DNA of 64,000 nt from Aquimarina longa SW024. GTDB lineage: Bacteria > Bacteroidota > Bacteroidia > Flavobacteriales > Flavobacteriaceae. Under the pieces are notes generated by a model. The model ran no database searches, had not been told where the DNA came from, and worked only from the letters and a program-made list of their open reading frames with translations. Position numbers and translations under genes: made by a program. Of the stretch, positions 1-64,000 are shown one piece after another (positions within the stretch are counted from its first letter, which is position 1; every line of letters begins with the position of its first letter). The stretch lies in the NCBI RefSeq assembly GCF_001401755.1, contig NZ_AVQK01000018.1:124001-188000 (forward strand), given 5' to 3'.

Positions 1-2
1 GT

Positions 3-644
3 TGCCGTTTTATGGATGAATTCTACGTGAACCGTAGGGAACTAATGCGCTGTGCTAAAATCGGTTCAAAATCTACTTACCATAGATGCATTGTGGATTT
101 AGATACTTGGCAATATCTGTCCTATTATCCTTCCAACAATCCTTACAAAGGTAGTAAAATCAAGATGTCCATAATTGGTACAAGTAGCGAACCAGTTATG
201 GGACAGTACCATCCCGAATTAGAACTGCTTGCAGAACAGTACTATCCCAGAGGTGTACCACTAGAGGGACACCACCATCCCAAAAACGGACAAGTTGTGT
301 ACCAAAACCATCCCATAGGTGGACAAGCATTGGTATCTAATATAAACAATACCAAACAAGAAAACAATATAAAACAGCCAAATGGCAGGCAGGCCGTTAT
401 TTTATTTTTTGAAGAAAAAGGTTTTGATGCTGATGAAGCAAAAAAATTCTATGAGCACTATGCAGATCGGGAATGGAAAACAAGTGATGGAAAGCCAATA
501 CGAGATTGGCGCTCATTGGCCACAAATTGGATGGATAGAACTGAGCTTTTCGAAGAAGAAAACAGACCAAACAAAAAACAGGCATCCCAAATCAAGGACA
601 ACTTGCGGACCACTAAAAACAAAGATTATGGACAACCCCTCTAA
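3..644 (+). CDS. DnaD/replication-initiation-like DNA-binding protein (5' end outside window)
   Basis: The reading frame is open to the left edge, so the gene is truncated by the window and its true start is not visible. The visible N-terminal part (MDEFYVNRRELM..., then KIGSKSTYHRCI) looks like a winged-helix segment. The C-terminal part (residues about 125-175 from the first visible Met, FFEEKGFDADEAKKFYEHYA then WRSLATNWM) resembles the DnaD/DnaT-like C-terminal domain that binds single-stranded DNA and helicase loader. It overlaps the next gene, a DnaC-like ATPase, by 17 bp, which fits a helicase-loading pair for element replication. The middle is low-complexity and rich in His, Pro and Gly (GHHHPKNGQ). 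The replication role is inferred from domain and neighbour. Confidence 0.6.
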   Translation, partial: CRFMDEFYVNRRELMRCAKIGSKSTYHRCIVDLDTWQYLSYYPSNNPYKGSKIKMSIIGTSSEPVMGQYHPELELLAEQYYPRGVPLEGHHHPKNGQVVYQNHPIGGQALVSNINNTKQENNIKQPNGRQAVILFFEEKGFDADEAKKFYEHYADREWKTSDGKPIRDWRSLATNWMDRTELFEEENRPNKKQASQIKDNLRTTKNKDYGQPL

Positions 645-1290
645 AATTATTGAAGGTGGCGTAGAATATTCACTGGGCAAGTTTGATGGAAAAAGCGTGA
701 TGTATGACTTTCCAAAAATCCTAATTTATTTGAACGCCAAAGGCAAATTGTTATTTGGTAAAAATTTTAAGATTTACGATGAAGATAAAAGTATACTACT
801 GAAGCTATGTTCTTACTTCATTAAGGATAAAGAGAATTGTGAAACCTACGGAATTGACATCGAAAAAGGCATCCTGCTTTCAGGCCCTGTTGGTTGTGGT
901 AAGACCAGCCTGATGAAATTATTACGACATATCGTCCCAATGCAACGACCCTATGAAATGATTCCCTGTAGAAACGTGACGTTCAGCTTTAACCATTTGG
1001 GCTTTAAAACGGTCGAAGAATATGGCAATACCAAATTCTACTGTTTTGATGATTTAGGTATAGAACCTACCGGTCGGTTTTACGGCAAGGATTTAAATGT
1101 AATGGGTGAAGTACTACTCTCTCGCTATGAACTTTATCTAGATACCAAACATAAAATTAAAACACACGCCACTACAAACCTAAATGCTGAAGAGCTGGAA
1201 GAGCGTTATGGTAATCGTGTTCGTAGCAGAATGCGAGAATTGTTTAATCTCATTGCTTTTGAAACTAAGGCTAGAGATAAGCGGAAGTGA
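628..1290 (+). CDS. DnaC/IstB-like ATPase (helicase loader type)
   Basis: About 220 residues from the ATG at 628; in-frame ATGs further upstream lie inside the preceding gene and look spurious. The Walker A motif GPVGCGKTS is near residue 88, and a Walker B-like segment FYCFDDLGIEP follows about 60 residues later. The C-terminal stretch RYGNRVRSRMRELFNLI has arginines that would suit an arginine finger. Length and layout match the short AAA+ ATPases of the DnaC/IstB group that load helicase on DNA. The 17-bp overlap with the DnaD-like gene implies translational coupling. Likely part of ICE replication or maintenance. A transposition helper role is less likely, because no transposase is adjacent. 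Confidence 0.7.
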   Translation: MDNPSKIIEGGVEYSLGKFDGKSVMYDFPKILIYLNAKGKLLFGKNFKIYDEDKSILLKLCSYFIKDKENCETYGIDIEKGILLSGPVGCGKTSLMKLLRHIVPMQRPYEMIPCRNVTFSFNHLGFKTVEEYGNTKFYCFDDLGIEPTGRFYGKDLNVMGEVLLSRYELYLDTKHKIKTHATTNLNAEELEERYGNRVRSRMRELFNLIAFETKARDKRK

Positions 1291-1407
1291 ATTTTATGGA
1301 AAAACAGGGTCCAGTGCCTCATTAGCCTACTTTAAAAATAACTGAAAACTGTTTTCGTGAGCATTCGATTTTGCTATATTAGAGGCTATAACATTTCTTT
1401 TAAATCT

Positions 1408-3906
1408 ATGGCAGACCTATTCACACGACCTTCATCAAAAATTGATAATCAAGAACTCTTTTTTAAATTGTATAATACTAAAGATGAAGAAGATTTATTA
1501 AACATAATAGACCTTTATCCTACAATATTTGATGACTCAAACTGGAAACCATTGGGTGGAAATTTCAGTAATTATGGTGTGGTAAAAAATCAACAATCAA
1601 GTCCTATTGCCGCGTTAATAGAAAAAGTCACTAATGCCATTGATGCTTTACTAACAAAAGAATGCATTCTTTCGGGAATTGACCCAAAATCTGACACTGC
1701 ACCTAAATCTATGGACGAAGCCATTCAAAAATTTTATCCAGAAAATAATTGGGATTTATCTTCATTTCGCAAAGAACAAGCCGAGAATATTCAAATTATT
1801 GCTGACGGTAAAGGGCCGAGAAATCAGCGAAACCAATATCCAACATCTGTAGTAGTTTATGATAATGGCGAAGGGCAGCATCCCGAAAAGTTTGAGGACA
1901 CCTTTCTTTCGCTACTTCGTGGTAATAAGAACGATATTCATTTTGTACAGGGTAAATACAATATGGGCGGAAGCGGTGCCATTGTATTCTGCGGAAAAAA
2001 ACGATACCAACTTATTGCTTCTAAAAGGTACACAAATGATGGTAATTTTGGATTTACCCTGGTACGTGAGCATCCTAAAAAAGAATCTGACCAAGCAAAA
2101 GAAACGTGGTATGAGTACTTACTAATTAATGAAAAAATCCCTTCGTTCACAGCTTCAAAACTAGACCTTGGTCTAAACAATCGTCAATTTGAAACAGGCA
2201 CCATATTAAAACTCTATTCATATCAGTTTCCCAAAGGCTATTCCGGGTTTGCCCAAGACTTGAACCAGAGTATTAATGAGTTTCTATTTCAACCCGCATT
2301 ACCAATTTTAACAGTCGATACCGCTGAGCGCTATCCAAATAATAAAGTTCTGGAAAATGATTTATTCGGTTTAAAGAGGCGTTTAGCAGCTGAGGAATCC
2401 GAATATTTAGACGAGAGCTTTTCAGAGAATTTCTCGGATGATGTCTTTGGTAAGATGAAAGTGTCCTGCTATGTGTTCAAAACCAAGGTAAAGGATTATG
2501 ACCTCAAGAAAACCAAGAAAATCATACAGGACAGGTATTTTAAAAATTCAATGTCCGTTATGTTTTCACTTAATGGACAAACCCACGGTCATTACACTTC
2601 TGAATTTATTACGCGTTCATTAAAGCTAAATTTGTTAAAAAGTCATTTATTGATTCACGTGGATTGTACTGATATGAAGTACAATTTTCGAAAAGAATTG
2701 TTTATGGCCTCTAGGGACAGGCTCAAGGACGGCGATGAAACTCAATTCCTTAGAAGTTATCTGGCAAAAAAATTGAGTGCAAAAGATGGAAGGTTGGCAG
2801 AAATAGAAAAACGCAGAAAACAAGCTGTAGATATTGATACGTCTTCAAATACAAGCGAATTACTCAAAAACTTTACGAAAAATCTACCACTTGATTCTGA
2901 GTTGGCAAAATTGTTGAATCAAACATTCAAGCTTGACATAAAAAAGGAAAAGAAAACTGAGGGAAGGAAGAATCGAACTTCAAATGAAAAAGAACCCACA
3001 CCTTTTGAGCCTAAGAGGTTTCCATCATTTTTTCGAATCGACACTAACAGTAATGATAAAAAAGAAGTTGCTTCAATACCACTTAATGGTGAAAAATCGA
3101 TTCGTTTTTCTACAGATGTAGCCAATGATTATTTTGATAGAATTGATGAACCTGGGGATTTAAGGGTTAGTGTACTCAACATAAAACCTAATGATTCTGA
3201 TGGTGGAAATAAACCTGGTGAACCTAAAGAAATTGATGAAGTTTTTAACGTAGTAAAAAGTAGCCCAAACAAAGGAAAAATAAAAATTTCCCTTAACCCT
3301 AAAGACGAATTGAAAATTGGCGACAGCATTCAAATGAAAGCAAGCCTCTCATCACCAAATGGCAATATAGAGGAATTATTTTGGGTAAAAATTGCCGACA
3401 ACAACAAGCCAAAAAGCGAATCACCGAAAAAAGAAAGCGATAATGATTTGTTGGGATTGCCAAAACTAGTCTTTATGTACAAGAGCACAGATGAGAATTC
3501 TGATACGGACGTAACTTGGGAAGCGGTTGAAGAAGCCACGAGCCTCGATGTAGATTATTCTACTGTTATGATTCCGGATGCTGAAGGCGACTTATTGAAT
3601 CGCATTTTTATCAATATGGACAGTACCGTACTGAAAAATTTCAAATCCAAGGAAAAGAACATCAACCAAGAACAATTAGAATTAGCTAACCGCAAATATT
3701 ACACCTCGGTATATTTTCACACCTTGTTTCTTTACACAATCAGTAAAAACAGAGGATATGAGATTAGGCAAAAAGTAGAGGGCAAAAATGAATTGGAACA
3801 CGTGGATTTAGGCCAATACCTAAAGGATTTGTTTGACCACTACTACTCAACCTTTATTTTAAATTTTGGTGGTATGGAAGCTATGATGCAGGGAATTGGC
3901 GATTAA
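1408..3906 (+). CDS. Large GHKL-fold ATPase at head of phosphorothioation island
   Basis: 832 residues from the ATG at 1408; a GTG start 51 bp upstream is possible but less likely. Three GHKL ATP-binding boxes are visible: N box IEKVTNAIDALL (about residues 71-82), DNGEG (about 151-155) and GKYNMGGSGA (about 182-191), which places it with Hsp90/MutL/MORC-type ATPases. The middle (about 480-640) is charged and low in complexity, and the C-terminal third has no domain I recognise. It precedes the XRE-SspB-SspC-SspD genes by about 130 bp on the same strand but has its own upstream spacer. Defence association is inferred from context. It may belong to the Ssp restriction arm or be a separate defence gene. 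Confidence 0.7.
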   Translation: MADLFTRPSSKIDNQELFFKLYNTKDEEDLLNIIDLYPTIFDDSNWKPLGGNFSNYGVVKNQQSSPIAALIEKVTNAIDALLTKECILSGIDPKSDTAPKSMDEAIQKFYPENNWDLSSFRKEQAENIQIIADGKGPRNQRNQYPTSVVVYDNGEGQHPEKFEDTFLSLLRGNKNDIHFVQGKYNMGGSGAIVFCGKKRYQLIASKRYTNDGNFGFTLVREHPKKESDQAKETWYEYLLINEKIPSFTASKLDLGLNNRQFETGTILKLYSYQFPKGYSGFAQDLNQSINEFLFQPALPILTVDTAERYPNNKVLENDLFGLKRRLAAEESEYLDESFSENFSDDVFGKMKVSCYVFKTKVKDYDLKKTKKIIQDRYFKNSMSVMFSLNGQTHGHYTSEFITRSLKLNLLKSHLLIHVDCTDMKYNFRKELFMASRDRLKDGDETQFLRSYLAKKLSAKDGRLAEIEKRRKQAVDIDTSSNTSELLKNFTKNLPLDSELAKLLNQTFKLDIKKEKKTEGRKNRTSNEKEPTPFEPKRFPSFFRIDTNSNDKKEVASIPLNGEKSIRFSTDVANDYFDRIDEPGDLRVSVLNIKPNDSDGGNKPGEPKEIDEVFNVVKSSPNKGKIKISLNPKDELKIGDSIQMKASLSSPNGNIEELFWVKIADNNKPKSESPKKESDNDLLGLPKLVFMYKSTDENSDTDVTWEAVEEATSLDVDYSTVMIPDAEGDLLNRIFINMDSTVLKNFKSKEKNINQEQLELANRKYYTSVYFHTLFLYTISKNRGYEIRQKVEGKNELEHVDLGQYLKDLFDHYYSTFILNFGGMEAMMQGIGD

Positions 3907-3972
3907 CATCAAGTGATTTCCTACCCTAATACCGTAGTGCAAAAATAAAGTCATTATATCCCATCCCAAAAG

Positions 3973-4002
3973 TTGTTAATGGCTTAAATAATCCTATTTT
4001 TG
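3973..4002 (+). promoter_or_regulatory. Promoter of the XRE-SspBCD operon
   Basis: TTG at 3973-3975 and TATTTTTG at 3995-4002 match the Bacteroidota -33/-7 pattern with a 19-nt spacer. The predicted start of transcription falls about 7 nt further on, inside the palindrome at 4007-4019. Confidence 0.6.
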
Positions 4003-4006
4003 TAAG

Positions 4007-4019
4007 GACAAATTTTGTC
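4007..4019. promoter_or_regulatory. Palindromic operator candidate for the XRE regulator
   Basis: GACAAA-T-TTTGTC is a perfect 6-bp inverted repeat centred just after the -7 box and 22 bp before the XRE start codon. The position suits autorepression by the encoded regulator. Binding itself is inferred. Confidence 0.5.
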
Positions 4020-4041
4020 TCTAAAATAAAATTCAACAACG

Positions 4042-4362
4042 ATGGAAACATTGGGTGAATATCTCAGAACACTAAGAGAATTGCAAAATCTGCCTATAAG
4101 AAAAGTTGCAGCGGCACTAGATATAGACCAGTCAACACTTGGTAAATATGAGAGAAATGAGAGGCTTCCCAAAAGAGAGCTTCTGTCAGACTTCGCCTCA
4201 TTCTATAATGTTGCTGTTTCTGAATTGGAAAAAAAATACTTAACCGACAAGGTTGTGTTTACCCTTTTAGAGGAAGAAAATCCAGAGCGTATTTTAGTTG
4301 AATGTAAAGACAAATTGAACTATTTAAAAAATAAAAACGGCGAATCGAAAATAAATGAATAA
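4042..4362 (+). CDS. XRE-family helix-turn-helix regulator of the Ssp operon
   Basis: 106 residues. The N-terminal half is a typical Cro/C1 helix-turn-helix: TLGEYLRTLRELQNLPIRKV, then AAALDIDQSTLGKYERNER, then LPKRELLSDFASFY. The C-terminal 35 residues (EEENPERILVECKDKLNYLK) may be a dimerisation tail. It is the first gene after a clear promoter and overlaps the sspB-like gene by 8 bp, so it is co-transcribed with it. By analogy with restriction-modification controller proteins it probably represses its own operon through the palindrome at 4007-4019. The fold call is firm; the regulatory target is inferred. Confidence 0.8.
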   Translation: METLGEYLRTLRELQNLPIRKVAAALDIDQSTLGKYERNERLPKRELLSDFASFYNVAVSELEKKYLTDKVVFTLLEEENPERILVECKDKLNYLKNKNGESKINE

Positions 4363-5218
4363 ACTAACGTTTACAGGACACGAAACATTTCACTGTCGCC
4401 ATTTTTGGTTGAAGAAGGGATACGATTATCTTTCCAAAGGACAGTCTTTCAAAAACCCTGATGCGGTAACAGCTTTAGGTGTTGGAAAAAATATGGTGAT
4501 GTCCATTAATTTCTGGTTAAAGGCTTTCGGCATAAATGACCGAGAAGACCAAGCCACTACATTTGCCAATAAAATCTTTGATAGTAATGTAGGTTATGAC
4601 CCTTTTTTAGAGTACGAAGGTACGCTGTGGTTATTGCACTATAAATTGTTAGACACCAACCTAGCATCTATTTACCCTTTAGTTTTTAAGCAATTCAGGA
4701 AAAGTAGAGTTAATTCACAATTTACAACCCAGCAACTACTTAGGTATTTGATAAGGGCAGCCACTAACAATGAAACTTCGATAGCTGAAAACTCATTGAA
4801 AAACGACATCAAGGTATTCATAAAAACATACTATCTAGCCGATAAGAATATTAAGGATATGGAAGACGATTTATCGTCCATCTTCATCGACCTCAATCTT
4901 ATTACTAAAGTTACCGATACCGAGGAAGGTTCGGTTTTTCAATTGAAAGTAAGTGAGAGACCAGAGATACCCAAAGAAATATTTTACTTTCTAATCCTAG
5001 ACAAATTCCCAGAGTTTACGTCTATAAGTTTTGATGATATACAAAACAATATAGGTGATGTATTTGCTTGCTCTACTGAAGGTACAGAACTCAAAATTCA
5101 GGAAATATCAGAAGCTTTTAAAGGTGTTGTTTATAAGAAGGATGCCGGTAGAAAAGAAATACAAATTAAAAATATCCCTAACAAGTGGGACATATTAGAA
5201 CGTTACTATAATGTATAA
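4355..5218 (+). CDS. sspB: SspB-like DUF4007 protein (DNA phosphorothioation)
   Basis: 287 residues. The N-terminus (LTFTGHETFHCRHFWLKKGY, then LGVGKNMVMSINFWLKAFGI) is the signature of DUF4007 proteins, which occur beside PAPS-reductase-like DndC/SspD proteins. In the single-strand phosphorothioation system SspABCD, SspB is described as the nicking component. The gene overlaps the XRE gene by 8 bp and the SspC-like ATPase by 8 bp, giving a tight operon. I see no classical nuclease motif by eye, so the role rests on family and context. Confidence 0.75.
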   Translation: MNKLTFTGHETFHCRHFWLKKGYDYLSKGQSFKNPDAVTALGVGKNMVMSINFWLKAFGINDREDQATTFANKIFDSNVGYDPFLEYEGTLWLLHYKLLDTNLASIYPLVFKQFRKSRVNSQFTTQQLLRYLIRAATNNETSIAENSLKNDIKVFIKTYYLADKNIKDMEDDLSSIFIDLNLITKVTDTEEGSVFQLKVSERPEIPKEIFYFLILDKFPEFTSISFDDIQNNIGDVFACSTEGTELKIQEISEAFKGVVYKKDAGRKEIQIKNIPNKWDILERYYNV

Positions 5219-8200
5219 GTTTACAACATCCACAAATATTGAGCGTGATGCCGTAAACGACATCAATTACGTAGTTACACCCAATGCAAAAAATGTTTTT
5301 GAGAGAATAGTTTCTGGTTTTCAACAGGGACATCATTCATTTAATATAATTGGCTCTTATGGCACGGGAAAGTCTAGTTTTCTTTGGGCTTTCGAAAAAA
5401 ACCTTAACGACAGAAAACCCTATTTTGCTCACCTTAATGGCCAGTTTAAAGGGGTTCAAAAATTTTCATTCTTAAAAATTATTGGGGAAGCTGCACCCTT
5501 AACAGATGTGCTTAAGAAATCTTTCAAGGTTAAGGAAGATACAACCAATTCAGACCTTATTGAGACGATAAGCAGGCGTGCTACATCACTTAAAAACAAG
5601 GATGAAATATTAGTGATTTTAATCGATGAGTTTGGTAAATTTCTTGAATACGCAGCCAAACACAATCCCGATAGCGAATTATATTTCATACAACAGTTGG
5701 CTGAATTGGTAAATGATTCCAATAGAAATATTATTTTAATTACGACGTTGCATCAAAATTTTGGTTCTTACGCCATTGACCTATCTCAAAACCAAAAGAA
5801 CGAATGGGATAAGGTCAAAGGTAGACTAATTGATATCTCATTTGACGAACCTATTGAGCAGCTACTTTATCTAGCATCCGAAAGAATAGAAGGTTTGAAT
5901 ATTAAAAAACCAAAGCAAATTGGTTTTCAAAATTTATTCAATACAATAAACGAAAGCAAATTGGTGAGCAATTCAGAAACTCTGAATTATGATTTAGCCA
6001 ATAAACTTTATCCATTCGATATTTTATCAGCAAATGTCTTGGCTCAGTCTTTACAAAAGTATGGTCAAAACGAAAGGTCTTTGTTCTCTTTTTTGGCTAA
6101 CAGTCAAGTTTTCTTTGATAAAATAGATGAAGACAATCATACATTTTTTAGTGTAGCTGACGTATTTGATTATCTAACACTTCATTTAACTAGTGAATTA
6201 GAAGATAGATATTCAAACCCACACAAGCCTCAATGGAATACCATCATAAAGGCGTTGGACAAGGCAGAGGCTATAAACGATATTGGATATGAGCATTTAG
6301 CCAAAATCATAAAGACCATTGGCTTGGTAAACTTATTTGCAAAATCTTTCGGTAGGCTGGATAAAACTTTCCTAGAAAATTATGGTAAGTATGCCTTAAA
6401 CATTCCTGATTCCGAAAAATATATTGAAAAGCTCATAAGTCAAAAAATAATTAAGTTCTATAATTATCGTAATAAGTTTTTCTTTATTGACGGAACGGAT
6501 GTTGATGTAGAACAGGAATTGATTGACGCAAGTTCACATATTGATACCGCCATCAACATTGCTTCAAAAGCCAGATATTATTTTAAAGAAAAATATCATT
6601 TTACCAAGGAAGCTTATTTTGAAATTGGCACCCCAAGGTTCTTCAAGGTAAATGTATCGGATTACATAGAAAACATTAAACCTGAAGGGGGAATTGACGG
6701 CTACATACATATAATTCTCAATAAAGACATAAAACAAAAGGATTTAAAGAATACCGATGTCCAACAACCGGCACAACTATACGTACTTCTCAAAGACTTT
6801 GAATTTGTAAAGTCTTGTATCTATGAAATCGAAAAGATGGATTTTGTATTACAAAAGTATGCAGAGGATAATGTTGTAAAAAAAATACTAACGGAAGAGA
6901 AAGCCCACGAAATAGAAAAACTGCAAAAACTTTTAGAATATGGTATTTATGAAAAATCTAATGCTGATTGGTTCTATGATGGTAAAAAACTCAAAATTGA
7001 TTCAAAGGTAACCTTAAACAGAAATCTTTCCTTAATAGTAAAAAAAGAATATCCTGACACACCTTGTTATTTAAACGAGATGGTCAATAAAGAGTATTTA
7101 AGCACCCCTATTCTAACCGCACGTAAAAACCTCTTGAAGGATTTACTGCAGTATAGCGAAGAGGAAAACTTAAATTATGATGACCACAAGTTTCCACCTC
7201 AAAAATCCATTTATCTGGGACTTATAAAAGAGACAGGAATACACCAGGCTCAAACCAACGGATATATTCTCACTGAGCCTACGAATTCTAGTTTTAAACC
7301 GCTATGGAAACATTGCAATAATTTCTTAGAGGATTCAAAACATATTAAAAAGAACTTGTCTGAATTATACGAATCGCTATCTAAACCACCATTTAAACTT
7401 AAGAAGGGGTTCATAGATTTTTGGATTCCTATATTCCTTATTGTAAAAAATCAAGACTATGCACTATTTCACAAAGCTTCTGGTTATGTCCCTTACCTAA
7501 CCAGTGAAGTTCTTGACCTTGTGCATAAGAAACCTTCCGATTATGAATTAAAATCATATAAGATTGAAGGCGTAAGACTAAACCTTTTCAATAAATACAA
7601 AGAGATTACAGGTGTTAATACATCTAGTAACAAACCCGAAAGTTCGCTGATTTCTATTTTCAGTAGTTTCATAGCGTTTTATAATGCCCTACCAGATTAC
7701 GTTAAAAAAACCAATCGATTAAGTCCATCGTCTAAAGGCTTGAGGGATGCTATTGCATCTGCAAAGGATCCAGAAAATGCGCTACTATCAGAAATACCTA
7801 AAGGATTAGGATATAAAAACATTAACCTCGAAGAAAATGATAGTGAAATCCTAAATGACTTCATTGAACGCTTAAATGGCGCAATCAGTGAAATTAGAAT
7901 TGCCTACGAAGGTTTGTTAAACAGGTATGAAGAAAATATATGCGACGCTCTAAATCTGAAAATTAATGATTTTACAGATTACAAAAGTAAAATTCAAGCA
8001 CGTTACAAGTCATTGAAACGACACTTGTTGATTCAAAAAGAAAAAGTCTTTCTTAACCGTATAATGTCCAAACTAGACGAACGTGATTCTTGGCTAAAAT
8101 CCATTGCTGATGTGATTCTTGGAAAGTCTATCGAGAAAATGAATGATGAAGACGAAGCCGTTTTGATGGACAATACAAGAAAGATATTCTCAAATTTAGA

Positions 8201-8435
8201 TAATCTATTGGAGTTACATTCTTTGGCAAATGATACTGTAAATAATGAAATAGTACAATTTCAACTAACAGATATCTCAGGTAGAACCATAAAACAAAAT
8301 ATCGTTCTGAGTGCTTCTGAAGAAAAGAAAGTTTCAGAATTACAGAAAGGTTTAGCCAAGGTACTATCCAAAAATGACAAATTGAGTGCAGCTGCTATAA
8401 TTAGATATTTAAAAATTTTGCACGATGAAGGTTAA
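5211..8435 (+). CDS. sspC: SspC-like large P-loop ATPase
   Basis: 1074 residues. Walker A GSYGTGKSS is at residues 48-56 and Walker B ILVILIDEF at about 133-141, followed by a long helical, charged region. Size, P-loop position and placement between DUF4007 and the PP-loop sulfotransfer gene match SspC of the SspABCD pathway, in which ATP hydrolysis is needed for sulfur insertion into the DNA backbone. The last 11 bp overlap the start of the sspD-like gene. The middle (residues 500-900) has no domain I recognise. Confidence 0.7.
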   Translation: MYKFTTSTNIERDAVNDINYVVTPNAKNVFERIVSGFQQGHHSFNIIGSYGTGKSSFLWAFEKNLNDRKPYFAHLNGQFKGVQKFSFLKIIGEAAPLTDVLKKSFKVKEDTTNSDLIETISRRATSLKNKDEILVILIDEFGKFLEYAAKHNPDSELYFIQQLAELVNDSNRNIILITTLHQNFGSYAIDLSQNQKNEWDKVKGRLIDISFDEPIEQLLYLASERIEGLNIKKPKQIGFQNLFNTINESKLVSNSETLNYDLANKLYPFDILSANVLAQSLQKYGQNERSLFSFLANSQVFFDKIDEDNHTFFSVADVFDYLTLHLTSELEDRYSNPHKPQWNTIIKALDKAEAINDIGYEHLAKIIKTIGLVNLFAKSFGRLDKTFLENYGKYALNIPDSEKYIEKLISQKIIKFYNYRNKFFFIDGTDVDVEQELIDASSHIDTAINIASKARYYFKEKYHFTKEAYFEIGTPRFFKVNVSDYIENIKPEGGIDGYIHIILNKDIKQKDLKNTDVQQPAQLYVLLKDFEFVKSCIYEIEKMDFVLQKYAEDNVVKKILTEEKAHEIEKLQKLLEYGIYEKSNADWFYDGKKLKIDSKVTLNRNLSLIVKKEYPDTPCYLNEMVNKEYLSTPILTARKNLLKDLLQYSEEENLNYDDHKFPPQKSIYLGLIKETGIHQAQTNGYILTEPTNSSFKPLWKHCNNFLEDSKHIKKNLSELYESLSKPPFKLKKGFIDFWIPIFLIVKNQDYALFHKASGYVPYLTSEVLDLVHKKPSDYELKSYKIEGVRLNLFNKYKEITGVNTSSNKPESSLISIFSSFIAFYNALPDYVKKTNRLSPSSKGLRDAIASAKDPENALLSEIPKGLGYKNINLEENDSEILNDFIERLNGAISEIRIAYEGLLNRYEENICDALNLKINDFTDYKSKIQARYKSLKRHLLIQKEKVFLNRIMSKLDERDSWLKSIADVILGKSIEKMNDEDEAVLMDNTRKIFSNLDNLLELHSLANDTVNNEIVQFQLTDISGRTIKQNIVLSASEEKKVSELQKGLAKVLSKNDKLSAAAIIRYLKILHDEG

Positions 8436-9555
8436 ACACGTACTTGGAATTTCTGGAGGAAAAGATAGCGCTGCACTAGCACTTTATCTTAAAAATCTAT
8501 ATCCCACTTTGGATGTAGACTATTATTCTTGCGACACAGGAAAAGAATTAAAAGAAACCTATGAACTTATAGAAGCCTTAAACAGCAGGTTAGGTAAAGA
8601 CATTAAAACAATTTTTGCTGTCGAACCAGAAAAAGAAACCCCGTACAAAACCACATTTGACCATTTTCTAGCTGAATATGGTGGTTATCTTCCCTCTTCA
8701 ACTGCAAGATGGTGCACCAAAAAACTAAAGTTAGAACCCTTTGAGAAATACATTGGTGATGAGCCTACAATATCATACGTGGGAATACGAGGAGATGAAA
8801 ACAGAGAGGGCTATATATCCAAAAAAACCAACGTGCAATCTATTTTTCCGTTTAGAAAAAATATTTGGAGCGAAGACGTTATAAAAGAAGTGTTGGTTAA
8901 TAATAATATTCCAAAGATTGCAAAACTATATAACAGTCTAAGTCCAAACCATTTAAAAGAAGATATTCTCAATAGGGTCAATCAGCCTATTTCACCGAAC
9001 TTTAGGCAAGGGCAAAAATTAGAATTCCTTTTAAATAGTGATGTAAAATTATTTAATCGAGTGGTATTTGAGTATTTAAAAGAAAACACCGATTATCCTG
9101 TAGGCCTTTTAGAAGAATTCCCTTTAATAGATAATGATGAAGTCTTGGTATTAGACGACATCTTTAAAATACTAGATGAGAGTGGTGTTGGTATACCAGC
9201 GTACTATATAAAAAAATCATACCAAGTAGAAATTGATGGTAAAATAGAAACTGGCACCTATTCTCGAAGCAGGTCGGGTTGTTTCTTTTGTTTTTACCAG
9301 CAAAAAATAGAATGGGTTTGGCTCTTGGAAAATCATCCAACCTTATTTAAAAAAGCTATGGTATATGAAAAAGACGGTTACAATTGGATGGATAGCGAGA
9401 CCTTAGAAGAGCTGTCTAAACCAGAACGAGTTAAAGCCATTAAAAAAGAACATTTTACGAGAATGAAAAGGCAGCTTAGCAAAAGAACCACCAACAGTTG
9501 GAAAGATGAAATTATTGAAGCGGAAGGTCTTGGTTGTGCTAGCTGCTTCATTTAA
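8425..9555 (+). CDS. sspD: SspD/DndC-like PP-loop (PAPS reductase family) sulfurtransferase
   Basis: 376 residues. The PP-loop SGGKDS is at residues 10-15. Cysteines at C97 (ARWC), C286 and C289 (GCFFC), and C371 and C374 (GCASC, at the C-terminus) could hold an iron-sulfur cluster and act in persulfide transfer, as in DndC. The family activates the DNA backbone by adenylation with ATP and accepts sulfur from a cysteine desulfurase. It overlaps sspC by 11 bp and is followed 11 bp later by the MORC-like ATPase gene. The C-terminal GCASC pair at the very end is worth noting as a possible sulfur carrier. The family call is firm. Confidence 0.8.
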   Translation: MKVKHVLGISGGKDSAALALYLKNLYPTLDVDYYSCDTGKELKETYELIEALNSRLGKDIKTIFAVEPEKETPYKTTFDHFLAEYGGYLPSSTARWCTKKLKLEPFEKYIGDEPTISYVGIRGDENREGYISKKTNVQSIFPFRKNIWSEDVIKEVLVNNNIPKIAKLYNSLSPNHLKEDILNRVNQPISPNFRQGQKLEFLLNSDVKLFNRVVFEYLKENTDYPVGLLEEFPLIDNDEVLVLDDIFKILDESGVGIPAYYIKKSYQVEIDGKIETGTYSRSRSGCFFCFYQQKIEWVWLLENHPTLFKKAMVYEKDGYNWMDSETLEELSKPERVKAIKKEHFTRMKRQLSKRTTNSWKDEIIEAEGLGCASCFI

Positions 9556-9566
9556 AATATAAATAT

Positions 9567-11333
9567 ATGAGTGATAAAATCGATTTATCCATAGATGCCG
9601 GTAGGCTTCTTTTTGGATTGAGCAGAATTGGCTACACAACTTCCGCCGCCATTTGTGATATTATAGATAACTCTGTAAGAGCAAATGCAAACAACATACA
9701 CTTATTAATCAAAAAAGAACGTGAAGATTTTTCTGATAGTAAGAGGAACAATGTCAAGGAATATATCATCATAGACGATGGCGATGGTATGGACGCAAAT
9801 GCAATCGAAGAGGCATTAAAACTTGGCTCAACAGATGACCATTATGACGATAAGTCCCTATCAAAATTTGGCTTGGGTTTAAAATCAGCTTCATTTTCTC
9901 AGGGTGATGTACTCAAAGTTATTTCTTCGAATGGTAGTGGATTTAATAAGTATGAAGTCTCTCTTCCAAAAGTAATGGACGCAAAAGAATACTTTGCAGA
10001 AAAGACTGAAATTGACGAGAATGAATCTGAACTAATTGATACCTATCTAAAAGAAGGCAAAGGCACCATCATTATTATTTCTGCTATTCGATTAAACAAC
10101 CATCCAAGTGTTAGAAATACCATTAAAGAACTTAAAACAAAAGTTGGTGTCATTTATTTCTATTTCCTATCTGAAAGCGGAATCAATATTACGATTGGTG
10201 ACAAAAAAATAGATGCCATTGACCCGTTGTTTGTAGCTGAAGCCAACGAAAATGGAAACTTGAATGAAAATGAATGGGACGGAACCGAAGTGCAATGGAT
10301 AGAAAAACCAAAAGAGCTTACCCTTGATGATGAACTACAAATAAATGTCACTATTGAGATAACGCAACTTCCTTATCCACCTATTTATAGAATTAAAAAT
10401 ATAGGTGAGTCGAGAGACAAGGAAGTGCGCGAAAGATATTTAATTGAAGCAGGCAACTATGGTTTTTATGTGTATAGAAATAAAAGACTGATATCTTGGG
10501 CTTCAAACCTACAAGGTATTATCCCATACGACCAAGATTTTTATGCCTTTAGGGGAAGAATACTTATCAATGACGAGGCAGACGATTTCTTCAATATTGA
10601 TGTAAAAAAATCCTCGCTAACTCTCTCTGAAGAAGCCTTTAGAAATATTAGTGATTTTGCCAAGGAAGCTAAAAGTAAAAGTAAGGCAGCTTGGAAAAAC
10701 GCAGGTAAGATAAGTCGTGACATTATAAATAAAGCACCTAATGAAATCGCAAATAAACTCTTAGAAGAATTTGAACAGATAGAAATTCTGCCAGGTGATG
10801 ACCTACCCGATGAGGAAATAGCTTTAGAGCGATTAAAAGCCATCACGGACGATATGACCTCAAAAATCAAGTGGATAATTAAAATGATGAAAGAGGATAA
10901 GGGTGAAGAAGTGGATGATGTAGATGATGACTATACCGATGATGAAAAAGAAGAGGCCGTTAAAGGTGAAAAGAATCCTAACCTCACGAAGATATTCAGG
11001 GTATCATCTGTTGAAGACAACCTTTTGTGGGAACCTTACTATGATACCGATTTAGGTAATTGTGTAAGGATTAATAAAATTCACCGATTTGCAAGATTAA
11101 TCTATGAAGATAACGCCGAAAATAGAGATTTACAGATTCTCTTCGATTTAATGATGCTTCAATTTGCCGATTCCGAATTATACGCCTACAAGAATATTGA
11201 AAAATATGAATACGACGACCTAAAAGTTATTTTACGCGAATCCAGAAGAATAGTATCAGAATTTCTTGCCAATATGTGCCGAAAACTAGAGAACGATTTG
11301 CCACCAAATTACAGTGAAGAAAAGTATGCTTGA
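9567..11333 (+). CDS. MORC-like GHKL ATPase linked to the Ssp operon
   Basis: 588 residues. GHKL boxes: AAICDIIDNSVRA (27-39), DDGDGM (70-75) and SKFGLGLKSASFS (about 99-111), most like MORC/MutL-type ATPases. An acidic stretch (EEVDDVDDDYTDDEKEE) lies near residue 450. It starts 11 bp after sspD and its last 20 bp overlap the GIY-YIG gene, so it is in the same transcription unit. The domain pair (ATP-gated clamp plus small nuclease) suggests the restriction arm acting on unmodified DNA. I cannot tell from memory whether it corresponds to one of SspF, SspG or SspH; SspE-type DUF262/DUF1524 features are not seen. Confidence 0.75.
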   Translation: MSDKIDLSIDAGRLLFGLSRIGYTTSAAICDIIDNSVRANANNIHLLIKKEREDFSDSKRNNVKEYIIIDDGDGMDANAIEEALKLGSTDDHYDDKSLSKFGLGLKSASFSQGDVLKVISSNGSGFNKYEVSLPKVMDAKEYFAEKTEIDENESELIDTYLKEGKGTIIIISAIRLNNHPSVRNTIKELKTKVGVIYFYFLSESGINITIGDKKIDAIDPLFVAEANENGNLNENEWDGTEVQWIEKPKELTLDDELQINVTIEITQLPYPPIYRIKNIGESRDKEVRERYLIEAGNYGFYVYRNKRLISWASNLQGIIPYDQDFYAFRGRILINDEADDFFNIDVKKSSLTLSEEAFRNISDFAKEAKSKSKAAWKNAGKISRDIINKAPNEIANKLLEEFEQIEILPGDDLPDEEIALERLKAITDDMTSKIKWIIKMMKEDKGEEVDDVDDDYTDDEKEEAVKGEKNPNLTKIFRVSSVEDNLLWEPYYDTDLGNCVRINKIHRFARLIYEDNAENRDLQILFDLMMLQFADSELYAYKNIEKYEYDDLKVILRESRRIVSEFLANMCRKLENDLPPNYSEEKYA

Positions 11334-11778
11334 GACTAGTATTATGGGGGCATTTAATGGTGCAGACCAAGCTTATATCTACATCTGGCTTTCCAAAAAA
11401 CACAAAATTGTTTATGTAGGAATGACCAACAGTTATACTGGTACAATTGGTAGAGCCGGTGCACACTTTAATAGAAAGGGAACTTTGAGAAAACGATTTA
11501 ATGAAACCCGGGGCTATGAGGTAAATGATGTAGACGACATATTACTTCTATCCTTTCCATTGCCTAAAACAAGAGAATTTATATCAGTTGAGAAATCATA
11601 TAGGGAAGCTGTTGAGTATTTGGTACAAAAAGAGTTGATATTGTTACGCGGTAAGCTCAATCCCACTTTTGATGTTATCTCTTGGGTAAGACTAAGTCCT
11701 AGAACAGGAAATTCGAGAATCAAAAGATTAGCAGCTGAAATAGTAAATTCTTTTGAAACTAACTATTCTCGTTTTTAA
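11314..11778 (+). CDS. GIY-YIG-type nuclease, partner of MORC-like ATPase
   Basis: 154 residues. The strand pair YIYIW (21-25) and IVYVGMTNS (32-40), followed by GRAGAHF (46-52) and a later EYLVQKELILLRGKLNPTF segment, matches the GIY-YIG layout (Tyr, Tyr-Val-Gly, Arg/His, Glu, Asn). The start overlaps the ATPase gene by 20 bp; internal Met11 is a possible alternative. The end overlaps the convergent cysteine desulfurase gene by 20 bp. Likely a DNA-cutting or nicking subunit worked by the upstream ATPase. The family call is by eye and moderately sure. Confidence 0.6.
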   Translation: MKKSMLETSIMGAFNGADQAYIYIWLSKKHKIVYVGMTNSYTGTIGRAGAHFNRKGTLRKRFNETRGYEVNDVDDILLLSFPLPKTREFISVEKSYREAVEYLVQKELILLRGKLNPTFDVISWVRLSPRTGNSRIKRLAAEIVNSFETNYSRF

Positions 11779-12889
11779 GGGCATTGATTAAAATATCTAA
11801 ATGTGATTGAGATGTGGGGCTTCCAAAGCTTATTCTGATGCTACTTTCGGATTCTTCCTTAGTTAGTCCCATACTTTTAAGCACGTGGGATTGTTGCAAT
11901 AATCTAGAATTACATGCAGAACCCATTGATACCGAAACTGTGTTTTTGTGCTTTAAAATAAATGACTCTGCATCTTGATTTGCCAGTTGTATATTAAGAA
12001 TATAAGGACTTCTGCTCGCTGAAAATCCATTGACGGTTCCAAGTTCAAGTTGGTATAATTCTTGGGTCAAATACCTATTTAATTTTTGAATCTTATCGTA
12101 GTTTACATGCAATTCGGACTTTGCCAGTTCACTTGATTTCCCTAACCCTACAATTCCAGGAACATTTTGAGTTCCTAAATTTACGGATTCAATAAGTCCC
12201 TTAACTATTACGCCTGATTTAGTTTTAGCAGTTGTATTGACTAATAAGCCACCGATACCTTTAGGCCCATAAATTTTATGCGCATTAAAACAAAGTAAGT
12301 CTATATTTTTATCTTGAAAGTTGAGCGGAAGTTTTCCATAAGATTGTGTCGCATCCGTAAAAAAAAGAACATTATGTTTCTTGCATATAGTACCAATATC
12401 CCCAATATCGGCAATAACACCGGTTTCATTGTTAACGTGCATTAATGCTACAAGTATTGTATCACTTCCAATACTATCTTCCAGTGAACTTGTGTCTAAT
12501 TTTCCATTGTCATCAACATCAAGATAGGTTATCCGAGCACCGACTTTTTCTAAATCCTCACACGTATCCAAAACTGCTTTGTGCTCTGCTCTGGAAGTGA
12601 TTATATGGTTTCCTGCATCTAAACTATTGTAGAAAACTTGACTTATGGCCAACTTGATGGATTCCGTTGAACCACTAGTAAAGAAGACCTCATTCTCTTT
12701 ACAATTCACAAGTCTTGAAACTTGATTTCTGGCTTCTTCAATCGCTTTAGAAGCTCTTTCCCCCTGTTTATGAGTACTACTAGAGGCATTCCCATAGTAA
12801 TTAAGAAAGTACGGCGACATTGCCTTGTAAACTTCCTCGTTTACAGGTGTTGTTGATGCAAAATCAAAATATATTGGTTCTTCGTTCAC
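11759..12889 (-). CDS. sspA: Cysteine desulfurase (SspA/DndA/IscS-like)
   Basis: 376 residues, class V PLP enzyme. The PLP lysine is K205 in CFNAHKIYGPKG, the persulfide cysteine is C326 in MGSACNS, and TDATQSYGKLP is the conserved aspartate loop. It removes sulfur from L-cysteine and would pass it to the SspD-like protein. It is transcribed toward the rest of the island and its 3' end overlaps the GIY-YIG gene by 20 bp, an arrangement that could give antisense coupling. Its own promoter is likely upstream (TAACTTTG -7 box at 12909-12916). A housekeeping IscS role is less likely inside this element. Confidence 0.8.
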   Translation of the reverse strand: MNEEPIYFDFASTTPVNEEVYKAMSPYFLNYYGNASSSTHKQGERASKAIEEARNQVSRLVNCKENEVFFTSGSTESIKLAISQVFYNSLDAGNHIITSRAEHKAVLDTCEDLEKVGARITYLDVDDNGKLDTSSLEDSIGSDTILVALMHVNNETGVIADIGDIGTICKKHNVLFFTDATQSYGKLPLNFQDKNIDLLCFNAHKIYGPKGIGGLLVNTTAKTKSGVIVKGLIESVNLGTQNVPGIVGLGKSSELAKSELHVNYDKIQKLNRYLTQELYQLELGTVNGFSASRSPYILNIQLANQDAESFILKHKNTVSVSMGSACNSRLLQQSHVLKSMGLTKEESESSIRISFGSPTSQSHLDILINALKNENS

Positions 12890-12908
12890 TGTCTTTAAAT
12901 AACAAATG

Positions 12909-12916
12909 CAAAGTTA
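12909..12916 (-). promoter_or_regulatory. -7 box for the cysteine desulfurase gene
   Basis: Minus-strand TAACTTTG fits TAnnTTTG exactly and lies 20 nt before the start codon. No clear -33 TTTG was found. Confidence 0.45.
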
Positions 12917-13100
12917 AAAATATATCTCTCGATTATTGAGTTTAGAATTCTTTTTAATTAATACGTATACATTTAAATATTCCACATTGGAATATACTAC
13001 CTATTATTTTTCATCAAAGATTTTATAATTAGAACTAACTCTTTTAAAAACAATACTATTGTGTTTTTCAAATTGCTAAAAATTTCAGTGTACATATTTT

Positions 13101-13745
13101 TCATAAGTCTGCATGTATTAAAAAAATCAGTAAAGTATGTGCTAGCATAGTTACATTAGTATCATTAGTAAAATAGCTTTTCTCATCTAAATTGCTCAAA
13201 AACCCTATTTCAAAAAGAACAGAACTGCAGTACTCAATTGTATACCTTAATACTTGAAAATTGGCAAATTTCACACCCCTACTTTCAAAACCTAATTGCT
13301 TCTTTATTTGGTTTTGCAATTGATAGGCCAACCAAACAGATTGCTCTGAATATTCAGATTTCGATGGGGCAACATATATCTCAATCCCTCTTGTATTTGG
13401 ATTATCCGAATGATTATAATGTAAGGATACAAACAAATCAGCTTTAAGGGCTTTGACCAATTTCGTTCTATCCGTTAAGGAAATTAGTGTATCGCTGTAT
13501 CTGGTCAAATAAATAGCCAAAGGCTTATCCAACTTGTTATTTAGCTTTAAAATGGCATTAGCAATATTCATTACAATATCCTTTTCTTGGATTCCATTTA
13601 TACCTATTGCACCAGAATCTTTTCCACCGTGTCCAACATCAATTACGATTCGTTTTTGGGTACTTGTTTCTTGTCCAAAAACGATACACATTTTTAGAAG
13701 CAAAAAGACAAAACTGACGTTTTTCAGCACTTTTTTCATTTTCAA
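13101..13745 (-). CDS. N-acetylmuramoyl-L-alanine amidase, exported (Amidase_3)
   Basis: 214 residues with a signal peptide (residues 1-24, cleavage near FGQE). Zinc ligands H39 (DVGHGGKDSG), E54 and H109 (SLHYNHSD), with catalytic E179 (VLFEIGFLSN), identify the Amidase_3 family, which cuts the amide between N-acetylmuramic acid and L-alanine in peptidoglycan. It sits divergently, about 180 bp before traE. In the ICE it may open the wall for the transfer apparatus, the role VirB1-like lytic enzymes have elsewhere. A chromosomal cell-division role is less likely given the context. Confidence 0.8.
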   Translation of the reverse strand: MKMKKVLKNVSFVFLLLKMCIVFGQETSTQKRIVIDVGHGGKDSGAIGINGIQEKDIVMNIANAILKLNNKLDKPLAIYLTRYSDTLISLTDRTKLVKALKADLFVSLHYNHSDNPNTRGIEIYVAPSKSEYSEQSVWLAYQLQNQIKKQLGFESRGVKFANFQVLRYTIEYCSSVLFEIGFLSNLDEKSYFTNDTNVTMLAHTLLIFLIHADL

Positions 13746-13845
13746 TTTTCAGGTTACCAACAACTTTCCTTCAAAAACCCATAGAATTTAATGTCAAATA
13801 ATAGCAAATAAATTCAATTGATTTTAAATAATATTTTATTCACAA

Positions 13846-13868
13846 ATATTTGATTATCAGTTATTTAA
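13846..13868. repeat. 23-bp motif shared with the IME integrase upstream region
   Basis: A 23-nt stretch around TGATTATCAGTTATTTAA recurs exactly at 36622-36644. Here it lies about 60 bp before traE. The shared core TGATTATCAGTTA is also part of the palindrome at 30991-31017. Confidence 0.6.
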
Positions 13869-13927
13869 TCACAAATATATGTAAATTTAAGAAAGGGAAA
13901 TGAACAAAAAATCTAAACAGTTTTATT

Positions 13928-14215
13928 ATGAAAAAATCAATCTACTTAGCAACTTTTTTATCGTTGCTCTCAACATCACTTTTTGCTCAAATTGGTGGAA
14001 TTGAAAATTCCGTTAACGATGTGGGTGATACCATACGTACCATATTTCCAATTTTACTTGGTGTCATTTTTCTAGTTGGTTTCCTTTTTAACGCAGGGCA
14101 TTTCTTTGGGGAAAATGCAGACCTAAAAAAAGGAATTACTAGAGTACTTGTATTTGTTTTGATTGCTGGTGCAGTTGTCGGCATCTTCACATACCTAATA
14201 GGCATCGTAGTATAA
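13928..14215 (+). CDS. traE: TraE, DUF4134 conjugation membrane protein
   Basis: 95 residues. A signal peptide (KKSIYLATFLSLLSTSLFAQ) is followed by two hydrophobic segments (about 38-56 and 74-94). Length and form match the DUF4134 TraE proteins that open Bacteroidetes tra operons and resemble VirB2/VirB3-type small inner-membrane parts. First gene of a plus-strand operon traEFGIJKMN. A 13-nt hairpin (CCCTC-ATC-GAGGG) follows its stop and precedes traF by 18 nt. Confidence 0.8.
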   Translation: MKKSIYLATFLSLLSTSLFAQIGGIENSVNDVGDTIRTIFPILLGVIFLVGFLFNAGHFFGENADLKKGITRVLVFVLIAGAVVGIFTYLIGIVV

Positions 14216-14220
14216 ATGAA

Positions 14221-14233
14221 CCCTCATCGAGGG
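14221..14233 (+). promoter_or_regulatory. Intercistronic hairpin traE-traF
   Basis: CCCTC-ATC-GAGGG ends 18 nt before the traF start. Similar hairpins at the same distance precede traM and traN. Confidence 0.55.
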
Positions 14234-14251
14234 CTTTATTAGAAAAGCTGT

Positions 14252-14536
14252 ATGAAGAAATTCGAGGTCTATAAAAACATTAGGAAACGGGCGGTCATCT
14301 TTGGGCTGCCTATTTCCCTGTTTGCCCTAATGATGGTATCCATTTTGGCTTCGCTGCTCATTATCATTTTCTCTTTCAGCTTCGGGATAATAATTGGCGT
14401 TCTCGTTTTTAATGCTGCCTTGTATGTAGCTCTTACAAGAATAACACATAACCCACAATTATTTCAAATGGCTAAAGCCTTCCCAAGAATAATAAGTAAC
14501 AAAAGAAACTCTGGCTTCGATTATGAACAAGATTAA
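14252..14536 (+). CDS. traF: TraF, DUF4133 conjugation protein
   Basis: 94 residues with paired transmembrane segments (about 15-37 and 41-60) and a short cytosolic tail, the DUF4133/TraF pattern (VirB3-like). It follows traE and its 3' end overlaps the traG ATPase by 14 bp, so the two are likely translationally coupled. Part of the inner-membrane base of the mating apparatus. Confidence 0.78.
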   Translation: MKKFEVYKNIRKRAVIFGLPISLFALMMVSILASLLIIIFSFSFGIIIGVLVFNAALYVALTRITHNPQLFQMAKAFPRIISNKRNSGFDYEQD

Positions 14537-16925
14537 TCTTTCAGCATATAATCCTATTACAGATATTCAAGACAATATCATATTTGCCAATAATGGCAAT
14601 GTCGTTCTGTGCTATAAAGGGACATTGCCAGAAATCTATTCTTTATCCGAAAAAGACTTTGAGGATATACACGGTGCTTGGTTTCAGTCTTTAAAATCTT
14701 TGCCTATTGGCACGGTGGTACAAAAACAGGATATCTACCTTAAAAAGAGTTACACTTCAGAAGAACTTCCGAGTACAACATTTTTAGAAAAAGCAACACA
14801 CGACCATTTCAAAGGACGTGCTTATATGGAACATCGTTGCTTTTTGTTCTTTACGCTCACTAAGAACAAGGCTCTAAATAATTCAAAATATGTCAACCCT
14901 TTTCGTAAAGTTTCAAAAGGTATTGTTCAACAATTAGATGACAACGTTAAGAGCTTCATCGGCTCGGTTAGTGACTCGGTTTCTTTTATAAACAATAGCC
15001 GAAAAATGACCTTTGTTCCGCTTAACGCGAAAGACATTCAACAACTCACAAATAGCTATTTCAACGGTTTCAATGAAGGCTTTGATACCGACATCATATT
15101 AGATAAAAAAAGCGTCAATATTGGCGAAAACCATTTTGATGCCCTGGCCATCAATAGCGAACTGTGCTTTGGCGAAAGTGTACAGAGTAGCAAGACTAAT
15201 GAGAAATTCACTTCTGACGATTTTGTGTTTCATCAAGGGTTTATTGATGGCTTAGGGCTTACGCTTAATGAGAATCATATTGTTAATCAAATCCTGTATT
15301 TGGATGACAAACAGAAGTGGCGCAAGCTGCTCGATAAGAAAGTCGAGGAACTCAACAAAAGCTCAAATTTCGGTTCACAGAACAAAGTGGTGCTTGGTAA
15401 AATTCAACACATTCTTGACCAAATCAATGCCGATGATAATGCACGTATTATTCGAGGTTATTTAAATATAGTGTACTGGGATAAAAACCCAGAAAATTTA
15501 AGCCGAATCGGTTCAAAAATCAAAACCGAGTTTAAGGAACTAGACATTATTCCATATTACCCACGAGGCGAAGAACGCAAAAACTATATACTAAATAGTT
15601 ACTGTTGTTTTTCTTCCAATTTCTCAAATAATGATTTATATGTAACGGATTTGAAACACGCTTTATGCTTGTTTATCAATAATACCAATTACAACTCTGA
15701 TGCTACCGGAATCATCTTTAATGACCGTGAACATAATATCCCGGTTCTAAAAGATGTTTGGGACGAGCGTAAGAAACGTATCAAGGCACGCAACTTTGCC
15801 ATTTTCGCCCCAACGGGTGAAGGCAAGTCTTTTTTAGCAAATAACATTCTACGCCAATATTTTGAGAGCGGTGTCCGTCTAGTCATAATAGATTTGGGTG
15901 GTTCTTATACCAAGTTTGCCAAACTCTATCCTGAGAAATACACTGTGCTTCGTTATGAAAGTGGAAAGAATCTAGGCATTAATCCTTTTTATATAAGTGA
16001 TGTAAACGACCTCACACCTGAACGTTTGGAAGACTTATCTGTGTTCTTATTTGAACTTTTTGCCTCTGATTTAAAAGTGACCAAAGCACAATCAGTTTCG
16101 GTTAAAAAGATACTGCGCCATTATTACAACAATACTTCAGAAAATCATTCGCTGGATGGTTTTTACAATTTTATAGAGCGGAATCAGAAAGACCTTCTGA
16201 ACACCTTAAAAATCCATCCCGACTATTTCAATATTACCAGCTTCTTGCACGTAATGTCTGAGTATGTCGGCGATGGTCTATATAGCTTCCTCTTTGAAGT
16301 TAGCGAAGACCAAACCTATAAAATTGAGGACAAACGCCTAATTGTTTTTGAGCTAGATGAAGTAAAGGATAACAAGGAAATCTTGTCCGTAATGTTGAAG
16401 CTGATTAAGTCGGCCATCCAAAGAACAATATGGAAAAACAGGGCTGAAAAAGGTATCATCCTTTTCGATGAGTTTGCCAAACAACTAAAGTTTGACAACG
16501 TACTAGAAAGTGTTGAATTCTACTATCAAGCTATTCGTAAACAGAATGGTGCGATTGGGATTATTCTGCAATCCATTAATCAGCTGCCCAATAATTCAAC
16601 ATCAGCTAGCATACTAGAGAATACGCAGGTCATTTATAGCCTAAACAACGAAAAAGGCTATGACGAATTGGTCAAAAGGCTCAACCTTTCAAGCCACGAT
16701 TTAAACCAGTTAAAGTCCATCAAGAACAACCTTTCCGGACCACGAAAGTACACCGAAATGTTCATCAAAATAGGAAAGCAAAGCAACATTTTTAGGCTTG
16801 AAGTTCCCAAAGAAGTGTATGCAGCTTATCTGACCGATGGACAAGAAAATGAGGCCATAATGGCCATTTACAAAAAGACCAATGATATGGAATTGGCTAT
16901 AAAAGAATTCACATCTAAAACATAA
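14523..16925 (+). CDS. traG: TraG, VirB4-type conjugation ATPase
   Basis: 800 residues. Walker A APTGEGKSF is at about 429-437 and Walker B GIILFDEFAKQ at about 646-656, followed by a conserved region containing LQSINQLPNNS. The length and the TraG P-loop arrangement match the VirB4/TraG ATPase that powers assembly of and transfer through the type IV secretion apparatus. It overlaps traF by 14 bp and is followed 4 bp later by traI. The gene looks intact with no frameshift. Confidence 0.88.
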   Translation: MNKINLSAYNPITDIQDNIIFANNGNVVLCYKGTLPEIYSLSEKDFEDIHGAWFQSLKSLPIGTVVQKQDIYLKKSYTSEELPSTTFLEKATHDHFKGRAYMEHRCFLFFTLTKNKALNNSKYVNPFRKVSKGIVQQLDDNVKSFIGSVSDSVSFINNSRKMTFVPLNAKDIQQLTNSYFNGFNEGFDTDIILDKKSVNIGENHFDALAINSELCFGESVQSSKTNEKFTSDDFVFHQGFIDGLGLTLNENHIVNQILYLDDKQKWRKLLDKKVEELNKSSNFGSQNKVVLGKIQHILDQINADDNARIIRGYLNIVYWDKNPENLSRIGSKIKTEFKELDIIPYYPRGEERKNYILNSYCCFSSNFSNNDLYVTDLKHALCLFINNTNYNSDATGIIFNDREHNIPVLKDVWDERKKRIKARNFAIFAPTGEGKSFLANNILRQYFESGVRLVIIDLGGSYTKFAKLYPEKYTVLRYESGKNLGINPFYISDVNDLTPERLEDLSVFLFELFASDLKVTKAQSVSVKKILRHYYNNTSENHSLDGFYNFIERNQKDLLNTLKIHPDYFNITSFLHVMSEYVGDGLYSFLFEVSEDQTYKIEDKRLIVFELDEVKDNKEILSVMLKLIKSAIQRTIWKNRAEKGIILFDEFAKQLKFDNVLESVEFYYQAIRKQNGAIGIILQSINQLPNNSTSASILENTQVIYSLNNEKGYDELVKRLNLSSHDLNQLKSIKNNLSGPRKYTEMFIKIGKQSNIFRLEVPKEVYAAYLTDGQENEAIMAIYKKTNDMELAIKEFTSKT

Positions 16926-16929
16926 TATT

Positions 16930-17562
16930 ATGAAATCAAAAATTCACGAATACCAAAACAAATACGTAACAATTAGTAAAACAAAAATCAAAACAATCTT
17001 GTTTGGGCTATTCTTAACGGTCGCCCTTTTATTGCCTAGCGGCTCTAACGCCCAAGGAATGCCAGTTTATGACAACACTAACTTTGTAAGCTTGGTAAAA
17101 CAACTTATAGAATCAGGCAAGCAGACAGCTGAAATGATTAAGTCTGTAAAATTCCTGAAAGATGCTAAAGAAGCTATAGAGAAAGTATCCAGCGTTGTAC
17201 AACAGCTTAGAGCAGTTGAGGAAATTGCACAGAACAATCAACGCCTTATCAACGTAATGCAAAACGATTTACAGGATATTTTAAACTCGCCCTATATAAA
17301 ACCAGAGGAAGTAACACGAGTTGCGGAATCATTCGACGCCATAGTCCAAAATTCTTTGGACACGGTTGAATTTATGGGTGAAATCCTATCCAGCGATAAT
17401 TTAAAGATGTCAGATGCTGAACGTGCTGAAGTTTTAAAGCAGAAAGAACAGGAATCAAAGGAAATGGTTGCTAATATCACAACTAAAACTAAACGCTACA
17501 AGGACATTATATCCTTCAGAAAAATGCAGGATAAAATTAATAACCGTGAAACCACCTATTAG
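16930..17562 (+). CDS. traI: TraI, DUF4141-type conjugation protein
   Basis: 210 residues. An N-terminal hydrophobic export segment (about 23-43, ending SGSNAQG) precedes a long helical region with heptads (about 60-190). This fits the DUF4141/TraI periplasmic coiled-coil protein of Bacteroidetes conjugative elements, VirB5-like in place. It lies between traG and traJ in the expected order. traH, which stands before traI in CTnDOT, is not present between them. Confidence 0.7.
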   Translation: MKSKIHEYQNKYVTISKTKIKTILFGLFLTVALLLPSGSNAQGMPVYDNTNFVSLVKQLIESGKQTAEMIKSVKFLKDAKEAIEKVSSVVQQLRAVEEIAQNNQRLINVMQNDLQDILNSPYIKPEEVTRVAESFDAIVQNSLDTVEFMGEILSSDNLKMSDAERAEVLKQKEQESKEMVANITTKTKRYKDIISFRKMQDKINNRETTY

Positions 17563-17571
17563 AGAATAGTA

Positions 17572-18396
17572 ATGTCAATCGGACTAGAATATATCGATAC
17601 TGTATTTCAAACCATACAGAATAGCAGTTTCTCGCAATACACCATTGCAGGAATGAAAACACTTGCCGTATTGTTCTTTCTGGTTAATATCCTTAAAAAA
17701 TATAATGAGGGTATTGCCGATAAGGACGGATATACTTGGGGGTTGAGTCCAGGAGAACTGGCAAAGAATTTTGCCATAGTTCTCCTGGTTATTTTTTCTA
17801 CTCAAGTACTGGGTTTTTTTGATAGTATTCTTGTGTCTATAGAAGCACAATATCGTGGTACGGCACCTGCCTTACTGCCCTTGCAGATGCAAGATATTCC
17901 TATTGAAGAAGATGTCAACCTTATGGATGCCGCAAAAAATGCTATGACATTATTATATGAAGCCTTGGTCACACCACTTTATGGATTCAAAATATTTGCA
18001 TTTATCATTAGTCTTATCCTCTGGATTTTAGATTTGTTCATCTACCCGCTTTTCCTTGCAGAACGCTATTTTTTATTGGGTATAATGCAAGCCTTTTTTC
18101 CTTTAGTAATCAGTCTGGCGGTTTTTGAAAAATTCCGTTCGCTTGCCTATACATTTTTCAAATTATACGCTGCGGTTTATATGTTGGTGCCAGCCTTCTT
18201 TTTGGTCAACGTATTTGTAAATGCACTCTATACGGAAATCAATACGAACTTCTGGACAAACCTTTTTGGAACTGATGTTGGTCAGGGCTTTTTTGCACCT
18301 GTAGTTCAGCTTGGGTCGGTTGGTTTTATTGTTTTTCTAAAATTCAAATTATACAAGCGCGCCACCTCATTTACCCTCAGATTATTTTCAAGTTAA
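17572..18396 (+). CDS. traJ: TraJ, VirB6-like polytopic membrane protein
   Basis: 274 residues with about six hydrophobic segments (for example LAVLFFLVNIL, NFAIVLLVIFSTQVLGFF, FIISLILWILDLFIYPLFL, FFAPVVQLGSVGFIVFLKF). Position between traI and traK and topology match TraJ, the polytopic channel protein of Bacteroidetes transfer systems. A gap of 9 bp before and 5 bp after shows it is mid-operon. Confidence 0.78.
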   Translation: MSIGLEYIDTVFQTIQNSSFSQYTIAGMKTLAVLFFLVNILKKYNEGIADKDGYTWGLSPGELAKNFAIVLLVIFSTQVLGFFDSILVSIEAQYRGTAPALLPLQMQDIPIEEDVNLMDAAKNAMTLLYEALVTPLYGFKIFAFIISLILWILDLFIYPLFLAERYFLLGIMQAFFPLVISLAVFEKFRSLAYTFFKLYAAVYMLVPAFFLVNVFVNALYTEINTNFWTNLFGTDVGQGFFAPVVQLGSVGFIVFLKFKLYKRATSFTLRLFSS

Positions 18397-18401
18397 TTCC
18401 A

Positions 18402-19022
18402 ATGAAAATGAAAACACCATATAAGAACATATACAACGTCTTAAAATTGAACAGATTTATCGTGTTGGCAGTTGTCATTTTTGCAATGCTATCTAGCACC
18501 TTTTCACTATGGATGGCTTTTAAAACGAATAAAGAAGCGCTTAATAGTGCCTTTGCTATCAATACCGATGGTAGTATTATTCCGTTGAAGTTGGTTACCC
18601 AAAAAGAAAATTTCAAGGTCGAGGTCTTAGCCCATTTAGACCTGTTCCACAACTACTTCTATAATATCGATGCCAGTAACTACGAAAGGAATCTTGAAAA
18701 GGCTCTATGGCTGGGTAATAGTTCTGTAGACAATCTATATCGCCAGAAAAAAGCTGATGGTGTCTACAATCGATTATTGCAATATTCGCTTATTCAAAAA
18801 GTACTAAGTATTGATTCACAAATAGAAGAACAAAAAGGGGCATACGTCTTTAGAACAGTTACCGTCTTTGAAATCAATAGAGGCTCAATAATAGACACCT
18901 ATGAACTCGTTTCTAGTGGAAACTTAATTCCCGTTGATAGAAACTTTCCGAACAATCCACACGGTTTGTTGATTACAAACTATTTCGAGAACACCTTAAA
19001 AAAATTAAACAATGAAAGTTGA
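18402..19022 (+). CDS. traK: TraK, VirB8-like conjugation protein
   Basis: 206 residues. One N-terminal transmembrane helix (about 19-38, VLAVVIFAMLSSTFSLWMAF) leads to a periplasmic domain, the bitopic layout of VirB8-like TraK. Its stop is followed at once by a 13-nt palindrome (GCCGAT-A-ATCGGC). Likely a scaffold linking inner- and outer-membrane parts of the mating pore. Confidence 0.78.
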   Translation: MKMKTPYKNIYNVLKLNRFIVLAVVIFAMLSSTFSLWMAFKTNKEALNSAFAINTDGSIIPLKLVTQKENFKVEVLAHLDLFHNYFYNIDASNYERNLEKALWLGNSSVDNLYRQKKADGVYNRLLQYSLIQKVLSIDSQIEEQKGAYVFRTVTVFEINRGSIIDTYELVSSGNLIPVDRNFPNNPHGLLITNYFENTLKKLNNES

Positions 19023-19035
19023 GCCGATAATCGGC
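19023..19035 (+). promoter_or_regulatory. Intercistronic hairpin traK-traM
   Basis: GCCGAT-A-ATCGGC starts right after the traK stop and ends 17 nt before traM. A near copy with a compensatory change in the stem lies before traN. Confidence 0.6.
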
Positions 19036-19052
19036 ACTTAAAAACCACGATT

Positions 19053-19982
19053 ATGAAAGTAGAAAAGAACAAAATAGTTTTTGCAGCTGTACTAGCTGTG
19101 ATTTTCATATTCCTTATTTCCTATTCTATGATGGTTATGGGTGATGATGAAAGTGAAGATGAAAACCTTGAACAAACCTTGGTACCGGACTTGGACGAAA
19201 ACCAAAAAGAGTATGATTCCAAACTTGATGCTATCAATGACTTAAAGGAAGTGCGCGAGAATAACGCACCTAGCATCTACGATGAAAAACTTTTGGATTC
19301 CACAGGTCTTTACAATCCTGATTTGCCAGAACTCGAAAAAGAACGCATTGTGGATAGTATATACAATGCAGGTAAAATTCAATACTCTGACAAGAAATAC
19401 AGAAACTTAAGGCAAAAGAAAGTTGTGAAAAAGAGCGCACAACAAATCGATTCAGCCGAAATAATGCGAGAACAAAAAATTGAAGCCAAAGAATTAGGGC
19501 TAGAGCATCAATTATTCTTTGCTGCTTCGCCAAAACCCAATGAAGTTTCAATTATTGGCAATACGGATGAAACGATATATGTGGTTGTCGATGGCGACCA
19601 GGTTGTTAAGGCGAACACTAGATTGCGAATGCGCCTTACCAAATCAGCAACTATAAATGGTAAGCCAATGCCAAAGAATACACCAGTTTTTGGGTTTATT
19701 AGCTTTCAACCTAATCGTGCTTTAATCGAAATTGAGAATATTAAGCATCATCCTACCAAATTGAAGGCATTTGATTTGTTGGATGGCAGCGAAGGTATTT
19801 ATGTGCAAAATAATTTTAGGGCAGAAGCTACCACAGAAGTTTTGGATGATGTTATAGGCGATATCAATATTCCTACCGTTCCACAAGTAGGCGGAATTAC
19901 ACAGGTATTTAGACGTCGTAATCGAAGTGTCAAGGTGACTGTGCTCAACAACTACAAATTAATTCTAAAACCAAAATTATGA
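19053..19982 (+). CDS. traM: TraM, VirB10-like conjugation protein
   Basis: 309 residues. One N-terminal transmembrane segment (about 8-30) is followed by an acidic, helical linker (about 30-140) and a beta-rich C-terminal domain (about 165-309; INGKPMPKNTPVFGFISF). This is the usual TraM/VirB10 plan, spanning the periplasm to join both membranes. It lies directly after traK; a separate traL gene is not seen between them. Confidence 0.78.
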   Translation: MKVEKNKIVFAAVLAVIFIFLISYSMMVMGDDESEDENLEQTLVPDLDENQKEYDSKLDAINDLKEVRENNAPSIYDEKLLDSTGLYNPDLPELEKERIVDSIYNAGKIQYSDKKYRNLRQKKVVKKSAQQIDSAEIMREQKIEAKELGLEHQLFFAASPKPNEVSIIGNTDETIYVVVDGDQVVKANTRLRMRLTKSATINGKPMPKNTPVFGFISFQPNRALIEIENIKHHPTKLKAFDLLDGSEGIYVQNNFRAEATTEVLDDVIGDINIPTVPQVGGITQVFRRRNRSVKVTVLNNYKLILKPKL

Positions 19983-19983
19983 G

Positions 19984-19996
19984 GCCCATAATGGGC
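19984..19996 (+). promoter_or_regulatory. Intercistronic hairpin traM-traN
   Basis: GCCCAT-A-ATGGGC starts just after the traM stop and ends 18 nt before traN. Both the hairpin and the flanking TTTAAAAAC text resemble the traK-traM spacer. Confidence 0.6.
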
Positions 19997-20014
19997 ATTT
20001 AAAAACGCACTCTT

Positions 20015-20845
20015 ATGAAAAAGTATATTATAATTTCCGCTTTCATTATTTCCGCTTTCGCGAAAGCTCAAACAGACAAAGTACTAGATACAATTTATGC
20101 AAACGACACTAAAAACGTTGCGCTATTTTTTCCAGAACCCATACGACAAGGCATAACCGGTTCGGACAATTTTGTTTTCAGCTACAATCGTGAAAAAGAA
20201 CAATATTTCGGGCTGCTTCAGGCTAAACCTGGCAAAGAAAGTAATCTGCTGGTAATCAACAGAAATGGTGCAATTTTTTCGTATATTGTAAGATATAAGA
20301 AGCAGCTGTCAAAGCTCAATTATTTTATCCCAGTAACAAATAGTATTGGGAATGAAAAACCAATTGTTACCGATTCGATTCAGGTTGTTACTTCTGAAAA
20401 AAATATAGATAACAGGACCTACTATTATCAAAAATTCTGTTCCTATCTTCTTAACAGAAACCAGCGTGTTGGTCGGATTAAGAAGCGAACTCAAGGCATT
20501 GTCTTGAATGTTGAAAATATTGTTTTTGATAAAGAAGAACTCTATTTTGTTATCCAGATTGAGAATAATTCTTCAATGGATTACGATTTGAATTTCTTGA
20601 ACCTCTCAATCGAGACCCGACAAAAAGGGAAAAAGAAATCTTTACAGAGTTTATATCAAGAGCCTATTTACAAGCACTATTTGCCGTCAAAAATTGCAGA
20701 AGGTAAAATGGTAAGGTTTATTTATGTAATGCCCAAATTTTCATTATCGAATGACCGTAGGGCAATTTTGGAATTGAACGAGAAAGATGGTGAACGAAAT
20801 ATAAAACTGAATATATCACATAGATATATCAATAACCCAAATTAA
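20015..20845 (+). CDS. traN: TraN, DUF4138/VirB9-like conjugation protein
   Basis: 276 residues with a signal peptide (residues 1-18, ending AFAKA). The N-terminal VirB9-like core (DTIYANDTKNVALFFPEPIR, residues about 25-44) is the hallmark of TraN in Bacteroidetes elements, the outer-membrane-associated partner of TraM. The signal-peptide codons contain a 14-bp palindrome GCTTTCGCGAAAGC (20054-20067). Last canonical tra gene of the plus-strand operon here; traO is not seen. Confidence 0.78.
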   Translation: MKKYIIISAFIISAFAKAQTDKVLDTIYANDTKNVALFFPEPIRQGITGSDNFVFSYNREKEQYFGLLQAKPGKESNLLVINRNGAIFSYIVRYKKQLSKLNYFIPVTNSIGNEKPIVTDSIQVVTSEKNIDNRTYYYQKFCSYLLNRNQRVGRIKKRTQGIVLNVENIVFDKEELYFVIQIENNSSMDYDLNFLNLSIETRQKGKKKSLQSLYQEPIYKHYLPSKIAEGKMVRFIYVMPKFSLSNDRRAILELNEKDGERNIKLNISHRYINNPN

Positions 20846-20852
20846 TAATATT

Positions 20853-21218
20853 ATGAAAAGATTACTTATCTGCTCACTTGTACTTCTATTTATTTCCTGT
20901 GCTGGGAATAAGGATATGTCTCCTTCTGAAACTGCCAAAGTTGTTGCCGAAAGTTTTTATCACGGTGATAAAGCGTCTCTAAAAAAACATACTACTGCAG
21001 AAGGCTATGCTAATCTTTCCAGCATTCAAGAAATGTTCGTTCAGGATAAAAATTCAAAATCCGACTTCAAGATTGTTGATGAAGTTATGGAAGGTGAAGT
21101 TGCTTGGATAAAGTATTCCACAGCATATGACCCAAAACCTGGTGTTTTTAAATTGATTAAAGAAGATGGACTATGGAAGGTTACCCACAACGGACCAAGA
21201 GATAATGGACCTTTTTAA
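20853..21218 (+). CDS. Small lipoprotein, DUF4878/NTF2-like
   Basis: 121 residues. The lipobox LLFISC puts the lipidated cysteine at residue 16. The mature part (SPSETAKVVAESFYHGDKAS, then EGEVAWIKYSTAYDPKPGVF, then WKVTHNG) resembles the DUF4878 NTF2-like lipoproteins. It follows traN by 7 bp and is the last gene of the operon. In conjugative elements such a protein could act in surface exclusion or pore stability; that role is inferred from position only. Confidence 0.65.
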   Translation: MKRLLICSLVLLFISCAGNKDMSPSETAKVVAESFYHGDKASLKKHTTAEGYANLSSIQEMFVQDKNSKSDFKIVDEVMEGEVAWIKYSTAYDPKPGVFKLIKEDGLWKVTHNGPRDNGPF

Positions 21219-21475
21219 ATCTCCTATGTCTTTTAGAAATAATGCTTTGAATTTCAATATTTTACATATGAAAAACAGTAAGATATATATATAATTGATA
21301 TTTTACTATTGATTAAACAAATCAGCAATTCCTCATCTAATTTATTCTATTTCAAACACCTGAGAATCTTTATACCACCTATTACACTACCATTTGACCA
21401 CTTATTGAATACAAACTCTAAACAAAAACAATCTGGTGTTCTGATTTCAATCAATCATGTTGAATTGTAATGTAA
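21219..21475. other. AT-rich spacer between tra operon and second defence island
   Basis: About 250 bp with no convincing open frame or strong hairpin. It separates the plus-strand tra operon from convergent minus-strand genes. Confidence 0.5.
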
Positions 21476-22963
21476 CTAATCTTCCCTATCCACAAATTTG
21501 ACTTGGTCTTTAGATGTTAGAACATTTGGAAACATTGGGATTAAATCTTGATTTTTAGACAGTCTCATCTCAATATCATCCCTATTCCACCAAGAAGTCC
21601 AAATTCCTTGAGATAGTAACGATTCGAGTTTTTCTGTAAGTGCTGCGGAAATTTGGGTATTTACGGCTAAGAAAAAGCCCTGTGAATTATGAGTTTCTAC
21701 AGTATCTCGTATATCCAACACTTTCCCTTTTCCGATTGTAGATTTTCCCGATTTGCATTGTCCTACAACTTTAATCAACTTTCTTGGCGGTGTGGTATCG
21801 GACATATATTCATTTATTACATTCCACTCAATAATCAAATCTCTTCCTTTATCACCTTGATTAATGGGTGCTGGTCTTCTAACGCTTTTTACGTTTGGCT
21901 CACGTTCCAATAGTGCCTTAACTAATAATTCGAATTGGTCTGGACAAACTTCTTCTTTCCACAAAAATTGTGCTATTGGAAACAACAGCTCAGATTCTCT
22001 ATTGTGTCGCTCTCTAATGAGCTCTCTTTCTTTTTTATATTCTTCAAATCCACATATTCTACCCAATGCAATAATATAATCTTCCATTACCGTAACGACC
22101 ATATTTTCCATAGGAATCACGGGGTATCCTTTTAGTTTCCCTTCTTTATTGATAATATTGAAATATTCGTCCAGTTCAAATCTCGTATCATCGTGAACAA
22201 AGTTTTTTATGTTATCGCTTAGCACAAATGTACCATTCTGTCCTTTTAACTGTTCAGTTTTATCTGTACACAAATCTAATGTTGCGTAGAGAAACTTTGC
22301 GAGACTACTGGATTTAATCATCGTAACTTCCTCTTCTATGTCATAGAAATATACCCATTCTGGTCGTTCACGATCCCTATAATTATTTCGGCTAGATATA
22401 CTATGCAAATGTGAAAATATGTCCTCAACATCTTCGAAAGAGTATTTATAGTTTGAGTTATCAATATTTCCAGCAGTCATACATTTATCACAAGGGCAAC
22501 CTGCAAAATACCATAAGCTTTCTCGCCAAAATGCGACCATTTTTATTATTTCCTTGACAACCTCAAAGAGTTGTTTGGCAGTCGAAATTCCATGTAAAAT
22601 TGGGGCTTGGACTGGTATCAAATATCTTCCCCATATTTCATCTGGAACAACAGGATGGCCAATATCAAATTGCTCACAGGAAATTCCCGACTTATAGAAC
22701 CTTAAGAAAGCCGTAAACATCAAGCTTAGAATTACGTGAGCATCCGATCTATCGCCGGTATAAAACACATCGTAAGTTCGTTGCAGAAAGTAGAATGATA
22801 AATTGTGGTTCTCATCAAGTTGAAGGAAAAGTGTGATTCCTGAAGACTGATCTGTATAAATCTTAAAGTTATTATCGTGTGATTCTTCTAAAGTAAGTGA
22901 ATATTCATCACATTCCTTTTGAACAATTTTCTCTAAATCTATTATTTCTTCTTTGTTAACCAA
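21476..22963 (-). CDS. Mrr-like PD-(D/E)XK restriction endonuclease
   Basis: 495 residues. The C-terminal third has a restriction-endonuclease fold: FELLVKALLEREP (about 340-355), GDKGRDLII (about 369-377, metal-binding Asp) and VGQCKSGK (about 398-405, the QxK pair), as in Mrr-type enzymes. The N-terminal two thirds are not recognised but hold a CPCDKC cluster near residue 155 that could bind zinc and sense a target. It is last in a minus-strand row of three genes behind a GIY-YIG protein and a GHKL ATPase. Likely a nuclease effector of a defence module. Confidence 0.65.
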   Translation of the reverse strand: MVNKEEIIDLEKIVQKECDEYSLTLEESHDNNFKIYTDQSSGITLFLQLDENHNLSFYFLQRTYDVFYTGDRSDAHVILSLMFTAFLRFYKSGISCEQFDIGHPVVPDEIWGRYLIPVQAPILHGISTAKQLFEVVKEIIKMVAFWRESLWYFAGCPCDKCMTAGNIDNSNYKYSFEDVEDIFSHLHSISSRNNYRDRERPEWVYFYDIEEEVTMIKSSSLAKFLYATLDLCTDKTEQLKGQNGTFVLSDNIKNFVHDDTRFELDEYFNIINKEGKLKGYPVIPMENMVVTVMEDYIIALGRICGFEEYKKERELIRERHNRESELLFPIAQFLWKEEVCPDQFELLVKALLEREPNVKSVRRPAPINQGDKGRDLIIEWNVINEYMSDTTPPRKLIKVVGQCKSGKSTIGKGKVLDIRDTVETHNSQGFFLAVNTQISAALTEKLESLLSQGIWTSWWNRDDIEMRLSKNQDLIPMFPNVLTSKDQVKFVDRED

Positions 22964-23080
22964 TTGATACTAGCAAATGCTTCTTTTTTAATATTTATAG
23001 TTATTATCTATTGTTTCTGTAAATTTAAATGTTTTAATCTAATTACTTCATATTTCAAAATGAGGTACAGATTAAGCATT

Positions 23081-23656
23081 TTATTGTCCGCTTCGCTTTC
23101 CAAAATTGGGTTCTAATTCATCCCAAACTTGTTGCTCTACCAGTTCTACTATAGCGTGCATTGTATTTGGGCTTTTTACGTTCTCAATAGTATAAGTTCT
23201 CAACTTTATATCATAATCAATACCATTGTCCCATTTACATAAATGTAAACTATATACTCTATTACCGCGTGTTCCAAAATGATTTTTTAATCTTGAGTAA
23301 ATGCCCGTGGTAGAGCTTCCGACATATAGAAAAGATGAAAGTGACTTATTGTACCTTGAAAGATTGACTCTATCCTTGTTCTTAACTTTCTTTTTGTTGC
23401 TTTCACTAAAATCCTCAAACAAACCAAGTAATTTAGGCAGTTTACTAATTTCTAATAACTCGATTGTGTAAATTAGAGGAAGGCTGCTTTTTTTAACCTT
23501 ATATACACTTTCATTCAGTATTTCTTTGGTCCTAAACTCTGAAGAATTGAAGACTACACTTTGATATTTTTTGAGTTTTATTTGCTTTAGATTGAGCTTA
23601 AGGGTGTCTAGAAATTCATCTGTTTTTTTAATTATTTCACTTTGGTTAATACTCAT
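23081..23656 (-). CDS. GIY-YIG nuclease-like protein (second copy type)
   Basis: 191 residues. LIYTIELL (61-68) and FLYVGSS (109-115) supply the paired tyrosine strands, RLKNHFG (122-128) the catalytic arginine/histidine region, E171 (in IVELVEQQVWDELEP) the metal ligand and N184 (LEPNFGKRSG) the conserved Asn. This is the GIY-YIG superfamily layout. An N-terminal 60-residue helical part is added. It lies 69 bp after the GHKL ATPase gene and 117 bp before the Mrr-like gene on the same strand. Compare the GIY-YIG gene at 11314. Confidence 0.65.
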   Translation of the reverse strand: MSINQSEIIKKTDEFLDTLKLNLKQIKLKKYQSVVFNSSEFRTKEILNESVYKVKKSSLPLIYTIELLEISKLPKLLGLFEDFSESNKKKVKNKDRVNLSRYNKSLSSFLYVGSSTTGIYSRLKNHFGTRGNRVYSLHLCKWDNGIDYDIKLRTYTIENVKSPNTMHAIVELVEQQVWDELEPNFGKRSGQ

Positions 23657-23725
23657 TTTAAATTCTTACTTTTTTCTGTATATCTTACTCTTCTCAATAA
23701 AAATTACTCAACCTTTATCCTTAAA

Positions 23726-26700
23726 TTAATTATTTGAATCTACAAAGAACGTTTCAATAAAAGTCTTAATACTGATGTGCTCGTTATTCCAAATAGAGGC
23801 ATTTACTCTAAAACGAATGTTTTGATCTTCTATGCTCACAGAAATTCCATTTTGGCCATTGTGAAGGTGGCTTTTTTTAATTTCAATTTCGCTAAAATCT
23901 GCAAAAACATTATCTATCTTATAACCTATATTGTGAATGACCTTGATATTTTGTCTGAGATATTCCAAATCAGGTTCAAAACCATTTAGGGGCACTACAA
24001 TTAGAGCATAATTTTCTTTCTGTTCTGTTGCTGTTTTTGCTTGCAAAGGGGTCATTGCAGCATAATCTTTTCCTGTTGCTTTTAATTCTACAAGCCAGTT
24101 ATTAATTTTAAAAGCCTCTCGTTCGTTCTGTTGATTGATTAAATCTGACGATTCCTCTGTAAGAATATAATCACTACCAAATGGCTTTCTTTCAATATTT
24201 ATATTGACACCTTCGGCTTTGAGTTGTGTTATGTATTCTTTAAACAAATCTTCTATGAGTTTACCAATAAACTGATTCCTACTTATTAACTTCCTCTCAC
24301 CGAGCCTTCTCTCATATTCTTTTCTAATACTTGGGTCGTTAAAAATTTCTTGGACAAGTTCCGGGTCGGCATCACTTGTAATCATATTTGTTATTGCTTT
24401 ATCCCAGCTCAACCGAAGTTCGTCCGTAGGCAAAGTATTTCTAATTAAATCTGAAACACCAACACCTAATTTGTTCAAAAAAGTTTGTTGTCTGGCGCCA
24501 CGAATTGTTTTTAGCAAGGCATCGTTCTCTTTAAATAATTCTGAAAGATTTTTTGATGAAGGTGTTTCGCTTACAAACTTTGTTTCCGAGTCTTCACTTT
24601 CAGTTTTTATATTTATCCAATTCAATCGTTTGGCACGATATACCCATAAGCACTTTTTTAATTGTATAGCAGTTTCGACATCATCGATTTTAATTTCCTG
24701 GTAATCTTTATCAAAAAAAACATCTTTTTCTATGGCTTCATTAAGTAAAAATCTTAACCGTTCTAAACTTGATTTTTGAGTTGTATTTCGGGCATAAATA
24801 TGCCCATCACTTGTTGTTAAGTATGCGAAATCTGAATAAGTAACCTGGAATTTATATTTAAGGTTTCCGTCACTATCTCTTAAGCTATTCAAATCCCTTT
24901 CGCTTATCATCAAATCTTCTAGCAATTTGATGGTTGCATTTTCAGTTTTAATAATAATTGGGCTATAATGTATAAACCCACCTTCATTTAAAAAACTAAA
25001 GTCTTCACTACTCAAAAACTCAGTATAAATATCATTCATACAATCTTTATCTCTAACTAAGCTTGCATAGATTGGAAATTCTTTTTCGAATAATTTTTTT
25101 GGACCTAAAAGTAAGTGTTCGGATTTAGGGAAATGGTCATAAATAAAATCCTCGTTATTATTATTTACGGTACCTCTTAGAACTTTTAAATCTTTAATTG
25201 TTTCTTGATTTTCTTTAGAAATTAACCATTTCAAGAATTTTGCATTACATATTTGGTATGAACTGCTACTTATTTCAGATGGTGTAATTTGATTGAGCTT
25301 AGATTTTAACTCACTTACCGCCTCTTGAAGCGAAAAATTCTCAACGCCACTTAGATTAAATGTTTGAATGTTTTTTGAAAAGAGTTTGTCAGCAAAGTTT
25401 AATCCAACTAAATCGGATATAACAATCAGAGTTTCATCATTGCATAAATCCCAACTAATACCTTCAGCTTTTCTTAAGTTATTCCTACGATTTAAAGCAA
25501 TACATTTCTCTAGTGGAAAATGCCTTTTAATCTGTACAATTATAGAGTAAAAGTTGTTAAGCCATAACTGTCCTTCAATACTGATTAAAGAATTTAATGT
25601 TTCAATATCATTAGTTTGCTCAACAAAATCAATTAACTCATCAATACCCCATACAAAATCAAGTTCATCAATGTTTTCTATTTTGGGTTCAATAAATGAA
25701 TAACTTCGGGCAACTTCAACCCAACTTTGTAACTCGTTAACCAATGGCACCTTTAGCTTAAGTATTTTTGATAAAAGTTCCCATAAACCCTTAATACAAT
25801 CGGTTTTATCAGTAAATGGAATTGTTAAATCATTTAGACTAGTAAAGCCTTCCTCAGAATTGTTATACTTGATTACTTGTTTGGTGGCAAGTATCTGGAA
25901 TGTGTTATTTTTTAAATTGACGAACCAGTCGTGGTCCATCCATTTTAGATCTTTAGAAAGTTTGAAATTAAAAACTTCGTGAATTCCAGAAATATTTTTG
26001 TCTTTAAATAATTGTACGAATGCCAGTAAACTTTGCGATAAAGCCTTATTTATTATTTCCTTGTTAATTACCTCACTTCCACCTTCTGATACTTTCTTGA
26101 GATATATGCCGTCCCGCTCAACCCTAGGGTCAAAATGAGTTGAGTTAATAATAATCGGGATTCCAATTTCTTCAGTTCCTAGTAATGGGAAAGTATAATA
26201 TAGTCGCGGATGGTTCTTTGTTAACGGCAGAATTGTTTCGGTTTCATTTTGATAGGTAGTAATAATACAAGCATCAAACCTGTGGTCATTTTGCACATAG
26301 GCCTTTAAACTTGTTTGCATTTTGCCATTATAAAGCGTATTTACCATCCATTCATTAATAGAGCCTATTTCGTGCTTATTCACCAATGACTTGTTAAAGG
26401 TCCTGGTTATACCATCCTCAATGACAGTTACTGATTCTAGTTGCTTATTGAATAGTTGAGTAATGGGAATTAGTTCATCTAAACATTTTAATCCTATACT
26501 CGCAGTCTTCTTTCCTTCTGTTCCTAGCTTATAAGTAAACTTAGTTTGAAATTCATCATCACCTAAGTAGTTATTATTCCTAATTGAATTATCAAATTGT
26601 TTATTTGACTCTTGCTGCAGCAAATAAAAATGTTCATTATCTGTTGCATTACGGTTGAGCAGAAAATCAAAGCAACCTTGATTATTTACTAGTTTACCAG

Positions 26701-27061
26701 TAATTCTAACTTCTTTAGAAAGAAGATAGGTAGTCATAAATCCTGTACCAAACCTTCCGGTCATACCTTCCTTATTGTTTTTAGAACTACCTTGAATAAT
26801 AAGGCTTAAAATATCATCTAATTCAAAAGGATTACCGGTATGCAGAAATGATATTTCATTTTCCTCAATGCAAATTTTCACTTTTATGCTTTGGTCTGGG
26901 TTAACAGAATCTTTTGCATTTTGAAGTAATTCCCAAAACCAACGTTTCTCGTAGTCTGCTCTTTCATTTTCTCTAGCTACAATATCTCTATATACACTAT
27001 CAGCGTGTCTGATTTCTGCAATTTCCTGACGCCTCTTTTGTATTTGTTCTTTTTCAATCAA
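23726..27061 (-). CDS. Large GHKL ATPase with C-terminal DUF3883-like nuclease domain
   Basis: 1111 residues. The N-terminal GHKL boxes are WFWELLQNAKDSVN (41-54), FLHTGNPFELDDI (about 72-84) and MTGRFGTGFMTTYLLS (100-115), a sacsin/Hsp90-like ATPase domain. The C-terminus (about 930-1060) contains INNWLVELKATGKDY (E-x-K) and fits a DUF3883/PD-(D/E)XK nuclease domain. Multi-domain proteins of this plan are found in phage-defence islands. It is first in a minus-strand set with a GIY-YIG protein and an Mrr-like nuclease. The defence role is inferred from domains and from insertion between transfer genes. Confidence 0.7.
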   Translation of the reverse strand: MIEKEQIQKRRQEIAEIRHADSVYRDIVARENERADYEKRWFWELLQNAKDSVNPDQSIKVKICIEENEISFLHTGNPFELDDILSLIIQGSSKNNKEGMTGRFGTGFMTTYLLSKEVRITGKLVNNQGCFDFLLNRNATDNEHFYLLQQESNKQFDNSIRNNNYLGDDEFQTKFTYKLGTEGKKTASIGLKCLDELIPITQLFNKQLESVTVIEDGITRTFNKSLVNKHEIGSINEWMVNTLYNGKMQTSLKAYVQNDHRFDACIITTYQNETETILPLTKNHPRLYYTFPLLGTEEIGIPIIINSTHFDPRVERDGIYLKKVSEGGSEVINKEIINKALSQSLLAFVQLFKDKNISGIHEVFNFKLSKDLKWMDHDWFVNLKNNTFQILATKQVIKYNNSEEGFTSLNDLTIPFTDKTDCIKGLWELLSKILKLKVPLVNELQSWVEVARSYSFIEPKIENIDELDFVWGIDELIDFVEQTNDIETLNSLISIEGQLWLNNFYSIIVQIKRHFPLEKCIALNRRNNLRKAEGISWDLCNDETLIVISDLVGLNFADKLFSKNIQTFNLSGVENFSLQEAVSELKSKLNQITPSEISSSSYQICNAKFLKWLISKENQETIKDLKVLRGTVNNNNEDFIYDHFPKSEHLLLGPKKLFEKEFPIYASLVRDKDCMNDIYTEFLSSEDFSFLNEGGFIHYSPIIIKTENATIKLLEDLMISERDLNSLRDSDGNLKYKFQVTYSDFAYLTTSDGHIYARNTTQKSSLERLRFLLNEAIEKDVFFDKDYQEIKIDDVETAIQLKKCLWVYRAKRLNWINIKTESEDSETKFVSETPSSKNLSELFKENDALLKTIRGARQQTFLNKLGVGVSDLIRNTLPTDELRLSWDKAITNMITSDADPELVQEIFNDPSIRKEYERRLGERKLISRNQFIGKLIEDLFKEYITQLKAEGVNINIERKPFGSDYILTEESSDLINQQNEREAFKINNWLVELKATGKDYAAMTPLQAKTATEQKENYALIVVPLNGFEPDLEYLRQNIKVIHNIGYKIDNVFADFSEIEIKKSHLHNGQNGISVSIEDQNIRFRVNASIWNNEHISIKTFIETFFVDSNN

Positions 27062-27168
27062 AGTATTTATTTTCCTTCAATATAAGAGCATTTTATTAGT
27101 TAAAATAATTTCAGTTTTCTTTACTGAAAATTTTTCACCAGTATTTATACTTTCTCAATGTGACAGTA

Positions 27169-28749
27169 TTAATTGAATATCGACTGCACTTCATCATAAA
27201 CCCGCTCAAAATTAGCTGCTAAATCTGATTGGGAAAACTGCTTAGATTCCTTGGGCAACTCTCTTTGAATATTTGCCAATTTAAACTGCACTTTTTTATC
27301 CTTTCCATCAGCATAGGTAATAAACTCCCCTTGCTTTAATCTAAAGAACACATCTGCTCTAATTTTTGGGATTTCTTTCTCTCCAGTCGTGATTCGGGTA
27401 TCAAAATCAAGGTTATGCCCACGGCTAATACTTTTCGTTGGGTCTTTGATGATTTCAAAAAAACGTTCGTAATATTTAGCGGTATCTGGGTCGTTTACCT
27501 TTCCGAAAAATTGGTAAGAAAGATTACTCAATATTGCTTTACTCGCCTTATCACCATACATCATATCATTCTGTATTTTATCCTGCATCACATAAATAGT
27601 AGCTATATCGTAGCTTCTCAAAGTTGCAGGAATTCGATGCATATTCAACAAACGAATTGTTGGTGCTTCTTCCATCAATAAAAATGAGGGCTTAGAATTT
27701 CGCACACTCATTTGTTTGGTGATGGTGTGAATAATGGTGGCGATCACAGGCGAATACGATGTTTCATATTTTGGATTGTTTACTACGGAAATGATGGCAG
27801 GATTTTCTTCACTATTAATATTCAATGGCACTTCGTCTGCGGATAATGCCATAAAAATTCGCTGTGTACTAATGCGTTTTAGGGCATTGGCCAAGGTGCT
27901 TTTAACACCAGCGGTCTGCCTATCAGAATCCTTACCACTAATAAAAGCATCTGCCATTGCTCTAGATGTGGTATTGGTTTCCAAAAATTGGATAAGGCTA
28001 TCAGTGTCCAATAATTGATAAATGGCTATTAAATGAGGCAGTGTACAGTATTTAGGGTAATCCGTCTTCAGTTTCCAAATCAAACCACCAATCAAACCTT
28101 CAGCAGCATCGTTAAAGAATTTGGTTGTGCCTGTAGTTCCTGATTCACGTTGTTCCAAAAGGTTTTCAATTAGTACCCTCGACACTTCGTTTACACTTTC
28201 CTCGTTCTCTAAGTAGCGTGGCGCAATAGGATTTACCCTATGAATGATTTTATCGAAGGAAATGACCTTAAACGGAATATTACTTTCCTTAAACAATGGA
28301 TATGCCATTTCGGTCAATTCAAAATCCTTGTAGTCGTGAATGACTCCACAAAAATCCTCTTTCCGGAAATGATTTAAGAAACCATAAACTACGCTTTCGG
28401 TTTTTCCGCTTCCAGCGGATCCGATGACGGATGCGCCACGTTTAATATTATCTAGTTTGAAGTTTCCTTTATTCGTAGAAAAACTGACCTGATATTTAGT
28501 ATTTCCATTTTGTGCGTTTTCAGTTTTATGCAGAAAAACATACAGTCCTGTATTAATTAGCATAAGAGGACAAACCAAGTACAATAATATCGATACTAAT
28601 TCATTTCCTTCAGAAATATAGGATACGAGAAACGAAAGCATAGTGATATTTAATAAGAACGCATACTTACTTACTCGAAACATTACATAGAAAACGATAC
28701 TGGCTAAACCAATAATTAAAAGTACTATTTCAGGTTTTGTAGTTAGCAT
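27169..28749 (-). CDS. VirD4-type coupling protein (T4CP) of the ICE
   Basis: 526 residues. N-terminal hydrophobic segments (about 8-28, 31-47, 53-73) are followed by a P-loop GSAGSGKT (110-117) and Walker B LLMEEAPT in the middle. It couples the relaxase-DNA complex to the mating pore and would power DNA entry. It overlaps the methyltransferase gene by 1 bp, so they share an mRNA with the relaxase upstream. Bacteroidetes literature uses the name MobC or TraG-family for this protein; no symbol is assigned to avoid confusion. Confidence 0.82.
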   Translation of the reverse strand: MLTTKPEIVLLIIGLASIVFYVMFRVSKYAFLLNITMLSFLVSYISEGNELVSILLYLVCPLMLINTGLYVFLHKTENAQNGNTKYQVSFSTNKGNFKLDNIKRGASVIGSAGSGKTESVVYGFLNHFRKEDFCGVIHDYKDFELTEMAYPLFKESNIPFKVISFDKIIHRVNPIAPRYLENEESVNEVSRVLIENLLEQRESGTTGTTKFFNDAAEGLIGGLIWKLKTDYPKYCTLPHLIAIYQLLDTDSLIQFLETNTTSRAMADAFISGKDSDRQTAGVKSTLANALKRISTQRIFMALSADEVPLNINSEENPAIISVVNNPKYETSYSPVIATIIHTITKQMSVRNSKPSFLLMEEAPTIRLLNMHRIPATLRSYDIATIYVMQDKIQNDMMYGDKASKAILSNLSYQFFGKVNDPDTAKYYERFFEIIKDPTKSISRGHNLDFDTRITTGEKEIPKIRADVFFRLKQGEFITYADGKDKKVQFKLANIQRELPKESKQFSQSDLAANFERVYDEVQSIFN

Positions 28750-29462
28750 TAGAACAATTTTAATTGCTTCCTGTAATCGTCTAAACGCTTTTGAGCAGCT
28801 TTAACATAAACAGGATTGATGTCCATACCCACTAAATCGTATTTCATATTCCAGCATGCCATAGCAATACTACCGCTACCTATATGTGTATCGATAATCT
28901 TGTCACCTTTTTTAGCATAATTCATAAGTAACCATTCGTACAAAGCTTTGGGTTTTTCGGTAGGGTGAATTCTTATCTGCTTGTTTTTCATATTTTGTTG
29001 AAGCATACCATTCCACAACCAACGAAAACAACGTAAAGGTTTATTAAATGAAGTCCAAGCCAATTCCCCATCGGCATAATCCGTATTGTATTTTGCATCC
29101 GTTCTCTTATCCCAAAAAACCCAACCTTTCATTGGTGGTAATGAAAAATAATTTCCACCCCAGATGATTTGATTTTTCGAAATGCGAAATAACTCATCCC
29201 AGTAAGCTTGCTTTGGTATTTCTTTATCCCAGTCACTTATAGAGCTGTAATCACCCCGTTTAGCTAAACCACCTTTCCGATTTTGGGTGAAATTCATTTT
29301 ATGAATCCCTATTCCGTATGGTGGGTCAACTATTGCCAAATCAAATTGCTTATCTCTGCAATCTTTCATATAAACCATACAATCCATTACTAGCAATTCT
29401 ATTTTGGGTTCATAGATGTTTATAGTTTTCTTCGATATTGTTAATGGATTCTTGACTTTCAT
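28749..29462 (-). CDS. Orphan DNA methyltransferase (DPPY type)
   Basis: 237 residues. Motif IV DPPYGIG is at 46-52 and the SAM-binding motif DTHIGSGS near 190, with motif IV before motif I (beta-class order), typical of N6-adenine or N4-cytosine methyltransferases. No cognate endonuclease adjoins it. It is placed between relaxase and coupling protein genes (12 bp and 1 bp away), so it probably protects or marks the transferred DNA. Target sequence cannot be read from the protein. Confidence 0.8.
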   Translation of the reverse strand: MKVKNPLTISKKTINIYEPKIELLVMDCMVYMKDCRDKQFDLAIVDPPYGIGIHKMNFTQNRKGGLAKRGDYSSISDWDKEIPKQAYWDELFRISKNQIIWGGNYFSLPPMKGWVFWDKRTDAKYNTDYADGELAWTSFNKPLRCFRWLWNGMLQQNMKNKQIRIHPTEKPKALYEWLLMNYAKKGDKIIDTHIGSGSIAMACWNMKYDLVGMDINPVYVKAAQKRLDDYRKQLKLF

Positions 29463-29474
29463 AACTATTTGTTT

Positions 29475-30506
29475 TTATATGCCTATAGAACTTGATTTTA
29501 TAGCCACTTCTGCACCACGTCTTAATCGTTTGAAAACACGAAGTGCAATTTGCGCCTGAGTAACGGGAATACTTGGAACGATTGGCAATCCCGTTTTCGT
29601 CATCATTTTGAAAGCCATTGCTCTTTCGTTAGCTGGTAATTTCATCAAGGCAGCAAAGTAGAGCTTGGGGTTTTTAACAAAATCTTTTCGTGCCTTATAG
29701 GTCTCTGCAAAGTTGCGTTTATAACCAAAAGTCTTGTCGAAAGTTTGTTCCGCTTTCGTGAAAAAAGCATCTCGGTCAAAACCTCGTTTTACATTCTTAC
29801 CGTGCATTTCAACTTCCGAAGCTTTGTGTTTACTTCCTGGGGAAAGACTGACAGAATTTGAAGCATCCTTTCTGCTCACGATGATATGGATATGGCTTTG
29901 GTTTCCCTCTTTTCGCATTCCCTGAACTATCCGTTTTCCGTTTTGTTGATGTGGTGCTTTACGTTCCAGTTTGTCAATTTCCTTTTTCATCCTATTAATA
30001 TTCCCTTCAGCTCTTCCCGCTTGAACATTTCGGATATCCGTTTTGAGCTGCAATATTTTTGTGGCAAAGGGTTGGTTTTCTTTTATCTGAAAATCTGTTC
30101 CTTTAAAGGTGCGTTGGCGTTCAATTTTTGCGAAGTACTTAATGTCATCTATCGTAATAGGTCGCCCATTGATTTCCCGATTGAAGCTGGCAACATAATC
30201 CTTCATCAATTCACGAGTATAGTTTTTTAAATCTTGGCTATTGTTCTGAAGTTTGCGTAATTCATATTTTGAAGGACTGACCGTAATTGAATAAAACTTA
30301 GGTTCTTTCTTTTTCAACTTTGCGGTGTTTCCATCAATCTCTTTTACAACTTCTTCTGCAGAAATCTCATCGCCATATTGATTAAAAAAAGGTTCCATTT
30401 CCTGTTGTTCCAAACCTTGATTTTCTTTCTCTAAATAACCCACGAAATCTGCTGAACTTTGTGAATAATTATTACCCAATTTTTGAGCTGTGATTGTAAT
30501 GTACAT
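29475..30506 (-). CDS. MobB-like relaxase (DUF5712)
   Basis: 343 residues. The histidine triad-like motif HIHIIVSR (about 203-210) is typical of relaxases, and the N-terminal start MYITITAQKLGNNYSQSS is the DUF5712 signature found in Bacteroidetes conjugative elements. It nicks oriT and carries the single strand into the recipient. The basic, helical C-terminus fits DNA binding. It lies 12 bp from the BfmA-like accessory gene upstream. Confidence 0.78.
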   Translation of the reverse strand: MYITITAQKLGNNYSQSSADFVGYLEKENQGLEQQEMEPFFNQYGDEISAEEVVKEIDGNTAKLKKKEPKFYSITVSPSKYELRKLQNNSQDLKNYTRELMKDYVASFNREINGRPITIDDIKYFAKIERQRTFKGTDFQIKENQPFATKILQLKTDIRNVQAGRAEGNINRMKKEIDKLERKAPHQQNGKRIVQGMRKEGNQSHIHIIVSRKDASNSVSLSPGSKHKASEVEMHGKNVKRGFDRDAFFTKAEQTFDKTFGYKRNFAETYKARKDFVKNPKLYFAALMKLPANERAMAFKMMTKTGLPIVPSIPVTQAQIALRVFKRLRRGAEVAIKSSSIGI

Positions 30507-30517
30507 AGCTTAAAAAA

Positions 30518-30898
30518 TTAGAGTTGATTACTTGTATTTTGCTTTTCGCGAAAGCGCACTTCTTTCTTTTCTTCAGCATATTTCTTTTCTACGATTAGCG
30601 GTTTTTTTGTGGGTTCTTCTGTTTCAAACAGCGATTGAATCATAGCCACCGTAGGTTTGGTTTGTGTCTTTTCTACATCACGCATGATGGCAATAACCGC
30701 ATTGATTCTTTTTAAGAGTTTAGCTTCGATGGTGCGTCCTGTTGGACCTAATTTTTCTTTTGGCGAAATTTCATTGTAGAAGAAAAAATCGAGCATCGTG
30801 GACATTGCTTCGGTGTGCGATTTGAAGTATGTGCGTGAAAATGTTTGGAAACGTTTTGCAGTTTCTTTTTTAAATCTAATTCCAGTAAATGAGTCCAT
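30518..30898 (-). CDS. BfmA/BtgA-like mobilization accessory protein
   Basis: 126 residues. The N-terminal part (GIRFKKETAKRFQTFSRTYF) is a ribbon-helix-helix-like segment, followed by a helical region and a charged tail. Size, position just before the relaxase and sequence fit the BfmA/BtgA mobilization proteins that bind oriT. The gene begins beside repeats at 30909-30961 that may be its target. Confidence 0.72.
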   Translation of the reverse strand: MDSFTGIRFKKETAKRFQTFSRTYFKSHTEAMSTMLDFFFYNEISPKEKLGPTGRTIEAKLLKRINAVIAIMRDVEKTQTKPTVAMIQSLFETEEPTKKPLIVEKKYAEEKKEVRFREKQNTSNQL

Positions 30899-30908
30899 AT
30901 TTCGCCGA

Positions 30909-30961
30909 TTTGTCGCAAAATCTTCCCTAAAAATGGGCGTTCTCAGCCCGTTTGTCGCAAA
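30909..30961. other. Candidate ICE oriT: direct repeats and hairpin
   Basis: TTTGTCGCAAA occurs at 30909-30919 and again at 30951-30961, exactly 42 bp apart (four helical turns). Between them lies a hairpin GGGC-GTTCTCA-GCCC (30935-30949). It sits just upstream of the accessory and relaxase genes, the usual place for oriT. The nick site is not known. Confidence 0.45.
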
Positions 30962-30990
30962 TCGCTGATTGTCCAGAAATTAAAATATAA

Positions 30991-31017
30991 TTAATTAACT
31001 GATTATCAGTTAATTAA
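30991..31017. repeat. 27-bp perfect palindrome
   Basis: Thirteen bases on each side of a central T (TTAATTAACTGAT and its complement). It contains the TGATTATCAGTTA core found before traE and near the IME integrase. Likely an operator or oriT-linked site. Confidence 0.55.
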
Positions 31018-31020
31018 AAA

Positions 31021-31090
31021 CGAAAAGGAATCCGAAACATCGCGCAGCGTGTTACCCTCTTGCTATTCCTTTTCGTCCCGCTCGCGGGAC
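31021..31090. other. Nested inverted repeats downstream of the oriT region
   Basis: CGAAAAGGAAT (31021-31031) pairs with ATTCCTTTTCG (31065-31075) around a 33-nt loop. A GC-rich hairpin GTCCCG-CTCG-CGGGAC (31075-31090) follows. No credible gene covers 30,899-31,327. Confidence 0.5.
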
Positions 31091-31327
31091 AAAAATCCAT
31101 ACAATCCAGCTAAAAAGCCGATTGCCATTTTCAGGGAAAATGATTTTCCGATATGTTATTTTTCGATGTGTAAGGGTATCGGCGAAAGTCGAAAAGTGGA
31201 TAACCTTACTGTAATTTGTGTGCTGAATTTCAGCGAAATAAAGATACGGTTTTTTATTGACTTGAAATTGATTGAATACAAAAACACCTCTAAAAATATA
31301 GAGGTGTATCAATTAGCTTTTCAAATT

Positions 31328-31525
31328 TCAAGGATTGAAAACATAGGTGTACGAATACAAATTTCGCATCGCTTCTTCTTCAATCATCGTTTCAAAACTA
31401 GTATGGTTTTTATTTACGTATTTGCGAATGCTATCGCCAAATTTTCGTTTTACATCCTTTTTAGAATTTTCTAAAAGTCGGTTTTGAGCCTCTTCGCTCA
31501 AGTCTGTAAAATTGAGATATATCAT
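31328..31525 (-). CDS. Small conserved-type hypothetical protein of the ICE
   Basis: 65 residues, helical and charged (FTDLSEEAQNRLLENSKKDV). No domain recognised. It lies 11 bp after the RadC-like gene in the same direction, so it is probably co-transcribed. The composition looks like a real small protein rather than a chance frame. Confidence 0.55.
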   Translation of the reverse strand: MIYLNFTDLSEEAQNRLLENSKKDVKRKFGDSIRKYVNKNHTSFETMIEEEAMRNLYSYTYVFNP

Positions 31526-31536
31526 AGCTGTAAATT

Positions 31537-31986
31537 TTACAGAATTCCATTGTCAGAAAAGCTATAGTAATCGCCATCGGGCGCAAATATCAAATGGTCA
31601 AGAATGGTGATATCAAAAAGTTTGGATGCTTTTTTAATCTTGTTTGTGAGTTGTTTATCCGCATCACTTGGTTGTAATTTTCCACTTGGATGATTGTGCA
31701 CCAAAATGATGGCTACGGACAAGGATTTTAAAATTACTGCAAACAATATTCGTAGGTCTATTAATGTGCTTGTTATTCCGCCCTGCGAAAGTTGATACAC
31801 ACCTTTTACCTTATTGCTGTTATTCAATAAGACGACTTTAAAAGTTTCTTGAATACCAATAGTATCTTTATCCCAGTCTTCAAAAAGCAATTCTGCTGCA
31901 TCTTGCGAATTTCCTATTTTATGCCACATTGAGGATTTCAATTCCCCCTTATAACTAATCTTTATTTCATTAACTTTGTGTTTCAT
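31537..31986 (-). CDS. RadC-like JAB/MPN-domain protein
   Basis: 149 residues from the ATG at 31986; an upstream in-frame ATG would run through the terminator at 32013-32046. The JAB metal motif HNHPSGKLQPSDAD (about 105-118, HxHxS...D) is complete. RadC-like proteins are common on mobile elements and may act in DNA repair or recombination; their reaction is not settled. Confidence 0.8.
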   Translation of the reverse strand: MKHKVNEIKISYKGELKSSMWHKIGNSQDAAELLFEDWDKDTIGIQETFKVVLLNNSNKVKGVYQLSQGGITSTLIDLRILFAVILKSLSVAIILVHNHPSGKLQPSDADKQLTNKIKKASKLFDITILDHLIFAPDGDYYSFSDNGIL

Positions 31987-32012
31987 TGTTTCTATTATTA
32001 ATATGGATAATG

Positions 32013-32046
32013 AAAAGAGGGCGCATCTTTCGACGGTTACGCCCTC
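32013..32046 (-). terminator. Terminator after SSB gene
   Basis: AGAGGGCG and CGCCCTCT pair (8 bp) around a 16-nt loop, followed by TTTTC on the minus strand. It lies between the SSB and RadC-like genes. Confidence 0.55.
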
Positions 32047-32059
32047 TTTAATTTTAGGT

Positions 32060-32404
32060 TTACTTATCGCCTTTACTTCCAAGTAAAAGGATTTCATCGG
32101 CTACAACTTCCGTAACATAGCGTTGCTCATTATCATCGGTTGTGTAGCTTCGGGTTTTTAGTTTTCCTGATATTCCAACTTCTTTCCCTTTAGCAACATA
32201 CCTCTCTACAATTTCGGCAGTCTTGCCCCAGGCTACAATTGTATGCCAATTCGTATCTGTTTGCTTTTCGCCTTTGCTGTCTTTGTAATACTCGTTTGTG
32301 GCTAACGAAAAACGGGCTACTTTCTTTCCGCTTTCAAGGTTCGTAATGGTTGGTTCTTGTCCAACGTTTCCAATTAACTGTACGTGATTTTTAATAGTAC
32401 TCAT
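32060..32404 (-). CDS. ssb: Single-stranded DNA-binding protein
   Basis: 114 residues, an OB-fold SSB: NHVQLIGNVGQEPTITNLES, then RFSLATNEYYKDSKGEKQTD, then TNWHTIVAWGKTAEIVERYV. The acidic tail found in chromosomal SSB (DDDIPF-type) is missing; the protein ends LLLGSKGDK, as is common for SSBs of mobile elements. It would coat transferred single strands during conjugation. Confidence 0.85.
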   Translation of the reverse strand: MSTIKNHVQLIGNVGQEPTITNLESGKKVARFSLATNEYYKDSKGEKQTDTNWHTIVAWGKTAEIVERYVAKGKEVGISGKLKTRSYTTDDNEQRYVTEVVADEILLLGSKGDK

Positions 32405-33137
32405 AATAAAATATTTAAGTGATTTATATTTCCCCTATTGATTTAAAACAGATTAAATTTTAAGGGGTGTTTGTTCTTTTCTTTCGTGCACCGCACAATG
32501 GATAGAGTGGGTTTTGTCAAGACTTTTAGGGAATAAATCAGGTGTGTTTGCGACGTAGTAAATTCCTTGGAATTTCAAGGAAGTAGAAGCCTTATTTTTC
32601 ACTAAAACTCGTACAGTCTTGACAAGTTCCATAAGGGCATTAGCAATTCTTTTAAACGCAGTTGCGTTTGAGCGTACCGATAGTTAAGCGAAATAAGTAG
32701 CTGTGGTTAAATTAGAATTGGTTATGTCGTGCCTGTTTTTCGACGCCCCGAAAAACAATAAAGGCTTTATCCATTATAAACCCCTTAAAATGTGTAAGAC
32801 AGCGTTTCGGTTTTTAAGGATTTTCGAGTGAGGGCTCAAGAAGACCGCGCCGAAAATCCTGTTAAGAAAACCGAAGTGATGGCTTTCCGATGAAAAAGCG
32901 GACTTAATTCACAATTTTGGCTCGGGAATGTAGTGTTCCTTCCCAGAGCATCGGGAAGGGTTAACGGAATGGAAAGCTGAAATTGTGGATTGTGTCCAAG
33001 ATATTTGTAGTGAAGCTCTTTTCCCAAAATGTAGCTTTCCGCGAAATGTAGAGGAATGTGCTGAGTGGTTTTGTAAATGCTATTCTTCATTAAATAAAAA
33101 ATCCAGTTTAAGGTACTGGATAAACCTTTAAATATCT
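32405..33137. other. Non-coding, structure-rich region between SSB and DUF932 genes
   Basis: No convincing gene in about 730 bp. An 11-bp inverted repeat TTGTCAAGACT (32514-32524) and AGTCTTGACAA (32615-32625) frames about 90 bp. A 7-bp hairpin AAACGCA-GT-TGCGTTT follows at 32654-32669. A two-part stem (32806-32826 with 32851-32875; 10 bp and 9 bp) surrounds a 24-nt loop. Could be a regulatory RNA, a replication origin or transfer site. Confidence 0.5.
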
Positions 33138-33974
33138 CTAAGCCATTTCATAAACTTCATCGAATAGTTTTTTGTCCAACCGTTCTTGCTGACCAAAACT
33201 CTTCTTCAAAGTGTTATGTAATACTGAGTTAAAAGCGTTGTAACCTAACCACAGATTTGGTTCTTCATTGAGCAACAAGGCTTCGTAGTTCAAAATCTCA
33301 ATGACCTCACGAGACTTTTTCGAAGGGTCACTATTCTTATCACTACACTCGTATCTGAAAAGTTTAGTTCTGTGAAGAATAGCTTTCACAAATTCCTGAG
33401 TGTCGATGATTTTAAATTCCTTCATCTTATCGAATTTCTTGGTAATGGTGTAGAACTCATTATCCAGAAATTTATCGAGCAGATTGTTCAGCCTCGGCAT
33501 AATGAGGTGAGTGTTGTTCTTACTGTGCTTGATAGAAAACTCAATTTCTGCCTGAGAAACGTGCAAACCGTTGGAACATACTTTTCGGTAAAACCCGAAA
33601 TGACCAGAGGTCTTTTCACTACCGTCATAAGAGTTTTTAAACCGAAGCATTGGCAGTATCAAATCCTCTTTATTTTTTACAGAAAACTGACTCTTATCGT
33701 CAATAATGAAATCTGTAATGAACGACCTGTCATTTTTGTTGATGGTGCGCTTGTGGAAGTTCAGTTGTGCATCGGTCAACATTTCTTCAGCTTTCTTGAA
33801 GAACAGTTGATTCGGAATGTGTCCATAGCTGTTCGATACCACATTGACGATTTTGCCATTTGAGATGATAACATTTTCAAGTCCTCGTCTGGATTCCATC
33901 TGTGTCAAAGCTTTTAAGGATTTCATTTCTGATGGAACAAAGATTTCATCCTGTTGCAAATTTTGTAAATACAT
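33138..33974 (-). CDS. DUF932 (phage/plasmid-like) protein
   Basis: 278 residues matching the DUF932 family common on Bacteroidetes conjugative elements (HFGFYRKVCSNGLHVSQAEI in the middle). The biochemical role is unknown; some members are near replication or anti-defence genes. It lies 17 bp after the 53-residue gene, in the same direction. Confidence 0.65.
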   Translation of the reverse strand: MYLQNLQQDEIFVPSEMKSLKALTQMESRRGLENVIISNGKIVNVVSNSYGHIPNQLFFKKAEEMLTDAQLNFHKRTINKNDRSFITDFIIDDKSQFSVKNKEDLILPMLRFKNSYDGSEKTSGHFGFYRKVCSNGLHVSQAEIEFSIKHSKNNTHLIMPRLNNLLDKFLDNEFYTITKKFDKMKEFKIIDTQEFVKAILHRTKLFRYECSDKNSDPSKKSREVIEILNYEALLLNEEPNLWLGYNAFNSVLHNTLKKSFGQQERLDKKLFDEVYEMA

Positions 33975-33991
33975 AGCTTTTGAATTTTAAA

Positions 33992-34153
33992 TTAGACATT
34001 TTGTAATAACTGCGCATAGTACAGTGGATACTTTTCTCTGTAATAAGCCAAGTGGCTTTCCGCACCTTCGATGTTGTAATTTTCTTTACTCGATTGATAA
34101 TGTATTTCAGCCTCTTGTGGCGAAATTTTAGATTTTTCAGATACTCGTTTCAT
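33992..34153 (-). CDS. Small ICE protein of 53 residues
   Basis: Starts MKRVSEKSKISPQEAEIHYQ and ends ...YYAQLLQNV. Helical and charged; no family recognised. It starts 14 bp downstream of one copy of the 131-bp repeat and ends 17 bp before the DUF932 gene, so it is probably the first gene of that operon. Confidence 0.6.
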   Translation of the reverse strand: MKRVSEKSKISPQEAEIHYQSSKENYNIEGAESHLAYYREKYPLYYAQLLQNV

Positions 34154-34167
34154 AATGATATATTTTG

Positions 34168-34298
34168 ATTAAACAATATTTGAGCAGTACCCAAACGGAA
34201 GCTAAAATCTCAGCTCAAAAGGAAACGGAATAAATAAGCATAGGGTGCAGCAATGGCTTTATGCCGTAGTCTTTTGATGGGTGTATTTTACGAGTTTA
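34168..34298. repeat. 131-bp duplicated leader, copy 1
   Basis: Gapless repeat of 36218-36348 with about 17 mismatches. It contains two AAACGGAA boxes 30 bp apart (34193-34200, 34223-34230) and a fully conserved segment around GCTTTATGCCGTAGTC. Lies 14 bp upstream of the 53-residue gene. Confidence 0.85.
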
Positions 34299-34371
34299 TC
34301 TTTGCGCTAACTATTGATTGATAACCCCTTCCTTGTAAATACATTTTTTAGGCATAATCATAAAAAAGAAA

Positions 34372-34397
34372 AAGGGCCAGCACGAATGCCGACCCTT
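34372..34397 (-). terminator. Terminator of the ParB gene
   Basis: AAGGG-TCGGCA-TTCG-TGCTGG-CCCTT forms a long stem with a tetraloop on the minus strand, followed by TTTTTC. It lies 16 bp after the ParB stop. Confidence 0.75.
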
Positions 34398-34413
34398 CTT
34401 CAAACAACAAAAG

Positions 34414-36210
34414 CTAATCGTTTAGTTCCTGAATTTTCTTTTCAAGAACTGTGATGCGCTCTTTCAAACGTGCTTCACGCTTGTCTCGTTTTTCAGCATA
34501 TTCCTTCTCAATGCCGTCAATCTTGGATTTGTAATATCCCTGCATCGCACTGTAGAATGAAATGTTTGTCAGGTTATTCACGTGATTGCTCTCGCCAAAA
34601 TGCACTTGCTTTGTGAGCATATAGCGTATCAGCTTGTGAAAGATTTCCTTTTTGAAATTCTTCTTGAAATTCTCGACCATTTCAACTTTGGTCATCTTGG
34701 ACGTGTCGCTTAAGAACTTTGAAAAATACTTTTGTTGGCTCATATAGTCCACATTATTTTCAAAAAGCGATATTGAGAATGCCACCATTTCGTCTGTTGA
34801 AAGTGTCTTCTTCGTATTGATGTATTTTGTTTCACGAATCATTTGAACCACTTCTTCGAACTGTTTGTTGTTCTCAATGTGCTTCTTGCGGATTTCCCTT
34901 TCATTGATTTTAATGATTTGTTCTTCAGGTGTGCAATCTGCCATTTTTCTGTTGGCCAATGGTGCTGAATACTCACTCGATTTATCTTTTGATTTCTCGC
35001 TTACCTTGACAAAAACTTCCTTGTTCTGGTAGGTCTCAGGATGAAAAACGATACCATTTACAAATCCTTTTTCCTTTGCAGTAATAAACTGTTCCAGTTC
35101 TTCATTGAAGCTCTGTATCGCTTCTTCCAATTCTGCCTTGAGTTCGTCCTCAGAATAATCGTAATGTTGATATTCTATTTTGATGGCTTCTGTTGTTGGC
35201 TTAATTGGATTTTCGATGATTTCAACATCATCCAGCAGATAGACCTTCAAGCCACTTTTTTCCAACTGTGAAATAACCAGCTGATTGTTTTCGTCATCTG
35301 CCCAATACCGTCGTATTTCAGGAATTAGTAGGATGTTTTGCTTCTTAGCCTTTTCAATCAAGTTCAAGAACGATTTACTTTTCTTAGTTTCAAAACAAGC
35401 AGATTTTGTACAGACCATTTTACCCTCGCCAAACAGATTACCTTGATTGGCCGCATTAAATGGACATTCAATACAAGAGCCTGCTTTCGGCACTAATTTC
35501 TTATCAGCTACATCGAAAGATGCTTTTTCCAAGTCATAGGACTGGTCCTTAATCATCCTGTTGATTTGATGCGCATTAAAATCTTCGCCCATCGTTTCCA
35601 ACATCATCTGCTGTTCTTCTGGTGCAAACAATGCAACACCTACACCTAAGGAAATGGTCATTTCGCTATTGCGAACAAAGTGTTTGAAACCCTCTATTAA
35701 ACCTGCCAATTTTAGGCGCTGTCTGATAAAGTTGTCCGTTCTGCCCAATCGCTTTGCAATTTCTGTTGGCGCATACTTCTCGCTTAGGTAAGCAATCGCT
35801 TCAGCTTCCTCGGTAGGTTCTACATCCTGTCTTTGCAGGTTCTCGATGATTTGAACTTCAAGGACATCATTGTTCTCATAAGTCCTCACAATACTGGGTA
35901 TGGTCTTTTTTCCTGCCAGCTTGCTTGCACGATATCGGCGTTCGCCCATCACGATGACATAATGGCCATTTAGATGCCTTACCGTGATTGGCTGCAATAC
36001 ACCGTGCTCTTCGATACTCTCAGAAAGTTGCTGTAATGCATCTTTGTTGAAAGTCTTTCTTGGTTGTTCTGGGTCAGGCTTGATGTTGCCCAGTGGTAAG
36101 TTCTGAATTTGAAGTACGGATGATTTCTTTCCGTTTACTTCCTTCTTGGCAGTAGATTTCTCTCTACTGCGCTTCTTTGTGGTACTCGCTTTTGTTGTCA
36201 TAATACTCAA
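34414..36210 (-). CDS. ParB/Spo0J-family protein, extended, with Cys-rich insert
   Basis: 598 residues, about twice the length of chromosomal ParB. The N-terminal ParB domain (LGNIKPDPEQPRKTF, MGERRYRASKLAG) and HTH (TEIAKRLGRTDNFIRQRLKL) are intact. A cysteine cluster (CIECPFNAAN...CTKSACFET) near residues 250-280 may bind zinc, and a long helical C-terminus follows. It starts 7 bp after the second 131-bp repeat. Likely partition or regulation of the ICE. Confidence 0.8.
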   Translation of the reverse strand: MSIMTTKASTTKKRSREKSTAKKEVNGKKSSVLQIQNLPLGNIKPDPEQPRKTFNKDALQQLSESIEEHGVLQPITVRHLNGHYVIVMGERRYRASKLAGKKTIPSIVRTYENNDVLEVQIIENLQRQDVEPTEEAEAIAYLSEKYAPTEIAKRLGRTDNFIRQRLKLAGLIEGFKHFVRNSEMTISLGVGVALFAPEEQQMMLETMGEDFNAHQINRMIKDQSYDLEKASFDVADKKLVPKAGSCIECPFNAANQGNLFGEGKMVCTKSACFETKKSKSFLNLIEKAKKQNILLIPEIRRYWADDENNQLVISQLEKSGLKVYLLDDVEIIENPIKPTTEAIKIEYQHYDYSEDELKAELEEAIQSFNEELEQFITAKEKGFVNGIVFHPETYQNKEVFVKVSEKSKDKSSEYSAPLANRKMADCTPEEQIIKINEREIRKKHIENNKQFEEVVQMIRETKYINTKKTLSTDEMVAFSISLFENNVDYMSQQKYFSKFLSDTSKMTKVEMVENFKKNFKKEIFHKLIRYMLTKQVHFGESNHVNNLTNISFYSAMQGYYKSKIDGIEKEYAEKRDKREARLKERITVLEKKIQELND

Positions 36211-36217
36211 ATTTTAG

Positions 36218-36348
36218 ATTAAACAATATTTGAGTAGAAACCAAACGGAAGATAAAATCTTGGCTCAAAAGGAAACGGAATAAATGAGTAGTGGAAGAAG
36301 CGTTGGCTTTATGCCGTAGTCTTTTGATGGAAGTATTTTACGAGTTTA
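36218..36348. repeat. 131-bp duplicated leader, copy 2
   Basis: Second copy of the 34168-34298 repeat, same length and order. AAACGGAA boxes lie at 36243-36250 and 36273-36280. It precedes the ParB gene by 7 bp. Confidence 0.85.
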
Positions 36349-36465
36349 ACTTGCGGATATATTGTATGATAATAAACTCCCTCTAATGTAAAATGAAGAT
36401 TTATAGAATTTAAAACCAAATAATAATATTTACCACCAGTGTTTATTAAGTTTTGAAAAATACGT

Positions 36466-36487
36466 TATTCTGTACCTATTCTGTACC
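36466..36487. repeat. Tandem 11-bp repeats beside the partial tRNA
   Basis: TATTCTGTACC is repeated twice without gap. It lies about 75 bp from the att core on the ICE side, mirroring the TGTTGTAC pairs of the IME. Probably integrase arm sites of the ICE. Confidence 0.5.
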
Positions 36488-36501
36488 CATTGCAAAAAAG
36501 A

Positions 36502-36527
36502 AAGGCTTTCGATTTCTCGAAAGCCTT
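36502..36527 (-). terminator. Terminator of the displaced tRNA 3' copy
   Basis: AAGGCTTTCGA pairs with TCGAAAGCCTT (11 bp, 4-nt loop), followed on the minus strand by TTTTTT. It resembles the terminator after the intact tRNA-fMet. Confidence 0.7.
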
Positions 36528-36538
36528 GTCTTTGCTAG

Positions 36539-36582
36539 TAGCGGGAACTGGACTCGAACCAGTGACCTTCGGGTTATGAGCC
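36539..36582 (-). repeat. attL: partial tRNA-fMet (3' part: anticodon loop to acceptor)
   Basis: 44 nt matching the 3' part of the intact tRNA-fMet at 59783-59855, apart from two paired T-stem changes. The last 21 nt (36562-36582) are identical to 59806-59826. It marks the join between ICE and IME. Confidence 0.85.
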
Positions 36583-36621
36583 TAATAACTATTGGTTTAA
36601 TATGATTCAATATGTATTAAT

Positions 36622-36644
36622 ATATTTGATTATCAGTTATTTAA
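36622..36644. repeat. 23-bp motif shared with the ICE traE upstream region
   Basis: Exact copy of 13846-13868. It lies between attL and the arm-type repeats. Confidence 0.6.
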
Positions 36645-36685
36645 CTTTTATATAGAATCATAAAAATACACGATAAAACACAAAA

Positions 36686-36707
36686 TGTTGTACATATGTT
36701 GTACAGT
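36686..36707. repeat. Left 22-bp terminal repeat (integrase arm sites)
   Basis: TGTTGTACATA followed by TGTTGTACAGT. An exact 22-bp copy in the same orientation lies at 59713-59734 near the other end. Confidence 0.75.
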
Positions 36708-36732
36708 GTATTCTTAGAATTTCGTATCTTTG
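36699..36732 (+). promoter_or_regulatory. Integrase promoter
   Basis: TTG at 36699-36701 and TATCTTTG at 36725-36732, 23 nt apart, 20 bp before the integrase ATG. The TTG lies inside the arm-type repeat, so integrase bound there could repress its own gene. Confidence 0.6.
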
Positions 36733-36751
36733 TAATATAAAAGCAAAGGTT

Positions 36752-38095
36752 ATGGCATCAGTAAAGATAGTACTTCGGACGAACTATAGCAAAAAAAATG
36801 GCACTTGCCCGCTTGCCATTAGAATCACTCAAAATAGAAAAACACGGTTTGTTTTTACAGGAAAATACATTCTTCCCAAAGATTGGGATAAGAATTTATG
36901 CAAGGTAAAACGCTCCTATCCTAATTCTGCAAGGCTTAATAACTTCCTGCTTAAAAAGCTATCTGAAACGGAAAATATCGCCTTAGAAGCTGACACAGCC
37001 AATGACAATGTATCTAGTAAAGAAATTCAAAAAAAGGTGCAACGTAAAGGCAAAAACGTGTCATTTTTCCAATTTGGGGCGCAGCGTGTGAAAAGCAAAT
37101 ATTTGCAAGGTGTATTTTCCGTTGCAAAACCTGACCTGTCCATAATGTACAATATCAGCGAGTTTCTAACGCATAATAAATCCGAGAATAAACAAACGGT
37201 TATTGATGGTATTATGCAACGCAGAAAAGAACGTATAAGCAAAGCGCGAAAAGGTGAATATAATATTTTAGATATTCTGAAAAAAGAGTTTTCAAAAAAT
37301 ACAACCTTGTATTTTGAGGATATAAACGAACCTTTTATAAATCGGTTCAAAATCTTCTGTGCTTCGTATTTGGGTCAACAAAAGCGAACTATTACGAACC
37401 AATTAATGCTTATCCGTACCTTGTACAATGCTGCAATAAAGGACGGTATCGTAGATACAAAACACTATCCATTTGCAGGCGAAAAAGAAAAAATCCGTAT
37501 TGGTAACGGTCATAAAATCGGACTAACAAGGGAAGAAATCGAACGTATAGAGTCTTTGGGCTTAGAAGAAAACACCTCTATTTGGCATACTCGTAATGTA
37601 TGGCTTTTTGCCTATTACTTTGCAGGTATTCGTATCTCCGATGTTTTAGAAATGCGGTGGTATAATTTCAAGGATGGCAGATTATTTTATACGATGCACA
37701 AAAACGATAAGCCCGTAAGTTTAAAAGTACCAGATAAGGCGGCGGCTATCCTTGAATTTTACAAAGCTGACAAACAATCAAAAACAGATTTTATTTTCCC
37801 ATATCTCAAAAAAGCAGATCAGAATGATAAACGCGATATGTTTGTAAAAGCCCGTAATGCTTCAAGCCTTTTTAACAAATACCTAAAGCGAATTGCAGCA
37901 CAATGTGAGATAGATAAAAACTTATCCAACCATATAGCCCGCCATACCTTTGGGAATATCGCGGGGGATGCCATTAGTCCGCTTATGCTCCAAAAGCTGT
38001 ACCGTCATAGTGATCTAAAAACAACAATAAACTATCAAGCTAATTTCATTCATAAAGATGCCGACGATGCATTGGATGCGGTATTAAATTCTTAA
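36752..38095 (+). CDS. int: Tyrosine recombinase (integrase) of the IME
   Basis: 447 residues. An arm-DNA-binding domain (about 1-45; SVKIVLRTNYSKKNG, LAIRITQNRKTRF) and SAM-like core-binding domain (about 100-230) precede the catalytic domain: R near 294 (AGIRISDVLEMRW), HxxR near 393-396 (SNHIARHTFG), His in KLYRHSDLKTT, and nucleophile Tyr near 428 (TTINYQ). It directs integration into tRNA-fMet. First gene after attL, reading into the element, followed 9 bp later by an excisionase-like gene. Confidence 0.9.
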   Translation: MASVKIVLRTNYSKKNGTCPLAIRITQNRKTRFVFTGKYILPKDWDKNLCKVKRSYPNSARLNNFLLKKLSETENIALEADTANDNVSSKEIQKKVQRKGKNVSFFQFGAQRVKSKYLQGVFSVAKPDLSIMYNISEFLTHNKSENKQTVIDGIMQRRKERISKARKGEYNILDILKKEFSKNTTLYFEDINEPFINRFKIFCASYLGQQKRTITNQLMLIRTLYNAAIKDGIVDTKHYPFAGEKEKIRIGNGHKIGLTREEIERIESLGLEENTSIWHTRNVWLFAYYFAGIRISDVLEMRWYNFKDGRLFYTMHKNDKPVSLKVPDKAAAILEFYKADKQSKTDFIFPYLKKADQNDKRDMFVKARNASSLFNKYLKRIAAQCEIDKNLSNHIARHTFGNIAGDAISPLMLQKLYRHSDLKTTINYQANFIHKDADDALDAVLNS

Positions 38096-38104
38096 ATTAG
38101 GCGT

Positions 38105-38377
38105 ATGGAAGTGATTTGTTTAGAAACCGAAGCATTTTACGCCCTTGTTGACGAAGTGGTTGACCGTCTAAAAGAAAAGAATCAAGGGCATACACAAGAT
38201 AAATGGATTTCTGAAAGTGAAGCTATGCGCCTACTCCGTGTAACTTCAAAAACGACTATATCCAATCTTCGAAATAATGGGGATATCCGATTTAGCCAAC
38301 CCCGCCGAAAATTGATTTTGTATGACCGTGACAGCATTAATGAATACCTTGAAAAGCACAGTAAAAATACATTTTAA
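38105..38377 (+). CDS. Helix-turn-helix protein, excisionase-like
   Basis: 90 residues. WISESEAMRLLRVTSKTTIS then NLRNNGDIRFSQPRRKLILY and INEYLEKH form a MerR-like winged helix-turn-helix typical of excisionase-family proteins. It starts 9 bp after the integrase stop, so both are co-transcribed. It may bend DNA at the att sites or regulate the integrase. Confidence 0.75.
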   Translation: MEVICLETEAFYALVDEVVDRLKEKNQGHTQDKWISESEAMRLLRVTSKTTISNLRNNGDIRFSQPRRKLILYDRDSINEYLEKHSKNTF

Positions 38378-38379
38378 CA

Positions 38380-38628
38380 ATGGAAGAAAACGAAAATATT
38401 GAGCCTTCACCAGAATATCTGAAAGGTGTTAATCAAGGATATTATATTCATTCCTTTAAACCTGAATTGGTCGAAGCGATTAAAAAGAGTAATGCACACC
38501 CTGACTATTTGGATGGGTTTAATGATAGCGGTATGTTGTACGAACAAGATAGAATTCGCAAAGAATTTGATATGATCGAGGAGCAAAAGGATTTAGACCG
38601 CGAACAAGATCAAGGGTTAGAGCGTTAG
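38380..38628 (+). CDS. Small hypothetical protein
   Basis: 82 residues, very acidic with a repeating helical tail (DRIRKEFDMIEEQKDLDREQ). No domain recognised. It starts 2 bp after the excisionase-like stop and ends inside the convergent gene at 38617-39228 (12-bp overlap). Confidence 0.6.
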   Translation: MEENENIEPSPEYLKGVNQGYYIHSFKPELVEAIKKSNAHPDYLDGFNDSGMLYEQDRIRKEFDMIEEQKDLDREQDQGLER

Positions 38629-39228
38629 AACGATTAATCCGCATAAGAACGACAACAATATAATAATTGCGATTTCTGCGTCCGTGAGTGTCTTTAATCT
38701 GTTTTTACCTTCCCTCCTATCAAAATTCTGTTTTTCCTCCTGTACAGGCTTCTGTGGCTGTTTTTTCTCTCGTAAATCTTCTAAAATTGCCGTTTGAGCT
38801 TTCAAAGTCTCTTGCGATAGGTTCAATTTTTTAGATAAGTCCTGTTCGCGTTCTTCTGCCTTCTCTTTGGCTTCTTTGGATATTCGCAACAGTTCGTCCT
38901 TAAATTCAATTTGTTGTTCTAAAATCTTAATATCCTGTTCTAACTGTATGGTATTGTTTGTATTTTTAGCTGTGCTTTTTTGTATTTTTGCACTGTATTC
39001 TGTACTTGTATTGTTTGTATTTCTTTTTCGCTTAATTGCTGCATTATATTTCTTTGGGAATACCCTTTCTAACTCTGCTATAGGAATTACCTTATTATTA
39101 TTATCGTCTAAATTATAGGATAGTGCTTTATCTCCTTTCTCTTTGGTACGCACGTTTATAGTGCTTCTTGATGCGAAGCCTAAAAACTCCGTAGCTTCTG
39201 CAACCGTGTATTCTTGTTTGATTTCCAT
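38617..39228 (-). CDS. Tail-anchored DNA-binding protein (HTH, coiled coil, C-terminal TM)
   Basis: 203 residues. The N-terminal HTH-like part (EYTVAEATEFLGFASRSTIN, about 6-25) is followed by a long coiled coil (about 95-165) and a final hydrophobic helix (IAIIILLSFLCGLIVLTL) at the extreme C-terminus, a tail anchor. The order suggests a protein that tethers element DNA to the membrane. Function is inferred from layout only. Confidence 0.6.
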   Translation of the reverse strand: MEIKQEYTVAEATEFLGFASRSTINVRTKEKGDKALSYNLDDNNNKVIPIAELERVFPKKYNAAIKRKRNTNNTSTEYSAKIQKSTAKNTNNTIQLEQDIKILEQQIEFKDELLRISKEAKEKAEEREQDLSKKLNLSQETLKAQTAILEDLREKKQPQKPVQEEKQNFDRREGKNRLKTLTDAEIAIIILLSFLCGLIVLTL

Positions 39229-39430
39229 TTGTGCAATCCTGTATTATTGTACTGTATTCATACATTGTATAGCCTGTGCAGCCATAGGTAAAAGCAATGA
39301 TTTTACTTAATCCACAATACATGTGTACCGCGCAAAAATTTTTAATCTGTTTTTCTTTTAGCAAGCATACATAAAGCACCTTCGTTTTTACGAAGGTTCA
39401 TTTTTAACGATTTAAAGCGGTAAAAAGCTA

Positions 39431-39985
39431 CTAGGGAGTAGGGGGCAAACCATTACGTTTTAAAATTGCATCTATTTTGCTCAAATATTCCCGTTCCTGC
39501 TTGGTATCTTCCCTTTTATATATAAAGTTAGTATTAGTGTCTGCCGTATCTGTCATATCGCTATTTGTGCGGGGTACAGGTTGTTTTTTATATGATCGAA
39601 TTGCGCCAAAATTCAAATGTATCTTAATACCCGTATAATAGCCCAAACGGTCTTTGGTGCGACTATAATACAAATACCCCTCTTGTATGGCATCCTGTAA
39701 GTACCTATGCACTTGTCGAACACTACGCCCTAGCTTTTTGGCAATAATTCCCGCCGTTGTTTTAATGGGCTGTTCGCTTCCCGCCCAACCGAGCAACATA
39801 AGCACCATACAACGCGTACCTGACATCATACGGGGGTTTCTAACAAAATCCTGTTTAACAGCCTTTACAAACCCAAAATTCGGGCTTTGTAATGCCAATG
39901 ACTTTCTGCGGGGTTCTTTGCTGCGGTTAAAAGAGTAGGGTGCAATAATTGTATTGAGGTATGAAGTACTGGCGATGTGTCGCAT
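39431..39985 (-). CDS. Winged-helix protein, replication-initiation-like
   Basis: 184 residues. A winged helix-turn-helix (about 77-110; TTAGIIAKKLGRSVRQVHRY, then LQDAIQEGYLYYSRTKDRLG) is clear. Its place next to a structured non-coding region (39986-40489) resembles a plasmid replication or copy-control locus. No Rep_3 motifs can be confirmed by eye. Confidence 0.55.
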   Translation of the reverse strand: MRHIASTSYLNTIIAPYSFNRSKEPRRKSLALQSPNFGFVKAVKQDFVRNPRMMSGTRCMVLMLLGWAGSEQPIKTTAGIIAKKLGRSVRQVHRYLQDAIQEGYLYYSRTKDRLGYYTGIKIHLNFGAIRSYKKQPVPRTNSDMTDTADTNTNFIYKREDTKQEREYLSKIDAILKRNGLPPTP

Positions 39986-40080
39986 TTTTGGTTTTCCTTA
40001 TCCGTTTTAGGAAGAAAAACCCACCTTGAAAAAAAGCCGTAAAAAAGTGTTACAAGAAAGCATTTTTTTCTTGCATCTCC

Positions 40081-40172
40081 CTTTATATTGGGCGATGCTT
40101 CAAGTGTTCAGTTTGTTGTGCATCGCTCAATATAAAGATTTTTTAAAAGGCTCGCTTCGGCGGGCTTTTTTA
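40081..40172 (+). ncRNA. Candidate small RNA with 18-bp stem and terminator
   Basis: CTTTATATTGGGCGATGC pairs with GCATCGCTCAATATAAAG. A terminator AAGGCTCGC-TTCG-GCGGGCTT plus T-run closes it. The terminator has no plus-strand gene before it, which suggests a short transcript. Antisense or copy-control function is inferred. Confidence 0.4.
40146..40172 (+). terminator. Rho-independent terminator without upstream gene
   Basis: GC-rich stem with TTCG tetraloop followed by six Ts on the plus strand. Confidence 0.7.
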
Positions 40173-40446
40173 TGTTCCTAATGTTTCGTTTTGATTCTCC
40201 GTGAAAATTGTTACCCGTTAGTTTTCCCTTTTTCATCCACCAAAGCAACCACAAAGAATGTGGATAAGCCAAGTTATAGACAGGGTGGGCGGTTTAATTA
40301 TTTTAGTGAAGTGAAACAAGCAAAGATTTAAGGTAAGTGGGCGTATGCCCCTTAACGTAATTTTGCGCAGCTTGAACGATCTAAGAATGATTAAAAATGA
40401 TCTTCCGCTTAATCCGTAAAACACAACATCTGGTATGCGAGAGCTG

Positions 40447-40480
40447 AACTATGAAAACAACATCTTGTGTTTTCATAGTT
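40447..40480. terminator. 13-bp perfect hairpin after the 128-residue gene
   Basis: AACTATGAAAACA pairs with TGTTTTCATAGTT, 8-nt loop, 10 bp past the stop of the minus-strand gene at 40490. On the plus strand it is followed by TCTTTTC. Confidence 0.5.
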
Positions 40481-40489
40481 TCTTTTCAC

Positions 40490-40876
40490 CTAGCGTTTTA
40501 TTAGTTTAAGATTATCATTAAGCGTTACTGTATATACTTCTGAATTATTATTAGAAAAAGTAATTTCATCGTTTCTAATTTGAAGGACTTCTACAGGCTT
40601 AGAATTAAATTTAAAACTTACAGACTGGTCATAGTCTGCTTTATTTATCTTTTCAGGCGATACCGAATGTATCTGATCAAAATCTAAATTAATCTTTGTT
40701 CCCTTCTTCAAATAAGGAATATCAAAACCATCACTATTGTTATGAATGATTGTTTTTACATCTCTCGTTCCAGATTCACTAAATAATCGTGACCATACTG
40801 TCTCTGAAAATGCTGTATTAAAATTATCGCTATGATGATATTCAAAATGGGCTTGGAAAGGTATTAATTCTGACAT
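40490..40876 (-). CDS. Hypothetical beta-rich protein
   Basis: 128 residues, rich in beta-type residues, no signal peptide, Cys-free. Contains DIPYLKKGTKINLDFDQIHS. No family recognised. It lies between the replication-like region and a YkgJ-type gene, both minus strand. Confidence 0.45.
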   Translation of the reverse strand: MSELIPFQAHFEYHHSDNFNTAFSETVWSRLFSESGTRDVKTIIHNNSDGFDIPYLKKGTKINLDFDQIHSVSPEKINKADYDQSVSFKFNSKPVEVLQIRNDEITFSNNNSEVYTVTLNDNLKLIKR

Positions 40877-40960
40877 AAAAAATTTATTTTAAATATACAA
40901 AGTTTAATAATACCCTTTATAGAAAATATTGTTTTTCAGGTTGTATTTTACGACCTAAAA

Positions 40961-41605
40961 TCATTTTTCTTTGACTTGTTTTAATATCATTGCAGGTAAA
41001 ATTCCAGAAATAGAACTATTCCAAATAGCTGTTTTGATGTTTTCCATTTTTGGCAACAAAAAATACAATGGTTTACCATATTTATCATTTAAGCAGAATT
41101 TAGGCTCACTAGCAGCTAGTAACATTCTACAACTAAGCGGTCTAACTCTATACACTTTACATTCCTTAGTTTCCGAATCTAAGAAGATACAATCTCTTTG
41201 ATTTAATGGTAAATTAAATTTAGAAAGTGCTTGATAAGTAGCTTTATTCAAATCTACTTTTATATCATTTACCGATATATAATTATGAAGAATTTTAGCT
41301 TCATCATCAGAGATAAACACCTCTTTAGAACAACAAAAAGAGCATCCTTTTTTACACGTTATTGTAGGCTTTTCTTGATTACAGTATTCATTCATATAAT
41401 TATCTACATTTTGGAATACATTTTCAAGAGCTTTAACCACGCCTTTATTATCTCTATCTTTTTTGTATAATTTTTTTAGCTTAATAATGTCATAACTATG
41501 GTAGAGCTTAAAATACCAAGGTGTTTGCTTAAACCTTTCTTTATATAAATCTGGCATAATTAAAAAACCAATCTTATGCCAATATCTAACTAAAAAACTA
41601 ATCAT
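40961..41605 (-). CDS. YkgJ-family cysteine-cluster protein
   Basis: 214 residues. The cysteine pattern CKKGCSFCCSK (about 84-94) with CIFLDSETKECKVYRVRPLSC downstream is the YkgJ/CxxCxxCC metal-cluster signature. A metal- or Fe-S-binding cytosolic protein; role unknown. Its ATG overlaps the stop of a short reading frame upstream (41602-41745) by 3 bp. Confidence 0.75.
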   Translation of the reverse strand: MISFLVRYWHKIGFLIMPDLYKERFKQTPWYFKLYHSYDIIKLKKLYKKDRDNKGVVKALENVFQNVDNYMNEYCNQEKPTITCKKGCSFCCSKEVFISDDEAKILHNYISVNDIKVDLNKATYQALSKFNLPLNQRDCIFLDSETKECKVYRVRPLSCRMLLAASEPKFCLNDKYGKPLYFLLPKMENIKTAIWNSSISGILPAMILKQVKEK

Positions 41606-41745
41606 TCATTTTTATTTTTCTGATTTATATGCGCTTTAATTTCAGGGGTAATTGCCTCATAAGATAATAATAATTCATAAGATATATTATTATATTTAGA
41701 ACCCTGAAAATAATTTAAGCCATTATCTCCAAAGACTGATAACAC
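41602..41745 (-). pseudogene. C-terminal remnant or small ORF before the YkgJ gene
   Basis: About 47 codons, starting only at GTG, ending ...AHINQKNKNE. It has protein-like composition but no ATG and a stop close upstream. Its stop overlaps the YkgJ start codon. It may be a truncated gene or a short coupled peptide. Confidence 0.3.
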
Positions 41746-41798
41746 ATCATATGAAAAATGTTTTTAAATATCCATAGAATACTAACAAAGAAGAAATT

Positions 41799-41825
41799 AA
41801 GGGATGCGGTTCGCACCCCTTTTTT
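41799..41825 (+). terminator. Plus-strand terminator without gene
   Basis: AGGGATGCG-GTT-CGCACCCCT followed by TTTTTT. No plus-strand gene ends before it, so it may mark an unseen short transcript. Confidence 0.5.
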
Positions 41826-42218
41826 ATTTGATTTCGATAGTATTCATTTTCAAATTTTACCCTGTGAATACTTGGCGTATCGGTTTAATTGACATTACAA
41901 AATCAAATGTATTATACAATGGTTTTGCGGATTCCACACAATCCGTAGGAATCGGGGGAGCAATCTCCCTTTTCCTTTTTTTAGGGTTTTTCGAGGTCGA
42001 GCGCAAAGGCAATGAGAACGGTTAAAACGACTTTCTTTTTCTGAAAGGCGGTTTATCGGTTCGGGCGCGTTTTGAAATCTATATGTTTTGTGAACGCTAG
42101 TTATGGCCGTACAAAATATATAGTTTTCAAAAATGGGGTTTGGTGCTGTCATTATCTCGTAAAATCGTATCTTTATTATATGATAACAATCCATAAAACA
42201 GACAATTATATTATAACA

Positions 42219-42329
42219 ATGTCGGGTAGAAACCTTGACAAATTGGGGCTTTGCAAAAAAAGTAAAGTTTCAAAAAATCGGTTTGCCCCAAACATCATTT
42301 TAAAAAATAGGGATGAAGGAAAACATTAA
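42219..42329 (+). CDS. Small basic peptide
   Basis: 36 residues (starts MSGRNLDKLGLCKKSKVSKN) from the ATG near 42219. It overlaps the next gene by 17 bp, which suggests translational coupling. A -7-like TATCTTTA lies about 50 bp upstream. The frame continues further upstream but looks non-coding there. Confidence 0.4.
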   Translation: MSGRNLDKLGLCKKSKVSKNRFAPNIILKNRDEGKH

Positions 42330-42642
42330 CCAAACGCCGCAATTGCCACCATTGCCGTACCATTTGAAAATTGATAAAGCCCCTAAAAATGAACGGGCTA
42401 AATCGGGGTTTATAAGTCACAAAAATACGCCACGCTTTATGTGTCGTTTTATAATTGGGGATGCTCCTAAAGAAACAAAAGGCTTGACCGTTCATAATAC
42501 AGAAACAGGCGTGACTTTATATGATCTTACATTGTCTGATACTACAGACTTAAAAAATGATTTACACAATGTTGAAATTGCAATGAAAGAGGGCGCACGG
42601 GTAATATATGATATAATATACCCGCCGTTCTTCAGGAAATAA
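42313..42642 (+). CDS. Hypothetical protein
   Basis: 109 residues (MKENINQTPQLPPLPYHLKI..., C-terminus VIYDIIYPPFFRK). Pro-rich N-terminus, no domain recognised. Overlaps the 36-residue frame by 17 bp. Cytosolic, probably a small element protein. Confidence 0.5.
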   Translation: MKENINQTPQLPPLPYHLKIDKAPKNERAKSGFISHKNTPRFMCRFIIGDAPKETKGLTVHNTETGVTLYDLTLSDTTDLKNDLHNVEIAMKEGARVIYDIIYPPFFRK

Positions 42643-42659
42643 TTTTAAAGCATATTAAT

Positions 42660-43187
42660 CTAGGGCTTTGTAATATGCCAATTACCTGTTTTAAAATTGA
42701 TACGGTGTAGCAATAGTTCAAAATTTAAAACCTCGTGGTCTTTTTTTAGCTGCTGCCTATCAACAATATGATTAGTAATTTTACTGTAATCTACATGACT
42801 AAGAATATTAAAAGGTATGGAATAATGTAACCAATGAAATACCACATTGTCTGGTTTCGCTTTTTCTTGAAGCATAAAATAGATACGATCATTTCTTGTA
42901 TCTTCAATTAATTCTAACCTAAAATTAGTACTGTCATCAGAATTATTTACTACATACTCCATAGTAAAATCTCTATTACAAATAATTCGCTCTTGATAAT
43001 CAAAAACAACAATAGCAGGGTTGTGTAATTCGTGCTTTATACATTCTCTACTTAAACTTAGAAAACTTAACAACATACACTCATAAGAATTGATATGTTT
43101 TTTATAAGTTGTAGCATCTAATTTTATATGGAAATTAGGATTAATATACGGGGTTACTATTTTTTCTATATCTGTGGGATATTCCAT
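42660..43187 (-). CDS. Hypothetical protein next to T6SS cargo
   Basis: 175 residues, no signal peptide, no recognised family. Minus strand, downstream of the two lipoproteins of the PAAR/effector module. It may be an accessory or orphan immunity gene of that module, or unrelated. Confidence 0.5.
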   Translation of the reverse strand: MEYPTDIEKIVTPYINPNFHIKLDATTYKKHINSYECMLLSFLSLSRECIKHELHNPAIVVFDYQERIICNRDFTMEYVVNNSDDSTNFRLELIEDTRNDRIYFMLQEKAKPDNVVFHWLHYSIPFNILSHVDYSKITNHIVDRQQLKKDHEVLNFELLLHRINFKTGNWHITKP

Positions 43188-43259
43188 CTTTTTAGTTGTT
43201 TAGCAGCAAACTTTTGGCAACTCTATGTACAGGAAGAAATGGGATGTTAAAGTTATCAA

Positions 43260-45155
43260 CTAGCAATTTTTACATACATATTTAAAAGTTTTACTTATAA
43301 TAAAACCATTATTATCTGTAGAAAATTGATAATAGCTATTAATTGAAATCTTGAATATATAATCCATGTTTTTTTCTAAAACTTGCTTGCCTTTATTTTT
43401 TATAAAAATTTCAAATTTATCTTTTTCAAATTCTTTAATACCCCATTCATCACCAATTAACTCAATTCTATTCAAATAATTGTTTTTATAGAATTTATGG
43501 AAACCGTTATTAGGGTCTTTCTTTGATTTTAAATTAAAAACACTATCATACTCTATGACTATGCCTGAATAATAATAAGTTTCTAAATATGTCTTATTTT
43601 CAGAATTATATCTTCTAGTTTTCTCGCTAATAAAATACTCTTCTAATTTATCCCAATCTGAAAATGATTCACTAACAAATTGTTTGTTTTTAGTATACTG
43701 CTGTGTGTGACATTTCTTATTTTCGTGGTCATATTCATAATAGTAATTATACTCATTATCGCCAATAATTTGATTTACTATTTTAGAGTCTATTATATTC
43801 ATTTGATGAAATAGAATATTATCCTCAGAAGTATTATCATTTCTGTAAAATTTGTAAGTTCCTGATAATTTATTGTTTTTATCGATTGAAAAATAAAATG
43901 AAATACCTGAATCCTCAGAACCTAAATAAAAATCACCTTCTTTTAAGACTAGTGACTTATCGCTTTTTTTATCTAATATTTTAGTTTCTATAAATAGATT
44001 GTTTTCATCATAATCCAATCTATAATTTTTGGGATTATATGTAATTATGTTTTTAGAGATTCTATTAGACTTTTTTTTAATTGGATGTGCTAATTGGATA
44101 CAATTTTTATAAACATAAGCAATATTTTCCTTGCCTTTTTCTTTAAAAAAGTATGGGTCTATTGCTTCATGTTCAGGGACAATTTTAATTAATTCTTTAG
44201 TTTTTATATCAATTTTCCAAATACAAGCTTGACAAATAGCACTATTATCAAAATATAACACCTTTCCTCTATCATCCCATGACATACTACCAAACATTGC
44301 ATTTAAAGGGCAGGGTTCAGTAGAATCATGATATTCAAATTGGGGGTATGTGGACAGTTGAATATTTATTGAGTTTTTATAACTTTCGCTAAATCTGTAA
44401 GGATTAATTGTATCTAAAGCATGAATATTGTCTTGCCATAGTTTATTTTTTAAAATAAAAATATTAGAACTGTTGGTTAGGGCTACTATTGATTTTTTTG
44501 AATCAATTGTCGCTTTTACATCATATAATCCTATACTTATCTTATCTTCTTTAAATGGTAATTGGTTTTTTTCTATTTTGATAGGTTGCTCTTTTGATCC
44601 TAATTTATATTTAAAGTAATTTCTAAATGAATAATTATCTGTTGTATCTTGCAAAAGATTTTGATTTTCTTTGTAATAAAACAGGCAATCCTTTTTTAAT
44701 ATCAAATTGTCGTATTGCCTTGATAAAAATAAATCCTCATAGTAGTAATTACCGCCACTTTTTGTGACAGGTAAGGAATCAACAATAAAGATATTCTTAT
44801 TTTTATCTAATTCATACAAATAAACCTTACTTATACTAACAGTATCTTCATCAAATTTTCGTTTTCTTAATCCTAAGAAATAAAACGATTTTAAAGTGTC
44901 AATAATACTAACACGAACTTGATAGTATTTTTCTCCCTCAATTTTAGATTTATAATATGCTTCTCGTTTCCAAAACCCATCATTTATTGAAATGTTTTTA
45001 ATCTTAAAAGGAGGGTGATTACTTTTAATTTTCGCCCTTTCAACAACAGAGTTGTTATTGTTTTTGAAAGATGTCTCTTTTTGATTTTTGTTTGTCTGTT
45101 TACAACTAAAAACAATTGCAGATAACAATAATAATATTGAATATATGTATTTCAT
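43260..45155 (-). CDS. Large lipoprotein, candidate immunity protein
   Basis: 631 residues with lipobox LSAIVFSC (lipidated Cys near 18) and long beta-rich periplasmic part with many Ser/Tyr/Lys. No family recognised. It follows the 224-residue lipoprotein and the PAAR-linked peptidoglycan hydrolase on the same strand; a periplasmic lipoprotein is what protection against a wall-cutting effector would need. Role inferred from context. Confidence 0.5.
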   Translation of the reverse strand: MKYIYSILLLLSAIVFSCKQTNKNQKETSFKNNNNSVVERAKIKSNHPPFKIKNISINDGFWKREAYYKSKIEGEKYYQVRVSIIDTLKSFYFLGLRKRKFDEDTVSISKVYLYELDKNKNIFIVDSLPVTKSGGNYYYEDLFLSRQYDNLILKKDCLFYYKENQNLLQDTTDNYSFRNYFKYKLGSKEQPIKIEKNQLPFKEDKISIGLYDVKATIDSKKSIVALTNSSNIFILKNKLWQDNIHALDTINPYRFSESYKNSINIQLSTYPQFEYHDSTEPCPLNAMFGSMSWDDRGKVLYFDNSAICQACIWKIDIKTKELIKIVPEHEAIDPYFFKEKGKENIAYVYKNCIQLAHPIKKKSNRISKNIITYNPKNYRLDYDENNLFIETKILDKKSDKSLVLKEGDFYLGSEDSGISFYFSIDKNNKLSGTYKFYRNDNTSEDNILFHQMNIIDSKIVNQIIGDNEYNYYYEYDHENKKCHTQQYTKNKQFVSESFSDWDKLEEYFISEKTRRYNSENKTYLETYYYSGIVIEYDSVFNLKSKKDPNNGFHKFYKNNYLNRIELIGDEWGIKEFEKDKFEIFIKNKGKQVLEKNMDYIFKISINSYYQFSTDNNGFIISKTFKYVCKNC

Positions 45156-45233
45156 TTTAAATAATGAGATTTTGCATCACTACTATTTACTAAAATTACT
45201 ACGGAGTTATAAAATTCGTAGAGCTAGAGTTGA

Positions 45234-45908
45234 TCATTGGTTTTTTGCAATTACTTCTTTTATTTTTTCCTGCTCCCATTCCCAAGCTTTTCTGTCTGTA
45301 CTGGGTGAAGTTTCAAAAGAATTTAACAACTGCCAACTTTTGATTGAATTATTAAAAGTAAACCACTGTGTCGTAAATTTATAATCTTTTTCTTCACTCC
45401 GTTTTATATTATAAGAAGCATCAAGATTAGATGTATGCTCTAAATACTTTTTATCTATCAATGATAAATAAATGTAAAATTCTTCCTTAATGTCTGATAC
45501 AGACAAACTGTTAATGCGCTCTCCTTCTTTTTCCCATTTATCATATTTATCACCTTCCTTAAATAACTCATCAACTTTTTGTAGATGTTTCTTAATTCCA
45601 ATCTTAGGTATTAGGTAAGGTGCAATATTTCCATAAGTATTATTCCCTTTTGGATTATAAAGACATCCATAATCTGCTATGCTTGCTGTTCCATCATAGC
45701 CGTATTTTTCACATTTAATAATATTATCAAAATTATAGCTAGATTTTATCTCTACTTTATCCTCACTTTTTTCATGTACTTGCTCTGATTTTTTATGATT
45801 TGTAGTGGCATTTGCTTTTTTATTTATTTCCTTACAGCTAGTAATAAAAAACAAAAAAATAAATCCTGCATACATTATAAATTTAATCTTCATATTTATA
45901 TTGTTCAT
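45234..45908 (-). CDS. Lipoprotein, candidate immunity protein
   Basis: 224 residues. N-terminal hydrophobic segment and lipobox LFFITSC put the lipidated Cys near residue 25. The start codon directly abuts the effector gene's stop, so the pair is translationally linked; this favours an immunity role. Charged, helical mature part, no family recognised. Confidence 0.55.
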   Translation of the reverse strand: MNNINMKIKFIMYAGFIFLFFITSCKEINKKANATTNHKKSEQVHEKSEDKVEIKSSYNFDNIIKCEKYGYDGTASIADYGCLYNPKGNNTYGNIAPYLIPKIGIKKHLQKVDELFKEGDKYDKWEKEGERINSLSVSDIKEEFYIYLSLIDKKYLEHTSNLDASYNIKRSEEKDYKFTTQWFTFNNSIKSWQLLNSFETSPSTDRKAWEWEQEKIKEVIAKNQ

Positions 45909-48779
45909 TTAGTAATTAATTGGTCTAAAATAGCCTTTCCATCCATCGTGTTTTGTTAATGCACTACTATCTCTTTTATATACAGAAGTACGAGTACACC
46001 AAGTTTTGTTATATCCTCCATTCTCACGATTATATGCTTCCATAGGCTTTCTAGCACCACTTTTTCCAATAGCTTCCATTATCCAAACAGCATCTTTCTT
46101 CTCATCATATTTGTAAACGATTCCTGTATGCCCACCACCACTTCTCCATACAAAAATATCTCCTGATTCAGGAATAAAATCTGCCTTATCACTTCCTTCT
46201 ACAAATTGTATTTTATTCGATCCTATGGCTTTTCTAAAATCTGCTTCTGTGGTCATTATACCTGTATGAATAGCTTTATATTTAGGCATACAACCAAGCT
46301 TATGTAGATATATACCAACAGTCTCGGAACAATCCAAAGCTGCCAACCCTTCATCGGATAAGGAGCTTCTTTCTCCTTGTTGACTATAAGGAATATGCTT
46401 ATTTACCAAAAGCTTCATTTCTTCTAGTACAGATTTCATTTTTCCACCATCACCCACAATCATTTTCATCTGCTCGATAAATGAAATAGCGTGCAAATGA
46501 TACACATTAGAATCTGTAGGAAACTGCCTTTTATCTCGTTCTTTCTCTAACTCGTCAAACTCTTTGCCTAGTAGTATTTCCTTTGCACTTGTTCCTTTAG
46601 GGAATATCCTGTGTGTGGGGTTGTATTTACTGTCTATGTACGCTTCTCTACGCTGTTGCATAGGTACAATTTCGCCATTTTTTATGTCTTGCCAAAAACA
46701 AAGATGTTTTATTTTATCTTTAAACATCTCGATTTTAGCATCTCGTTGCTGCTCTAACTTTTGTTTTAGGTCATTACCCTTATCATCTGTGCCTTTGGCT
46801 TCATTAATCCCTTTTTTATGCACCTCTATCAATTCTTGTTCAAAATCACTGATATTAGCCCAAGTGTTCCATTCGCTTTGATGTTTGCAAATAAGCTTGC
46901 TTAGTATGTCTATGGTATCTTTGGTACTTACAGCTTGTTGCAGCTCATAATTAGAGAGTTCTTTATCGCCATCGCTATCGGCTAACTCCCATATCTTTTT
47001 GATAAAATCATGGGGTTCGCTTTTTTCTACATATTCGCCAAACATATAAAAATACTGGTTGCCTGTATCTTCTAGTATTTCCCAACCATAATCCGCCCAA
47101 TGGTAAGGATTCTTTTTGGTTAGGTCACTTTTTTTAACCCACCCTTGTTCATTGTCTTTGGTTTTTATAAGCCACCATTCTGTATTGGCGCTATCTTTTG
47201 TAGTGGCTTTTTTTCTAATCTTTGCGGTTTTTTTAGCTTTACTATCAGCGGTGTCTGCTGTGGGTTGTTGTTCATACACAACGCTTATATCTTGTGATAA
47301 TGCCACCCAATTGCCTACTTCGCCTGTTACCTCACTGGTTTTTACCCAGTATTTTTTGCCTGATTGCGCTGTGCCGTAACCAATAGTCCTTTTATTTCCT
47401 GTTCCCTGAAATTTTAAATATACTTTGGTGTCTGTACTTGGCAAAAGGTTTTCGAGTGCTGTATTCACTTCCTCAAAATGTTCTCCAACAATGGTATATG
47501 TAGGCTTCGTAGTTTTCTTTCCATTCACATAAACAGCTACTTTTTTTGTCCAATGAAGATGTGTTGTTTTATCTTCGATTTTACAGGAAACATCTTCAAA
47601 CCCGATTTGGGTATAGTCGTCTTTAATCTGATAGATTTTTACTTTGGTATCGGCTTTTAAAAAATTGCAAGGTTTGCCCACCTGTAATAATTGCTCCTTG
47701 GCAACTTCATACGATGTGCGGTCATTGTCCTGTGTATTATTGATAAACTCGTGTATGCCGCTATCATCTGTAAAGACTTCTATATGTACGGTGGTATAGC
47801 CTTTTGAGGCATTAGATTCATAACGACTAGGAACACCAATAATCTGCCCTGCTGTAATAGGTACATCTACATTCTGTACCTCATTAAATACTACATCATC
47901 TTTGATCTGTTTAGTAAGAGGTTCACAATCGGCAACCATAACATACTGTGTTCTGCCTTTGATTTTATACCAGTTTTTATCTTTGGTTTTTTCAACTTCA
48001 AGTGCTGTTTCTGCACATTCCATACCTATATATGTGCCATTGATAGTATCAAATACCATCGTGCCTTTGGGAGCATTGGCATTAAAAGTATTTTTATCTT
48101 TTGCCTTAGTATGGCTTATTTGGTAGTGGTTTTCGCCATGATCAGTAGTCCAACTCTTTAGCGCAATTAATATTTCTCCTTGATAACTACAAAATACATA
48201 ACTTGTATTATTTTCCATCCAATGTCCTTTGGGTGGGGTAATATTTTCTTTTTTTATCAAACTACCTTTAGGTACAAATACCTTTTCTTTGGCATCATCC
48301 TTTGTTTTATGATCTTCGCAATACTCTCTAACTTTTAAACCTATTTCTTTAGTAGCTGTCTTTACTTTTGTTGTATATTTTGCATATAGATCTGGTATGC
48401 TTTTCCCTTTGTTTTTTATCATTTCTGCTTTAGGTTGCAGGTGCATATACAGACTGTAAAATCGTAGTGCTACCCCTTTTGGGGTTTTATAATGATGTTG
48501 TATGAGTATAAACCCGTTGGAGTATTTAATATCTTTATTATCTTTTTCATGTAGATACTTTTCGGGTATGCGATAGGCTATAATTCTACCGTCTGCAATA
48601 GCACTCACGTTTGTTCCAAAATCTTCTATATGGATGCCGCCATGCCACGTATTACTACTCCCTACAGGATAAAAACCATGTCGGTTTTGATGTCCGTAAT
48701 AGCTTGCTATAGTGCGTTCTTTTTCTTCTTCGGTAGGATTGTCGCCATAAGAAGGTAATACAGGATAGTCAATTTTCAT
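45909..48779 (-). CDS. PAAR-linked dual peptidoglycan hydrolase (M23 plus NlpC/P60), T6SS effector
   Basis: 956 residues. N-terminal M23-like metallopeptidase: GGIHIEDFGT (zinc His/Asp near 45-55), YMHL (near 111) and VHIEVF (near 330, split by an insert). Middle: SH3-like segments and an EF-hand DSDGDKELSNYEL (near 600). C-terminal NlpC/P60-like domain: catalytic Cys near 815 (ALDCSET) and His near 882 (GGGHTGIVY). It follows a PAAR protein gene by 12 bp, so it is probably a type VI effector that cuts cell wall peptides of rivals. Secretion genes are not in the window. Confidence 0.7.
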   Translation of the reverse strand: MKIDYPVLPSYGDNPTEEEKERTIASYYGHQNRHGFYPVGSSNTWHGGIHIEDFGTNVSAIADGRIIAYRIPEKYLHEKDNKDIKYSNGFILIQHHYKTPKGVALRFYSLYMHLQPKAEMIKNKGKSIPDLYAKYTTKVKTATKEIGLKVREYCEDHKTKDDAKEKVFVPKGSLIKKENITPPKGHWMENNTSYVFCSYQGEILIALKSWTTDHGENHYQISHTKAKDKNTFNANAPKGTMVFDTINGTYIGMECAETALEVEKTKDKNWYKIKGRTQYVMVADCEPLTKQIKDDVVFNEVQNVDVPITAGQIIGVPSRYESNASKGYTTVHIEVFTDDSGIHEFINNTQDNDRTSYEVAKEQLLQVGKPCNFLKADTKVKIYQIKDDYTQIGFEDVSCKIEDKTTHLHWTKKVAVYVNGKKTTKPTYTIVGEHFEEVNTALENLLPSTDTKVYLKFQGTGNKRTIGYGTAQSGKKYWVKTSEVTGEVGNWVALSQDISVVYEQQPTADTADSKAKKTAKIRKKATTKDSANTEWWLIKTKDNEQGWVKKSDLTKKNPYHWADYGWEILEDTGNQYFYMFGEYVEKSEPHDFIKKIWELADSDGDKELSNYELQQAVSTKDTIDILSKLICKHQSEWNTWANISDFEQELIEVHKKGINEAKGTDDKGNDLKQKLEQQRDAKIEMFKDKIKHLCFWQDIKNGEIVPMQQRREAYIDSKYNPTHRIFPKGTSAKEILLGKEFDELEKERDKRQFPTDSNVYHLHAISFIEQMKMIVGDGGKMKSVLEEMKLLVNKHIPYSQQGERSSLSDEGLAALDCSETVGIYLHKLGCMPKYKAIHTGIMTTEADFRKAIGSNKIQFVEGSDKADFIPESGDIFVWRSGGGHTGIVYKYDEKKDAVWIMEAIGKSGARKPMEAYNRENGGYNKTWCTRTSVYKRDSSALTKHDGWKGYFRPINY

Positions 48780-48791
48780 AAAACAGCAGAT

Positions 48792-49295
48792 TTACATACT
48801 AAAATCAACATCAACCAGATAGCCGTGTTTTTTTAATTCTTGTTGTTTTGATTTTGCTTCTCTCGTTTTTTTAGAATTAGCAAGCGCATTAATCCTGTCG
48901 AGCATATTTCTTGCGGGCGTTGGTGGCATCAGTTCTATAGGCATCGTTACCAATTGAGAGGTTTTTACAGGCATAGCCGTTTCTATAATAACATTGGGTT
49001 GTCCTGTAGAAATAACCCCGCCATGTGATGTCATGCAGCCTACATAGGCTATGGGTTTACCATTTACCAAAACTCCTGTTTCTCCCTGAATGATAATTGA
49101 TATTGAACCATCGGCACATATACATTTATCGCCCATACGTGCTACGGGTCTATCATTTACAAAAACATTGGGAGAGCCTGAAATAATTGTACCACCTACA
49201 TGCGCTGTAGTACCACTATACATTGGGCAATTGTGCTGATCTCCTACAGTTGCAACAAGTTTTGACATTCTTTTTGGTTTTAAAAGTTTTGGCAC
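48792..49295 (-). CDS. PAAR-domain protein (T6SS spike tip)
   Basis: 167 residues. PAAR repeats with ISGSPNVFVNDRPVARMGDK, GETGVLVNGKPIAYVG and ISTGQPNVIIE form the beta-strand spike that caps VgrG. The C-terminal 45 residues are helical and basic and may dock the effector. It is the first gene of a minus-strand unit with effector and lipoproteins. The family call is firm. Confidence 0.85.
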   Translation of the reverse strand: MPKLLKPKRMSKLVATVGDQHNCPMYSGTTAHVGGTIISGSPNVFVNDRPVARMGDKCICADGSISIIIQGETGVLVNGKPIAYVGCMTSHGGVISTGQPNVIIETAMPVKTSQLVTMPIELMPPTPARNMLDRINALANSKKTREAKSKQQELKKHGYLVDVDFSM

Positions 49296-49317
49296 TGCAA
49301 TTTAATAAGATTATGAA

Positions 49318-49416
49318 TTACAGCGCATTAATTTTTATATTTTTTTGTTCATCATTTTTGCCATAGCCGCATAAGTAGGCATTTGGTGATTTGGGCATAG
49401 GCAACGGGGTATTCAT
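49318..49416 (-). CDS. Possible small peptide upstream of PAAR gene
   Basis: 32 residues (MNTPLPMPKSPNAYLCGYGK...). No RBS or family evidence. It is the only frame in the 135-bp gap and lies on the same strand as the PAAR unit. Confidence 0.3.
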   Translation of the reverse strand: MNTPLPMPKSPNAYLCGYGKNDEQKNIKINAL

Positions 49417-49430
49417 CGGAACAAAAAAAG

Positions 49431-49919
49431 TCAATTCAAACTAAATTTATTGTACTTACATTTTGCTATAAACTTCCAAAAATGGGTAACACTTACTTTG
49501 GTGCATAATAAAGGTTCATACAATTGATTAGGCACTGTTTCATACTTAATAAACCCTTTTTCGTAATGATCGTAACGCTCACAAAACACGGGCTTTTCTT
49601 TATCATCTAATTTTACACGAATAGCATAAATCCCTTGTATGAAATACTCATATTCCTTGCGCTTAAACTTGTACTTTTCATACTTTGGCTTGATGTTTAC
49701 ATTAAGAAGCGCGATATATTCCCAAAAACGAATTGGGCTTACTTTCTGACAATCCATATCATCATTAATGCGCTTTACCATACGCCAATCAGAAACAAAA
49801 TCCCGTTTCTCTAGGTCGTAGCGTTCTACCTCATCCCATTCGCCGTCACTGTCAAGTTCCACGCGTACAGCGTGAACACCTTGAATGTAAAATAAGTACT
49901 CCATAACTAAATTTTTCAT
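49431..49919 (-). CDS. Two-repeat hypothetical protein
   Basis: 162 residues made of two related halves: YLFYIQGVHAVRVELD...ERYDLEKRDFVSDW...VSPIRFWEYIALL and YEYFIQGIYAIRVKLD...ERYDHYEKGFIKYE...VSVTHFWKFIAK. The internal duplication is obvious; the family is not known to me. No signal peptide. It may be a T6SS-adjacent or regulatory protein. Confidence 0.55.
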   Translation of the reverse strand: MKNLVMEYLFYIQGVHAVRVELDSDGEWDEVERYDLEKRDFVSDWRMVKRINDDMDCQKVSPIRFWEYIALLNVNIKPKYEKYKFKRKEYEYFIQGIYAIRVKLDDKEKPVFCERYDHYEKGFIKYETVPNQLYEPLLCTKVSVTHFWKFIAKCKYNKFSLN

Positions 49920-49973
49920 TACATATTCGTATGTGTTTTTTGTTGCTGCAATTTACGATTAAAATTTAATATG

Positions 49974-50021
49974 GGTCATATAAGATTCAAAAAAGAATCC
50001 TTTATTACGTAATTTATGACC
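49974..50021. promoter_or_regulatory. Nested inverted repeats before the XRE gene
   Basis: GGTCATA (49974-49980) pairs with TATGACC (50015-50021). Inside lie GATTC/GAATC (49984-49988, 49995-49999) and TTACGTAA (50005-50012). The region serves divergent genes and suits regulator binding. Confidence 0.5.
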
Positions 50022-50049
50022 ATTGAATTAGTGAATTTTACAATCACCA

Positions 50050-50301
50050 ATGAAAGATAATACGGTTACTAAAAAGAGAATAGGACGGCAAGTTAGAGCC
50101 TTACGGCTTCGTGCCGAATATTCCAGTTATGAAACTTTTGCCAACGATCACGACTTACCACGCAAAACCTACTGGCGATTGGAAGCAGGGCATAACTTCA
50201 CTATAGATACACTTTTGCGGGTTCTCGATATTCATAAGTTATCAATCGAAGATTTCTTTTGTGAGCTAAAAGAAAAACAAGCTAAACAAGACATAAAATA
50301 A
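50050..50301 (+). CDS. XRE-family regulator of the IME
   Basis: 83 residues, one Cro/C1-type helix-turn-helix (RIGRQVRALRLRAEYSSYET, then LPRKTYWRLEAGHNFTIDTL). Divergent from the two-repeat gene. Likely binds the nested palindromes upstream. The gene ends at a bidirectional terminator shared with the T4CP gene. Confidence 0.75.
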   Translation: MKDNTVTKKRIGRQVRALRLRAEYSSYETFANDHDLPRKTYWRLEAGHNFTIDTLLRVLDIHKLSIEDFFCELKEKQAKQDIK

Positions 50302-50324
50302 TCCCCGCCATAATGACGGGGATT
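50300..50324. terminator. Bidirectional terminator
   Basis: AATCCCCG-CCATAATGA-CGGGGATT, between the convergent XRE and T4CP genes. Confidence 0.7.
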
Positions 50325-50347
50325 TAGTACAACAATTTAAGTATTAA

Positions 50348-52489
50348 TTATCGGGTGTTCTTACCATACTGGCTGCGTTTGAACAATTTAAAGAATGGTA
50401 CTCGCCTAAGTTTTAGCGGGTAGCCCTCTCTAGGAATAATGATTTGATTCTTTGTGCCTACGTCCAAAAATTCCGAGACTTCCGATGCTTCCATTAGTTT
50501 ATAGGTTTGTTCTGAACCGTTTTTTTTATTCTTTACCGTGTAGTTCCCTAAAACATCGGAAATATATTTAGCGGAATCGTGGTCTTTTTTATCCAATGCA
50601 AAAACCTGTAGATCGCAACTGCTCCAAAAATCCCCTTCATTTTTATATACTTTTCGTATCTGGTCGATGGATTGCAGGATAAACCAAAACTTTATATAAC
50701 TTCCTGCTGCAATCGTGATCTTTTGAGCCACCGGCGCAAAGTAACCTAGCTTGCTAAATTCTTCCATTAAGAACAACACACGGCGCTTAGAGCCTTTAGG
50801 CTGTGACGTAACGTGATTACTGCATTTATTCAATCCCATTGTATAAAAAGCAGAGGTTAGTCTATTGAATTTTTGTAAATGTTCTTCGGGCAATATTAGA
50901 AATATACTCGCTTCTTTTGCTTTTGCATCTGCCAAACTGAAATCGCTTTTATGACAGATAATTTTTTGTATAGATGGCGAGTTCATCCAGTCAATACCGC
51001 GTGTTAATGTTGATAGGATTGCGCCTTTTTCCTTTTCCCCAACGGTAGTTAGAATACTGGCGGCTTCCTTCGCTGCGCCACCTACAGCATGATTGGTTGT
51101 AAGTTTAAATTTGATAAAATCATTTAAAGCTATTGGGCAAAATTGCGAAGCTGTCGCTGCACCATATTTTATAAAATTAAATACCGTTCCTAAATGACGT
51201 TGTTCATCTTCTAAAAAAGGATCTGATAGCACATAAGCAATAACACCCCTTAATACGATTTGGGCAGTCTCACGAAAATGCGCGGCGTTCCCTGCTTCGT
51301 TTTCTGACTTTTCTATGCAGGCTTCGGCAAGGGTAATGATATGTTCCCGTGCTTCGGGATGGTTCACGTCTATTTCATCCAAAATATTCCAATGCGAATT
51401 TTTTAATGCAACGCCTGAACCTTTTTTTTCAATAACCACATTAAAAGGGTCTAGCACGTAAAATGGGCGTTGCTGGCTACGGCGTTTCCATACCACTTGT
51501 GTAATCTCACCTTTTACGTCTAGCGCAATTACTCCTCCTGCATAGTTCAATACATTCGTATAGATCACGTCAACGGATTTACCGCCCCGCGTTCCTGCAA
51601 CGGTAATCATATGCCATTCGGTTTTAAAGCCAATATTCCTGCCCGTTAATTGGAAATCGTTTTCAAAAAACGTCTTACCTAAAAATAAAGTGCTTTCCGC
51701 AGAAAACCATATACGGTTACGATTTTTGATAAACCACGTACCAATGTCATTTTTAAAAAAGGTGTAATAACTTGCCCAACGGCTCGATTCGCCATGTACC
51801 GATCTAATGAACAACCGCCGATATAGTTCTGATTCCTTCACATATTCAACAACAATCAAAATACTGTTCTTGAAATACAGGATAATGACAGGCACAAAAA
51901 GCATCCAGAAGATGTACCAAAAATACGCGCTTGGGTGTAAATATTGCACCACCACAAAAAGCATAAAAACATTGACCGCATTAATATTATAAATGGTGGT
52001 GTTAAGGTGTTTCTCTGGCTTATTGATCGCAAAATACACCCCCGTAAAATGCAGGGCAACGATTACAAAGGCAGCAATACAAAAGGCAAGGGCTTGTGTT
52101 TCGGGTAAGTTTTTCCAAAACACCCCGAAAAAACAATACAGGTACAACACGCTGAATACAGGAATAAAATATTTTACATTCTTGAAAAGGCGTAACCGTA
52201 TTACGGCTAATTTACTGGCAAACAAAAGCCACGATAAAAGAATAATGCTTATACTCATTAGTATGATTAAAAATAAGAGTTCCCCATTATTGTGTAGCAA
52301 TGCATCCCATATGCCGTAACGCCTACCTGTGAAGGTATAGCGGTTCACTTCCAATTTGGGTAACTTGTTCCATAGGGTACGGCTTATAAATAACCCATAA
52401 ATAAAGATCAAAATGATTGCCACCCCGTAATTGATACGAGCGGTAATCCCTGTTTTTCGCAAGGCTGCGGCTTTGTGTGTTGCTTTCAT
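50348..52489 (-). CDS. VirD4/TraG-type coupling protein (T4CP) of the IME
   Basis: 713 residues from the ATG at 52489; a longer in-frame start runs into the next gene and is not favoured. N-terminal transmembrane segments (about 15-200) precede the P-loop GTRGGKS (about 298-304) and a second motif region with LFLMEEFSKLGYFAP. It would bring the IME relaxosome to a transfer pore. The gene lies 19 bp after the small coiled-coil gene, in one unit. Confidence 0.8.
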   Translation of the reverse strand: MKATHKAAALRKTGITARINYGVAIILIFIYGLFISRTLWNKLPKLEVNRYTFTGRRYGIWDALLHNNGELLFLIILMSISIILLSWLLFASKLAVIRLRLFKNVKYFIPVFSVLYLYCFFGVFWKNLPETQALAFCIAAFVIVALHFTGVYFAINKPEKHLNTTIYNINAVNVFMLFVVVQYLHPSAYFWYIFWMLFVPVIILYFKNSILIVVEYVKESELYRRLFIRSVHGESSRWASYYTFFKNDIGTWFIKNRNRIWFSAESTLFLGKTFFENDFQLTGRNIGFKTEWHMITVAGTRGGKSVDVIYTNVLNYAGGVIALDVKGEITQVVWKRRSQQRPFYVLDPFNVVIEKKGSGVALKNSHWNILDEIDVNHPEAREHIITLAEACIEKSENEAGNAAHFRETAQIVLRGVIAYVLSDPFLEDEQRHLGTVFNFIKYGAATASQFCPIALNDFIKFKLTTNHAVGGAAKEAASILTTVGEKEKGAILSTLTRGIDWMNSPSIQKIICHKSDFSLADAKAKEASIFLILPEEHLQKFNRLTSAFYTMGLNKCSNHVTSQPKGSKRRVLFLMEEFSKLGYFAPVAQKITIAAGSYIKFWFILQSIDQIRKVYKNEGDFWSSCDLQVFALDKKDHDSAKYISDVLGNYTVKNKKNGSEQTYKLMEASEVSEFLDVGTKNQIIIPREGYPLKLRRVPFFKLFKRSQYGKNTR

Positions 52490-52508
52490 ATCGCATAGTT
52501 TTAAATTG

Positions 52509-52757
52509 TTAATCCTCGAACAAGTCCATACCGTCTGTATGGTCATTCTCTTGTGCTTGTTCATCCTGTTGTTTGATTTCATCAATCGTAATTTCAATTT
52601 GCTTGATCTGCTCAAATAATTGATTACGCTGTGCTTCGGCTTCGGGGCTGCCCTGCACGTCCTCTAAGGCTTCGTACTGCTCCCGTGTGTGGTCTAGCAA
52701 TTCGCTGTAATGTTCAATTTGCCTTTCGCTGCTACTTTCTTTAGAAAATAATCCCAT
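52509..52757 (-). CDS. Small coiled-coil protein
   Basis: 82 residues, helical and glutamate-rich (HYSELLDHTREQYEALEDVQ), no domain recognised. Placed just before the T4CP gene, likely a mobilization accessory protein. Confidence 0.6.
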   Translation of the reverse strand: MGLFSKESSSERQIEHYSELLDHTREQYEALEDVQGSPEAEAQRNQLFEQIKQIEITIDEIKQQDEQAQENDHTDGMDLFED

Positions 52758-52769
52758 ATTTTTTTATTT

Positions 52770-52806
52770 TTAAGTGAAAAAATAACCCCACCAATGGGCG
52801 GGGCTG
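52770..52806 (-). terminator. Terminator after the Sel1-like gene
   Basis: Minus-strand CCCCGCC-CATT-GGTGGGG followed by TTATTTTTT. Confidence 0.65.
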
Positions 52807-52813
52807 TCTATTT

Positions 52814-53389
52814 TTAGAATTCGTGATTTTCGTAATAGGTAATGATTTTAAGGGCTTCTTGGGTGGTGAGTTCTTGCGAAACACAATCTTTAATACATTT
52901 GATTATTGTATTTGCCAGATCAACGGTACTTTGCTTAAAAGGTGCTGCACCCTCACAGAATTGTTTGGCTTTTTCATTGCCGAATTGCATCGCCACAATA
53001 GCCCACGCACCTGCACGCTTAAATTTCAGACTAGCGCAATACACCCCGTTTAGTTCATATTGGGCAGGAGAATATCCCATAAGCGCACTTCTGCGTATCA
53101 AGGACAGTCCTTTTTTTCTATCGCGAGGTACTTCGTGCAACCCCTTATAATAATAAATCCCCAATACGTGTATTGAAGGAATATGATACGCATTTACGGC
53201 GGATTCTAACATAAATAATCCGAGTTCATTATCCTTTTTGAATCCGCCAACCTGTTCGATACAGCTAACCCCCATTAGCCCCACACAATCCCAATCCTTT
53301 TTACTAGCTCCTTGTTTCAGCGTTTTGAAATATTGGCTATAATCCTGTTTTTCGTAAGCGTCTAACGCTTTGGTATAGAATGCTCCCAT
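52814..53389 (-). CDS. Sel1-like repeat protein
   Basis: 191 residues from the ATG at 53389; an upstream in-frame start runs into the palindromic intergenic region. Contains Sel1-like repeats (GLFMLESAVNAYHIPSIHVL, then GIYYYKGLHEVPRDRKKGLS, then LIRRSALMGYSPAQYELNGV) forming alpha-solenoid protein-binding units. Role unknown. Confidence 0.65.
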   Translation of the reverse strand: MGAFYTKALDAYEKQDYSQYFKTLKQGASKKDWDCVGLMGVSCIEQVGGFKKDNELGLFMLESAVNAYHIPSIHVLGIYYYKGLHEVPRDRKKGLSLIRRSALMGYSPAQYELNGVYCASLKFKRAGAWAIVAMQFGNEKAKQFCEGAAPFKQSTVDLANTIIKCIKDCVSQELTTQEALKIITYYENHEF

Positions 53390-53409
53390 AATAAAACATT
53401 TTAAATTAA

Positions 53410-53433
53410 TACTCGCTATATGAATTATGAGTA
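53410..53433. promoter_or_regulatory. 24-bp palindromic site 1
   Basis: TACTC-N14-GAGTA. First of three sites of the same length in this intergenic region. Confidence 0.55.
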
Positions 53434-53448
53434 AAATTAAATATAAAT

Positions 53449-53472
53449 CACTCAATAATTAATTTATGAGTG
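53449..53472. promoter_or_regulatory. 24-bp palindromic site 2
   Basis: CACTCA-N12-TGAGTG, same span and half-site as sites 1 and 3. Confidence 0.6.
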
Positions 53473-53483
53473 TTTTATTAACA

Positions 53484-53512
53484 TAAAATTTAACATTTCG
53501 AGTTAAATTTTA
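53484..53512. promoter_or_regulatory. 11-bp perfect inverted repeat between sites 2 and 3
   Basis: TAAAATTTAAC pairs with GTTAAATTTTA, 7-nt loop. Lies between the palindromic sites. Confidence 0.55.
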
Positions 53513-53514
53513 GT

Positions 53515-53538
53515 TACTCAAATATTGACATATGAGTA
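53515..53538. promoter_or_regulatory. 24-bp palindromic site 3
   Basis: TACTCA-N12-TGAGTA, 32 bp before the start of the 207-residue gene. Confidence 0.6.
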
Positions 53539-53569
53539 TATTATGTATATTGTCGCAAAAATTTGACAA

Positions 53570-54193
53570 ATGGAAATTGAAGCCATACTAAGAAAACATT
53601 TTGCGCCCTATGTATTAGCATTAATACAACAAGGGGCAATAATTGCAGATACTAGTAGTGATGATGAAAGGTTTAATATTGTGCCACCGAATGACAGCGA
53701 TTTTTTTGTAGAAAACCCCGAAGGGGAGCAAAGCCCTTTTCAGTTTGTAGAGCAATCGGAAAGTATTGATTCCGAAGTTCAAAAACAAACACGAAGGCTA
53801 TTAGAGCATATAAAAGCTAAGGCAGAATTAGAAGGTAAAGACCCTCTTGAATTACTACAAGCACCACTTATAAGCCTATTGGATGATTACAAAAAAACCT
53901 TGTTAAGAAACCAAGAACTTGAAGAAAAACTAGGAAAATTTGATGCAAAAAAGAATAGAAAAAATGCATCCGATAAATTTGCAGTAGAGATATTTCCCCA
54001 CGTTGTGGATGCTCAAAAAGAAGGGATTACCTCCGAAGCTAAAATAGCGCAGCATTTTAATGATTTAGGATTGAAATCGTACCGAGGAAAACAATTTAAT
54101 CCTTCTTCCATCCATTACCTATTGAAACGTCAAAAGGAAATGGGCTTATTTGATGCAAAAGAAGATAATACCAATAGTCCTGACATTGGATAA
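53570..54193 (+). CDS. DNA-binding protein with recombinase-like C-terminal HTH
   Basis: 207 residues. The C-terminal part (about 150-190; KIAQHFNDLGLKSYRGKQFN, then PSSIHYLLKR) resembles the DNA-binding end of serine recombinases (IAxxLNxxG...W.xxxVxxIL) without a catalytic domain. The middle is helical. Upstream sits a set of palindromes, its likely operator. It reads toward the relaxase stop, 3 bp apart (convergent). Confidence 0.55.
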   Translation: MEIEAILRKHFAPYVLALIQQGAIIADTSSDDERFNIVPPNDSDFFVENPEGEQSPFQFVEQSESIDSEVQKQTRRLLEHIKAKAELEGKDPLELLQAPLISLLDDYKKTLLRNQELEEKLGKFDAKKNRKNASDKFAVEIFPHVVDAQKEGITSEAKIAQHFNDLGLKSYRGKQFNPSSIHYLLKRQKEMGLFDAKEDNTNSPDIG

Positions 54194-54196
54194 TCT

Positions 54197-56293
54197 CTAA
54201 ATATCCATTCCGTTGTCCTGCTCCAAGTCCTTATCTTTTTCCAGTTCCTTAAAAGCTAACCAGATACGGCGTTGTTCCTCACTGTCAAACTTGGGCATTT
54301 CTTCTAACTCTTGTTCGCGGTGTTGCGCTGCATTTTCTTTTGCCACTTGTTCAAACTCCGCAGCAATACGCGCCTGTTCATCTTCAATGCTTGGGCTTTT
54401 CGTATTGAAATTCTTTTGTATAGAAAGGTCGTGCGCATTATCCAATGATTGTTTTTGTGCCTTGTCCTCTTGCTGTTCCTTTAGATTGCGCTTTGCGGCG
54501 GCTTTTAATAATTGGTAATTTTCGTGCTGCTTATTCTGGTCTTTTTGCTTCTCTTTCTGCTGCTGTTTTTCTTGGGTGTGTTCCTGTTCTGCTGCTTTTT
54601 TCTCCTTGTGTTTGGTCGCTAGGCGTTTCACTTGTGAAACCTTGCCTTTCTGTGTGGGGGTCTTGCCCTGTACGCTATGCTCCAAACTCGCCGCACTCTG
54701 TTCATTGCTGAATGCTTCGCGCAAGGTGTCGTTTTCTTTCTCCGCTTTCTGCTGCTCCGCTTCGGTGGTATGGCGGTCTTGGTCGGTCTTGCCCTGCAAT
54801 TCCCCTGCATCCCCGAAGCCCTGTTTTTCCAGTTCTTCATCAATCGCCCATTGCCTATTTTTGTGTATCGCTTCAATATCCAGTTTAAAACGGCGCATTT
54901 GCTCCGCTAACTGTTTTTCGCGGTTTTGCAAATTGTTGTATGTCTGTTCAAACTGTTCACGCTTGAAAAGCCGTGAACCAACATCTTTGTATGGCTCGTA
55001 TTGTTTGCGTGCTTCTTCTAGGCGTTGTTTGCTGCCGTCAATGTCGTGTAAATCCCGCGCCTTACTGATACGCTCATCAAAATAGCCTTGCCACTTCCGC
55101 GCTTTTTCATTTTGGGCTAAGGCTTCTTTTTCTTCCTGTGCTTCTTTGGCGCGTAACTCTGCCAGTTCGTCAATAAGGTGTAACCGTCTGCCGCCTTTAT
55201 TGCCTTTGTTCTCTTTAATGCTTTTTAGGATTTCGTTAAGCCGTTCCTTACGCGCTTTACGTTCTGCTGCTCGTTCTTCACCCCATTTCTGTTGTGCTGC
55301 TTTACGCTCGGCGGCTTTCTCAACTGCCCATTGTTGACGTGCTAGTTCTTTTTCTTTCTGCTCCTGTTCTATGGCGAATTGGTGCGCGGCTTCCTCTAAT
55401 CGATGTTCTTGTTTAATGGCTTCGGCTTCACGATCATAGGGCTTATTTTGCTCTTTGATCTGTGCCGATAAGTCGTTGGCTTTGGGCAAACTTTCACGGT
55501 CTAGGTCGTTGCATTTGGCTAGTACTGCTTTAGTTTTTGCGCCGCCGCGCTCGTCAATCTGCAATTGTCGCATAAGGCGGTTTATTTTGCCTTTTTCATC
55601 GACGATCACAAGCGTATTACGATCACCATTAGCAAGTTGTAAGCCTTCCAATTCAAGCGCATTTTTAAATGCTTTTCCGTTATCGGCGGCATAATATGCG
55701 CGGGTTACTTGGGTGCTGTAATCCTGTTTTTCTTTCTGGTAATTGCTGCGCTCTCCCCGCTCCCTCTTGCGGGCATTTTCTACACGCTGTTCACAATAGA
55801 TTTTGCGCTCCTGTTCGTATTCCAACGCCCATGCCTGAACCTTGTTTTTATCTAGTGGCAGTTCGGCGCGTTTGCCTGTTTGGGGGTGGGTCAAATTAAC
55901 AACAATATGAACGTGATCGTGTTTGGTATCATTGTGCGCCACAAAGTAATATTGATGCTCCGATAAACCCAATTCCTTAACCGTTTCTAATGCCATTTCT
56001 TTTTGGTGGGCTTCGTCTGGAGTCTCATCGTGCGCCCACGCTAACGAATAATGGTACACTGCCCCTGTTTCGGTTTTGCGCCCTGTAGTGGCTATCCCCG
56101 CATCCCGCTTTAGCTGCTCTGCGTGTATATCCGTCCACGCCATTTGTTTAGCGGCTTTATGCACGTTGGCAGTCCACAGATTACCCGTTTCCGTCCACGC
56201 CACGCGCTCGGCGGTATCGGCTTGCTTATCGTGCATCAAATACGCCGTCACCCCTTTAAAGCTGTAACCTCTGTCATTAATCCGTGGTATCAT
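54197..56293 (-). CDS. Relaxase of the IME (MobA/VirD2-like)
   Basis: 698 residues. N-terminal relaxase domain with HxxxAW (HYSLAWAHDE, about 81-90) and a His cluster HNDTKHDHVHIVV (120-132) binding the metal ion. The C-terminal 480 residues are a charged Glu/Lys/Gln-rich coiled coil. It cuts and carries the IME strand. It overlaps MobC by 17 bp. Codon use is richer in G and C than the ICE. Confidence 0.8.
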   Translation of the reverse strand: MIPRINDRGYSFKGVTAYLMHDKQADTAERVAWTETGNLWTANVHKAAKQMAWTDIHAEQLKRDAGIATTGRKTETGAVYHYSLAWAHDETPDEAHQKEMALETVKELGLSEHQYYFVAHNDTKHDHVHIVVNLTHPQTGKRAELPLDKNKVQAWALEYEQERKIYCEQRVENARKRERGERSNYQKEKQDYSTQVTRAYYAADNGKAFKNALELEGLQLANGDRNTLVIVDEKGKINRLMRQLQIDERGGAKTKAVLAKCNDLDRESLPKANDLSAQIKEQNKPYDREAEAIKQEHRLEEAAHQFAIEQEQKEKELARQQWAVEKAAERKAAQQKWGEERAAERKARKERLNEILKSIKENKGNKGGRRLHLIDELAELRAKEAQEEKEALAQNEKARKWQGYFDERISKARDLHDIDGSKQRLEEARKQYEPYKDVGSRLFKREQFEQTYNNLQNREKQLAEQMRRFKLDIEAIHKNRQWAIDEELEKQGFGDAGELQGKTDQDRHTTEAEQQKAEKENDTLREAFSNEQSAASLEHSVQGKTPTQKGKVSQVKRLATKHKEKKAAEQEHTQEKQQQKEKQKDQNKQHENYQLLKAAAKRNLKEQQEDKAQKQSLDNAHDLSIQKNFNTKSPSIEDEQARIAAEFEQVAKENAAQHREQELEEMPKFDSEEQRRIWLAFKELEKDKDLEQDNGMDI

Positions 56294-56624
56294 TGAGCAA
56301 GCCAGTTAAAACGGTATCTATCTTTTCTAAACACCCAATTAATAAATCGTGTTCGTAAGGCGTAAGCCCGCCAAGATTCACACGCTTTTGGTATTGGTTC
56401 AAATTGTTACCGATAGCAGCAATATGCCGTATCAGTTGGGTATCGGTCTTACTTTCTTTAATGGCGATTTTTCCATGTACACCCATTCGCCGCATATATG
56501 CCGAAGGGGTCAAGCCTGCTTGTGCCGCTTTTGCTTTGATCGTTGCCAATTCTGCCGAAGTGCAACGGGTATCAGGCAAGCGGGAATCAAATTTGATCTT
56601 TGGTTTTTTGGCGGTCTTTTTCAT
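56277..56624 (-). CDS. mobC: MobC-like mobilization protein
   Basis: 115 residues from the internal ATG at 56624; a start 21 bp upstream is possible. Typical MobC: RCTSAELATIKAKAAQAGLT, then PSAYMRRMGVHGK, then LNQYQKRVNLGGL. It is a relaxosome protein that helps melt oriT. Start choice is uncertain. Confidence 0.75.
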   Translation of the reverse strand: MKKTAKKPKIKFDSRLPDTRCTSAELATIKAKAAQAGLTPSAYMRRMGVHGKIAIKESKTDTQLIRHIAAIGNNLNQYQKRVNLGGLTPYEHDLLIGCLEKIDTVLTGLLNDTTD

Positions 56625-56645
56625 ATCGAAACTTTTTATTAACAT

Positions 56646-57024
56646 TTAGGGGCGATACTCAGACGATAGGGGATGCAACGGGGAAAAGCGTAGCGGCTCT
56701 CCTTGCCAAGATTAAGAATTGCGCGGGCGAAAACGATAGTTTTTGTACGTACATTTCTTCATCTTGCTACTCCGCTGCACACCCAAAGATACTGATTTTC
56801 AAAACCCTATGCAATTCTAGGTTACTTTCTTTCCACAACTATCCTTTTAAGGATAATCTGACCTAACTAAGAAACCAATAAAACGTAGTTTTATATCCGT
56901 TACGCAGTGCGCCCCAAACGCTGACGAAGTAACGGGATTGAGCGCAGCTCAAATAATCCCAACAATAGGATGGCTATTTACATAAAATAACGCCCTGCAA
57001 AGTGCTAGCTAAAAAAGAAAAAGA
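56646..57024. other. Intergenic region, candidate IME oriT
   Basis: No gene in about 380 bp upstream of mobC. Inverted repeats: TATCCTT-TT-AAGGATA near 56838, CCGTTAC (56897-56903) with GTAACGG (56929-56935), and a nested hairpin GGGATT-GAGC...GCTC...AATCCC (56934-56960). Position before mobC and relaxase fits oriT. Confidence 0.45.
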
Positions 57025-57585
57025 TTAAAAAGGGTCTTTGTTCCAATCACTAAATATTGGTCGTTGCGGCGGTTGGTGCTTGTCTTGTCTCAACGGTGGT
57101 AAAACATCTATGATAGTATGGTGTTGCTCGTCGTCGTAGGTAATCAAATGAGAAGTATTGAAATGCTGTTTTTGCCAAAATGCGGTACTAGAACGCTGCG
57201 ACAAATTAAAGAAGGTTTTACAATACCAAATAAATGTTTGCGGGTCGTCATTCCCTGTTGTAAATGGGATTTGTTGACCGTAATAATTCAGGGGTGGGCA
57301 TATGTCGCGTGCTTTGATCAGTAAATTATATAGTTCTTTATCGTATGCGCTACTGTCTGCAACCTCAATAAAACCTAAATAAGTGTAATGCGCCGCGTGT
57401 AACCTGTGTAATTCTTTAGGGCTGATCTTAAAAACCTGTAATTCGGCTTCACTCGTGTAAAACTGGCTTGAATCTTCATTAAGGTAGGAATGATTTTTTA
57501 TAATAGGGTTGGGGTAATCTTTAGCCCATTGCGCCACCATATCAGTAAGCAATTTGGTTAATCGGGTGCTTTCTGCTTCGGTCAT
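57025..57585 (-). CDS. Hypothetical protein
   Basis: 186 residues, no signal peptide, no recognised family. Followed downstream by the putative oriT region and preceded by the ParE gene (16 bp away). Possibly an accessory of the ParDE module or a mobilization protein. Confidence 0.5.
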   Translation of the reverse strand: MTEAESTRLTKLLTDMVAQWAKDYPNPIIKNHSYLNEDSSQFYTSEAELQVFKISPKELHRLHAAHYTYLGFIEVADSSAYDKELYNLLIKARDICPPLNYYGQQIPFTTGNDDPQTFIWYCKTFFNLSQRSSTAFWQKQHFNTSHLITYDDEQHHTIIDVLPPLRQDKHQPPQRPIFSDWNKDPF

Positions 57586-57601
57586 ACTTTAGGGTTTAAA
57601 A

Positions 57602-57892
57602 TTATAAATGTTGTTCATAGTCCATCTGTTGCCCCAATACGCGCACAATCAAAATGCCAGTATCGGTAGGTACGTAAAAAATCGTATGGGATTGATAGGC
57701 ATAGCGGCGTAATTCTTCCCCATATTCCGAAGCGTCACGCCCTATCGTGGGTCTATCTGCCAATAAGGTAAAACAGCTATTGAGTTTATCGCGATAGGTA
57801 CGGGCTTGCTTGATGCCCCATTGCTCAATGGTGTAATCTGCAATGTTAAATAGGTCATTCTCTGCTAGTGGTGTAAAACGATATTTAGCCAT
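57602..57892 (-). CDS. parE: ParE-like toxin
   Basis: 96 residues, RelE/ParE fold: YRFTPLAENDLFNIADYTIE, then YRDKLNSCFTLLADRPTIGR, then YAYQSHTIFYVPTDTGILIV. Overlaps the ParD gene by 8 bp. ParE-type toxins usually poison gyrase; here it stabilises the element. Confidence 0.82.
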   Translation of the reverse strand: MAKYRFTPLAENDLFNIADYTIEQWGIKQARTYRDKLNSCFTLLADRPTIGRDASEYGEELRRYAYQSHTIFYVPTDTGILIVRVLGQQMDYEQHL

Positions 57893-58139
57893 TTTTTGCC
57901 TTATGCTTCTGCTCGGCTGCTGCCCATATATCGTCTAAAGTCCTATCGCTGATACCACTATCAAGCCCCTTTTGAATTTCGGATTTTAGCTTTAGAAACT
58001 TTTCATTATTCCCTTGCTCCCGTCTGATAAGGGCGCGGATATATTCACTTTCGTTTGTAAAGTCGCCGTTATTGATTTGGGATTTAATCCACTCGTCTTG
58101 CTTGTCTGTTACCGTAATCGTTTTTCGTATCGTTGCCAT
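57885..58139 (-). CDS. parD: ParD-like antitoxin
   Basis: 84 residues with a ribbon-helix-helix N-terminus (RKTITVTDKQDEWIKSQINN, then SEYIRALIRREQ). It precedes the toxin gene with an 8-bp overlap, the classic antitoxin-first order, and likely represses the operon. Confidence 0.82.
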   Translation of the reverse strand: MATIRKTITVTDKQDEWIKSQINNGDFTNESEYIRALIRREQGNNEKFLKLKSEIQKGLDSGISDRTLDDIWAAAEQKHKAKNG

Positions 58140-58221
58140 ATATAAAACCTTTTTATTGCTGCAATAGTCATACTATTGATGTAAATATAGCATAATTAAC
58201 GGATTTTACAAAGGATTAAGG

Positions 58222-59208
58222 TTACATTTGCAACCCTGTATCTAAATCGTGATCGTGGTATTTAATTGGACGCATTTCTATTTGGCATTGCTGCCCTGTG
58301 GCTTTATAACAAGCATTTAAATCTTCATAGCCATAGTAGGTGTCGTTTGCAGCATAGATTGTATAAGGCGACGCCTTAAAATGATCGGTGGCACGTTCTA
58401 CCGCTTCGGCGGCTTTACTTCCCTCTTTTTCATTATCTAAAAACAAAACTACGTGATCTACCGTGATTTTATCACGCAAAAAGTCGGCGGCGCGTTTTGC
58501 CATTGCGGTAGAATTTAAAATAATGGTTTTGTTTTCTGGTTCTTGCTGCCCTGTAATCATTAGATGGCTCAAATAATCAAAAAAGCCCTCAAATACATTT
58601 ACGACATTGCCCCGCATTCCTGTACCTTCGATATAGGTAAAATCATTGGGGGCAATAGCGGTTTTCATATACTTGTTGCGAATGGCATACCCGCCCGATT
58701 GGTTTTGAATCCCTAGCCCGTAAAAGGATTTACCTGTTTCCGTGTCGGTATAATGCGCTTCTTTTAGGTGTTTATCTATAATTGACGAGTGTATGCCGCG
58801 TTCTTTACCGTAAGCGATTAAATTGGGGTTTAGTACTTGCTTTATCTTAGCGATTTCAAAACGGGGCTTCTTTTCTTCATACTGCCCTGCTAATTGGATT
58901 GTTTTGTTTTGTGGTAGATTGGTGCTGTTAAGGTTCTCATTAAGCCATTGCAACGCGCCTGACACGTTTGTGCTGCTATATTGCATCACTAGGTCAATGA
59001 CCTTACCGCCCTGCCCTGTGCCTAAATCTTGCCATAGGTTCTTTTTATGGTTTACCGAAAAACTGGGGGTGCGTTCTGTGCGTAATGGATTTTCATACCA
59101 TTGCTCTTGTCCGCCTGAATGCTTGGCAAGGGCTGCACAACCCATTACGCGTATAATTGTATCAAGTGGTATTTGATTAGCTTGGTTGCAGTTCATCAGA
59201 ATATCCAT
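58222..59208 (-). CDS. Toprim-domain (primase-like) protein
   Basis: 328 residues. N-terminal CHC2-like primase region (PLRTERTPSFSVNHKKNLWQ, then IDLVMQYSSTNVSGALQWLN) without clear zinc ligands, and a toprim domain (VVLFLDNEKEGSKAAEAVER, metal-binding Asp). Likely used in IME replication or transfer priming. A start 12 bp downstream is possible. Confidence 0.7.
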   Translation of the reverse strand: MDILMNCNQANQIPLDTIIRVMGCAALAKHSGGQEQWYENPLRTERTPSFSVNHKKNLWQDLGTGQGGKVIDLVMQYSSTNVSGALQWLNENLNSTNLPQNKTIQLAGQYEEKKPRFEIAKIKQVLNPNLIAYGKERGIHSSIIDKHLKEAHYTDTETGKSFYGLGIQNQSGGYAIRNKYMKTAIAPNDFTYIEGTGMRGNVVNVFEGFFDYLSHLMITGQQEPENKTIILNSTAMAKRAADFLRDKITVDHVVLFLDNEKEGSKAAEAVERATDHFKASPYTIYAANDTYYGYEDLNACYKATGQQCQIEMRPIKYHDHDLDTGLQM

Positions 59209-59247
59209 AAATTTACGTAAATAATCAGCTTAAATAAAATATAGTAA

Positions 59248-59694
59248 ATGTTTGATAAAAATAGAAATATAAAAGTAGGTAGAGATATTAATATTAATAG
59301 TAACAATCATTTAGAACAATTAAACAGATCAGGATTATTAGAAAAGAAAAATGAATGTTCAATTATTTTAGAAAAAGAAGCTAGCGCAAAATGGAAAACA
59401 GCTTTTAAATATCTCTTTTTTTCCTTAGTACTATTCATAATATTATATTTTTCACTTCCTATTCTGTTTGGTTTTTTAGCTGAACAAAATAAAGACAGCA
59501 TACTTAAAGGGGTATTTGATAAACCTATTCCTCAAAATATCCAATTTATAATCACTACTGTATTAGCTATCGTACCTATATTTACTCCCTTAACAGGACT
59601 ACTTGATGATAATGACACTCAAAAAAAGCAAAGAGAAATTCTTAAAAAAATAAATATATTATTGAAAGAAAAAGAATACCTAAATAAAGATTAA
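59248..59694 (+). CDS. Small membrane protein with VGRDI N-terminal motif
   Basis: 148 residues. NIKVGRDININSNN at the N-terminus, two transmembrane segments (about 54-76 and 98-120) and a charged tail. Last gene of the IME, reading toward the tRNA. The VGRDI start occurs in some defence-linked proteins; role unknown here. Confidence 0.5.
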   Translation: MFDKNRNIKVGRDININSNNHLEQLNRSGLLEKKNECSIILEKEASAKWKTAFKYLFFSLVLFIILYFSLPILFGFLAEQNKDSILKGVFDKPIPQNIQFIITTVLAIVPIFTPLTGLLDDNDTQKKQREILKKINILLKEKEYLNKD

Positions 59695-59712
59695 GTTTTG
59701 ATTTATTAGAAT

Positions 59713-59734
59713 TGTTGTACATATGTTGTACAGT
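59713..59734. repeat. Right 22-bp terminal repeat (integrase arm sites)
   Basis: Exact copy of 36686-36707 in the same orientation, 72 bp from the right att core. Confidence 0.75.
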
Positions 59735-59740
59735 AGTCAT

Positions 59741-59769
59741 AAAAAAAGGGCTTCAATCTCTTGAAACCC
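59741..59769 (-). terminator. tRNA-fMet terminator
   Basis: GGGTTTCAA-GAGA-TTGAAGCCC with one G-U, followed by seven Ts on the minus strand. Confidence 0.75.
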
Positions 59770-59782
59770 TTGTCATTGCTAG

Positions 59783-59855
59783 TAGCGGGAACAGGACTCG
59801 AACCTGTGACCTTCGGGTTATGAGCCCGACGAGCTGCCTACTGCTCTATCCCGCG
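59783..59855 (-). tRNA. Initiator tRNA-fMet (CAT)
   Basis: 73 nt cloverleaf with anticodon CAT. Initiator marks: 5' C1 unpaired with T72 and three G-C pairs (GGG/CCC) next to the anticodon loop. The CCA end is not encoded (CTA follows). The right att core lies at 59806-59826, so its 3' part came with the IME. Confidence 0.9.
59806..59826. other. attR core of the IME
   Basis: 21 bp identical to 36562-36582, spanning the anticodon loop and variable loop. Marks the right end of the IME. Confidence 0.8.
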
Positions 59856-60037
59856 ATGTATATTATGTAAATTAGTTGTTAACTAATTTTTTAAACTTTA
59901 TGAACTTATAATTGCATTTCTTCATATATCGTTCTGCAATTGGAGTGCGAATATACAACCATTTTTGGATTAAACAATACTATTTATATTAAAAAAAACA
60001 AAAAAAACATAACTACCTAATAGTAAAGTCTCTAAAA

Positions 60038-60220
60038 TCATTGATCAAGATTCAATACTTCAAAAGATACCAGTTCATTATTATCAAATCTTGGATATAA
60101 CTCTATAGGATTACAACAAACCTCACAATCTTCTACATAAACTTGATATGCTATAGACGGATCTAATAGCATAGAAATTTCTTCCCAACAATGTGGGCAT
60201 TGAAAAAAGTGTTCAACCAT
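60038..60220 (-). CDS. CPXCG-motif small protein
   Basis: 60 residues. Motif CPHCWEE near the N-terminus and CEVCCNP in the middle give two CxxC knuckles typical of the CPXCG cysteine-rich family. Probably zinc-binding. First chromosomal gene after the IME. Confidence 0.75.
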   Translation of the reverse strand: MVEHFFQCPHCWEEISMLLDPSIAYQVYVEDCEVCCNPIELYPRFDNNELVSFEVLNLDQ

Positions 60221-60281
60221 TTTTGTGTTTTTTAATTAACTAAACTCATTTTCAGAATCGTATAATAATACATCAATAAAA

Positions 60282-61655
60282 TCAGAAATCTACGTTCAAT
60301 AATTGTCCTGTTAACTGTAATAATTGGAGTTCTGCAATTTTTGCATCATACTTTGCTGCATTCTTATTAGTCTGTGCTAAAATTAAATTAATCTGTGCTT
60401 GTCTAAATTCTATCGATGTAACTTGTCCTAGTTTAAAACGTTCTTGTGAACGCTCGAAATTGTTCTGACTTGTAATTACATTTTGCTGTTGAATTTTATA
60501 CACATTTAACCTGTTCTTATAATTCCCTAATGCATTAGCAATATCTCTTGCAACCCCTTTAGTTACTTGTTTTTTTAATACTTCTTGATTTTCTAATGCT
60601 ATTTTAGCATTTTTCATTTTCGTAATAGTTCTTCCTCCATCAAAAAGATTCCAAGTAAGATTTACTCCCGCAGCTAAGGTGTATACATCTGATACGTTTC
60701 CTGGAAAAAATATCGATGGTGGATTACGGTTTTGATTCCATCCATAAGATCCGACTAATCCAACTGTAGGTAGATATCCTGATCTACTCACTTTAATATC
60801 ATAATCACTAATCTGTATATTACTCCTATTCTGTAATAACGTCACATTATTCTCTGTTGATTGAGATATATAGGTATCTAATTCCTCTTTTGCAATAAAC
60901 TTAATAATAGTATCCACCTGAAATTCAAAACCTAAATCCTTATCCAAAACCACATTAAGGTCTCTTTTGGTATTTTCCAATTGCTGTCTGGTATTTAAAA
61001 TCCTAATACTATCATTTGCTACATCAACTTCTGCATTAAGTGCATTAAGTTTTGTGTTTTGACCATATTCAAACTGATATTTGGATCTTACTACTCTTTC
61101 TTTTGAAATCTGAAGTGTCTCTTTAAGAATTTCTATATTTTCTGATAATCTAGCTACTTCATAGTATATTGAAAATAATTGTAGTATCGTATTTTCTATA
61201 GTCTCTCTTGCTTGTAGTTCTGTAAGATTATATTGTTCTTTTAGCTTTTTATAATTATAATACCTCCCTAAACCATCAAATATTGTATAGTTAAGGTTTA
61301 ATCCTACATTATAACGCTGTGTTTCTGCATCCTTGATCTCGATATCTGCTCGTTCTTGTCCAGTATTTTGATTAATAGCTCCAGAAAAAGAGGTACTCGT
61401 AGTAGCTGTTTGATAGTTAGCCCCTATATTACCTGATAATATCGGTAAATAGCCTGAATTAAGAATCCCTTTGTTATTAGTAGCTATTTTGGTTCTATTA
61501 GTAGCAATTTGTATCCCAAAATTATTCTCTAAAGCAAGCTGAATAGCATCTTGTTTGGTTAATTGCTGAGCAATTACATGATGTCCTAAAACCCAAAATA
61601 GAAAACAAACTTTTTTTATATAATTATGCTTGTGACTCATGACACTACTCTTCAT
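60282..61655 (-). CDS. TolC-family outer-membrane efflux protein
   Basis: 457 residues with signal-like N-terminus and the two long helical hairpin repeats of TolC/OEP (for example NLNYTIFDGLGRYYNYKKLK and NLTWNLFDGGRTITKMKNAK). Forms the outer channel for the adjacent RND pump; its start overlaps the RND gene's end by 11 bp. A start at 61637 is possible. Confidence 0.82.
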   Translation of the reverse strand: MKSSVMSHKHNYIKKVCFLFWVLGHHVIAQQLTKQDAIQLALENNFGIQIATNRTKIATNNKGILNSGYLPILSGNIGANYQTATTSTSFSGAINQNTGQERADIEIKDAETQRYNVGLNLNYTIFDGLGRYYNYKKLKEQYNLTELQARETIENTILQLFSIYYEVARLSENIEILKETLQISKERVVRSKYQFEYGQNTKLNALNAEVDVANDSIRILNTRQQLENTKRDLNVVLDKDLGFEFQVDTIIKFIAKEELDTYISQSTENNVTLLQNRSNIQISDYDIKVSRSGYLPTVGLVGSYGWNQNRNPPSIFFPGNVSDVYTLAAGVNLTWNLFDGGRTITKMKNAKIALENQEVLKKQVTKGVARDIANALGNYKNRLNVYKIQQQNVITSQNNFERSQERFKLGQVTSIEFRQAQINLILAQTNKNAAKYDAKIAELQLLQLTGQLLNVDF

Positions 61656-64000
61656 CTTCTTCTTTTTGTTCTTTAATAGCTCGTTCTACTTCTTCTTTGG
61701 TAATTTTACTTCCTGTAATCAACCATTTACCCCTTACTTTCACAGTATTACTAAATGATAAAAATAGTGGTAACATCAATAAAGTTAATACCGTTGCAAA
61801 ACCAATACCATACGCTATCGAAATAGCCATCGGTTTTAAAAACTGTGCTTGTCTACTTTTTTCTAACAATAAAGGTGCTAATCCTGCAATGGTAGTCAAT
61901 GAAGTTAAGAATATTGCTCTAAAGCGAGAACGGCCTGCTTCATAAATTGATTCGTCAAAACTCAATCCTTCTCTAAGATTACTATTAAACTTTCCGATAA
62001 GTACCAGACCATCATTAACCATAATTCCTATAAGAGCAATAATACCTAACATAGATAATATATTGATTGGAAAATTATGCGCCCAATGTCCTAAAGCTAC
62101 TGCTGGTATACTTAAAGGTATAAGCAATAGAAGTAGTAATGGTTGGCTATAGCTTCTAAACGTAAATGCAATAGTTATATAAATCAATGCAAGTACAGTA
62201 AGTCCCACAGGTTTTAAAGATCCTAGAAGTTTCCCTGCTTCTCGATTTTGCCCTTCATAAGAAGGTGTAACTGTTGGATATTTAGAAATAATCTCTGGCA
62301 TAGTCACTGTACGAATTTCTTGCAATATATCTGTTGCACTAGTCGTTTCTACATCTTTTAAATCCGCAGAAATCTGTATTTCACGACGCCCTTCTAAGTG
62401 ATTGACAGCGACATCACCTCTTTCTATGCTATAGGTTGCGATTTCACTAAGTGGCACTCGCTCACCACTAATCGTGGTAACACGCATATTATCTAGATTA
62501 GATATCGAAGAACGATTATCACGATTATATCGAACCCAAACTCTAATTTCATCTTGCCCACGTTGGAAACGTTGCGCCTGAACTCCGAAAAACCCTGCAC
62601 GAACCTGTGCCATAATATCTCGTAAATTCATCCCTAATAGATATGCATTTTCTTTTAGCTCAATCCGAATTTCTTTGATCCCTGCAGGATCATTATCAGT
62701 AACATCTTTAAGCAATGGGTTATTCACTAGTGTATTTTTTAACTCAATTTTTGCTGCCTTAAGCTCTTCAATATTATTTCCTAATAATGAAACCGAAACT
62801 GGTCTTCCTCCAAAGTTACCTCCGCTTCCATATACTAAACTTTCTACACCTGTAACTTCACCCATTTTTTTACTGATAAGATCGCTAACCATAGCTGATG
62901 CTACTGCATCTGGGCGTTCTTCTCCTGGTAATAAATTAACAACCAATGAAGCAGAAGATGATCCAGGTCCTATATTAGTAATCACATTTTTGAATAATTT
63001 CTTCCCTTCATATTCAGGTCCTTTCAAATATTTTTCTGTTAATTCTTCATTAACTTCCCAAGCTTTTTCTGCTATCAAAGAAATAATACTATCTGTTACC
63101 TTTTCATTAGTTCCGTTAGGCATCGCTAGATTGATTGACAATCGGTCACTTGCAATCTGAGGAAAAAATGAAGTCCGGACTATCCCTCCTCCTACACTAC
63201 CTATGGTTAGAACAAGAAGAACGATAAAAATTGAAAACGTGAAGAATTTATTTTGTAATGCAAAACGCAAAGAAGGGCTGTACACTTTATCTCGTAACCA
63301 ACTCATAACAGCGTCTCCAAAAGTATTAATATATCTCAATTTTGCAAATAGTTGCCCAATACCTGTTTTAGGTTTTGAATCTTGTGGTTGTAATGCCTTA
63401 GAATGTGCTAAATGTGCTGGTAGAATAATCAAAGCTTCTATCAAAGAAACTGTCAATGTAAGAATTACAACTACAGAGACTTCTCCAAAAAATTCTCCTA
63501 TACGACCATCCAAAAATAAGAAAATACCAAAAGCAAGTATTGTTGTAATAATAGCAGAAATAATGGGTGGAATTACTTCCATAGTACCATCTATAGCTGC
63601 CTGAATTGGAGTTTTTCCTTTTTCGTAATGCTGATAGATGTTTTCTGCTATTACAATACCATCGTCCACTAGAATTCCAATAACAATAATCATCCCAAAA
63701 AGCGATAATACATTTATCGTTACATCAAATGAACCTGCAAAAATAAACATCCCCAAAAAAGCTACTGGAAGCCCAAAGGCAACCCAAAATGCTAACCGTG
63801 TATTAAGGAATAAGGATAAAAAAGCAAGCACTAATAGCATTCCAATAATCGCATTTTCTGTTAAAAGATTGGTACGTTGCACTAATGTAATAGATCGGTC
63901 ACTAATAACATTAAGCTGTACATTAGTATGTTTCTGATTAAATTCTTCTATATACTCTTTTGTTTTTTCTGCTGATGAAATAAGATCTTCTGTATTTGTG
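61645..64000 (-). CDS. RND efflux transporter (HAE1/AcrB type), 5' end outside window
   Basis: Open to the right edge, so the N-terminus is missing; more than 780 residues seen. Motif D-like LVDDGIVIAENI in TM4 region, NVLSLFGMIIVIGILVDDGI and NILSMLGIIALIGIMVNDGL, with periplasmic porter repeats between. Proton-driven efflux with the TolC gene downstream in the operon. The membrane fusion protein is expected upstream outside the window. Confidence 0.85.
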   Translation of the reverse strand, partial: TNTEDLISSAEKTKEYIEEFNQKHTNVQLNVISDRSITLVQRTNLLTENAIIGMLLVLAFLSLFLNTRLAFWVAFGLPVAFLGMFIFAGSFDVTINVLSLFGMIIVIGILVDDGIVIAENIYQHYEKGKTPIQAAIDGTMEVIPPIISAIITTILAFGIFLFLDGRIGEFFGEVSVVVILTLTVSLIEALIILPAHLAHSKALQPQDSKPKTGIGQLFAKLRYINTFGDAVMSWLRDKVYSPSLRFALQNKFFTFSIFIVLLVLTIGSVGGGIVRTSFFPQIASDRLSINLAMPNGTNEKVTDSIISLIAEKAWEVNEELTEKYLKGPEYEGKKLFKNVITNIGPGSSSASLVVNLLPGEERPDAVASAMVSDLISKKMGEVTGVESLVYGSGGNFGGRPVSVSLLGNNIEELKAAKIELKNTLVNNPLLKDVTDNDPAGIKEIRIELKENAYLLGMNLRDIMAQVRAGFFGVQAQRFQRGQDEIRVWVRYNRDNRSSISNLDNMRVTTISGERVPLSEIATYSIERGDVAVNHLEGRREIQISADLKDVETTSATDILQEIRTVTMPEIISKYPTVTPSYEGQNREAGKLLGSLKPVGLTVLALIYITIAFTFRSYSQPLLLLLLIPLSIPAVALGHWAHNFPINILSMLGIIALIGIMVNDGLVLIGKFNSNLREGLSFDESIYEAGRSRFRAIFLTSLTTIAGLAPLLLEKSRQAQFLKPMAISIAYGIGFATVLTLLMLPLFLSFSNTVKVRGKWLITGSKITKEEVERAIKEQKEEDEE

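Follow-up and report, generated by a model that had tools for sequence, protein, structure and literature searches.

Several described systems resemble parts of the window analysed here, a 64,000-nt stretch of Aquimarina longa SW024 (NZ_AVQK01000018.1, positions 124,001 to 188,000, forward strand) in which genes for a MORC-like GHKL ATPase (GHKL1) and a predicted GIY-YIG nuclease (GIY) follow Ssp phosphorothioation genes. SspABCD-SspFGH of Vibrio anguillarum FF-93 likewise joins Ssp modification genes to a multi-gene arm. According to the available text of PMC8092258, SspFGH damages DNA without sulfur, and SspF has a Walker A motif and SspH is FtsK-like, unlike the window proteins; the terms GHKL, HATPase and GIY-YIG are absent from that text. 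The SspABCD-SspE system has the same modification module as the window, but SspE is a sulfur-triggered DUF262/DUF1524 protein (PMC10952713, available portion), of which the island contains none. URI (GIY-YIG) genes are reported near Dnd cores, as GIY is found near modification genes here; in the accessible part of that source (PMC10853773), URI is a standalone nuclease at the boundary, and GHKL, MORC, HATPase, MutL, HSP90 and gyrase are not mentioned. A table of PMC8416521, as far as its content is available, lists a Dnd locus from Rhodococcus in which a GIY-YIG gene lies at a distance of some genes. In PbeABCD, PbeA joins an HKD nuclease to an SF2 helicase; PbeA genes lie near the pair in six loci among the matches listed.

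Other comparisons concern the ATPase. MORC/paraMORC proteins with GHKL and S5 domains were described in restriction-modification contexts, beside DNA modification genes and nucleases, and the logic proposed for them fits the present locus (PMC2292703, available text). Their partners are methylases, helicases, Vsr/REase and HNH proteins, unlike the GIY-YIG protein found here, and the terms GIY-YIG, UvrC, URI, PAPS and phosphorothio do not occur in the available text of that paper. VcSduA, of the Shedu type, is another case in which a GHKL ATPase and a nuclease act together against phages, and variants in either activity lost protection; it differs from the pair in being a single protein with a PD-(D/E)xK nuclease and no modification genes named (PMC12137116, available part). 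The nearest named defence ATPase to GHKL1 was MzaB (NCBIfam 101 bits, PADLOC 60.6 bits, with most of the match in the ATPase domain); membership of the MZA system was rejected, with an NCBIfam MzaB score of 101.1 bits against a cut-off of 850. A literature search found no description of the GHKL1-GIY pair.

Among 2,678 strains with sspBCD, sspFGH was reported in 196, sspE in 199, and the two together in a further 36 (PMC8092258), and the DndABCDE and DndFGH modules are commonly decoupled (PMC10853773), so that, by the available text of both sources, many Ssp and Dnd modules lack known restriction arms. If a conserved pair serves both Ssp and Dnd, this gap would be partly closed, and the pair would offer a testable candidate.

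Gene content of the island

The window contained sspB, sspC and sspD in order together with the cysteine desulfurase gene sspA, i.e. an SspABCD module according to PADLOC and Pfam (Table 1). The gene of the XRE-type HTH protein and sspB overlap by 8 bases, the complete sspBCD is followed after an 11-base gap by GHKL1, and sspA lies convergent beyond GIY, its 3' end sharing 20 bases with it. The original prediction had described the ATPase and nuclease as fused to an Ssp operon, which holds for one operon with sspBCD and not for one fused protein. Promoter and terminator scans of the sequence gave counts close to shuffle expectation (49 against 44.3 expected, and 9 against 7.0, respectively).

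Table 1. Features of the Ssp island, in window coordinates
Feature	Position	Strand	Evidence
GHKL2, second GHKL ATPase (predicted), 849 aa, accessory component	1357..3906	+	GHKL motifs in alignment
XRE-type HTH protein, probable regulator	4042..4362	+	Pfam HTH_3 1.1e-11
sspB (DUF4007)	4355..5218	+	PADLOC SspB 1.3e-95; Pfam DUF4007 3.9e-70
sspC (ATPase)	5211..8435	+	PADLOC SspC E 0, 1397 bits
sspD (PAPS reductase family)	8425..9555	+	PADLOC SspD 3e-86; Pfam 6.6e-09
GHKL1, MORC-like GHKL ATPase (predicted), 588 aa	9567..11333	+	Pfam, PDB profile, AF2 model, dN/dS
GIY, GIY-YIG nuclease (predicted), 150 aa	11326..11778	+	Pfam, invariant residues, AF2 model
sspA (cysteine desulfurase)	11759..12889	-	PADLOC SspA 1.5e-127, DndA 1.2e-125

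The GHKL1 reading frame was intact (Pfam HATPase_c_3, 2.7e-24), with GHKL motifs invariant in the alignment and an S5-type domain behind them, as in MORC/paraMORC proteins. By sequence profile against the PDB, its nearest solved structures were MORC4 (1.3e-05), MORC2 (2e-04), SMCHD1 and MORC3, while the fold of its AF2 model (pLDDT 71.5) matched MORC3 (Z 22.2, 303 residues) and MORC4, the match to both (Z 22) spanning residues 8-381. Judged from profile and model, GHKL1 is an ATPase plus S5-like domain at residues ~1-385, related to human MORC proteins and of MORC/MutL fold type, in agreement with the MORC-like GHKL ATPase originally placed at 9567-11778. The C-terminal third, after about residue 385, was modelled with low confidence and was little covered by the fold search. 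Against same-type relatives, dN/dS was 0.026-0.027, indicating purifying selection.

The GIY frame extends over 11314-11778 and matched Pfam GIY-YIG at 5.4e-05 (23.8 bits, barely above the cut-off of 22.6). A GTG at 11314 is an alternative start; the likely start from sequence comparison is the ATG at 11326, because L042 retains this ATG without the GTG, and it overlaps the GHKL1 stop by 8 bases. Residues Y19, Y30, G32, R43, H47 and E97 were invariant (n = 14 sequences). We take the GIY...YIG residues (Y19, Y30, G32), the arginine (R43) and the glutamate (E97) to hold the catalytic roles known from GIY-YIG nucleases, and these motifs were intact. The AF2 model (pLDDT 80.4) had I-TevI as best fold match (Z 7.1, rmsd 2.8, 87 residues), in the I-TevI/PD-T4-3/Slx1 class; Foldseek alone returned nothing significant for this model, and the GIY profile against solved structures gave one chance-like match (E 1.1). 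Motif residues and fold identify GIY as a GIY-YIG nuclease of predicted activity, as had been proposed for the gene overlapping GHKL1. Its dN/dS against same-type relatives was 0.016-0.040, two of the four comparisons having a dS above 2.

The overlap between the two genes was present in 20 of 21 loci among the matches listed, the exception having a 10-base gap; in L045, GIY starts at 11749 with a 4-base overlap. GHKL1 and GIY diverged in parallel (r 0.98, 66 pairs), a value from related sequences that is no independent test. The low dN/dS and the recurrence in at least 21 loci, the window included, argue that the pairing is more than chance.

The absence of SspE-type features noted in the original prediction agreed with the PADLOC and Pfam scans, in which none of the 10 proteins scanned around the island had a DUF262/DUF1524 match, and an SspE variant was rejected. 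Its suggestion that the pair might be an SspFGH variant did not hold: the PADLOC SspF, SspG and SspH models, which recognised the real set in L129 (E 1.7e-198, 1.2e-192 and 0), gave no match to GHKL1, GHKL2 or GIY, and BLASTP found no similarity in three pairings (GHKL1-SspF, GIY-SspG, GHKL2-SspH). Among the PADLOC matches of island proteins (E up to 0.1) there was no DndF, DndG or DndH model, and no PbeA was found in the island. The genome as a whole likewise showed no SspE, SspH or PbeA: matches to PbeA reached 26 and 21 bits only, and the SspH match was limited to the FtsK end of an 829-aa frame. Three DUF262 proteins were encoded on other contigs; their best models were HEC-06/Orf5, HEC-05 and NsnA, and SspE models matched them weakly.

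Linkage to sulfur modification and the slot behind sspD

Loci of relatives were retrieved by GHKL1 homology alone, and at least 20 of them, plus the window, carried GHKL1 and GIY. Among the matches listed, all 21 such loci adjoined a phosphorothioation module (16 Ssp and 5 Dnd), with the pair next to sspD in the former and dndCDE in the latter; 11 window-type loci are near-copies, leaving about 11 lineages if these are counted once. That the same pair also follows dndCDE goes beyond what the original prediction could see. Among these matches, 15 of the 16 Ssp loci showed sspB, sspC and sspD together; the L020 stretch begins inside sspB and the L051 contig just before sspD. Of 39 more distant GHKL1 relatives without GIY, 5 stood beside such modules among the matches listed, and two relatives at 43% (L049, L050) lacked both GIY and a modification module in the stretch covered. 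Across 395 genomes of the phylum, the GIY profile gave three strong matches, each of them adjacent to GHKL1 and a modification module; a further 11 matches were weak (E 1e-4 to 1e-3). The pair is rare in this sample (2 of 21 Ssp loci). As the same pair accompanies two different sulfur-marking systems in distantly related bacteria, it probably represents a new type of antiviral cutting arm working with sulfur marks.

GHKL1 relatives on mobile elements were distant: identity was at most 30.6% among the best 20 of 46 plasmid records and at most 26.2% in three phage records, none covering 80% of the query in either set, and at most 33% in five loci on viral contigs. There is therefore no evidence from these records of phages carrying the pair.

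Three loci with SspD 94-95% identical (L046, L120 and L122) and PbeA/PbeC-like genes beyond carried, at the same place, GHKL1-GIY, an ORF with an RNase_T exonuclease, and another GHKL gene with two ORFs, respectively. Such an exchange of unrelated cassettes on closely related Ssp backbones points to the position behind sspD as an exchangeable effector slot. This bears on the proposal, to which we assign a very low probability, that the pair is no effector and helps modification or repair, by nicking or remodelling DNA for sulfur insertion or by repairing damaged marked DNA. MORC, MutL and GIY-YIG proteins (UvrC, Slx1) do act in repair or chromosome organisation, which would suit a helper. Against it, other cassettes take the place of the pair on close Ssp backbones, 19 of the 21 Ssp loci in the phylum sample lack it within the stretch examined, and sspBCD was in view in nearly all pair-bearing Ssp loci listed, as given above.

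A slot with changing cassettes would also suit backup suicide effectors, silent nucleases that destroy DNA when the main system fails. This role was proposed for standalone nucleases beside Dnd genes, URI (GIY-YIG) included, in the available text of PMC10853773. A PbeA gene lay beyond the pair in 6 of 21 loci among the matches listed (L045, L046, L051, L052, L053 and L054; called by PADLOC in five and by tblastn only, in two pieces, in L054), with a PbeC-like gene in all of them except L051; in these six loci the pair could therefore be an extra and not the only effector. We nevertheless hold a backup function to be rather improbable. GIY does not stand alone, being paired with the MORC-like ATPase in 21 of 21 loci listed (loci chosen by that ATPase) and in all three of its strong profile matches among the 395 genomes. 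The pair is also on the same strand behind the modification genes, and no known main arm to be backed up was found in the window.

Proposed action of the pair

The reading we prefer, at slightly better than even confidence, is that GHKL1 and GIY together serve as restriction arm in an Ssp phosphorothioation defence and act on DNA without sulfur, as the original prediction had suggested, with GHKL2 as an accessory in some members. The pair would most likely be a MORC/MutL-type clamp controlling a nickase. SspABCD would put backbone sulfur on host DNA, and GHKL1, by analogy with MORC and MutL, would form a dimer when it binds ATP and close around DNA or slide along it. Where incoming DNA lacks host sulfur marks, the clamp would reach an active state and pass the DNA to the GIY-YIG subunit for a nick or cut; on the marked host genome it would be stalled or released. 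Here we infer complex formation, the ATP-driven clamp, nicking, and the absence rather than the presence of sulfur as the trigger.

The opposite trigger defines another explanation, in which the pair is active only with phosphorothioate; without SspABCD it would do no harm, and it would damage infecting DNA in marked cells only. SspE is reported to depend on sulfur in this way (PMC8092258 and PMC10952713, available text). A sulfur requirement would account equally well for the invariable association with modification genes (21 of 21 among the matches listed), and the occurrence with Ssp as well as Dnd might point to sensing of sulfur itself; none of the sequence features tells sulfur-blocked from sulfur-triggered action. 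We regard this sulfur-sensing effector as unlikely, as the pair has no SspE or DUF262 homology, and the Ssp- and Dnd-linked forms of GHKL1 are two separate groups with 26-30% identity between them, so that a shared sulfur reader is not evident.

A broader reading, in which a portable restriction arm of MORC-like clamp and GIY-YIG nickase reads the sulfur state of the backbone and can be combined with single-strand (Ssp) as well as double-strand (Dnd) marking, is given somewhat less than an even chance. If true, this would be the first known case of a MORC-type protein policing a mark on the DNA backbone, and perhaps a bacterial counterpart of MORC action on marked chromatin. With a MORC-type ATPase beside a mark of known chemistry, how MORC proteins sense marked DNA could be asked in vitro.

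GHKL2 at the head of the island

The second GHKL ATPase, which the original prediction had placed at the head of the island, belongs to the set, since GHKL2, GHKL1 and GIY are contiguous in one relative (L020). Its Pfam match was under the cut-off (19.2 against 25 bits) and its sequence matched no solved structure at E up to 10; the E/N/D box, DxGEG and G-rich motif were invariant (n = 8 sequences), and dN/dS against same-type relatives was 0.042-0.051. Comparison with L042 and L044 suggests a start at ATG 1408.

GHKL2 as an obligatory partner was rejected: its profile matched in none of the ten other GHKL1+GIY genomes. Nine of these were counted as lacking it; in the tenth (L037, a MAG) the contig starts only after the position that GHKL2 would occupy. 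The ten include several MAGs, which may be incomplete. GHKL2 is an accessory of some members. In the phylum sample, the GHKL2 profile was found in 11 of 395 genomes; the six closest homologues, the window's own included, were all in Ssp loci, and five distant relatives (G079, G436, G448, G521 and G330) were outside such loci. Two of these five appear to lie beside methylases, as judged visually from the N-terminal parts of the proteins.

Organisation of the phosphorothioation island

The window contains a complete Ssp operon (sspABCD) for phosphorothioation, i.e. the sulfur marking of DNA. As originally predicted, sspBCD runs directly into a MORC-like GHKL ATPase gene (GHKL1) and an overlapping GIY-YIG nuclease gene (GIY), and a second GHKL ATPase gene (GHKL2) stands at the head of the island.

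Features of the island in the window
Feature	Position	Remark
GHKL2	1357-3906	precedes the Ssp operon
HTH regulator	4042-4362	
sspB	4355-5218	
sspC	5211-8435	
sspD	8425-9555	
GHKL1	9567-11333	588 aa; start 11 bases behind sspD
GIY	ATG 11326, stop 11778	GIY-YIG gene; start within the last codons of GHKL1
sspA	11759-12889	convergent

Purifying selection acts on these island genes. In comparisons with relatives that share the island type, dN/dS was 0.026-0.027 for GHKL1, 0.016-0.040 for GIY (with dS above 2 in two comparisons), 0.042-0.051 for GHKL2 and 0.026-0.045 for SspD (four comparisons each), and 0.045-0.115 for SspC (three comparisons). Against the more distant locus L045, GIY reached 0.19; synonymous sites were saturated for the five remaining values (GHKL1 and SspD against L045 and L047, GIY against L047).

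Linkage of GHKL1 and GIY to sulfur-marking modules

Homologous loci from other genomes (L numbers) were picked by GHKL1 homology alone, in a scan of GTDB with an alignment of GHKL1 and in other genome searches; the window counts as one locus, and so do L021 and L053 together, being from the same genome. GHKL1 and GIY occurred together in at least 21 loci (the window, L020, L036-L048, L051, L052-L056). Among the matches listed, a modification module adjoined the pair in all 21, Ssp in 16 and Dnd in five, the latter with the order dndC-dndD-dndE-GHKL1-GIY; in L051, whose contig begins just before sspD, sspD alone is in view. Ten of the matches listed (L036-L044, L048) were of the window type, with GHKL1 identity of at least 94%, and with the window they form eleven near-copies, so that the separate lineages among the matches listed number about 11. 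Ssp or Dnd genes adjoined five (L026, L032, L035, L068, L069) of the 39 listed GHKL1 relatives without GIY (L022-L035, L049, L050, L057-L079), a lower bound because flank length varies and there are short contigs. All of these five except L068 carried a different GHKL gene with helicase-like and PLD-like genes, and L049 and L050 (43% identity over the ATPase part) had neither GIY nor modification genes.

The two genes overlapped in 20 of the 21 loci among the matches listed, the exception being L020 with a gap of 10 bases; where the pair is Dnd-linked, the precise start of GIY is uncertain, all listed candidate starts overlapping GHKL1. Their identities varied together (r = 0.98; 66 pairs from 12 loci, without L043, which has undetermined bases, and with L020 and L040 each in one of the two alignments only). 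By sequence, the Ssp-linked and Dnd-linked forms are separate groups, sharing 26-30% identity in GHKL1 and 17-27% in GIY, with GHKL1 identities of 55-68% within the Dnd-linked forms.

Protein identity and candidate role of the pair

GHKL1 kept its GHKL motifs (D31, D34, N35, D70, G72, G74, G102 and G104 invariant in 14 sequences). By profile, its closest solved structures were MORC4 (1.3e-05), MORC2 (2e-04), SMCHD1 (4.4e-04) and MORC3 (2.6e-03), while MutL (0.49) came after Spc24 (0.05), whose match to the helical part of GHKL1 looks like chance. Residues 8-381 of the AlphaFold model (mean pLDDT 71.5) matched MORC3 (Z 22.2 and rmsd 3.8 over 303 residues) and MORC4 (Z 22.0 over 294 residues) better than Hsp90 (Z ~18) or MutL (Z 16.3).

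The GIY model (mean pLDDT 80.4) best matched the catalytic domain of I-TevI (Z 7.1 and rmsd 2.8 over 87 of 94 residues), followed by PD-T4-3 (Z 5.0), a restriction enzyme that a table in PMC10952713 lists as a GIY-YIG nuclease, and Slx1 (3.2-4.1), the first unrelated-looking row standing at 3.2; Foldseek gave no match below 0.001. The 14 sequences compared, from Ssp-linked as well as Dnd-linked loci, all shared Y19, Y30, G32, R43, H47 and E97. GIY is thus predicted to be a GIY-YIG nuclease on fold, motif and Pfam jointly, a Z of 7 being modest by itself.

According to the review PMC12707154, restriction in sulfur-marking systems has three branches: dndFGH with sspFGH, sspE, and pbeABCD. The idea that the pair might be an SspFGH variant did not hold, as the PADLOC models for SspF, SspG and SspH matched a Sinorhizobium plasmid set (L129) and not GHKL1, GHKL2 or GIY. 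Searches of the host's own genome gave nothing convincing for SspH (a match to the FtsK end only, in an 829-aa frame), PbeA (matches of at most 26 bits) or SspE; the N-terminus of one DUF262 protein matched SspE models (3.9e-15 at best), but other models fitted this protein much better. Among the island proteins, no match to DndF, DndG or DndH models was seen at E up to 0.1.

The best reading is that GHKL1-GIY is the restriction arm of the sulfur-marking system. GHKL1 would act as an ATP-gated DNA clamp of the MORC/MutL type controlling a GIY-YIG nickase, and sulfur marks would separate self from foreign DNA, the sequence fitting sulfur as inhibitor or as trigger. The constant linkage to marking genes could be explained by toxicity without marking, but also by sulfur dependence. 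A fair rival is a suicide-backup nuclease, the role that PMC10853773 proposes for standalone Dnd-linked nucleases. That paper also describes URI (GIY-YIG) genes in the neighbourhood of Dnd cores, and its text mentions no GHKL, MORC, HATPase, MutL, HSP90 or gyrase; PMC8416521 tabulates a GIY-YIG gene that lies a few genes away from a dnd cluster in Rhodococcus. The GHKL-GIY pair was not described in the accessible parts of the literature searched (mostly open papers, with few subscription papers, preprints and supplements); within it, the sources found on phosphorothioation with GIY-YIG lacked GHKL, and their other GIY-YIG mentions were unrelated to sulfur marking.

GHKL2, exchangeable cassettes and mobile setting

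GHKL2 is a GHKL protein judged by motif (E89, N93, D96, D169, G171, G173, G199, G204, G205 and G207 invariant in eight sequences) and sub-threshold Pfam matches only. In L020 (genome G321), ORFs that look by eye like transposases separated sspBCD from contiguous GHKL2-GHKL1-GIY; identity to the window was 54%, 53% and 47%, respectively, despite only 22% for SspC, so the three genes move together from one divergent Ssp backbone to another. The GHKL2 profile matched 11 of the 395 genomes of the phylum sample, the top six (G000, G321, G404, G463, G632, G531) all within Ssp loci; in the other five, Ssp genes were not seen in the stretch examined. In G531, sspC and GHKL2 were both shortened and sspD was not seen. 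GHKL2 is considered accessory because nine other genomes with GHKL1 and GIY lack it. In the Ssp locus L156 (4149-10898), sspC (673 aa) and GHKL2 (508 aa) were both shortened with no sspD seen, and modification genes and GHKL2 appear to decay jointly. A distant GHKL2 relative (36%) in L157 (8933-15205) lay near a protein that by eye resembles a C5 cytosine methylase, which would fit a restriction-modification role of the wider family.

SspD matched 23 of the 395 genomes, with SspB and/or SspC adjoining in 21 (not in G432 and G500). Within these 21 loci, in stretches of at most ~20 kb, GHKL1 with GIY occurred in two, GHKL2 in five, a GHKL-helicase-PLD cluster in six and a PbeA-like gene in six (weak in L115 and L116). 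Three loci with SspD 94-95% identical to one another had PbeC/PbeA-like genes beyond (PbeA by PADLOC in L046 and L120, by tblastn in L122), and the place between these and sspD held GHKL1-GIY in L046, an uncharacterised ORF and an RNase_T exonuclease in L120, and another GHKL protein with two uncharacterised ORFs in L122; L123 (SspD 84%) had a DndB-like protein and an uncharacterised 174-aa ORF instead. An effector slot would look like this, with varying cassettes on closely related backbones.

The L122 GHKL protein (7391-9643, 750 aa) lay directly behind sspD with two GHKL-type ATPase domains (HATPase_c_3, HATPase_c). Different GHKL ATPases with helicase-like (ResIII/DEAD by Pfam in L032) and PLD-like proteins near SspBCD (L026, L032, L035, L069, L110, L117, L125) are possibly another effector cluster of Ssp systems. 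DndB-like proteins beside uncharacterised 174-176 aa proteins were found in L123 (10828-12610) and L124 (4553-8800), in the latter directly behind GHKL2. Upstream of the L123 Ssp operon, a 1100-aa protein (1877-5179) matched HATPase_c_3 weakly and PADLOC TmtA strongly (1.9e-259). L121, an Ssp locus with GHKL2, encoded a protein-kinase-domain protein beside a DUF262 (GmrSD_N) protein (7177-9244). Nucleoside 2-deoxyribosyltransferase-like genes lay directly behind sspD in L047 (8987-9418) and L119 (9177-9584), each followed by a gene for a ~200-aa protein, that of L119 without a Pfam match.

The DNA common to the window and L036, L038-L044 and L048 ran from the window's first 15 bases to ~12.9 kb, and in several window-type loci to ~21.2-21.4 kb, with 79-98% identity per aligned piece; L037 shared it from its own contig start (3.9 kb). 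Since the neighbours were conjugative (TraG, TraM and DUF4138 proteins, an integrase, a coupling protein, a MobA-type relaxase), the system is carried by a conjugative element of Flavobacteriaceae. The nearest named loci among the matches listed were from Aquimarina (L036, L037). L038 (Thermobacterium salinum) and L039 (Altibacter lentus), as named and assigned in the records, had identical match figures to the window, either because of a recent transfer or because closely related strains bear two names. Near the conjugation genes, window positions 21476-22963 weakly matched a restriction nuclease of the Mrr type (0.00048), falling just short of the cut-off.
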